Shown piece after piece: positions 1-29,698 of a DNA stretch of 29,698 bases; position 1 is the first letter of the stretch, and every line of letters begins with the position of its first letter. Source of the DNA: a virus. The stretch is from the IMG/VR virus record IMGVR_UViG_3300032236_000177, positions 1 through 29,698 of that record; one strand, written 5' to 3'. Position numbers and translations under genes: made by a program. The notes below the pieces were generated by a model. It did no database searches. It was given only the letters and a program-made list of their open reading frames with translations, and was not told the DNA's origin.

Positions 1-2
1 AG

Positions 3-368
3 TGGTTGGCAGAAAACTCATGCAAGAAGGTTAATCTTTATAAAGAACATGACCAGTTAACTCAAAAGTTGATTGCTAGTGAACCTTATATAGATGGAGA
101 TTGGGTTTATTTGGTTAGCGTAGCAACAATGACAGATGAAGAAATTGCATCAGCTAAAGCTAGTGCGCTGAGTCAAATCAGAGTAAACAGGGATAGATTG
201 TTAAGTGCTTGTGATTGGACACAATTGCCTGATGTCAATTTTGCTAAAAAGGCAGAATGGACAACATACAGACAGACTTTAAGGGATTTGCCTAGTTCAA
301 TTACCACAGACCCTAGAGCATGGAATGATTATCCTCATGACCCTGATTATGTTGCACCAACAATTTAA
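3..368 (+). CDS. Tail assembly chaperone-like protein (5' truncated)
   Basis: The reading frame is open to the left edge, so the gene probably starts outside the window; the first start-like codon inside is TTG at 6. The C-terminal half shows the pattern RDRLLSACDWTQLPD, then an Ala/Trp region, YRQTLRDLP, and a tail of P..W..YPHDPDY. This order (R..LL...DWT, W..YR..LRD.P, a Pro-rich end) is the hallmark of the phage tail assembly chaperone / tail fibre assembly family often found next to tail fibre genes. I infer that the missing upstream gene encodes a tail fibre or appendage. It is followed after 9 nt by a small basic-protein gene with a good ribosome binding site. The family assignment rests on motif recognition only. 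Confidence 0.75.
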   Translation, partial: WLAENSCKKVNLYKEHDQLTQKLIASEPYIDGDWVYLVSVATMTDEEIASAKASALSQIRVNRDRLLSACDWTQLPDVNFAKKAEWTTYRQTLRDLPSSITTDPRAWNDYPHDPDYVAPTI

Positions 369-377
369 GGAGTCATC

Positions 378-554
378 ATGGCTGAGAAATGGATACAGAA
401 AGCAATTAAGAAACCCGGAGCTTTGCGTAAAGAGCTGGGTGTCAAAGAAGGTAAAACAATTCCTGCAAAGAAGCTGGCGGCCGCTGCAAAGAAACCCGGT
501 AAAGAGGGGCAGCGCGCCCGTTTAGCCGAAACTTTGGGCAAAATGAAAAAGTAA
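378..554 (+). CDS. Small basic conserved phage protein (58 aa)
   Basis: A 58-residue ORF beginning MAEKWIQKAIKKPGALRKEL. It has about 18 Lys/Arg, many in AAAKK/KKPG-type runs, and ends GQRARLAETLGKMKK. The start is well supported: AAGGAG at 367-372 lies 5 nt before the ATG and overlaps the stop of the upstream gene. The KWIQKAIKKPGALR opening resembles small proteins I associate with aquatic phage genomes, whose function is unknown to me. The strong positive charge suggests nucleic-acid or virion binding, but this is inference. The downstream gene begins 3 nt after its stop, in the same frame. Confidence 0.8.
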   Translation: MAEKWIQKAIKKPGALRKELGVKEGKTIPAKKLAAAAKKPGKEGQRARLAETLGKMKK

Positions 555-557
555 AAT

Positions 558-1286
558 GTGGATCCGTTCACCTTGGTCGCTATGGCTAGCGGCGCTCTCA
601 AGCTTATTAAACAGTCTTGCGAGATGCTTAATGAAGGCCGGGCGATGGTCAAAGAGGTGGTCGGTGAAGTTGGCGGGGCAGTCGATAACATCCAAGGAGC
701 CAAGAAAGACATCCTCGGATTATGGTCAAAAATTGCCGCTCTCTTTGGAATCAAACCTGCCACAGCCCCAGTCTCAACACCTAAGCCAGTTGTTAAGCCA
801 GCTAAAAAGGTCAAGCAAAAGGCAGCGGAATTCGATGAAAATGCAATATTTGCGGAGGTCGGGAAGAACCTGACTGAGTTCTTTAAAGCCTATAACGCAT
901 TAGATTTGTACATCAAGGAGGAAGAAGAGAAGAGTCGTCATGTATTTGATCCTGAGAGTGATAACTCAGCTAATGCAATCAACAGGGTTTTGGCGCAGTT
1001 GCAAATGGAGAAGCTCAATGAGGAGCTAAGGGAGTACATGGTTTATCAAGTGCCCCCTGAAATGAAAGATCTGTATGGCCGTGTGAACAAGATGCTTGGG
1101 CAGATTGCCAATGAGCAAGAGTTGGCTAGAATGGATGAGTTAAACAAGAAACGGCAAGCAGCATGGCGACGAAGACAGGCTATAAGCAAAATCCAAAACA
1201 GGTTGTTAATAGGGGGAGTAGTTACCCTAGTGATCCTGTGGACGTGGCTGATGATTCTAACGATGATTCCTTCTTCATCATTGTGA
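558..1286 (+). CDS. Phage membrane protein with C-terminal anchor (242 aa)
   Basis: Starts with GTG at 558, the first possible start after the in-frame TAA of the upstream gene. An ATG at 556 belongs to another frame, which dies at 873. The protein opens MDPFTLVAMASGALKLIKQS, a short hydrophobic/amphipathic segment. It then has a Lys/Pro-rich linker (about residues 67-90), a charged helical region likely to form coiled coil (about 95-210), a basic KKRQAAWRRRQ patch and one transmembrane helix near residues 214-236. The basic patch before the helix predicts the N-terminal domain in the cytoplasm. No enzymatic motif is visible. It lies just upstream of the lysis genes and overlaps the next membrane-protein gene by 124 nt. 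Function unknown; a lysis- or infection-related membrane role is inference. Confidence 0.75.
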   Translation: MDPFTLVAMASGALKLIKQSCEMLNEGRAMVKEVVGEVGGAVDNIQGAKKDILGLWSKIAALFGIKPATAPVSTPKPVVKPAKKVKQKAAEFDENAIFAEVGKNLTEFFKAYNALDLYIKEEEEKSRHVFDPESDNSANAINRVLAQLQMEKLNEELREYMVYQVPPEMKDLYGRVNKMLGQIANEQELARMDELNKKRQAAWRRRQAISKIQNRLLIGGVVTLVILWTWLMILTMIPSSSL

Positions 1287-1405
1287 TTATTGTGTTGCTG
1301 GCGCTGGTGATGTTCTTCATGCCAGTCTTGATGTGGATGTACATGGATATACGACAGACTGAGATCAAGGTTCAAAAGCTTGTAAAGAAATTGGAAGAGA
1401 AATGA
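1163..1405 (+). CDS. Small membrane protein overlapping its neighbour (80 aa)
   Basis: An 80-residue protein with a polar, Asp/Ser-rich N-terminus, one strong transmembrane segment at about residues 37-60 (FFIIVIIVLLALVMFFMPVL), and a charged tail of about 20 residues rich in Lys, Glu and Gln. The first 124 nt lie in another frame inside the preceding gene. The start is uncertain: ATG 1163 has no clear ribosome binding site, and GTG 1238 or GTG 1244 are alternatives that would shorten the overlap. AGGGGGAG at 1211-1218 is rather far upstream of GTG 1238. The stop overlaps the ATG of the lipoprotein gene (ATGA at 1402-1405), so translation is probably coupled. The transmembrane segment and coupling support a real gene; function unknown. 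Confidence 0.65.
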   Translation: MATKTGYKQNPKQVVNRGSSYPSDPVDVADDSNDDSFFIIVIIVLLALVMFFMPVLMWMYMDIRQTEIKVQKLVKKLEEK

Positions 1406-1602
1406 AGTACTTGTTGGTTTTGCTTTTACTGGTAGGCTGCGACGACCATTACAGGTATTTTTGCCAAGACCCCAAGAACTTTCAAGCCAAGCGTTGCCAA
1501 CGACCCGACTGCCTCTTTAGCCAAGATTGCCCAGATTATTTGGTTGCGCCCATACTAGAAAAGCAAGTTACTCAACCCCCACCAGCCGAGCCACAGAAAT
1601 GA
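1402..1602 (+). CDS. Small cysteine-rich lipoprotein
   Basis: A 66-residue protein whose N-terminus MKYLLVLLLLVGCDD is a classic lipoprotein signal: a charged residue, a Leu/Val core and lipobox L10-V11-G12-C13. Mature protein would begin at C13 and carry Asp at position +2, which in enterobacteria is the Lol-avoidance signal that keeps lipoproteins in the inner membrane. The remainder has further Cys residues (CQDP, CQRPDC, QDCP) that could form disulfides, and a Pro-rich end. It overlaps the genes before and after by ATGA junctions. It is not obviously Rz1, because a proper Rz/Rz1 pair lies downstream. Function unknown. Confidence 0.8.
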   Translation: MKYLLVLLLLVGCDDHYRYFCQDPKNFQAKRCQRPDCLFSQDCPDYLVAPILEKQVTQPPPAEPQK

Positions 1603-2108
1603 AGCTGCATATCCAAACCGTCGATGAGTTGGTGACCATTATCCAAGTTTGCGCTTGGGCGTTTGTGGTTTTTGTAGTGATGACTGTATTTGGTGGTACG
1701 GTCTTTTCCATGCTCTATTCGGTGATTTTTGTGAGTCAGCCGATTAAGTCAATGGCGCCGATAGACATGGCCTTCACCAAGATGCTCAACGATATTGTGC
1801 TGCTGCTCACAGGGAGTATCACTACGTTAGTAGGTATGTTCGGTATCAACAAGGGTTCTAAGATGTTAGCCGAGAAGCTTGCACCTAGCTTGTTACCCCC
1901 AGCCCCACCTGCCCCATTACCTGCGCCCACCACAACGGCAGCTTCCGGAACAATAACGCCAGACTTTAATTGGATGGGTTTTAAAAATCCTGGGTTAGAT
2001 GAGTCTTGGAGACCACCTCCCCCACCCACAACGCCCCCAGATCACTTGCACCCAGAACGTGAAGAGATTGCGCAAGAGCGTGCTGCTGCTAGAGTGGAGG
2101 GCTTATGA
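1599..2108 (+). CDS. Holin-like membrane protein
   Basis: I start this gene at ATG 1599, which overlaps the stop of the lipoprotein gene (ATGA), rather than at an upstream in-frame ATG at 1527 that would run through the lipoprotein gene. The 169-residue product has two hydrophobic segments at about residues 12-45 and 63-85. A Pro/Ala-rich flexible region (about 92-145, with PPAPPAPLPAP and PPPPPTTPP) follows, then a charged C-terminus. Two membrane spans with a charged tail, placed immediately before Rz/Rz1 and the endolysin, fit a holin that opens the inner membrane at lysis. No specific holin family is recognised, so the role rests on topology and position. Confidence 0.65.
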   Translation: MKLHIQTVDELVTIIQVCAWAFVVFVVMTVFGGTVFSMLYSVIFVSQPIKSMAPIDMAFTKMLNDIVLLLTGSITTLVGMFGINKGSKMLAEKLAPSLLPPAPPAPLPAPTTTAASGTITPDFNWMGFKNPGLDESWRPPPPPTTPPDHLHPEREEIAQERAAARVEGL

Positions 2109-2569
2109 TCCCTAATCCTTGGATGATCCTTGGCGCTATCCTTGTAGCTGTAAGCGTTTATTTCTATGGCCACCACAAAGGTTGGGCCGAGCGCGACGCT
2201 GAAATGCAAGCTGAAATTGCCGTAAAAAATGAAGAGTCTCGTGCCAAAGAGCAGGAGATGAGCCAAAAGTTAAACGAACAATCCACCAAATTGCAGGAGG
2301 CCAACAATGTTCTCGATCAAAAACAGTCTGCTCTTGACCGTGCTATCCGGGCTGGTCGCGTGCGCCTCCCCACCGCAAGTTGCGTACAAACCCCCAGTAA
2401 TCCCACCGCTCCCAGCGGAAATAGCGTCCAAGAAACAAGCGAATCTGACAGAGAGACTCTCGCAGCTATTGCAGCCCTCGTCGCAGAAGGAGACAGAGCA
2501 ATCAACCAGCTCAACGCCTGCATCGACGCCTACAACCAAGTAAGGGAAACTACCAATGGTCAGCGGTGA
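2105..2569 (+). CDS. Rz: Rz-like i-spanin
   Basis: A 154-residue protein with an N-terminal signal anchor (MIPNPWMILGAILVAVSVYF, about residues 5-22), a short basic/aromatic stretch, and a long alpha-helical region rich in Glu, Gln, Lys and Ala (about 30-85) expected to form coiled coil in the periplasm. This is the architecture of lambda Rz, the inner-membrane spanin subunit that works with Rz1 to fuse inner and outer membranes at the end of lysis. The diagnostic support is the Rz1-type lipoprotein gene completely embedded in another frame. Start ATG overlaps the holin-like gene's stop (ATGA at 2105-2108); the 3' end overlaps the endolysin start by 14 nt. Confidence 0.9.
   Translation: MIPNPWMILGAILVAVSVYFYGHHKGWAERDAEMQAEIAVKNEESRAKEQEMSQKLNEQSTKLQEANNVLDQKQSALDRAIRAGRVRLPTASCVQTPSNPTAPSGNSVQETSESDRETLAAIAALVAEGDRAINQLNACIDAYNQVRETTNGQR
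2295..2300 (+). promoter_or_regulatory. Internal Shine-Dalgarno site for Rz1
   Basis: AGGAGG lies inside the Rz coding sequence, 6 nt before the ATG at 2307. This ideal spacing and full match to the anti-SD sequence show that the embedded frame is translated independently and fix the Rz1 start. Confidence 0.85.
2307..2543 (+). CDS. Rz1: Rz1-like o-spanin lipoprotein, nested in Rz
   Basis: A 78-residue ORF wholly inside Rz in a different frame. The N-terminus MFSIKNSLLLTVLSGLVAC has a basic start, a hydrophobic core and lipobox L16-V17-A18-C19. The mature protein begins CASPP, is Pro-rich (PPVIPPLP) and then polar, as in lambda Rz1, which is anchored in the outer membrane and binds the periplasmic C-terminus of Rz. 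Residue +2 after the Cys is Ala rather than Asp, consistent with outer-membrane sorting, unlike the upstream lipoprotein. Translation start is set by the internal AGGAGG site. Complete nesting, as in lambda, is the compact form of the spanin pair. Confidence 0.9.
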   Translation: MFSIKNSLLLTVLSGLVACASPPQVAYKPPVIPPLPAEIASKKQANLTERLSQLLQPSSQKETEQSTSSTPASTPTTK

Positions 2570-3155
2570 ACAACTCCAACGGATGCACATAGATCCAAGT
2601 CTGGCCTCGGTTTTCAACGAGACGTTCCAGAAATGGGGGATTGAAACACCCCTACAACAAGCTGCGTTCATCGGCCAGTGCGGACATGAGTGCGGTAACT
2701 TCCGTATCCTCGAAGAAAACTTAAACTATTCTGCCGACCGACTCACAAAGATTTGGCCGAAACGGTTCACATCCCTTGAGATGGCCCAGCCCTACAATCG
2801 CAACCCACGCAAGATTGCCAACAAGGTTTACAGCAATCGTATGGGAAACCGAGACGAAGCCAGTGATGATGGGTGGCGTTTTCGCGGATCCGGCTGGCTC
2901 CAGTTGACCGGCCATGATAACTTCTTCCACGCTGGGAAGGCCTGCGGTGTTGACTTTGTAATGAACCCAGATCTGGTTAGAACACCTCAATATGCGGCTA
3001 TGACGGCAGGCTGGTTTTGGTCTACGCACAAGTGCAATGAAGTTGCGCAATCTCAGGACTGGACAAGGCTGACAAAAATCATCAATGGTGGTAATCTTGG
3101 GCTAGCAGATCGTATTGCACATACTAACCAAGCCCTTGCCGTATTGACCTCCTAA
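2556..3155 (+). CDS. Endolysin, glycoside hydrolase family 19
   Basis: A 199-residue single-domain protein. GH19 (chitinase class I-like) signatures are clear: GHECGNFRILEENLNYSA at about residues 43-60, with E45 and E54 matching the two catalytic acids, then the WPKRF segment, and GNRDEASDDGW followed by FRGSGWLQLTG near 97-119. The ING motif (INGG) near 176 is also typical. GH19 endolysins cleave the glycan strand of peptidoglycan. There is no signal peptide or membrane anchor, so it would need the holin to reach the cell wall. It overlaps Rz by 14 nt, placing it last in the lysis cassette. Confidence 0.93.
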   Translation: MVSGEQLQRMHIDPSLASVFNETFQKWGIETPLQQAAFIGQCGHECGNFRILEENLNYSADRLTKIWPKRFTSLEMAQPYNRNPRKIANKVYSNRMGNRDEASDDGWRFRGSGWLQLTGHDNFFHAGKACGVDFVMNPDLVRTPQYAAMTAGWFWSTHKCNEVAQSQDWTRLTKIINGGNLGLADRIAHTNQALAVLTS

Positions 3156-3170
3156 TGAGACAATTGCACC

Positions 3171-5252
3171 ATGCCATTACAAAAGATACTTTTTAAACCC
3201 GGGGTTAATAAAGAGAACACTCGATACACCACTGAAGGCGGTTGGTACGAGTGCAATAAGATTCGCTTTCGTCAAGGTAACCCCGAGAAAATTGGTGGCT
3301 GGACACAATACACTACGAGTACATTTTTAGGTGTGTGTCGTTCTTTGTGGAATTGGGTTACGCTTGCTAACCAAAATTTGATTGGCGTTGGTACAAATTT
3401 AAAGTTTTATTTAACTTACGGCACCAATTATTACGATATTACGCCTATACGAATTACCACCACATTAACAAATCCTTTTACTGCTCAAGCTGGGTCTTCT
3501 AAGATTACCGTTTCTGCTACGGCACACGGTGCGTTGATTAACGACTTTGTTATTTTCAGTGGTGCCACAGGTTTGGGTGGAAACATCACGGCTACTGTTT
3601 TAAATCAACAGTACCAAATAACCAGCGTAACAACCAACACATTTACTTTTACAGCCACAGCTACAGCAAATGCAACAGACGCATCCGGCTCACCCGGTGG
3701 TGGTAGTAGCGTTAGTGTTCAATATCAACTTAATACTGGCCCCGCAATCGAGACGCCTTTTAATGGTTGGGGCGCTGGTGGCTGGAGTGCGGGTACTTGG
3801 GGTAATGGCCAAACTGTTCAAAACAGTTTACAACTTTGGAACCAATTTAACTTTGGTGAGAATTTACTCTATGGGCCAAGGGGTGGGGGGCTTTATTATT
3901 GGACAGCCGCTTCTACAGTCAATAGCCGTGGTGTTTTACTTAACAGTTTAGGTGGTACTGTTACATTTACTAGCGCATCTCCCACAGTAGTTACCTTTAC
4001 AAGAGACTATACTGAAGGCGCGGCAATCCAATTCACGGCGTCTGGTTCTATGCCAAGCGGTATGTCGGCCAATACAACCTACTATGTTTACAACAAAAAT
4101 GGTCTTACTTCTAATTTGTTGGATGGTAGCGGTAATGTGGTTAATACTTCATCCACAGGTTCTGGTGTATCTGTCTCTTTGATTGTTGACATTCCTGTTG
4201 TACAGAACAATTTAATTGTTTCTGATGCGTCTCGTTTTACGATTGTGTTTGGCACAAATGATTATGGTTCTTCTACCATAGATCCTATGCTAATCAGATG
4301 GTCAGCGCAGGGGGATCCTTTCAACTGGACGCCAGATGCCACAAGCCAAGCGGGGTTCACACGTCTTTCTCACGGTTCACAGATCGTTACATATATTCAA
4401 ACCCGCCAAGAGATTGTGGTTTTGACTGACTCATCTGTCTATTCTTTGCAATACCTTGGGCCTCCTTATGTGTGGCAGTCTCAATTGCTGGGCGATAACA
4501 TTTCGATCATTGGCCCCAATGCAGCGGTGATTGCTTCAGGCGTTGTTTACTGGATGGGTGTGGACAAGTTCTATATGTACGATGGTCGTGTACAAACGCT
4601 TAACTGCGACTTGCGTAGATTCATATTCCAAAACATTAACTTGGCTCAGAAACAGCAAGTATTTTGTAGCACCAACGAAGGCTTTAATGAAGTGTGGTGG
4701 TTCTATTGTTCTGAAAACAGCAATACGATTGACACCTACGTCATTTATAACTACCTTGAAAAAGTATGGTATTACGGCTCAATGGCGCGTACTGCTTGGA
4801 TAGATTCTGGTTTGCAAAATTTTCCAATTGCCGCTACGTACAGCGGTAAGTTGCTCAACCATGAGGACGGTATCGATGACAACGAAACAGGTACTCCTGC
4901 GCCTATTGCTGCATACATTGCTTCTTCAGAGTTTGATATTGGGGATGGCCATAATTTTGGTTTCGTTTGGAGAATTCTCCCCGACTTGACTTTCTCAGGC
5001 TCCACGGCTTCTGCGCCTACAGTTACCATGAGTTTGTTTGGTTTGGATAACTCAGGTTCTGGGGTTACAAGTGATGCATATCAACCTGTTAACAGTACCA
5101 ATCAGTACGCCATTACCGAAGAATTTACGGGGCAGATCTATACACGTTTCCGTGGCCGTCAGATGATTTTCCAAATAGATTCCGCTGGTGTGGGTACGAC
5201 TTGGCAGCTGGGCGCTCCTCGTATAGATATTCGACCTGATGGACGTAGGTGA
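3171..5252 (+). CDS. P22 gp10-like tail hub / DNA stabilisation protein
   Basis: A 693-residue virion protein. The N-terminus (PLQKILFKPGVNKENTRY...GGW) and the later region with IRWSAQGDPFNWTPD, QIVTYIQTRQEIVVLTD and VYWMGVDKFYMYDGRVQTL match the beta-propeller proteins related to P22 gp10, which close the portal channel and form the tail hub. Repeated short beta-rich blades with Trp and Tyr fit a propeller. Two Thr/Ser/Gly-rich stretches, about residues 100-188 and 259-340, look like inserted beta-sandwich modules that interrupt the propeller and may be surface exposed. The Shine-Dalgarno site is weak, but the start agrees with the typical N-terminus. It is followed by an inserted HNH gene before the next virion gene. 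Confidence 0.8.
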   Translation: MPLQKILFKPGVNKENTRYTTEGGWYECNKIRFRQGNPEKIGGWTQYTTSTFLGVCRSLWNWVTLANQNLIGVGTNLKFYLTYGTNYYDITPIRITTTLTNPFTAQAGSSKITVSATAHGALINDFVIFSGATGLGGNITATVLNQQYQITSVTTNTFTFTATATANATDASGSPGGGSSVSVQYQLNTGPAIETPFNGWGAGGWSAGTWGNGQTVQNSLQLWNQFNFGENLLYGPRGGGLYYWTAASTVNSRGVLLNSLGGTVTFTSASPTVVTFTRDYTEGAAIQFTASGSMPSGMSANTTYYVYNKNGLTSNLLDGSGNVVNTSSTGSGVSVSLIVDIPVVQNNLIVSDASRFTIVFGTNDYGSSTIDPMLIRWSAQGDPFNWTPDATSQAGFTRLSHGSQIVTYIQTRQEIVVLTDSSVYSLQYLGPPYVWQSQLLGDNISIIGPNAAVIASGVVYWMGVDKFYMYDGRVQTLNCDLRRFIFQNINLAQKQQVFCSTNEGFNEVWWFYCSENSNTIDTYVIYNYLEKVWYYGSMARTAWIDSGLQNFPIAATYSGKLLNHEDGIDDNETGTPAPIAAYIASSEFDIGDGHNFGFVWRILPDLTFSGSTASAPTVTMSLFGLDNSGSGVTSDAYQPVNSTNQYAITEEFTGQIYTRFRGRQMIFQIDSAGVGTTWQLGAPRIDIRPDGRR

Positions 5253-5300
5253 CATGTATACAGATCTTAAAAAACAATGTATACTACAGGCTTCTAAATT

Positions 5301-5307
5301 AAAGGAG
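5301..5307 (+). promoter_or_regulatory. Shine-Dalgarno site that sets the HNH gene start
   Basis: AAAGGAG ends 6 nt before ATG 5314. An earlier in-frame ATG at 5239 would overlap the gp10-like gene and has no such site. The protein from 5314 (MKFIDRTGQMFGKLTV) also begins as related HNH proteins do, so this site decides the start. Confidence 0.75.
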
Positions 5308-5313
5308 CTTGGA

Positions 5314-5934
5314 ATGAAATTTATAGACAGAACAGGGCAAATGTTTGGTAAATTAACAGTAGTTGAACAAGCTGGGCGAAACAAACTTAAAAAAGTATTA
5401 TGGCGTTGCAGATGTGAATGTGGCAAAGAAACAGTAGTGGTATCGGGTAGTTTGGTAACGGGTAACACAACTTCTTGCGGCTGTATTGTTCCAAATTTTA
5501 AACATGGCGGATGGAAAAAATCTTCGTACAATACGTGGCGGGCGATGATGCGTAGATGCTATAACCCTGCTGATAAAGATTACCCAAGATGGGGCGGAAA
5601 AGGTGTTACAGTGCACGCTCCTTGGCATGACTACGCCGTTTTTGCTAAAGATGTTGGGGAGCCTTCTGGAGAAGAAACATTTGATCGAATTGATACAACC
5701 GGTAACTACACTCCTGAAAATGTGCGCTGGGCAAATTCCACAGTGCAAGCAAGAAACATACGTGTACCTAAGACGAGTAAAACCGGAATTATTGGCGTTT
5801 TGTTCCATAACAAATGCTACTATGCAACAATCACGGTAAAAAAGAAAAAGTTTTATTCTAAAGTTTGCACTACTATTGAAGAAGCTGCGGCAGCACGAAA
5901 AGAACTTGAACGCTTGTACTGGGTTAACGCATAA
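5314..5934 (+). CDS. Free-standing HNH endonuclease with AP2-like C-terminus
   Basis: A 206-residue protein with three parts. (1) Residues 8-57 have the G..FGKLTVVE opening and a cysteine cluster C32, C34, C36 ... C55, C57 (WRCRCECG, SCGC) that probably binds zinc. (2) Residues 72-150 have YNTWRAMMRRCYNP, VC-type W, then FDRIDTTGNYTPENVRWA, the form of the HNH core common in phage homing endonucleases. (3) Residues 157-204 (GVLFHNKCYYATITV ... AAAARKELE) resemble an AP2-type DNA-binding domain. Such genes are selfish mobile elements that cleave phage DNA lacking them. It sits between two structural genes, and its stop overlaps the next start (TAATG). Confidence 0.85.
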   Translation: MKFIDRTGQMFGKLTVVEQAGRNKLKKVLWRCRCECGKETVVVSGSLVTGNTTSCGCIVPNFKHGGWKKSSYNTWRAMMRRCYNPADKDYPRWGGKGVTVHAPWHDYAVFAKDVGEPSGEETFDRIDTTGNYTPENVRWANSTVQARNIRVPKTSKTGIIGVLFHNKCYYATITVKKKKFYSKVCTTIEEAAAARKELERLYWVNA

Positions 5935-6257
5935 TGGCACGAATTATTAACCCCGCCGCACCTAACCTACCACTGGGTACGGAGGACTATGACCGTCGTT
6001 ATCAGGATCAATTTACCAACGTCTTGCGCTTGTACTTCAATCAGTTAACCAACACGCTTACTTCTTTGGTTTCTATTGTTAATACGTCATCCACGATATA
6101 CACAGTCAACACATTACCAGACGCCGTTATTGCAGGTGTGGGTGCTAGGACGTTTGTATCTGATTCTTCAGTTACCACATTCAACACAACTGTTGCGGGT
6201 GGTGGCTCCAACACAGTGCCTGTTTTCTCCAACGGAACTACTTGGAAAGTAGGCTAA
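5934..6257 (+). CDS. Short virion protein with fibre-like C-terminus (107 aa)
   Basis: Begins MARIINPAAPNLPLGTEDYD, then an amphipathic helix with YQDQFTNVLRLYFNQLTN. It ends with the Gly/Thr/Val-rich pattern GARTFVSDSSVTTFN, GGGSNTVPVFSNGTTWKVG, which resembles the end of many tail fibre proteins. The N-terminal half resembles proteins I know from aquatic phages in which this gene follows a gp10-like hub. I infer a structural role near the tail hub. The ATG overlaps the HNH stop; if the HNH gene were removed, this gene would directly follow the hub gene. No catalytic residues are visible. Confidence 0.6.
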   Translation: MARIINPAAPNLPLGTEDYDRRYQDQFTNVLRLYFNQLTNTLTSLVSIVNTSSTIYTVNTLPDAVIAGVGARTFVSDSSVTTFNTTVAGGGSNTVPVFSNGTTWKVG

Positions 6258-6290
6258 TATGATAAACTCTAACTTATTTACGGGGAAAAT

Positions 6291-8891
6291 ATGAGTCTCC
6301 AACTAGCAGCACAACATTTAGCCCAGCACGGTCGTGGCGACGACAAGATGCTTGTTCACATGACCCCTAAAGAAGTTAGCGGTCTACAGCAACTTGCCCA
6401 AATGCATGGTGGCTCATTAACCAAAAACCCGCATACGGGTTTACCCGAAGCTGGATTCTTAGACAGCATTATGCCAACTATTATTGGCGGTGCAGCAATG
6501 GTTTTAAGTGATGGCGCAATTCAACCTTGGATGATTGGGTTAGGTGTTGGTGGAGTTGAAGCTGCTCGTACAGGCAATTTAGGAAAAGGTTTAATGGCTG
6601 GTCTTGGCGCTTATGGTGGTGCTGGATTAGCTAGTGGATTAATGGGCGCTGGAGCAGCGGCAGAGGGATTAGGGGCGCAAACTGCAGCTAATGCTGCAAG
6701 TGAGGCTTCCGGACTTACTGGAGCGGCTTCAAATCAAGCTGCGCAACAAGCAGTAGCTGACAAAATGGCTAACCTAACTCCTTGGGATAAATTCTCTTCT
6801 GGGATTTCAAATCTTGGAAATGAACAAGGACGTAGCCTCGCAATGAGTGCATTGGGCGGGGGAATGGGCACAGCTAAAACTGCTTTAGCTGCAGCGGCCC
6901 CCATAGTGGCTGACCAAATGGTTCAAACTACTACACCTGCGCCAAATTCTAAGAGCGCTATACATCCATTTAGGTATGATCCCGGTGGTGGATACACTAG
7001 ACTGAATGCAATTACTCCAGCAGAAAACTTTAAAGGTTTTGCTGACGGTGGTTTTGCTACTGTAGGTAACGATAGCGCAGCTGCGCCTAATCCTGCAAGT
7101 GGTCCTGCTGGACAATTGGCATTTAATAACGAACCTGTAATGCGTATGGCTGAAGGTGGCGTTGCGCATTTTGATGGTGGCGGATATACCGCTTCTGACG
7201 TGGCTAATTATTTACAAGCCAATCCTGGAATGTCTGACGCACAGATAGCTGGAGCTATGAATCAATATCATGTTGATCCTAGTTTGGTAGCTAAAGCTAC
7301 AGGCGTGAATGTAGGAGACGTTCAGTCTCGTTATAACGCTGCTGCTCCTACAGGCGGTTATGCTACTGGGGCTTCTGGCGTTTCAAATAATGCTATTAAT
7401 CAATGGCTAGGCGCTAATCCAACTGCTTCAGATTCTACAATTTATAACGCTATGCAACAGTATGGCGTAACTCCACAGCAAATGGCTACTGCTACTGGAA
7501 ATTCTTTAACTGATATTAATGACCGTTATGGTTTAGCACAAGCGTTAACACAAGCTACAGGACAAGGCGGTTCTTTATTTGGTGAAGCTGCTGGTCATGC
7601 CGCCAATGCTTTGGATCCTCAAACTGTTGCATGGATGGATAGTCATTTAGATGCTTCCGGAAAACCTGATCCTGTATCTGTACAAGAAGTGGCACGTATT
7701 ACAGGTATGCCAGTATCAGATGTTCAATATCGTTATGACTTGGTTAAACATCCTGTAAAAACAATTCAACCTATAGGCGGCGCAGGTACTGGATTGGGTA
7801 GTTTAAATACAGATGTACCAGCAAATATAACTCAAACAACATTACCAACAAATCCTGGGACTAATGCTCCTGCTGGAACAACTACTCCTTACGGAAACAA
7901 AAATAATCCTGGTGACCTTATTCTTAACCCCGATGGTTCTAAAACTGTAGTACCAGATATTCCCGGTCGTCCTTATGGCGGGTTCTCTGGCATGGGTGAA
8001 GTAACTAATGCTTGGACAGCAGGTGGCGGACATACTGGCCCTGATAATTTATATGTACCTAAGACTGTTGAAGAGTTAAACGCTAAATTTAAAAATACTG
8101 GCGGCACGCAACAGATGCTGGATTATTTGTCTGGTAAAACATCAGAGAACCCAATTTTGCATCCTATAACTCCTACAGGTCAAATAAGTAAAGACTACGC
8201 AACATCTGTGTTGGGTTATCCAGAACAAGATAAATCACAAAAGATGTATACATATGATCCTACTACTAAGAAAATGCTTCGTAATCCTGATTTTATTCCA
8301 TATAACTATGATCTTAAAACAGGTTCAAAAGTTTATGGTAAATCCCTAAATCAAATTAGAGGGGATATGAATACTTTAAAAAATGATGCTGATTGGTTAA
8401 CTTATATGAACACAAATCATATTGAGCCACAGCAGATTGCAGATGCGACTGGAGTATCTTTGGGCGAAGTTCTACAACATATCCAAGCTGCACAAGCTAG
8501 TACAACTAATAATGCGTCTAGTAGCGCTTCAATACCTAATGAAGCACATGGTGGAGAAATTCATGCAGCAAATGGCGGTGCGATGTATGCTTCTGGCGGT
8601 ATTGGGGATCTTGGTAGTTATTCTGATGGTGGACGTTTATTACGTGGCCCCGGCGATGGAGTATCTGATTCAATCCCTGCTACTATCGGTAAAGGCAGAC
8701 CAGCCCGTCTAGCTGATGGTGAGTTTGTTGTACCTGCTCGTATCGTGTCTGAATTGGGTAATGGTTCAACAGAAGCTGGTGCGCGTAAGTTATACGCAAT
8801 GATGGATAGAGTACAAGCCACTCGTGGCAAAACAATTGGTAAAGGCAAGGTAGCTACAAATACCCGTGCCGATAAATTCTTACCTGCATAA
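6291..8891 (+). CDS. Large internal/ejection-type virion protein (866 aa)
   Basis: The 866-residue product starts after GGGGA at 6281-6285. Residues 1-35 are amphipathic helix; about 55-145 is very rich in Gly/Ala and hydrophobic (membrane-active in character). There are short GG motifs (FADGG, MAEGGVAHFDGGG) and four related helical repeats from about residue 300 to 735. The C-terminus has further GG motifs, then RGPGDGVSDSIPATI, LADGEFVVPARIVSELGNGS and GARKLYAMMDRVQ, a signature I associate with large structural proteins of podovirus-like aquatic phages. I infer it is packaged in the virion and ejected, or forms part of an inner core. It heads a run of three giant genes with very short gaps. 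Confidence 0.65.
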   Translation: MSLQLAAQHLAQHGRGDDKMLVHMTPKEVSGLQQLAQMHGGSLTKNPHTGLPEAGFLDSIMPTIIGGAAMVLSDGAIQPWMIGLGVGGVEAARTGNLGKGLMAGLGAYGGAGLASGLMGAGAAAEGLGAQTAANAASEASGLTGAASNQAAQQAVADKMANLTPWDKFSSGISNLGNEQGRSLAMSALGGGMGTAKTALAAAAPIVADQMVQTTTPAPNSKSAIHPFRYDPGGGYTRLNAITPAENFKGFADGGFATVGNDSAAAPNPASGPAGQLAFNNEPVMRMAEGGVAHFDGGGYTASDVANYLQANPGMSDAQIAGAMNQYHVDPSLVAKATGVNVGDVQSRYNAAAPTGGYATGASGVSNNAINQWLGANPTASDSTIYNAMQQYGVTPQQMATATGNSLTDINDRYGLAQALTQATGQGGSLFGEAAGHAANALDPQTVAWMDSHLDASGKPDPVSVQEVARITGMPVSDVQYRYDLVKHPVKTIQPIGGAGTGLGSLNTDVPANITQTTLPTNPGTNAPAGTTTPYGNKNNPGDLILNPDGSKTVVPDIPGRPYGGFSGMGEVTNAWTAGGGHTGPDNLYVPKTVEELNAKFKNTGGTQQMLDYLSGKTSENPILHPITPTGQISKDYATSVLGYPEQDKSQKMYTYDPTTKKMLRNPDFIPYNYDLKTGSKVYGKSLNQIRGDMNTLKNDADWLTYMNTNHIEPQQIADATGVSLGEVLQHIQAAQASTTNNASSSASIPNEAHGGEIHAANGGAMYASGGIGDLGSYSDGGRLLRGPGDGVSDSIPATIGKGRPARLADGEFVVPARIVSELGNGSTEAGARKLYAMMDRVQATRGKTIGKGKVATNTRADKFLPA
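7188..8500 (+). repeat. Four divergent protein-level helical repeats in the 866-aa protein
   Basis: Units at about 7188-7335, 7377-7540, 7620-7745 and 8384-8500. The shared pattern is V..(Y/W)L..NP..SD..I..AM.QY.V.P..(V/M)A.ATG.....(V/I)..RY; units 3 and 4 keep the second half (VARITGMPVSDVQYRY, IADATGVSLGEVLQHI). The alternation of short helices with a turn at ATG resembles a helix-turn-helix-like bundle. Function unknown. Confidence 0.6.
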
Positions 8892-8900
8892 GGAATAAAA

Positions 8901-11627
8901 ATGGCAGATCCAACACAAGTAACCAATTATCAGGTAGGTTTTTCGCCAGAGATGGCTCCTTATGCGCAAGACGTATTGGGGCAAGCGCAAGCATTAACTG
9001 ACTTTAGTCAAAACCCATACCAGCAATATCAGGGTGACACAATTGCTCAGTTTACGCCATTGCAACAACAAGCATTTGGCAATGCAGCTACGATGACTTC
9101 TGCGCCTCAGTTGCAAGATGCTTCTGCGCTTGCTGGTATGGCTGGTCTTGGAGCGCTTAATACTCAATACACATTCCAACCATCTAATTTCACAGCAGAT
9201 ACCGCCAAGAGTTTGATGAATCCTTTTACGGATGTCATGGATGCAGCGACCCGTAGAAATGCAGCTATACAACAGCAGCAACAACAAGCGCAAGCAGCAA
9301 CGCATGGCGCATTTGGAGGTAGTGGGGATTACCTTATGCGTGCCCAAGGGAACGCTGATTTACAACGTCAGTTAGGGCAAAACCAATTTAATGCATTTCA
9401 AAATGCTCAACAGCAGTACAACACACAGAACCAACTGAACGCTCAGCAACAACAGTTTGGCGCTGGTCTTGGTTTACAAGGATTACAAACAGCTAATCAA
9501 GCAGCTACTAACTTGGCTAATATTGGGCAGACCCAGTATGGTCAGAACATGGGCATTAATCAGTTGCAAGCTCAGTATGGCGGTGCCCAACAACAGCAGG
9601 TTCAGAATGGCTTGAACCAACAGCAACAACAGTTCTTGAACTATCAGAACTATCCATATCAGCAATTGAACTTCATGCAGAACATGATCCGTGGTTTACC
9701 CATGACAAATCAAACTGCATCTGTATATCAGTCTCCTGGAAGTATGCTAGGTCAAGTAGCAGGCTTAGGTATTGGCGCTGCCGCTGCTTTGAACAAGAAA
9801 GAAGGCGGTTCTGTCAGTAGCTATAAAGAAGGTGGACATGTAAAAAAGTATTCGGGCGAAGATGAGGAGTCGCTAGTTCGTCTTAGCCCATTTGCTATGA
9901 AACAACTTATGGGCGACGCAACTACTATGTCAGGTACAGGCTTAAATGCTAATGCGGATTTGCATGAAGCTGGTAGATTAAGCGGTGGTGTAAATCTTAA
10001 CCGCATGGATAAAAACGGCGAAAGCCGCCAGATGCAGGCTTTAATGGCTAACTACATGAACAATATAGGTGATGTAGGAGTTAATGCTAATGTAACTAGA
10101 CCATTAGAAAGAAATTTACCTGCTGACTTTTACCAAACAAATCTAATGGGTTCAGTCCCAGTTGGAGAAGGAAGAGTAACTGTTGGTAAACATGGCACTC
10201 ATGCAGAAGGCGGCCATCACACCAATGCTCATTCGTTAGCATACGATACGCCTTTTCATGGTGGGCATCTTAATGCACGTGTTACTAAACCAGTAGAAGG
10301 TAGACCTTCTTTTGGAGTACAGTACAACACATCTTTTGCAGAGGGTGGTGATATTGGTGATATTGTTGATCCATCTGAAGGCAAGCTCCATCATATGATG
10401 GGTAGTTTATCTGATGAGCAACTACAACAAATCTTACAGCATCCTACTTCTATGGCTGAAGCCGAAGCTGCTCAAGTAGAAATGTCTTTCCGTCAATCAA
10501 CGCATCAAGGCATGAGGTCAGGCGGTGCAGTTGCATTTGCTGGCGGTGGTGGTGAAGGCCTTGGTGTTTACTCTGGCGCTGATATTGCACCTCCAGTTAG
10601 CGAACCTGGAATGGGAATCGGCAAAGCATTAAATTTACCATTTAGTAACCTAAGTCAATTTGCTGATTTTTTAAATCCTAATGAACCTAAATGGAAAAAA
10701 GAAGAGCGCTTAAAAGATAACGGTATTAAAGAAGCTGAAAAAGCACAAAAAGATAATATGGCTGGCTATGTTACAAGAAGAGGTAATAAAGCCGAAGACT
10801 ATAAAGAAGCGTGGAAAAAGCCTGAAACAGCTGTAAAAGAAGTAATTAAAAATGCGCCTACATTTGATGAGGCTCGTAAAGCTGCTGCAAATATGGGCGT
10901 TGGTTCTGACGAATGGAAAACTATATATGACCAAGTATATGGGCGTTTGAGCAAAGGCGACGAAGATATTATTAAAAGTCTAAAAGACTTAACCGCAGAA
11001 CAAACTGGCGAAGCTAAAAACATTAAAGCTGAAGGTGACCGCAAGGCGCTGATGAATTTCGGTTTTAATTTAGCTGCTGAGTCTGCACGACCTGGTGTTG
11101 CTGGTAATAAAGGCTTTGCTGGACTATTGCGCAGTGCTGCTGCGGCTTCTCCATCTTATGCTGCTTCATTAGCTGATACAGAAAAGATGGCTCGTGAGTC
11201 ACAACGTCTAGCCAATCAAATGCAAGTTGAAATGGTTAAGTACCAAGCTGCATTGAAGAAAGGTAATGAGACTGCTGCTATGGGTCATGTACACAATATA
11301 ATGAGTACTAGAATCCAACAACAACAAGTAGACAATGCTTATGAGCATGGTAAGGCTATGGAAAAATTAGAAGGCCAAAAAATAGGTATGATGGGCCAAC
11401 GCTATGCTGCTATGCAAGGAGATCATGCATTTAAACTAGCGAATTTAAAAGCAAGAGCTATTGAAATGGGTAAAAAACAAGCAGATAGCGATTACAAAAA
11501 TGACGTTAGTTTAATGACAAACAAAAATATGACTCCAGCTAAATTAGCTCAACAGTATGCAAAGCAAAACTATTCTGAGTTATTAAGAAGCATGGCTAGT
11601 CCTACTCCTTTCCCATTAGAGGAATAA
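8901..11627 (+). CDS. Gln-rich internal virion protein (908 aa)
   Basis: The product of 908 residues follows AAGGAA at 8892-8897. The first 275 residues are extremely rich in Gln and Asn, with runs of QQQQQ and the order MNPFTDVMDAATRRNAAIQQ, AATHGAFGGSGDYLMRA, then a long coiled coil. I recognise this order from structural proteins of uncultured aquatic phages. The middle has GG motifs (KKEGGSVSSYKEGGHVKK, HAEGGHH, FAEGGDIGDI, FAGGGGEG) like those in the upstream 866-residue protein. The C-terminal third (about 600-900) is charged and helical. The position between two other giant virion genes suggests an ejected core protein. The stop is 1 nt before the next start. Confidence 0.65.
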   Translation: MADPTQVTNYQVGFSPEMAPYAQDVLGQAQALTDFSQNPYQQYQGDTIAQFTPLQQQAFGNAATMTSAPQLQDASALAGMAGLGALNTQYTFQPSNFTADTAKSLMNPFTDVMDAATRRNAAIQQQQQQAQAATHGAFGGSGDYLMRAQGNADLQRQLGQNQFNAFQNAQQQYNTQNQLNAQQQQFGAGLGLQGLQTANQAATNLANIGQTQYGQNMGINQLQAQYGGAQQQQVQNGLNQQQQQFLNYQNYPYQQLNFMQNMIRGLPMTNQTASVYQSPGSMLGQVAGLGIGAAAALNKKEGGSVSSYKEGGHVKKYSGEDEESLVRLSPFAMKQLMGDATTMSGTGLNANADLHEAGRLSGGVNLNRMDKNGESRQMQALMANYMNNIGDVGVNANVTRPLERNLPADFYQTNLMGSVPVGEGRVTVGKHGTHAEGGHHTNAHSLAYDTPFHGGHLNARVTKPVEGRPSFGVQYNTSFAEGGDIGDIVDPSEGKLHHMMGSLSDEQLQQILQHPTSMAEAEAAQVEMSFRQSTHQGMRSGGAVAFAGGGGEGLGVYSGADIAPPVSEPGMGIGKALNLPFSNLSQFADFLNPNEPKWKKEERLKDNGIKEAEKAQKDNMAGYVTRRGNKAEDYKEAWKKPETAVKEVIKNAPTFDEARKAAANMGVGSDEWKTIYDQVYGRLSKGDEDIIKSLKDLTAEQTGEAKNIKAEGDRKALMNFGFNLAAESARPGVAGNKGFAGLLRSAAAASPSYAASLADTEKMARESQRLANQMQVEMVKYQAALKKGNETAAMGHVHNIMSTRIQQQQVDNAYEHGKAMEKLEGQKIGMMGQRYAAMQGDHAFKLANLKARAIEMGKKQADSDYKNDVSLMTNKNMTPAKLAQQYAKQNYSELLRSMASPTPFPLEE

Positions 11628-11628
11628 A

Positions 11629-14600
11629 ATGGCTTTATATAAGATTCAAGGGCCTGACGGAAAGCGTTACGGTTTTGAAGCGCCTGCTGGCCTGTCTGAC
11701 TATGATGTGAATCTATTAAAAAACAGCTTCTTTGCTCCTCCTGAAGCTGCTCCAACACCACCTCCAGCACCTAAACCTGATACAGGGTTTATCCCGTCTG
11801 TTAAGCGTGGTTACGCAGGACTTGAATCTTTATTAGGCGATGTGCTTCCAGCTATGGCAGCTAAAGCCGTGGGCGCAGACGAATACGCCAAAAAGCAAAT
11901 GCGTGAAGCTGCGGCTACGCAAGAAGAAATTGCTAAAAAATATCCATCCGAAGTGCCATCCTACAAGGACATCAAGGATGTTGGAACTGGCTTCAAATAT
12001 ATTGTGGAATCAGTTGGCGAAGCTATCCCCTCAATTCTTCCAAGTTTATTCACAGGCGGTGCGGCTGCCGTTGCAGGACGTGGCGCAGTCATAGCAGCTA
12101 GAGAAGCGGCTGAAAAAGTTTTATTAAGTGAAAGCGCTGGCGTAGCTACTAAGGCGTTACAAGAAAAAGCTATGGCGGCTGGCGTTGAGGCGGCTAAACG
12201 TACGGCTCTCAAGTACGAAGCAACAGGCGCATTGGCTGGCTCTGCGGCGCAGAACATACCTGATGTTTACCAGAATATTTATGAGAAGACTGGCAAAGAA
12301 GATCTTGGCGCAGCTCTAGCGTTCGGTGGATTTAACTCTGTTCTTGATGCCATCACGCCTTTGAACCTGATGCGCAAAATCAAATTGACTGGGATACCAG
12401 AAGAACAGATTGCTGCCGCTTGGTATAAACGTGCAGGTAAAGGTGCATTGGAAGGTTTAGCTACTGAAGGTGGTACAGAGGCATTGCAAGAAGTATCTAG
12501 TGCCGCCGCAGAAAGACTCGTAGCTCAACACGGAGACTTTTTCACCAAAGAAAATTTTGAGCGATTCATTAATGCTGGGCTTAAAGGTGGATTAGGCGGC
12601 GCTGGTATTACGGCTACTACAAATGTAGCATTTGGTAAAGGTCCTGAAGCAGCTCCTATATCTGAAAGACAAGCATTAGAAGAGCAGATAGTTCAACAAC
12701 CGGGTGTAACAGCTCCTCCCCCTGCGACAACAACTCAAGCTGCAGCGCCCAGAGTTACGCCATCTACGTTTGAAATCTTAGAACAACCAGAAGCAGCAGT
12801 AGGTACTCCAGCAACAGAAGCTTTAAAAGCTGACATTGAAAAGCAGAAAGAAGATTTTGCTAAAGGTGTCACGTCTGATGGTAGACCTTTGACGCCTAAA
12901 GCTAAAGAAGCAAAAGCAGCAAAAATTGCTAAACTGGAAACCAAATTAACGGAGGCAGAAAATGCTGGAGAAACTGTCACAGAGCCAGTTGGAGGAGGCG
13001 TTCCAGTACCTAGCGGAGCCGATACAAATATACCCAGTGCCGGAGAACTTGGAGGAGTTGAAGCCCCAGGAGTGGTTTCTGCTGGAGAGAATGCTCCAAA
13101 TGTTGTTGCAGGAAAAGAGCAAGCACCCGCTCCAGTAAAACAATTAACTAACGACCAGCAAGCTGCGCTTATAGACTACTCTAATAACAATAAAAAACTT
13201 ACTAGCGAAGAAATTATTGATGAGCTATCACAGCCTACTGAATATGATAATCTAGAAACAGGTTTTACAAAAACAGAACCACCTGTATTGTCATCAGAAG
13301 ATACAGATGCAGCAAAAGAATTTTTAGATACACTCAAGAAAGAAGAACCTAAACCGAAAAAACTGTCAGAGTTGACAGCTGAGGAAGTTAAACAAGAATT
13401 TACTGAAGGAGAGCCTAGTGTCACTGAGACCCCTCAAGCCGTCGAAACAACGCAAGAAGGACAAGAACAAGCCCCAGCCCCCGAGCCTGTAACGCATACT
13501 GAAGATCAAATCGATGATTACAATGCCGCAGCAGAGTATCACAATGAGCAAAAGGGTAATGAGAAGCGCCAACTACCTACTTATGATAATCTGACTCCAG
13601 AGCAAAAAGAATCGTTCTTTGCGAGTAATCCTACTAACGGCGAACAATATGATGCAGCGGCTACTAAACTAGCGAACGAAGTGCATGGTAAGCGTAAGCC
13701 AAAGGAAGCGCCTTTACCTAAAAACATTGCAAGTCTAGCAGCTGTTATACAGAACATCCGTACTTCGTCTAAGAATCCAATACATAAATCTTTGGCGCAG
13801 TTGTTCTTTAATATGAAGCTCAAGACAAAACTTGAGTTTGTTAATTCTCTGCCTAAAGGTAGGCCAGCCGAGTACGACCCTAAGACAGATACAATCTATG
13901 CCACAAAGCAAGGCATGGATGAAACAATTATGCTGCATGAATTAACCCATGCGGCAACAGTCAATATCTTGTATCAGGTAGAAAATGGTGGTGAGTTTAC
14001 CGAGCAGCAAGAATATGCTGTGACTCATATTGAATACTTGATGGATGAGTCTAAAGATTTATTAGCTGATAAATTCCCAGAAGCCTACAAGAATATCTAT
14101 GAGTTTATGGCGCACGCCATTACTAACGAAGAGTTCCAAAGGGGACTAGAAGAAATACCTGTGTCTAAGAAGAATTCTATATTCTCTAGAGATACTAATG
14201 CGTTTACAGACTTTATTAGGTCTATCTTCCAGTTCTTAGGTTTAATTAACGACCAGTCTAACTTTAAAGCCGAGGCATTTAAAGTCTTAGAAGACATCAT
14301 ATCTGTGCCACCAGCAGAGGGTATCAATTTAGGTACGCTCACAATGGAGACCAAACAAGCTGAAGCGGTTAAGGCCCCCCAGACAGATACTGAAATACTG
14401 AATGATGCATTAAAAGAAGTAGCGCCTATGGCTGCGCCGAAGTCTACCAAAGCTGCCGTTAAAGGTTTGTTTACTAGACGTGGCGCTGCGTGGATGGTTG
14501 AGCGTTTCCAGAATGACCGCTATCCATTAAAGCAAGCTGAAGAAAGAGCTGTGTTGTTTAACATTCTTGAACGTGTGGGCGACAAGCTTAATAATGTCTA

Positions 14601-17529
14601 TGGACAGATCACAAGATCGTCTGGTATGGCAGTTGATTTATTTAATCAGCGATTAAAGTTTCCAATTGAAGCTGTTAACAATGCCGTCAGCGAGTACGCT
14701 AAAAAAAGAGGTATTGATATAAATAAAGCCTTGGCAGAATTGCACTTGATTATGGAAGCTCGCCATGAGCCAGAGCGCCGCTATATTATTTACATGCAGA
14801 AAGTACCGCTTGACCAAAGCAAGCAAATCATTAAATTTAACGGTACTAACTATTCTGCATTTGGATTCCGTGATGAAGTAGAACGTCTGTTGGGTAATCC
14901 AGAAGCTATGAAAGCCGCTAATACTAATTCGGCTGAATTACGTGGCATGATGGATAAGATTATTACTGATGTTAGAGATAACGAAAATTCACGTTTCCGC
15001 GCTAAAGAAGTTGAAGTACAAAAGAAACGTGGCGAACCAGAGTTCGTACCTGTCGGTAAAGAAGAATTTAATATTGCTAACGATAAATACAATGTAATTG
15101 CAGGCAGAACGCCAGCGATAATTGCGGCTATATCTAGACAATTAGACGTAGCGCAGCATAAGGCAGAGATTGATGCTGTATCAGAAACCCTAAAAAAAGT
15201 ACATGAACAAACTAAAGCACTTAACAAAGAAGCTAACTATCAATCTGAACCTGTATCGAACATTATTGACTTCTATGACTTCAAGAACTATGTTCCATTC
15301 AAAGGGCGTCCTGGAGCTACAAAAGCTGCTCAAGACATAGAACTTGATTCACAGAGATTAGGCGGTGAAATGCAAGAAGGACAAGACCGTATGGAAGGTC
15401 GTATGTCCGAATCTGAAAACCCAATTCTGCAATCTCTTGCAGATGGGGCGACGGCTGCTATGCGTGCAGGCCGTAAAGATTTAACATTGTCTATTAAGAA
15501 TGCCGTAGACAAAAACCGCAGAGTTCTCCAAGGACGTATTGTTGATACGATCAAATTTGATGAGCGCTTTCGTGGCGTGGTTAATAAGCAATCTATTGTT
15601 GGACAAAACAAAATATTCCATTACAACGCTGATGGAACAATTGATATTATTGAGATCACAGATAAGCGTCAGAGCGAAGCTATTCGTCGTTCGTATAGGG
15701 AAAGCCAACCTATCATGGACGCAATTAACAATCTAACAAGTGGCATAGGTCAAACTCACACTCGTTATAACCCTGCGTTTGCTCCCATGAACTTTGTTCG
15801 TGATGCGCTTACCAATGCTTTCACAATCGGTGCTGAGTTAGGCCCTGTTCGTGCAGGTCAAATGCTGACATTCATAGCTTCAGAAGTAGCAAGTGGTGGC
15901 ATGGGTAAATCTTTGCGCTATTCAAACCTGTACGCAAATGGTAAATTTGAAGAGATAGCAAAGCTCGCTGAGTCTGATCCATACTATAAAGATTTAAATG
16001 ACTACGTACAGCAAGGCGGTCGGGTATCTTATTTGCAAGGTGTGGCTGCTAAAGGTGCGTTGGATCAATTGGTCAAGGACGTAGGTCGTTCTGGTATCTT
16101 GAAGAAAAAAGAACAGATAGACAAGTTTATTGACATCTATAACGATATGTTTGAATTGTCTAGCCGTGTGGCAACTTACAGGTTCTTAAAAGAAGAGATT
16201 GCTAAAGACAATGCTGCCAAAGGTATGGATCCAGTTAAAGCTAAAGCCGACGCTGAAATCCAAGCCGTTGAGTATGCTAAGAATCTAGCCAACTTTGAAC
16301 AAGTAGGACGTTGGGGTAAAAATGCTGGCGCACTGTTTATGTTCTTTAGGCCCGCAGCTACGGGTGCTGTACGTGCTATTGAAGCATTAGCTCCTGCATT
16401 CATGCCTATCAATGAGGCAGAGTTTAGAGAAGTTAACAAAGACATGGGTAAAGAAAAGCTAGATCAAGCTATTGCTACCATGAGAAAACGTCAGCGTGAC
16501 GCTCGTGTCATGGCGGCATCTTTGACTGGCGTGGGTGTCAGTATGTTCCTCATGGCTATGATGATGGCAGGGGATGATGACCAAGGACGTAACAGAGTTC
16601 TAACAGATGATATGTCACGCTGGACCAGGTACGCACGATTCTTTATCCCTGGAACAGATACTATTATTCAGATTCCTTGGGGCTTTGGTTTAGGTTCTTT
16701 CGGTGCGGCTGGCGCACAGATCGCTTCTATGTTTGCAGGTCGTGCATCTGTGGCTGATGGGTTGTCCAATATATTGACCGTGGGCTTTGATGCATTCTTG
16801 CCTATCCCAGTATCTAGAATAAGCCCTGTTGATAACTTCCCTGCATGGGCTATGGATTCAGTTACGCCCTCTGCATTGCGCCCATTCTTTGAATACGTAA
16901 TGAACATGGATGGATTGGGTAGAGAGATCTATAATAATCGTCAGACTAAGTACGGTGATGCATATACTGGCGGCGATAGCATCCCAGAACTATACAAATT
17001 TGCGGCTCGTGAGCTGTTTAATGCTACCAATGGCGCAGTGGACTGGAGTCCTAACACCATGTACTTCTTTGCAAGTAACTATGTGGACGGCATGGCAAAA
17101 GCATTAACAGGCACTGTAAACCTAGGCTTGACAGTCACAGGACAAAAGCCTGTTGATCTAAAGAATGATACCTTGTTCCTGAGTAGCTTCTTAGGTAGTA
17201 AATCTAACGTGGATGCTCGTGAGTTTAGCAAGGTAGAAAATCAAATCAAACAGATGGAAAAGCGTGTTAATGCCGTCAAGGACAAGCCAGATTTACTTGG
17301 CTCATACCTTGAGGAACACGCAGAAGACTACTATCTTGTTCAGTACTATAACCAACAGGTCAATGGTACGTTGCGTCAGCTTAGGGCTAGCGCTAATCAA
17401 ATCCGTGCCAATCGGGAAATGACTATCGGAGAACGAAAAGAAAAGCTGGAAGGCGTAGTTAATATGGAGAACATGGTTAAGCGCCAACTTCTGAACAACT
17501 TTGAGTACATCTCAGGAATCAAGCCCTAG
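11629..17529 (+). CDS. Giant polyvalent ejection protein with metallopeptidase domain (1,966 aa)
   Basis: The 1,966-residue product begins MALYKIQGPDGKRYGFEAP. Layout: N-terminal helical and Ala-rich part (about 50-340); Pro/Glu-rich linker (about 345-700); a zinc metallopeptidase domain with H770-E-L-T-H774 and a probable third ligand E825 in YEFMAHAITNEEF (the gluzincin pattern seen in phage polyvalent proteins); a long helical region; then NPAFAPMNFVRDALTN near 1380 and FFRPAATGAVRAIEAL near 1570, which recall the LPD38-type polyvalent-protein domain; a hydrophobic helix near 1627-1646; and a charged C-terminus. GAGGAA before the start is its ribosome site. I infer that it is packaged and enters the host with the DNA; the peptidase could act on itself, the envelope or a host protein. 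The stop TAG is shared with the convergent gene. Confidence 0.75.
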   Translation: MALYKIQGPDGKRYGFEAPAGLSDYDVNLLKNSFFAPPEAAPTPPPAPKPDTGFIPSVKRGYAGLESLLGDVLPAMAAKAVGADEYAKKQMREAAATQEEIAKKYPSEVPSYKDIKDVGTGFKYIVESVGEAIPSILPSLFTGGAAAVAGRGAVIAAREAAEKVLLSESAGVATKALQEKAMAAGVEAAKRTALKYEATGALAGSAAQNIPDVYQNIYEKTGKEDLGAALAFGGFNSVLDAITPLNLMRKIKLTGIPEEQIAAAWYKRAGKGALEGLATEGGTEALQEVSSAAAERLVAQHGDFFTKENFERFINAGLKGGLGGAGITATTNVAFGKGPEAAPISERQALEEQIVQQPGVTAPPPATTTQAAAPRVTPSTFEILEQPEAAVGTPATEALKADIEKQKEDFAKGVTSDGRPLTPKAKEAKAAKIAKLETKLTEAENAGETVTEPVGGGVPVPSGADTNIPSAGELGGVEAPGVVSAGENAPNVVAGKEQAPAPVKQLTNDQQAALIDYSNNNKKLTSEEIIDELSQPTEYDNLETGFTKTEPPVLSSEDTDAAKEFLDTLKKEEPKPKKLSELTAEEVKQEFTEGEPSVTETPQAVETTQEGQEQAPAPEPVTHTEDQIDDYNAAAEYHNEQKGNEKRQLPTYDNLTPEQKESFFASNPTNGEQYDAAATKLANEVHGKRKPKEAPLPKNIASLAAVIQNIRTSSKNPIHKSLAQLFFNMKLKTKLEFVNSLPKGRPAEYDPKTDTIYATKQGMDETIMLHELTHAATVNILYQVENGGEFTEQQEYAVTHIEYLMDESKDLLADKFPEAYKNIYEFMAHAITNEEFQRGLEEIPVSKKNSIFSRDTNAFTDFIRSIFQFLGLINDQSNFKAEAFKVLEDIISVPPAEGINLGTLTMETKQAEAVKAPQTDTEILNDALKEVAPMAAPKSTKAAVKGLFTRRGAAWMVERFQNDRYPLKQAEERAVLFNILERVGDKLNNVYGQITRSSGMAVDLFNQRLKFPIEAVNNAVSEYAKKRGIDINKALAELHLIMEARHEPERRYIIYMQKVPLDQSKQIIKFNGTNYSAFGFRDEVERLLGNPEAMKAANTNSAELRGMMDKIITDVRDNENSRFRAKEVEVQKKRGEPEFVPVGKEEFNIANDKYNVIAGRTPAIIAAISRQLDVAQHKAEIDAVSETLKKVHEQTKALNKEANYQSEPVSNIIDFYDFKNYVPFKGRPGATKAAQDIELDSQRLGGEMQEGQDRMEGRMSESENPILQSLADGATAAMRAGRKDLTLSIKNAVDKNRRVLQGRIVDTIKFDERFRGVVNKQSIVGQNKIFHYNADGTIDIIEITDKRQSEAIRRSYRESQPIMDAINNLTSGIGQTHTRYNPAFAPMNFVRDALTNAFTIGAELGPVRAGQMLTFIASEVASGGMGKSLRYSNLYANGKFEEIAKLAESDPYYKDLNDYVQQGGRVSYLQGVAAKGALDQLVKDVGRSGILKKKEQIDKFIDIYNDMFELSSRVATYRFLKEEIAKDNAAKGMDPVKAKADAEIQAVEYAKNLANFEQVGRWGKNAGALFMFFRPAATGAVRAIEALAPAFMPINEAEFREVNKDMGKEKLDQAIATMRKRQRDARVMAASLTGVGVSMFLMAMMMAGDDDQGRNRVLTDDMSRWTRYARFFIPGTDTIIQIPWGFGLGSFGAAGAQIASMFAGRASVADGLSNILTVGFDAFLPIPVSRISPVDNFPAWAMDSVTPSALRPFFEYVMNMDGLGREIYNNRQTKYGDAYTGGDSIPELYKFAARELFNATNGAVDWSPNTMYFFASNYVDGMAKALTGTVNLGLTVTGQKPVDLKNDTLFLSSFLGSKSNVDAREFSKVENQIKQMEKRVNAVKDKPDLLGSYLEEHAEDYYLVQYYNQQVNGTLRQLRASANQIRANREMTIGERKEKLEGVVNMENMVKRQLLNNFEYISGIKP

Positions 17530-17747
17530 GCTATTCTCCAAGCCCTAACGCCCAGCACATTCTTTTCGGTTGTGGTAAAGCATTTGCATTTAATGCCAGA
17601 TTTCTTTGCCGTGGTATCTATTACATAGGCCATGTATGCAGGGCGCATCGTCGGTATGAAGAAGCTGTCCCCCACATCCATGCCTGAGTATGGAAATAAC
17701 CAAGTTGGCTCGTCAAACGGTTGCGTTTCCGTTAGTTTCTTTTTCAT
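17526..17747 (-). CDS. Small conserved phage protein (73 aa)
   Basis: The sequence contains FPYSGMDVGDSFFIPT, a Lys/Cys-rich middle (KKSGIKCKCF), and ends GVRAWRIA. This arrangement (M.VGDSFF.P, then K..G.K, then G.R.WRI) is frequent in small phage proteins of unknown function, which I know as a DUF-type family; I cannot give a number with certainty. The start lies 35 nt inside the end of the primase-helicase gene and has no clear Shine-Dalgarno site, so it is probably translated by coupling. Its stop TAG is the reverse complement of the stop of the convergent giant virion gene. It is the last gene of the minus-strand arm. Confidence 0.75.
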   Translation of the reverse strand: MKKKLTETQPFDEPTWLFPYSGMDVGDSFFIPTMRPAYMAYVIDTTAKKSGIKCKCFTTTEKNVLGVRAWRIA

Positions 17748-20553
17748 TAAATAAGTAAGAAATATCCATCTCGATCTTATAGGCTTGCACGTTGTGCGAA
17801 CCTATTGCGTCTTTCCATCCTGCCGCCATCTGTTTCTTGATCCTGTCCTTGAGGATACCAGAACGCTCTAGGCGCATTTCAAACTCCTTGGCTCCAAGTT
17901 TAATCTCTCGGAGGTAGTCTTTCATGGCAGAGGAAGAGATCCAGATAATGCCCTCATCAACCTCGGCACGGATCATTAGAGAGTTGCGTGGCTCAGAAGT
18001 TACTTTGCCGTCTCTAATAGCCAAGATGTTGGTGATATTCTTATTGATGAAATCGCCAAGCACATCGGTGCGGTTGTTCATGTCATCTCTAGCCTTGCCT
18101 TGGATAATGTCCATGAAGTCTTTGCCTACTACGTCAAAGATTCTGTCTAAATCATAGGCAAACATCTTTATATCATTGCCAATCTCACCAGCTTTACGGG
18201 TTACTGTAAGCAAGTTAGCAATGAAGCGATACTCACTGTTCGTGGTGTAGTCTTGCCCGACTCTTAGGTACATCTTATCTAAAGAACTCTTGACCTCATT
18301 GATGCCTCGTCTAAATAATTCTTTGACGAAAAGAGGTCCTGCGTGTCCATAGTGAGTTTTGAATGTTTCAAACATTACCTTACCGCGTTCCGCAGTTAAC
18401 TCATAACCCTTTACACTGGGCATTTGTAAGTATGGCTCAAGTAGCCTTACGTTCTCAGCGTTTGTATTGGCCTTGAAGATAGCAATAATATCTTTCATCG
18501 GCGTATTGGTCGTAATCAGTCCAATCTGCTTTGTGTTGAAAGATGCCTCACGCTCTTCATTGGTTGATGCTTTCAGTCTGATCTTAGGCTGTCCAGATGA
18601 AATGTTATAAATCAAATGAGACATGAATTTACCGTCTACGTTGGACTGCTCATCCATCGCAAAGGGTAGGTTCTTCAGCGTAATCATCCGTTGGATCATG
18701 GCGTTCTGTGTGCCATCAAAGACTGCAAGCGCATCGGGTTTACCCCATATACTACTAGCCGCATTCATAGCACCTGTCTTACCGCATCCTGGCCCTCCAG
18801 CTAGCGAAAGAGTTACTCCATTGACGTTTGTTAACTCCATCAATGGGCTTCCCAAACCGCAAAGCAATGTAAAAGCGTGCCACTCATAGCCTGGGTCATT
18901 AAACATTTGGGCGGCTTCTTTCCATATATCGTAGCTACCACTGGCTTGTAAATGCTTAACGACATTCTTAGACAATGGAGATGGTGGGCAATACCGTGTC
19001 TCTCCGTTAGCCATGTACTCGTTTGTTCCAATTACAAAAGAATCTATATTCTCTGTCCATCCTTGCTGTATTCTCATAACGTCTGCTCTCTTAGTTGAGG
19101 TTAAATATGTTGACCATTTCACCAAATAACTCTGCACTTTGGTGATGTGCGCTGGCTCAAAGGTGACGCTATTGTTTAGCAATATCATCTTTAATCTATC
19201 CTGTGAACCAACATCTTTCAAGGGTAAAAAGAACTCTCTTATACCCTCTTGTGGCAATTCAACACGCATCACTAGGCACTCACCATCGTGAGGGGATGTT
19301 AGGCGTTGAACGGGGTAGGTTGCAAAAGGTAGCAATAATTCATCTGGGTCTTGTACCATTCCTTTCTTAGTAGATCGTGGTGCTGGGGTGAAGTAAACAC
19401 CGCCTGTAACACCTTTAGAAAACGGCTTGAGGAAGTCTGGGAAAACTATTCTTTTGTTCTCCACTTCCCTAGGTGCGTCCTCTTCGGTTGTGATTTGCTC
19501 GTCCTCATCCATTGGGTCTGGGGTTCTGAGAACTTCTCCAAGCTTGATAGGCCCTGATATTTTTCCTCTGTATGCACAGCCTTCGCATCCCTCTCGATTG
19601 GCTCGTTCAAATGCTTCACAGCCATGAGACCACTCAGCGGCGGCAAGGGATTGCGCTGACTTACTGTCTGTATTTGTGGCATCGTATCTCGGGTCATGTG
19701 CTGACATTTCATGTATGGCAGTACTGCCATCACGACACCTGCTGGCGACAGATATTCCAGCGTACCACAATGGCTCTTCACAACCAACTTCGGTGAGTAA
19801 TTTTTTAATTTGTCCACAACCGTTTCCTTCCAAACTTTTAATAGCTATCGTGGCAAAGTCATATTCAAAATTATTTCTACGTGCCTCGTAAATAGCTTTG
19901 GTATCATCATCTAACCCTTTCTCTACTGACTTCAGATCGAACTTAGGAGCAATTGATCCTAATGCTGGCGCTAGTAAAGCAAAGGGATGGGTCTGCACAT
20001 CGGTCATCAACATCGACGGCATGGGTGGGTCGTATCTGTAATTAGATGTTTCTGGGACACGCATCAGTCTCGCAGCGTCAGCAGGAACAACTTCATCGAT
20101 AACTAACTTGTGGTCTAAACAGAGTTGTTTAAACTTCTCTGCATACCCTTTCCACTCGTCACCTGGTAACTCCTCATCCAGTATCCAATAAGCATGTATC
20201 CCACCACCAGAATCTATGATGACGGGCATAGGCCAATTGATCGCAGTACAGAACCTATCTATGTCAATAAGAGCTGCCTCTTTGCTGACATATTTGTTTT
20301 TCCCATGCATGACATCTAAGTCAAGGAAAAACGATTTCACAAATACACAAGTTTCGGCAGTACGCCTAAGTCCAGAATAAGTACCTGGGGTGAAGTAAAC
20401 ATTTATTTCTGCATCAATAAACTTCTGCGCTGTCTCAAGCGCCTTGTCTATGTCTGTTGCAAATCTAGGTGTTATCTTTCCATTTTTATCTATTCCAGCT
20501 ATGCACACGTACCCCTGCGTTGGGAAAATCTTTTCAAAAAATTGTTTGTTCAT
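17713..20553 (-). CDS. Primase-helicase (AEP primase plus DUF927-like ATPase)
   Basis: A 946-residue replication protein. N-terminal archaeo-eukaryotic primase: FFLDLDV with D78 and D80 as metal ligands, SGGGIHAYW with H120, and DAARLMRVPET near 159-169. A cysteine group (C312, C323, C326 in GCEGCAYRGKI) follows the primase, probably zinc-binding. C-terminal ATPase: CGLGSPL..., Walker A GGPGCGKT at 586-593 and Walker B-like FAMDE at 631-635, in the order typical of DUF927 helicases. The fusion would make primers and unwind the fork for the family A polymerase. A terminator lies just upstream of its start and its Shine-Dalgarno is poor. It overlaps the 73-residue gene downstream. Confidence 0.88.
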   Translation of the reverse strand: MNKQFFEKIFPTQGYVCIAGIDKNGKITPRFATDIDKALETAQKFIDAEINVYFTPGTYSGLRRTAETCVFVKSFFLDLDVMHGKNKYVSKEAALIDIDRFCTAINWPMPVIIDSGGGIHAYWILDEELPGDEWKGYAEKFKQLCLDHKLVIDEVVPADAARLMRVPETSNYRYDPPMPSMLMTDVQTHPFALLAPALGSIAPKFDLKSVEKGLDDDTKAIYEARRNNFEYDFATIAIKSLEGNGCGQIKKLLTEVGCEEPLWYAGISVASRCRDGSTAIHEMSAHDPRYDATNTDSKSAQSLAAAEWSHGCEAFERANREGCEGCAYRGKISGPIKLGEVLRTPDPMDEDEQITTEEDAPREVENKRIVFPDFLKPFSKGVTGGVYFTPAPRSTKKGMVQDPDELLLPFATYPVQRLTSPHDGECLVMRVELPQEGIREFFLPLKDVGSQDRLKMILLNNSVTFEPAHITKVQSYLVKWSTYLTSTKRADVMRIQQGWTENIDSFVIGTNEYMANGETRYCPPSPLSKNVVKHLQASGSYDIWKEAAQMFNDPGYEWHAFTLLCGLGSPLMELTNVNGVTLSLAGGPGCGKTGAMNAASSIWGKPDALAVFDGTQNAMIQRMITLKNLPFAMDEQSNVDGKFMSHLIYNISSGQPKIRLKASTNEEREASFNTKQIGLITTNTPMKDIIAIFKANTNAENVRLLEPYLQMPSVKGYELTAERGKVMFETFKTHYGHAGPLFVKELFRRGINEVKSSLDKMYLRVGQDYTTNSEYRFIANLLTVTRKAGEIGNDIKMFAYDLDRIFDVVGKDFMDIIQGKARDDMNNRTDVLGDFINKNITNILAIRDGKVTSEPRNSLMIRAEVDEGIIWISSSAMKDYLREIKLGAKEFEMRLERSGILKDRIKKQMAAGWKDAIGSHNVQAYKIEMDISYLFNEKETNGNATV

Positions 20554-20567
20554 TATTATCGCAGAGA

Positions 20568-20594
20568 CAAAAATAGCGGAGACACCTCCGCTAT
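20568..20594 (-). terminator. Rho-independent terminator after the HTH gene
   Basis: On the minus strand ATAGCGGAG (20594-20586), loop GTGT, CTCCGCTAT (20581-20573), then five U (20572-20568 region). A perfect 9-bp stem with a tetraloop and a U-tract is a standard intrinsic terminator. It lies between the HTH gene and the primase-helicase, so transcripts from the helicase/SSB group should mostly stop before the primase. Confidence 0.88.
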
Positions 20595-20608
20595 GGGTTT
20601 AAAAACAA

Positions 20609-20929
20609 TTAACCTACTTTAATTGGACGACCAATCATGTCCTTTAAATAGGCTCGTGCATCTTTGAGGTTCTTGCATGGCAATAGTCCTCTGTTAATAT
20701 CCTCCTCAACAAGTTGAATAAAAGTTTCAATTTTCGCCCTTTTCTTTTGGCGAATGATTCCACCTCTAAACCATGTGTGAATAGTTTGTCGGGTTGTATC
20801 GAAGACTTGTGCGACGTACGAAGCAGGAAATTTAGCTTTAATGCACGCACTAGCTAGGTCTATGCCTAGCTTGTACGTACTAGCACCTTCAACGGCCTCG
20901 ACCAAATCAGTACTATATGGACGTGACAT
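20609..20929 (-). CDS. Helix-turn-helix DNA-binding protein (106 aa)
   Basis: A 106-residue protein with a central HTH: FPASYVAQVFDTTRQTIHTWFRGG at about residues 34-57, where the first helix (YVAQVF), turn (DTT) and recognition helix (RQTIHTWF) are easy to see. A basic patch (RQKKRAK) and a helical C-terminus follow. It probably binds DNA as a transcription regulator or replication accessory factor. Its ATG overlaps the stop of the ssDNA-binding-like gene (TAATG, 1 nt), so both are co-translated. It is followed directly by a strong terminator, which makes it the last gene of that transcript. The exact family is unknown. Confidence 0.8.
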   Translation of the reverse strand: MSRPYSTDLVEAVEGASTYKLGIDLASACIKAKFPASYVAQVFDTTRQTIHTWFRGGIIRQKKRAKIETFIQLVEEDINRGLLPCKNLKDARAYLKDMIGRPIKVG

Positions 20930-21759
20930 TACTTCTTAGTCCATTTCTTAACAATGTCGCTTACTTCCTCAACCTTCTCAGGTGTAGGCTTCTTCACGTC
21001 ACGCTTGATTGGCTCTGCAACTGACTCAGGCTCAACACCTTGAGTATCAGTTTTATAGACAGTCAACTTAACTGCGTTTTCAGCGGCTGGGGTTTTGCTT
21101 TGCGCTAAGAGAATATTTCTATGCTCTTCGGGCACAGCGCCAACAGGAGAGAATAACAAACGTGGAACAGGAGAATTAATATCAAATTCCATTTTCGTAA
21201 TTACTTTACCTGCACTTACATTGTTGTTAGCAAGCATTTGCACGTAGGGACGGAAAGGCCATCTGCCGTTCTCTTCTTTACCGAAGGTACTTGTTGCAGG
21301 TAGGACTAACTGATGCACATGACCAGCAGGGTCGTTAGGTAATACAACCGCAGTTCTCCATGAGAGACGACATGCAGTACCTGTACCGCCTTGCCCCGAA
21401 CCTTTAACAGATTGTGGGCACTCAGCGCATGAGGATGCTTGTGGTGCTTCTACTTCTGGATCAGGAGTTTTAGAATCATTAGACCAACATGCAGGAGAAA
21501 GCTTAACGCCCTTCTTGTATGATGAAGAATAATATGTACGTGATGCGTCGTGTGCCATCTTAACAATGATGACGTTCATTGAACTATCACCATTAACCGA
21601 TACTTCTTTACCGCCTACGATTTTGCGGAACACTCGACCCTCGATAGAGATTCTTACGTTACCGTTTGTAGCGCCGCCTGCTACTGCTTTTGTATCCTCG
21701 TCAAGACCGAGTTCTACTAAATTGTTAACACCTAAAATTGTTGCGAGATCGTTACTCAT
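20929..21759 (-). CDS. Probable ssDNA-binding protein (276 aa)
   Basis: The 276-residue protein has beta-rich segments (GNVRISIEGRVFRKIVGG, MNVIIVKMAHDASRTYY) and a cysteine group C91, C111, C114 and C130 (CWSND, CAECP, ACRLSWR) likely to bind zinc, followed by RTAVVLPNDPAGHVHQLVLPATS. The C-terminal 60 residues are low-complexity and charged. The context (helicase, nuclease, polymerase, primase on one strand) and the OB-like beta pattern point to the phage SSB. I recognise this cysteine-containing family in aquatic phages but have no proof of function. The C-terminus lacks the usual acidic tip, ending KKWTKK, which is a point against a classical SSB. Shine-Dalgarno AAGGAA precedes the ATG. 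Confidence 0.55.
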   Translation of the reverse strand: MSNDLATILGVNNLVELGLDEDTKAVAGGATNGNVRISIEGRVFRKIVGGKEVSVNGDSSMNVIIVKMAHDASRTYYSSSYKKGVKLSPACWSNDSKTPDPEVEAPQASSCAECPQSVKGSGQGGTGTACRLSWRTAVVLPNDPAGHVHQLVLPATSTFGKEENGRWPFRPYVQMLANNNVSAGKVITKMEFDINSPVPRLLFSPVGAVPEEHRNILLAQSKTPAAENAVKLTVYKTDTQGVEPESVAEPIKRDVKKPTPEKVEEVSDIVKKWTKK

Positions 21760-21771
21760 TTTTACTATTCC

Positions 21772-22185
21772 TTAAACTAATGTTGGACTAACTGAAGAAG
21801 CCTTGCGAATTACAATATCGTACTCACGCATGGCATTTACGCCGAGAGGAAGACCTTCCTTCCTACTCTCCATAAATTCTTTAAAATTCTTTTGACTGAT
21901 ACGGCGCTCAAGTAAATCAATTGAACCTTGTGTTTCAATGAAATCTTTGAATGCGTCCCAGTCTGTGCAGAAATATCTTTCTTTGACTTGACGTGTGACT
22001 GTGCCACTCATCGTTTTAAAACCGTTTGTGTTTGTTTCATTGCATAGTGCGAGCAAAGATGTTTTGATAGCTTCCATTGCGTCTTTCAACTCATTGTCGT
22101 CTGATTCAAATTTACTCTTTAACTCTTCACGCATCTTTCTAATTTTGAGAAAGTCTGCGACTAACTCTTCTGTATCACTCATCAT
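21772..22185 (-). CDS. Conserved replication-region protein (137 aa)
   Basis: A 137-residue helical protein: an N-terminal coiled-coil-like part (KIRKMREELKSKFESDDNELKDAMEAI is split by charged heptads, about 14-45), then GFKTMSGTVTRQVKERYFCTDWDAFKDFIE, a segment ending in LLERRISQKNFKEFME, and GLPLGVNAMREYDIVIRKA. Proteins with this order occur in phage replication or recombination gene clusters and are usually of unknown function. AGGAG lies before the first of two adjacent ATG codons at 22185. It overlaps the end of the helicase gene by 11 nt, so translation is coupled. Confidence 0.75.
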   Translation of the reverse strand: MMSDTEELVADFLKIRKMREELKSKFESDDNELKDAMEAIKTSLLALCNETNTNGFKTMSGTVTRQVKERYFCTDWDAFKDFIETQGSIDLLERRISQKNFKEFMESRKEGLPLGVNAMREYDIVIRKASSVSPTLV

Positions 22186-23746
22186 CTATCTCCTCGTTGT
22201 ATAGGTCTACCAATTTTTCGTGCAAGTCTACTTTGTTCTGCAACATTGAGTACATGCGCTTTTCCACCTCAGACCCTTGAAGGTGTATTACTGTCATTTT
22301 ATTTTTCTGTCCTACTCTGTCAATTCGAGCTATACATTGTAGATAAGTTTCGACTGACATTACAGGTGACCAAAAAATAACTGTGTCGGCGGCTGTCAAT
22401 GTTACTCCATGTGAAGCCGCTTGTGGTTGAATTAACAGAACCCTAGGGTTTGTCATAGTTTGGAAATTATTGAAAATTGAACTGCGTTGATTCGCAGTGA
22501 CATCGCCTGATATTACTTCACTGGACACTCCTTGTTTATCTAAATAATTCTTAATAAGTATTAATGTGTGTCGGTAAGGTACAAAAATTAGAATCTTATT
22601 AGATGTTTCATCTATGACCTCGGACAACACATTCAGTCTTGGTGACACGTCGAATTCCACGACATTGCCCGTATCGGTGTAGACTGCACCACCTGATAGC
22701 TGTAATAATCTTGATAGAGCTGCCGCCGCATTGACGGTACTTATAGTTTCGCCTACTGTCTGAATTTGCATTTCTTTGACAAGCTCTTTGTAATACTTTG
22801 TAGCTTGAGGCGTGAGAGCGACCATTCGTGTTTGATAAATCAAATCAGGCAAATCTAAACATTGTGCTTTCTCGTAGCGTATAGCAGGCTGTAATGCGCT
22901 ATAAACCATATCCCTTGCGTTCGGCCGAGGCGCCCACTTGAATTTGGTAATTTGAACCATGACCTTATCCTTCCATGCCGTCATGTATTTCGGCACTCGG
23001 GCTGGACTCACAAGGCGTGCAAGACCAAAAGCGTCTACTGGAGATTGGGCGGCTGGTGTGCCTGTCATCATCCATAGCCAAGTATTTGCTTTGATGAGAC
23101 GCGCTAGTGTACGCCAGCGCTTCGTACTGGTAGTCTTGTAAGCGTTTGCTTCATCAATGATGATTAAATCAAACCCACCCTCTGCAATATCTTTCTCTAC
23201 AACATTTACCCCATCATAATTAATGATAACGAACTCATACGTACCATTAATTACTTTTTGACGTTTGGATGTAGAACCATGTGCAATACCGCAAGAGCGG
23301 TGCATAGCTGTTTTAAAAAGATCCGCTTGCCATGCGCTTTGCATAATAGACAAGGGGCAAATGACTAGGACTCTTTTGATGTATCCTAACTTCATTAGAT
23401 AATCTGCCGCCCATATCGCTGCCGATGTTTTACCTGTGCCAGCCTCGTTAAAGCAAAAGCCTCTGCGATGGAGTGTGAGAAATCTAGAAGTATCTTTCTG
23501 GTGGTCGAATGGTTTGAACATTCCAGGCCATGAGTAAGAGTTTTCTATGGGTGAAGGAACTTTTAATTGATGCCCTGCGATGCGAGATAGTTCTTGCATC
23601 TCCTCCAAACCAAAGTAAACAACAACGTCTGCCGTACCATTGGGGAGTTTGGAAATAATCTGCGAACGCTCAATGCAATTCTCGATGCGCTCTGCTGTGT
23701 CCTGTGGACATTGAAAATTAATTGCTGAATTGTCTATCAATACCAT
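22175..23746 (-). CDS. SNF2-type DNA helicase/translocase
   Basis: A 523-residue superfamily 2 protein. Q-like motif KPFDHQ (78-83); Walker A EAGTGKT (101-107); motif Ia region VICPLSIMQSAW; motif II DEAN (198-201) instead of the usual DEAH/DEAD; motif III TGTP (229-231 region); the C-terminal RecA domain with ILIFVPYRHTL, HGVTLTAADTVIFW and motif VI QCIARIDRVGQ (470-480). This spacing and VGQ ending are typical of SNF2-like phage helicases. It would remodel or unwind DNA in replication or recombination. The start has no strong Shine-Dalgarno site and lies 280 nt downstream of the sigma70-type promoter, with the structured RNA between. Confidence 0.9.
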   Translation of the reverse strand: MVLIDNSAINFQCPQDTAERIENCIERSQIISKLPNGTADVVVYFGLEEMQELSRIAGHQLKVPSPIENSYSWPGMFKPFDHQKDTSRFLTLHRRGFCFNEAGTGKTSAAIWAADYLMKLGYIKRVLVICPLSIMQSAWQADLFKTAMHRSCGIAHGSTSKRQKVINGTYEFVIINYDGVNVVEKDIAEGGFDLIIIDEANAYKTTSTKRWRTLARLIKANTWLWMMTGTPAAQSPVDAFGLARLVSPARVPKYMTAWKDKVMVQITKFKWAPRPNARDMVYSALQPAIRYEKAQCLDLPDLIYQTRMVALTPQATKYYKELVKEMQIQTVGETISTVNAAAALSRLLQLSGGAVYTDTGNVVEFDVSPRLNVLSEVIDETSNKILIFVPYRHTLILIKNYLDKQGVSSEVISGDVTANQRSSIFNNFQTMTNPRVLLIQPQAASHGVTLTAADTVIFWSPVMSVETYLQCIARIDRVGQKNKMTVIHLQGSEVEKRMYSMLQNKVDLHEKLVDLYNEEIDDE

Positions 23747-23765
23747 TACTTACTTTCAACTAAAT

Positions 23766-23802
23766 AAAAAACTGTTTGACGAATAGGGGGCACGCCCCCT
23801 AT
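23766..23802 (-). terminator. GC-rich hairpin ending the candidate RNA
   Basis: On the minus strand AUAGGGGG (23802-23795), loop CGUG, CCCCCUAU (23790-23783): a perfect 8-bp stem. The U-run that would complete an intrinsic terminator (23771-23766) comes 11 nt after the stem, so termination may be partial, allowing read-through to the helicase gene at 23746. Confidence 0.55.
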
Positions 23803-24027
23803 ACGGCTAGTCCTGACGCAGGGAAAGGTTTTCTGAAGAAGGCCTGCCGACTAACTGATATGGTTATTGCCCTGCAAAGTAGGCTAACGATCCACTACAT
23901 ACCTAACGACCGAACGGTTTTAAAGTCCGTCAACTGAATCCTTTGTTGGCGCTCCCATAAAGCAGGGTTAGGACACAACACTCTTTAATATTCGCCATCC
24001 TACGGAGCTAAACCGTTTCGCCAACAT
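23781..24027 (-). ncRNA. Candidate structured non-coding RNA (about 245 nt)
   Basis: A 309-nt gap without credible ORFs, preceded by a near-consensus promoter whose predicted start is near 24027-24025. The RNA would begin with UGUUGGCG (24026-24019), which pairs perfectly with CGCCAACA (23951-23944), closing a multibranched domain. Inside are ACGG/CCGU (24016-24013 with 24005-24002), AGGA/UCCU (24001-23998 with 23973-23970) capped by a six-pair hairpin, and CCC/GGG (23967-23965 with 23956-23954). The 3' part has UUGC/GCAA (23877-23874 with 23870-23867), UAGUC/GACUA (23853-23849 with 23812-23808) enclosing GCAGG/CCUGC (23847-23843 with 23822-23818), and the final GC-rich hairpin. It is not a normal tRNA or another RNA I recognise. 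A long structured 5' leader of the helicase gene is the alternative. Confidence 0.65.
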
Positions 24028-24032
24028 TTCTC

Positions 24033-24060
24033 ATTATAAGGACTAATTTAAAAATGTCAA
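24033..24060 (-). promoter_or_regulatory. Strong sigma70-type promoter
   Basis: On the minus strand TTGACA (24060-24055), a 16-nt spacer, TATAAT (24038-24033): both hexamers are perfect consensus. The -35 box overlaps the TGA stop codon (24059-24057) of the upstream small HNH-like gene. Transcription is expected to start near 24027-24025 and to produce the structured RNA and possibly the helicase operon. No other promoter of this quality was noticed in the window. Confidence 0.88.
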
Positions 24061-24368
24061 GTTCTGCTACGCTCTTTTTTGCTAATTTCTGATAAGAGGT
24101 TACCCTTAGAGTCTCGTTTAAATGAACGATTCTTTGATGCACTTTCAATACGCAGACCATCTTTATTCGATCCACCCTTGTCAAGCGCCAAGACATGAGC
24201 TACGTCTTTACCTTTGCGCTTGGGGGATTCTTTAGTGACTGTGCCTGTATCACGCTTATCAATTGCACGTCTAGCACGCTGACGCTCGTCACGACGTTCT
24301 CTCTCGCCACGTTCGAGTTGTTGTTGATATTCTTTTTTATAAGGTCTAGGCTTGTTAACGTACGGCAT
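24057..24368 (-). CDS. Small basic HNH-like protein (103 aa)
   Basis: I choose ATG 24368, which has GGAG 6 nt upstream, rather than the in-frame ATG at 24389. The product is 103 residues and highly basic. Residues 10-40 are an Arg/Lys/Glu-rich helix (ERGERERRDERQRARR). Then comes GKDVAHVLALDKGGSN, followed by GLRIESASKNRSFKRD. The second half has the shape of the compact HNH fold in small phage proteins (DVDH...GG.N..NLR...SKNRSF), but the Asp before the key His is Ala (A57-H58), so catalysis is doubtful. It overlaps the preceding gene by 14 nt. A DNA-binding role without cleavage is possible. Confidence 0.7.
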   Translation of the reverse strand: MPYVNKPRPYKKEYQQQLERGERERRDERQRARRAIDKRDTGTVTKESPKRKGKDVAHVLALDKGGSNKDGLRIESASKNRSFKRDSKGNLLSEISKKERSRT

Positions 24369-24540
24369 GTTCGCTCTCCAATTTTGCAATGACTTCGGGA
24401 TATTTTATTTTGGCTTCTTCAACTGTACACAGAGGAATATTTCTAGCTTCTAAGCCCCTACGCAGAGCAGTATGCCCATCGTTCTCGTAATGTTCATACA
24501 AAATATCGTCTTTTATAAAATACCATGTTTCATATGACAT
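24355..24540 (-). CDS. Small hypothetical protein (61 aa)
   Basis: A 61-residue, acidic, soluble protein starting MSYETWYFIKDDILYEHYEN. It is preceded by AAGGAG about 9 nt before the ATG, and the ATG directly follows the TAA of the nuclease gene. The N-terminal half is aromatic and beta-like, the C-terminal half (TVEEAKIKYPEVIAKLESEH) is a likely amphipathic helix. No family is recognised. Its tight spacing between two genes on the same strand supports it as real. Confidence 0.7.
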   Translation of the reverse strand: MSYETWYFIKDDILYEHYENDGHTALRRGLEARNIPLCTVEEAKIKYPEVIAKLESEHAVR

Positions 24541-25200
24541 TTATCTCTCCTTATGAAACTCACACGATTTTACTGGACACCATCCGCACAGTCCACTAGG
24601 GTTAGGTTGCCATGTATCATTCTCATGCGATACAGACATACGCATCAGGTCAGGCTCAAAGTCTCCCCAAAGCTTTTCTTTATCGTCAGCTGAGTATTCC
24701 GCTGTGATAAACTGTTTGTGTGCAACGAACAATAATCCAGCATCAACAAAAGTGATCTGTGGAAAATGCTCAAACACCATCAAAGCCATGAGTTGTAATT
24801 GTTTTGGATCAGCGTATTTGATCTTGCCCGTTTTGTAGTCAACGATAAACGCATGGTTGTCTTGCAAGACTAACAGATCAGCAATCCCTCGCACCCAAAC
24901 ATCTTTATCAAAGAACCCACACGCTTTCCTGTCGTATGTCAAGCCCATGCGGTACTCAGGATATTTCACACCATCCATCACACGCAAGGGTTCTAACTGT
25001 GTGGCATAGTGTTCGTAATTGGGCGGTAGAGGAGTCTCGTCTTTAACGTAGTTCTCTAGAGCTTTGTGTACCTGATTCCCAAACGCCATTTCTTTCGTCA
25101 TAGCTTTTGGGAATTCTTTTGAGACATGAACTGCGTTGTACTGCCTAGGACAATTAACGTAGTCTTTGAGCTTGGAATAAGACCATGTGAGATTTTGCAT
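24541..25200 (-). CDS. PD-(D/E)XK nuclease, Cas4/RecB-like
   Basis: I start at ATG 25200 (219 residues); longer in-frame versions would overlap the polymerase gene and add an unrelated basic leader. MQNLTWSYSKLKDYVNCPRQY is the typical N-terminus of RecB/Cas4-type nucleases. Catalytic motifs: H45 in GNQVHKALE, D108 in RGIADLL, D121 and K123 in IVDYKTGK, then the QLQLMAL helix. Four cysteines, C17 and C205, C208, C213 (LCGWCPVKSC), match the iron-sulfur cluster seen in Cas4 and AddB. Such enzymes resect DNA ends in phage recombination and replication. The Shine-Dalgarno before 25200 is weak. It lies 37 nt after the polymerase gene. Confidence 0.88.
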   Translation of the reverse strand: MQNLTWSYSKLKDYVNCPRQYNAVHVSKEFPKAMTKEMAFGNQVHKALENYVKDETPLPPNYEHYATQLEPLRVMDGVKYPEYRMGLTYDRKACGFFDKDVWVRGIADLLVLQDNHAFIVDYKTGKIKYADPKQLQLMALMVFEHFPQITFVDAGLLFVAHKQFITAEYSADDKEKLWGDFEPDLMRMSVSHENDTWQPNPSGLCGWCPVKSCEFHKER

Positions 25201-25237
25201 AACTGTATTTAACTGGAAGTTTCGATGTGTAATCTTA

Positions 25238-27103
25238 TCAGCAATCACCGTAAGACGCACCAACTTTCGCTTCGCACGCAACTGGAAGTCCTGTTGCCCA
25301 CGACGGCGCTTTAGACATGACACCAGTTATATAACGGACTGCCTCGTCCATCTCATCTTCGGGGACAATGACGACCGCAGCATCATGGACTGTTAATGCA
25401 ATAGGATATGTTTCATTGATCTCGACCATCTGAGTACCCACGATAATCCTAGCCAATGCCTGTACAACATTCTCTACAACTGCACCGCCCCATAGGGAAA
25501 CAGTACCTTTTCTAGAGTCGTAAACAGTCTTGGTCTTGCCGTCCATCTCTTGTCTTCTAAGATTTGTGTAGCGTATACGTAAAGTATTGGGCAGTATGAT
25601 GCCATCCTTATCGAAGTGAACGCATGAGTGCTCTCCAAAACTAAGGGTTTTAGTAAACTTTGAGTTCATCATCATGTTGAGCATACGATCAGCCTCTGCC
25701 CATAGATCGGGGATCATGTCGTTAGTCTCTCGGTAGACTTTAACTATCCTATCGGACTCTTCCGAACTTATCTTTACGCTGACTGGTTGGGATGTGGCTA
25801 GTGTATGCTGTAATTTAGTTGCTCCAGTCCCATAGCCTAGCCCCAGAATACAAGTCTTTCCCACAAAACGCTCGGTTGGATCTTTCTTAGTAATTACCCT
25901 ATCATAGACCTTAGACGCAAATATAGAGTAGACATCCTCGCCATCAGCAAACTGTTTAACAACTGAATCCTGACCAGCCAACCACGCAAGAACTCTAGCC
26001 TCAATTTGGGATGAGTCACAGTTGATGATCCTGTATCCGTCGGGCGGAACAATGGCATTCTTTAATGCTTTCTTATTGGGATCACGGCTCGGCAAGTTCT
26101 GAAAGTTGATCTTGTCTGTCCCGCTCCATCGACCTGTGTGTGCGCCATAATATTTTAATGGGATAGGTACAAGGTCGTTGTGCCTTTTCCCTACATCAAT
26201 AAAACGCTCTAGGCGTTTTTCTTCCAAAGTAGATTTAGTTCCCAAGCGTACAGCGCAGAGATGCTGAATCGCTACGTCCTCATGCTCGGTCAGCGCCAAG
26301 AACCCTTCGTCCTTTTTAGCCAATGCCCAAGTCTCTTTGCCTGTGGTCGGGCTAATCTTTTTGGGCGGTTCAACCCCTAACTCGGATAAAGCCTTGGCAA
26401 ACTGTGCATTGCTAGAGAGTTTCTTACGTACTTCCTCTTCATCTTGACACGCCAGGTAGCTCATGAGAGATCGCAATAGATTGTTCTTTTCTTCAACCAA
26501 GTTGGTCAGCCTATCTTTCAGAACCTTCTGATCTAGATATAACATGGGATGGGTGAACATACGCAGAGTAATGTCTATAAGACGCAGTTCCTCGTAGGGA
26601 AAGTCTTTAGCCATGATATTGAATAGCTTGTAGGTCAGCGCAACGTCATTCTTACAATACTCTCCGTATTGCGCTAAGTCTTCGGGGGTGAAGTCACTTC
26701 GGGTTTTCCCTTTAGCATCTTCAACTTCAGTTCCCTTGATACCTATTTGGTATTTGTCGGCGAGCTTGGCCAGTGATCCACCTGCATCCACACCATGTAA
26801 TGCTCTCGCCATACATAGGGTATCACCATAGATCATTGGGGTAATGTTGAATATCCAATGGAGGATCGCCCCATCGAACATTGTGTTATGGGCAACAAGC
26901 ATACTGTGTTTCCAGTCATACTTCATCAGGAAGTTTCTTATCTCAGCGTGCGTGCCTGAGAACCAAGTAGGTGTGCCGTCGTCCACCTGTACGGCAACAC
27001 CTATAACTTCAAAGCGTGGATCACGAATATACTCCTCGGTCGTCAGCTTGCTAAAGCCAAAGTCCTTGGAGTAGTACGTTTCAAAGTCAATTGTTATTAA
27101 CAT
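25238..27103 (-). CDS. Family A DNA polymerase with 3'-5' exonuclease
   Basis: A 621-residue replicative polymerase. Exonuclease: D6-F-E8 (motif I), N73-T-M-F-D77 (motif II), Y149-C-K-N-D153 (motif III), all intact. Polymerase: YYGAHTGRWSG near 318-327, motif A CDSSQIEAR with D363, motif B R412...K416...L420...Y424-G425, motif C VHDAAVV with H573-D574. Two residues differ from E. coli Pol I: Leu420 stands where Phe762 would be, and Ala575 replaces the Glu after the catalytic Asp. There is no 5'-3' exonuclease domain, as in T7-type phage polymerases. It is encoded between a small unknown gene and the Cas4-like nuclease. Confidence 0.95.
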   Translation of the reverse strand: MLITIDFETYYSKDFGFSKLTTEEYIRDPRFEVIGVAVQVDDGTPTWFSGTHAEIRNFLMKYDWKHSMLVAHNTMFDGAILHWIFNITPMIYGDTLCMARALHGVDAGGSLAKLADKYQIGIKGTEVEDAKGKTRSDFTPEDLAQYGEYCKNDVALTYKLFNIMAKDFPYEELRLIDITLRMFTHPMLYLDQKVLKDRLTNLVEEKNNLLRSLMSYLACQDEEEVRKKLSSNAQFAKALSELGVEPPKKISPTTGKETWALAKKDEGFLALTEHEDVAIQHLCAVRLGTKSTLEEKRLERFIDVGKRHNDLVPIPLKYYGAHTGRWSGTDKINFQNLPSRDPNKKALKNAIVPPDGYRIINCDSSQIEARVLAWLAGQDSVVKQFADGEDVYSIFASKVYDRVITKKDPTERFVGKTCILGLGYGTGATKLQHTLATSQPVSVKISSEESDRIVKVYRETNDMIPDLWAEADRMLNMMMNSKFTKTLSFGEHSCVHFDKDGIILPNTLRIRYTNLRRQEMDGKTKTVYDSRKGTVSLWGGAVVENVVQALARIIVGTQMVEINETYPIALTVHDAAVVIVPEDEMDEAVRYITGVMSKAPSWATGLPVACEAKVGASYGDC

Positions 27104-27430
27104 TTATTTGTATTGAATTGGTTGACCTTCGGCTTGAATTTGCGCTTTGCTAAAAGTAAAAGGCGAAATTGCCGTCCTTGGATCAGTCCACCCTGTTGCA
27201 TATCTTTCTTCGGCTTTGTATCTGATTTTAGGATCATTATCATTCAGACAATCCAACACTCGTGCGTTGAAGTCTTTCCTATCTGCCTCATAGAAAGCTT
27301 CCTTTATATGTGCGTGTTCTTCTTCAGTTAGCATTTCAGATAACTGTGTGTTCAAAAAATGTTTCCACTTTGGTATCTCTTCGGGAAACTCACGAATGCG
27401 CTCGGCTATGATTTTTACACCTTCTAACAT
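27104..27430 (-). CDS. Hypothetical protein (108 aa)
   Basis: I choose ATG 27430, which follows GGAG and the TAA of the preceding gene, over the in-frame ATG at 27451, giving 108 residues. The protein is charged and largely helical (IKEAFYEADRKDFNARVLDC), ends IQAEGQPIQYK, and has no recognised domain. Its stop directly abuts the polymerase start at 27103. It is most likely a small early protein co-expressed with the polymerase. Confidence 0.75.
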   Translation of the reverse strand: MLEGVKIIAERIREFPEEIPKWKHFLNTQLSEMLTEEEHAHIKEAFYEADRKDFNARVLDCLNDNDPKIRYKAEERYATGWTDPRTAISPFTFSKAQIQAEGQPIQYK

Positions 27431-27431
27431 T

Positions 27432-27623
27432 TTATTCTCCAATAGGTTCAATTGTTACTCGGACTTTCACTACCTTATACATACTCTTGCGATCCATAGC
27501 TAAGGTAGATTCAGCATCTTTCATGCGTTTAAATAACAGATAAGGCGAGTCATCTAAGAAAGGTTTAACGTACTGTCCACCCTTCTTCATAATCGCAAAT
27601 CTATTTGTGCTTACTTTTCTCAT
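27432..27623 (-). CDS. Hypothetical protein (63 aa)
   Basis: A small basic protein (MRKVSTNRFAIMKKGGQYVK, then PYLLFKRMKDAEST and a beta-like end KVVKVRVTIEPIGE). GAGG lies before the ATG. It begins inside the last 23 nt of the DUF3310 gene, in another frame, and ends 1 nt before the next start, so it belongs to a chain of coupled genes. No family recognised. Confidence 0.7.
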   Translation of the reverse strand: MRKVSTNRFAIMKKGGQYVKPFLDDSPYLLFKRMKDAESTLAMDRKSMYKVVKVRVTIEPIGE

Positions 27624-27825
27624 TGCGTTCCCTCAATTTGATTTCATCTTCAAGATACCAAACTGCCTTCTTCAGATCCTCAATCGCATCTTTCTTCAGG
27701 TCACATCTCCAAATGTATTTAATCGCATTGCCTAGGTTGAAACCCATGTGCCTTGTAATCTCTATACATTCAACTCCTGACGGATGTTCGGTGTAGTGTT
27801 TGGGATGACTTACTGGATCGTTCAT
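27601..27825 (-). CDS. DUF3310 family protein
   Basis: The 74-residue sequence contains NDPVSHPKHYTEHPSGVECIEITRHMGFNLGNAIKYIWR (positions about 2-40) and DAIEDLKKAVWYLEDEI, the full signature of DUF3310, a small protein widespread in tailed phages and sometimes annotated as nucleotide-kinase-related without direct proof. AAGGAA lies upstream, and its ATG overlaps the stop of the preceding gene. High confidence in the family, none in the function. Confidence 0.93.
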   Translation of the reverse strand: MNDPVSHPKHYTEHPSGVECIEITRHMGFNLGNAIKYIWRCDLKKDAIEDLKKAVWYLEDEIKLRERNEKSKHK

Positions 27826-28100
27826 TTATTCTTTTCCTTCAGCTTGTACTCGATCTCCTCGATCAATGCCATTAACGGCATAGGACTGCAATAGAGTTTA
27901 TATTTTTCTTCTCCTGACAATCCGATCCATTGTTTTTCATACTCTGTTACAAGATCAGCGTACTTGTAAATGTCACCGCCTGACTTGTCCCATAACTCTC
28001 TAAGAATTTCTTCGTTCATAACTTCTTTCTCAACTTGTCTCTTGCGCCATCCTGACTCCCTCTCAATGCGCTCGAACTCTTCATCTTCGGGATCTTTCAT
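27822..28100 (-). CDS. Small modular phage protein (92 aa)
   Basis: A 92-residue charged protein. The middle (DKSGGDIYKYADLVTEYEKQ) is nearly repeated in the protein at the right edge of the window. The following part (WIGLSGEEKY ... EIEYKLKEKN) resembles the C-terminal half of the 81-residue protein at 28505-28750. It therefore looks like a product of module exchange among neighbouring small genes. Its start and stop both overlap neighbours (ATGA-type). Function unknown. Confidence 0.8.
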   Translation of the reverse strand: MKDPEDEEFERIERESGWRKRQVEKEVMNEEILRELWDKSGGDIYKYADLVTEYEKQWIGLSGEEKYKLYCSPMPLMALIEEIEYKLKEKNK

Positions 28101-28378
28101 GTGTTCTCCTTAATTGGTGCTGTATATAGAGCAATAGGTTTATAGTTACTAGATGGTTTTTTCCATCTAAAATATTTATATCCTACTGCGTTTTCACACA
28201 AGTACCCAATAGGTACAGGTGTAGTTATTGAAACAATGCCTGACTGCTTTGGTTGTGGTTGTTCTAACTGCTTCGCATAGTTTTCGTTATACCCATCTTT
28301 GAATCCTTGTTTGTACCCATCCATGAAAGTTTTTTTCATTGCTTCATCTATCATGGCTTCTATTTTGCGTTCATTCAT
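28097..28378 (-). CDS. Small phage protein (93 aa) with a YTAP-type module
   Basis: N-terminal helix (IEAMIDEAMKKTFMDGYKQG, then FKDGYNENYAKQLEQ), a short linker, and a second half PVPIGYLCENAVGYKYFRWK ending in NYKPIALYTAP. The second half follows the pattern seen in small phage proteins with PV.(W/Y) ... P ... Y..PLYT.PQ, also found at 28505-28750. The start overlaps the stop of a 46-residue gene upstream (ATGA), and its own stop overlaps the next start. Function unknown. Confidence 0.75.
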   Translation of the reverse strand: MNERKIEAMIDEAMKKTFMDGYKQGFKDGYNENYAKQLEQPQPKQSGIVSITTPVPIGYLCENAVGYKYFRWKKPSSNYKPIALYTAPIKENT

Positions 28379-28515
28379 ATTGGTGACTCCTCATATCCAT
28401 TAAATGTTTCTTGCTTTTGTCTACGCATAACTTCTTGCAGTATCTTCGGATCGACACGATCAAAAGGCCACCATTGATTAGCGAGAATCTTAGCTATGAT
28501 TTCTTCAGTATCCAT
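28375..28515 (-). CDS. Short hypothetical protein (46 aa)
   Basis: A 46-residue ORF (MDTEEIIAKILANQWWPFDR, then VDPKILQEVMRRQKQE and YEESPI) that fills an otherwise empty gap between two genes. Its start overlaps the upstream gene end by 11 nt, and its TGA overlaps the next ATG, which is the junction type of all neighbours. It has AGAGAAG upstream of the ATG. The helical, charged sequence with a WWPFD motif gives no function. Confidence 0.65.
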   Translation of the reverse strand: MDTEEIIAKILANQWWPFDRVDPKILQEVMRRQKQETFNGYEESPI

Positions 28516-28750
28516 TCTTCTCTTTCAGTCTAGCTTCAAGCACAACCACCATGTCTGAAACGTAAGGTCTGTTTGCTAAACAGATTTCTTTAACTTCATC
28601 ATCAGTCAGTCCTATCCATTCACGTTGTGGTGTGGTATAGAGAGGTACTGTATAGCTACCTTCTTCACGCTCATGTTCGGCAGGGCAGATTACATCAAGA
28701 ATAACTCCGTCTTTTTCCATTCCCCACGCAACAGGCTCATCTTTAGTCAT
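28505..28750 (-). CDS. Small modular phage protein (81 aa)
   Basis: An acidic 81-residue protein: DEPVAWGMEKDGVILDVICP, then GSYTVPLYTTPQREWIGLTD and a helix ending VVVLEARLKEKNGY. EPVAW followed by YTVPLYT.PQ is a pattern I recognise from many small phage proteins of unknown function. The WIGL half is shared with the 92-residue protein at 27822-28100. The start region (ACAAGAATGACTAAAGA) is identical to that of the gene at 29522. Function unknown. Confidence 0.8.
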   Translation of the reverse strand: MTKDEPVAWGMEKDGVILDVICPAEHEREEGSYTVPLYTTPQREWIGLTDDEVKEICLANRPYVSDMVVVLEARLKEKNGY

Positions 28751-28907
28751 TCTTGTTCTCCATGTCTCTCAACATATTGTTTAAAGCGAACATCTTCTTC
28801 GTGGTTTCAATTTGTTGTTTGTGTAAACGATCCATTGCTTCTGTTAATGCTTTGTTTGCGCCATACAATTCAATGATCTCTTCTTTAATTTCTTCTTTGG
28901 TTTTCAT
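28743..28907 (-). CDS. Short coiled-coil protein (54 aa)
   Basis: A 54-residue ORF (MKTKEEIKEEIIELYGANKA, then LTEAMDRLHKQQIETTKKMF, ending MLRDMENKND). Nearly all residues fit one amphipathic helix, so a coiled coil is likely. The start overlaps the stop of the upstream gene (ATGA), and it overlaps the next start by 8 nt, filling what would otherwise be a gap. It is too short for a function call. Confidence 0.7.
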   Translation of the reverse strand: MKTKEEIKEEIIELYGANKALTEAMDRLHKQQIETTKKMFALNNMLRDMENKND

Positions 28908-29170
28908 TCTTCTACCCTTTCATATGTCATTTCAAAGATGTCACTTTTTACAGGGTAATGTTCACCCTTAACGCCAGTGATGATCCAATCGCCTGAACTA
29001 ACGATATGATGGCCTTCAAGTGTTTTGATGGCATATTCTCCTGTTGGAGTCATACAAATCCATCCATTGATCTCTTTAAGATTACCCATGACCTCATAGA
29101 CCATTGGATGGTCGCCCATCTTGAACCATTGCGTGGCTTCTATCACCACAGGTTTTTTTCTAAACTTCAT
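28904..29170 (-). CDS. Conserved small phage protein, MKFRKKPVVIEA family (88 aa)
   Basis: The protein opens MKFRKKPVVIEATQWF and ends in the highly typical IKTLEGHHIVSSGDWIITGV, KGEHYPVKSDIFEMTYE. This small beta-rich protein is among the most common unknown proteins of tailed phages. AAGGGG precedes the ATG. Its start overlaps the stop of the 43-residue gene upstream. The family is clear from the sequence; the role is unknown. Confidence 0.88.
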   Translation of the reverse strand: MKFRKKPVVIEATQWFKMGDHPMVYEVMGNLKEINGWICMTPTGEYAIKTLEGHHIVSSGDWIITGVKGEHYPVKSDIFEMTYERVEE

Positions 29171-29298
29171 TCTTGTCCCCTTGCTCTTTTGGCAACTAAT
29201 GCGCCATCTTTTAATTCTTTTCCAATCATTATTTTAAATAAATCAAACCATGTAAATTCAACTTGGTCATATCCAAATCCACTAGGTGTCCATTTCAT
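29167..29298 (-). CDS. Short hypothetical protein (43 aa)
   Basis: A 43-residue ORF (MKWTPSGFGYDQVEFTWFDL, then FKIMIGKELKDGALVAKRAR and GQE). It fills the gap between two solid genes and has ATGA overlaps at both ends. The Trp-rich first half and basic end do not match a family known to me. Its last codons (CAA GAA TGA) are also the ribosome-site region of the next gene. Confidence 0.65.
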   Translation of the reverse strand: MKWTPSGFGYDQVEFTWFDLFKIMIGKELKDGALVAKRARGQE

Positions 29299-29522
29299 AC
29301 TTGTCTTCTGTTGCGTATGGCTTGCGCCGCTAACTTAGTAATGTTTGATGCGTATTCGGGATGCACGGCTAATACATCACACATCTTTGCACACGCCTCA
29401 CGTTCTTTTTCTGCTACCAGTTTGGCAAAGGCTGTCAACAATTTAAGATTATTACCAAGTAACAAAACAGGCTTGCTGATTCCTGCTTGCATCCCTATCT
29501 CTATGATTTCTTCTTTAGTCAT
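29295..29522 (-). CDS. Small phage protein with AEKEREACAKMCD motif (75 aa)
   Basis: A 75-residue helical protein. MTKEEIIEIGMQAGI at the start and LVAEKEREACAKMCDVLA in the middle are well known in small phage proteins of unknown function; the ERE.CAK.C part is characteristic. The C-terminus is ITKLAAQAIRNRRQV. AAGGAG lies before the ATG. The LVAE.ERE.C.K segment is shared with the protein at the right edge. Function unknown. Confidence 0.8.
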   Translation of the reverse strand: MTKEEIIEIGMQAGISKPVLLLGNNLKLLTAFAKLVAEKEREACAKMCDVLAVHPEYASNITKLAAQAIRNRRQV

Positions 29523-29698
29523 TCTTGTCTCCTTATACCATCAACAATGCGTTCACGTTCTTGGTTAATAATTTTTAGCGTTCTAGTTTGTACTGGCTCT
29601 CCAGTACCTTGCATAACAATTTTGATGCATTCCTCACGCTCATGTTCTGCTACCAAGTCAGCATACAAATAAATATCGCCGCCTGATTTCACCCATGA
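29519..29698 (-). CDS. Small modular phage protein (5' truncated at window edge)
   Basis: Only the last 59 residues are in the window, starting SWVKSGGDIYLYADLVAEHE and ending IVDGIRRQE. The first part matches the KSGGDIY.YADLV module of the protein at 27822-28100; the next part (AEHEREECIKI) matches the AEKEREACAKM module of the adjacent 75-residue protein. The stop TGA overlaps the next ATG. The gene continues beyond the right edge. Confidence 0.75.
   Translation of the reverse strand, partial: SWVKSGGDIYLYADLVAEHEREECIKIVMQGTGEPVQTRTLKIINQERERIVDGIRRQE

Follow-up and report, generated by a model that had tools for sequence, protein, structure and literature searches.

Genes and features of the locus

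The window (the whole stretch of viral DNA that was analysed, 29,698 nucleotides) contains an interval in which no convincing ORF was seen. It lies between the end of an ORF of the phrog_4590 group (24057) and the start of an SNF2-type helicase gene (23746). Relatives of the phrog_4590 protein display an HNH-like pattern by eye. The features of the interval and its borders are as follows.

24057..24389, minus strand: upstream 110-aa ORF, phrog_4590; ends inside the -35 box
24033..24060, minus strand: sigma70-type promoter TTGACA-16-TATAAT, 12 of 12 matches; expected start at about 24026, 7 nt after the -10 box
23944..24026, minus strand: 5' domain P0, predicted from the sequence; 8-bp closing stem with inner hairpins
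23782..23917, minus strand: conserved RNA core (P1, pseudoknot, P2, P3, P4); match to model R1, covariation in relatives
23888..23912, minus strand: P1 hairpin, CGGUC (23912-23908) with GAUCG (23892-23888); its loop contains a pseudoknot strand
23857..23903, minus strand: H-type pseudoknot, GGUAU (23903-23899) with AUAUC (23861-23857); 5 of 5 pairs in the window
23806..23855, minus strand: P3 hairpin, GUUAGUC (23855-23849) with GACUAGC (23812-23806); 7 of 7 pairs in the window
23783..23802, minus strand: P4 end hairpin, AUAGGGGG-CGUG-CCCCCUAU, predicted from the sequence; 8-bp helix
22175..23746, minus strand: SNF2-type helicase gene; starts 36 nt after P4

An initial annotation had described a structured RNA of about 250 nt in this ORF-free interval, driven by TTGACA-N16-TATAAT, with the expected start at the first base of a perfect 8-bp stem. 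Inspection of the locus agrees with each of these points. The promoter occupies 24060-24033 of the minus strand, and the expected start coincides with the first base of the P0 closing stem, formed by TGTTGGCG (24026-24019) with CGCCAACA (23951-23944). A transcript running from 24026 through P4 is predicted to measure about 245 nt. The interval yielded no tRNA or Rfam match, in line with the statement that 6S, tmRNA, tRNA and RNase P cannot be recognised in it.

A stem beginning in the first 3 nt of the transcript is found in 0.5% of shuffles. The 83-nt 5' domain, whose boundaries were picked post hoc, folds better than shuffled sequences (z -2.75, 0 of 200). The whole 257 nt fold no better than shuffles (z -0.87) and the energy of the conserved core is likewise average (z 0.14). 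Folding energy alone would therefore miss the RNA.

The closing stem stressed in the initial annotation is real, but a conserved 5' 8-bp stem had to be rejected, as it was not found in the inspected relatives; the conserved RNA is the 3' half (23917-23782). Among these relatives P0 is specific to the phage of the window, where about 100 nt of 5' domain separate the promoter from P1. It is missing from L001-L006, in which the promoter abuts P1. Locus L028 and the bacterial copies L203 and L208 have 5' hairpins that are analogous to P0 but unrelated. P0 itself (24026-23944, minus strand) contains AGGAU...GAGUG...UCCUAACC, a faint likeness to a degenerate pseudoknot core, to which the models give no score.

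A conserved core with an H-type pseudoknot

Relatives of the helicase were taken from viral contigs and the DNA before the helicase was compared. In many of them a stem whose loop reads GUWAGGYRYGAGUG precedes the motif AACCRYRYCAGU, and the GGYRY of the former is complementary to the RYRYC of the latter. This core was turned into a degenerate DNA pattern that did not require complementarity; at least 120 environmental viral contigs of IMG/VR match it. All 120 loci listed are complementary at all five pseudoknot positions, as against a mean of 69 and a maximum of 81 when partners are shuffled between contigs.

In alignment A2 (33 sequences with the end loop CGUAA), 89.6% of the paired cells are filled by pairs, compared to 66.2% in shuffled and 33-39% in slid partners. 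The covariation score is 0.683 (0.235 shuffled, 0.10-0.13 slid). Covariance model R1 was built from the A2 sequences with P1, P3 and P4 only and with the window left out; it finds the window at E=3.2e-8. Model R2, which includes the window, reports it at 7.4e-12. The more diverse alignment A5 (71 sequences) gives corresponding values, with 89.5% of cells paired (61.1% shuffled, 32-44% slid) and a covariation score of 0.661 (0.220 shuffled, 0.055-0.094 slid).

The pseudoknot, which is absent from the model, is paired in 99.7% of its cells over the 71 sequences (all but one cell), and two of its pairs show 30 double changes each. The single unpaired row is a doubtful second match in L093 (3348-3449), which was rejected as a weak second copy because its likeness to the family is confined to the end hairpin. 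The P1 helices of the relatives are paired to 76-84%, and both partners have changed at each of the 8 pairs. The P3 helix covaries over the 71 sequences, and P4 is paired to 93.7% among sequences with letters at these positions. Fifteen positions are conserved to at least 95%, nearly all of them in the pseudoknot core (AGG, G.AGUG, AACC, C, G), and about ten near-invariant bases are unpaired.

The covariation in homologues, proposed in the initial annotation as a check, is thus very strong, and comparable in kind to the support for established RNA classes. A conserved structured RNA is present with near certainty. At the level of sequence comparison, its strand, the promoter-like sequence, helices P1, P3 and P4, the H-type pseudoknot, the non-coding nature and the wide occurrence are established.

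The location in the replication module would also fit a DNA element, such as an origin of replication or a packaging site, with inverted repeats that mimic RNA structure. G-U pairs, however, are common, which indicates that RNA and not DNA is under selection. At one pseudoknot pair G-U predominates (45 of 70), which is meaningful in RNA only, and promoters on the same strand point into the RNA. Such a DNA-level element is highly improbable.

In order, members of the family have the P1 hairpin, a P2 that may be missing, the pseudoknot strand, P3 with its pyrimidine loop and the P4 hairpin. The core comprises roughly 140 nt, and about 245 nt in the window with the phage-specific 5' domain included. 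AGG..G.AGUG and AACC...C.G flank the pseudoknot and are near-invariant. The window carries GGYRY in the P1 loop, paired with a downstream RYRYC between conserved flanks; AACC and AUAUCAG are intact and GUAGUG has one extra U. It also has the P3 and P4 helices that covary in the relatives. Within P3, GCAGG and CCUGC form an inner stem and the loop contains CCUUUC (23828-23823). The P4 loop is usually CGUAA or GAAAGA, and CGUG in the window has diverged.

Promoters at the first helix

Sites with at least 9 of 12 matches were counted as sigma70-like in a survey of 116 loci. Within the 40 nt that immediately precede the first helix, 19 such sites were observed where about 4 were expected. For seven of the eight 11-match sites the distance from their end to P1 is 0-6 nt, which would place the start of transcription at the first helix. 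A sigma70-like promoter directly precedes the RNA in L001, L003, L006, L028, L088, L131, L144 and L147. The window and L028 have 12 matches each and differ by the extra 5' domain before P1.

These promoters bear on the possibility that early phage transcripts contain a novel small RNA capable of cleaving or processing itself. Phage ribozymes are characterized by pseudoknots, invariant unpaired bases, varied genome positions and sporadic presence in bacteria, and the present RNA shares all of these traits. Known ribozymes, on the other hand, do not match it, and where the promoter starts the RNA at P1 nothing is left on the 5' side to be cleaved off. Self-cleavage is accordingly considered very unlikely.

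Genomic context in phages

The helicase starts less than 800 nt downstream of the RNA in 101 of the 120 loci listed, typically 40-85 nt after P3, and a phrog_4590 protein ends within 150 nt upstream in 102 of them. Most phages have no U-run after P4, which makes read-through from the RNA into the helicase likely.

This arrangement resembles a leader. As the 5' UTR of the helicase mRNA, the RNA would control translation or stability in cis, either by autoregulation through a replication protein or by riboswitch-like sensing of a ligand; the near-invariant unpaired bases would suit this role as well. Several lineages, however, keep the RNA elsewhere or without the helicase. In other phages of the same type it precedes the DNA polymerase gene (L131, L140) or follows the helicase (L134, L142, L190). 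It is located upstream of terminase genes in L084, L093 and L118, before a different DNA polymerase in L179 and near a function-unassigned gene in L090; in these five loci a related helicase is absent from the fetched DNA. Bacterial copies apart from any fixed gene (see below) also speak against the leader, as does the pairing behaviour of the P3 loop. Control of the helicase in cis is the main rival explanation and is possible, albeit on the unlikely side.

The RNA is present in 30 of the 80 closest helicase relatives. Among cultured phages, those examined with the most similar helicases (28-41% identity) have no copy near that gene, and blastn searches of isolated phages with several members of the family returned nothing usable. 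In the phage records searched the RNA is single-copy; the one exception, a record with two identical-scoring matches near its ends, probably reflects sequence repeated at both contig ends. The terminase large subunit gene of L118, about 1740 nt after the RNA core, seems to contain an intein-like insertion (GGWCLPAGTLILMPDG...).

Copies in bacterial genomes

A scan of bacterial genomes revealed clear copies in Polynucleobacter kasalickyi, in related beta-proteobacterial metagenome genomes and in Methylophilales HTCC2181. Strong matches of model R2 (E below 1e-9) are present in 5 of 40 genomes of the Polynucleobacter group; the tally of seven for this group includes two weak ones, which are coding sequence or poor matches. 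At least 3 of 300 genomes of the order of L205 and at least 5 of 398 of its phylum carry the RNA, both numbers being lower bounds since strict filters lose weak matches.

Copies L203, L205 and L208 are solitary, flanked by genes of the opposite strand, and end with a hairpin and a U-run. Other bacterial copies follow a gene on the same strand. Among several species of the Polynucleobacter group (L219, L221, L230, L233, L239, L242), a two-gene unit precedes the RNA; it codes for a protein of about 155 aa without a Pfam match and a likely membrane protein of about 200 aa. At the orthologous site of L244, from the same group, the neighbouring gene pair is present and the RNA absent. Thus, the RNA can be gained or lost, although the site does not give its exact ends.

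Five bacterial matches to the first pattern (L206, L207, L209-L211) are attributed to chance, since inspection by eye found nothing matching beyond the pattern. L231, L232, L234 and L235 were set aside as weak or located in coding sequence. A phage subtype (L087, L110, L164) has the P1 type and the GGAAAGAC end loop in common with the Polynucleobacter subtype, which hints that these phages infect hosts of the Polynucleobacter type.

The P3 loop and the 3' end of 16S rRNA

P3 is strongly enriched for words from CUCCUUUC, the sequence resembling the 3' end of 16S rRNA (anti-Shine-Dalgarno). At least 7 nt are shared with ACCUCCUUUCUA in 25 of 93 P3 regions (4.3 expected) and at least 8 nt in 16 of the 93 (1.0 expected). 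In one genome of the Polynucleobacter group the 3' end of the 16S rRNA reads CACCUCCUUUCU. The predicted folds leave the 16S-like words unpaired more often than other parts of the loop region (0.71 versus 0.42, p=3e-9), p-values being guides only because related sequences are not independent. An exposed loop complementary to ribosome-binding sites is thus a property of the family that is weakly developed in the window, where the match amounts to 6 nt only (CCUUUC) with an unpaired probability of 0.49.

For 62 helicase-adjacent loci, the P3 loop was paired with the ribosome-binding site of its own helicase. The mean energy is -6.3 kcal/mol, compared to -7.2 kcal/mol with permuted partners, and about 0.02% of the permutations are as weak. 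A cis switch through the P3 loop is therefore unsupported, because pairing with the own site is weaker than with the sites of other phages. The own-site pairing is weak as if self-pairing were avoided, and lineage composition is an alternative cause.

Comparison with known RNAs

At the curated scores of its covariance models, Rfam 15 (4227 families, among them 6S, tmRNA, RNase P, tRNA, riboswitches, ribozymes, c4 and Polynucleobacter-1) gave zero matches in the window and at the RNA in the loci of 14 relatives; one tRNA was detected elsewhere in L202. The Rfam comparison suggested in the initial annotation therefore assigns the RNA to no described family. Nothing fitting was found in the literature on Polynucleobacter RNA motifs and phage RNAs, two large candidate lists being outside this comparison. 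Weinberg et al. (2017) reportedly compiled a large list of candidate RNAs, and Fremin et al. (2023) are said to have predicted many unnamed structured RNA candidates from viral genomes. The data of the latter are similar and the present RNA could be among their candidates; an earlier nameless listing is possible. What is new is an RNA family that matches no Rfam family, and no new type of mechanism is claimed. To our knowledge, few conserved structured RNAs of phages are known besides tRNAs, tmRNA and introns.

ToxI RNAs are H-type pseudoknots of type III toxin-antitoxin systems on mobile elements and phages, and such antitoxins form tandem pseudoknot repeats upstream of a toxin nuclease. The present RNA shares the H-type pseudoknot and the presence in phages. 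In contrast to ToxI, it is single-copy and larger and has extra hairpins, and no toxin gene was seen. A ToxI-like antitoxin was rejected on account of the single copy and the usual neighbours, the phrog_4590 protein and the helicase. In a broader sense, the pseudoknot may serve as a decoy that titrates a host protein or neutralises a defence nuclease, comparable to the type III RNAs. The near-invariant loops and the sporadic presence in phages and some chromosomes are compatible with this role; the lack of tandem repeats and of a recognised adjacent toxin gene, a size far above that of ToxI repeats and the zero Rfam matches are not. The decoy is judged unlikely.

Trans-acting sRNAs with C/U-rich anti-Shine-Dalgarno loops constitute a general class. 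The present RNA resembles them in its exposed CUCCUUUC-like loop complementary to ribosome-binding sites and in the U-run at the end of some bacterial copies. It differs in its covarying pseudoknot core and near-invariant bases, and in its occurrence mainly in phages.

The c4 antisense RNA of phages P1 and P7 (RF01695) pairs around a ribosome-binding site from RNA loops (PMC12197685). A similar pairing is proposed here for another phage RNA, which differs from c4 in context and architecture and has no Rfam match. HRC-28-1 is an orphan structured RNA of Polynucleobacter with several stems, the last of which is terminator-like; it adjoins a PRK05408 gene and rpiA, and phages are absent from the main text of that report (PMC8632094). 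The present RNA likewise is a structured RNA with several stems in Polynucleobacter. Identity with HRC-28-1 was rejected, as no PRK05408 or rpiA neighbour was recognised by eye around it.

Proposed mode of action

The RNA is read as an autonomous RNA gene, since its neighbours vary, the phage records searched contain it as a single copy and, in a subset, a promoter lies exactly at its start. The initial annotation had likewise suggested a free-standing ncRNA. Covariation and promoters support this suggestion, but the closing stem from which it was derived is local to the phage of the window. Action in trans is slightly favoured, because the form is kept in unrelated contexts and promoters are located at the 5' end. 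Action through the anti-Shine-Dalgarno-like loop is plausible but more doubtful than not. The complete reading, in which an RNA of a new family with its own promoter acts mainly as a trans regulator by pairing of the P3 loop with other mRNAs, is put forward tentatively, at somewhat less than an even chance.

According to this proposal, its own sigma70-type promoter would drive transcription of the RNA together with the replication genes. The pseudoknot core with the near-invariant GAGUG and AACC would be a rigid module, with a protein or the ribosome as its probable binding partner. The pyrimidine loop of P3 would pair with the ribosome-binding sites of other host or phage mRNAs and thereby lower or retime their translation during infection. 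Some freshwater betaproteobacteria would keep copies as chromosomal RNA genes. In a stronger version, phages of freshwater bacteria would use a mimic of the 16S 3' end, mounted on a pseudoknot with near-invariant bases, to disturb translation initiation, and Polynucleobacter and relatives would have captured it as a chromosomal RNA gene; this version is rather unlikely.

The leader-like position just before the helicase, with P4 mostly lacking a U-run, counts against action in trans. Against the loop, the word resembles any C/U-rich loop and the sequences are related. Given the P4 hairpins without U-run, the RNA may also combine the two roles, as a leader whose 5' part arises by processing or by another mode of termination. 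With its pseudoknot, about ten near-invariant bases and 16S-like loop, it provides a definite, testable object for the use of RNA by phages of freshwater bacteria.

Additional elements near the helicase gene

A further hairpin just before the ribosome-binding site of the helicase was observed in L095, L096, L097, L098, L100, L146, L178 and L192. It looks conserved, occurs in many distant relatives and in some has a loop-side sequence like GUGGACACCAC. Situated between P4 and the start of the helicase, this hairpin could act as a translational operator. In the window, a second near-perfect sigma70-type site (TTGACA-16-TAAAAT, 11 of 12 matches, 22323-22296, minus strand) is found within the 3'-terminal part of the helicase gene and is directed at the next gene of the replication cluster, phrog_13900.
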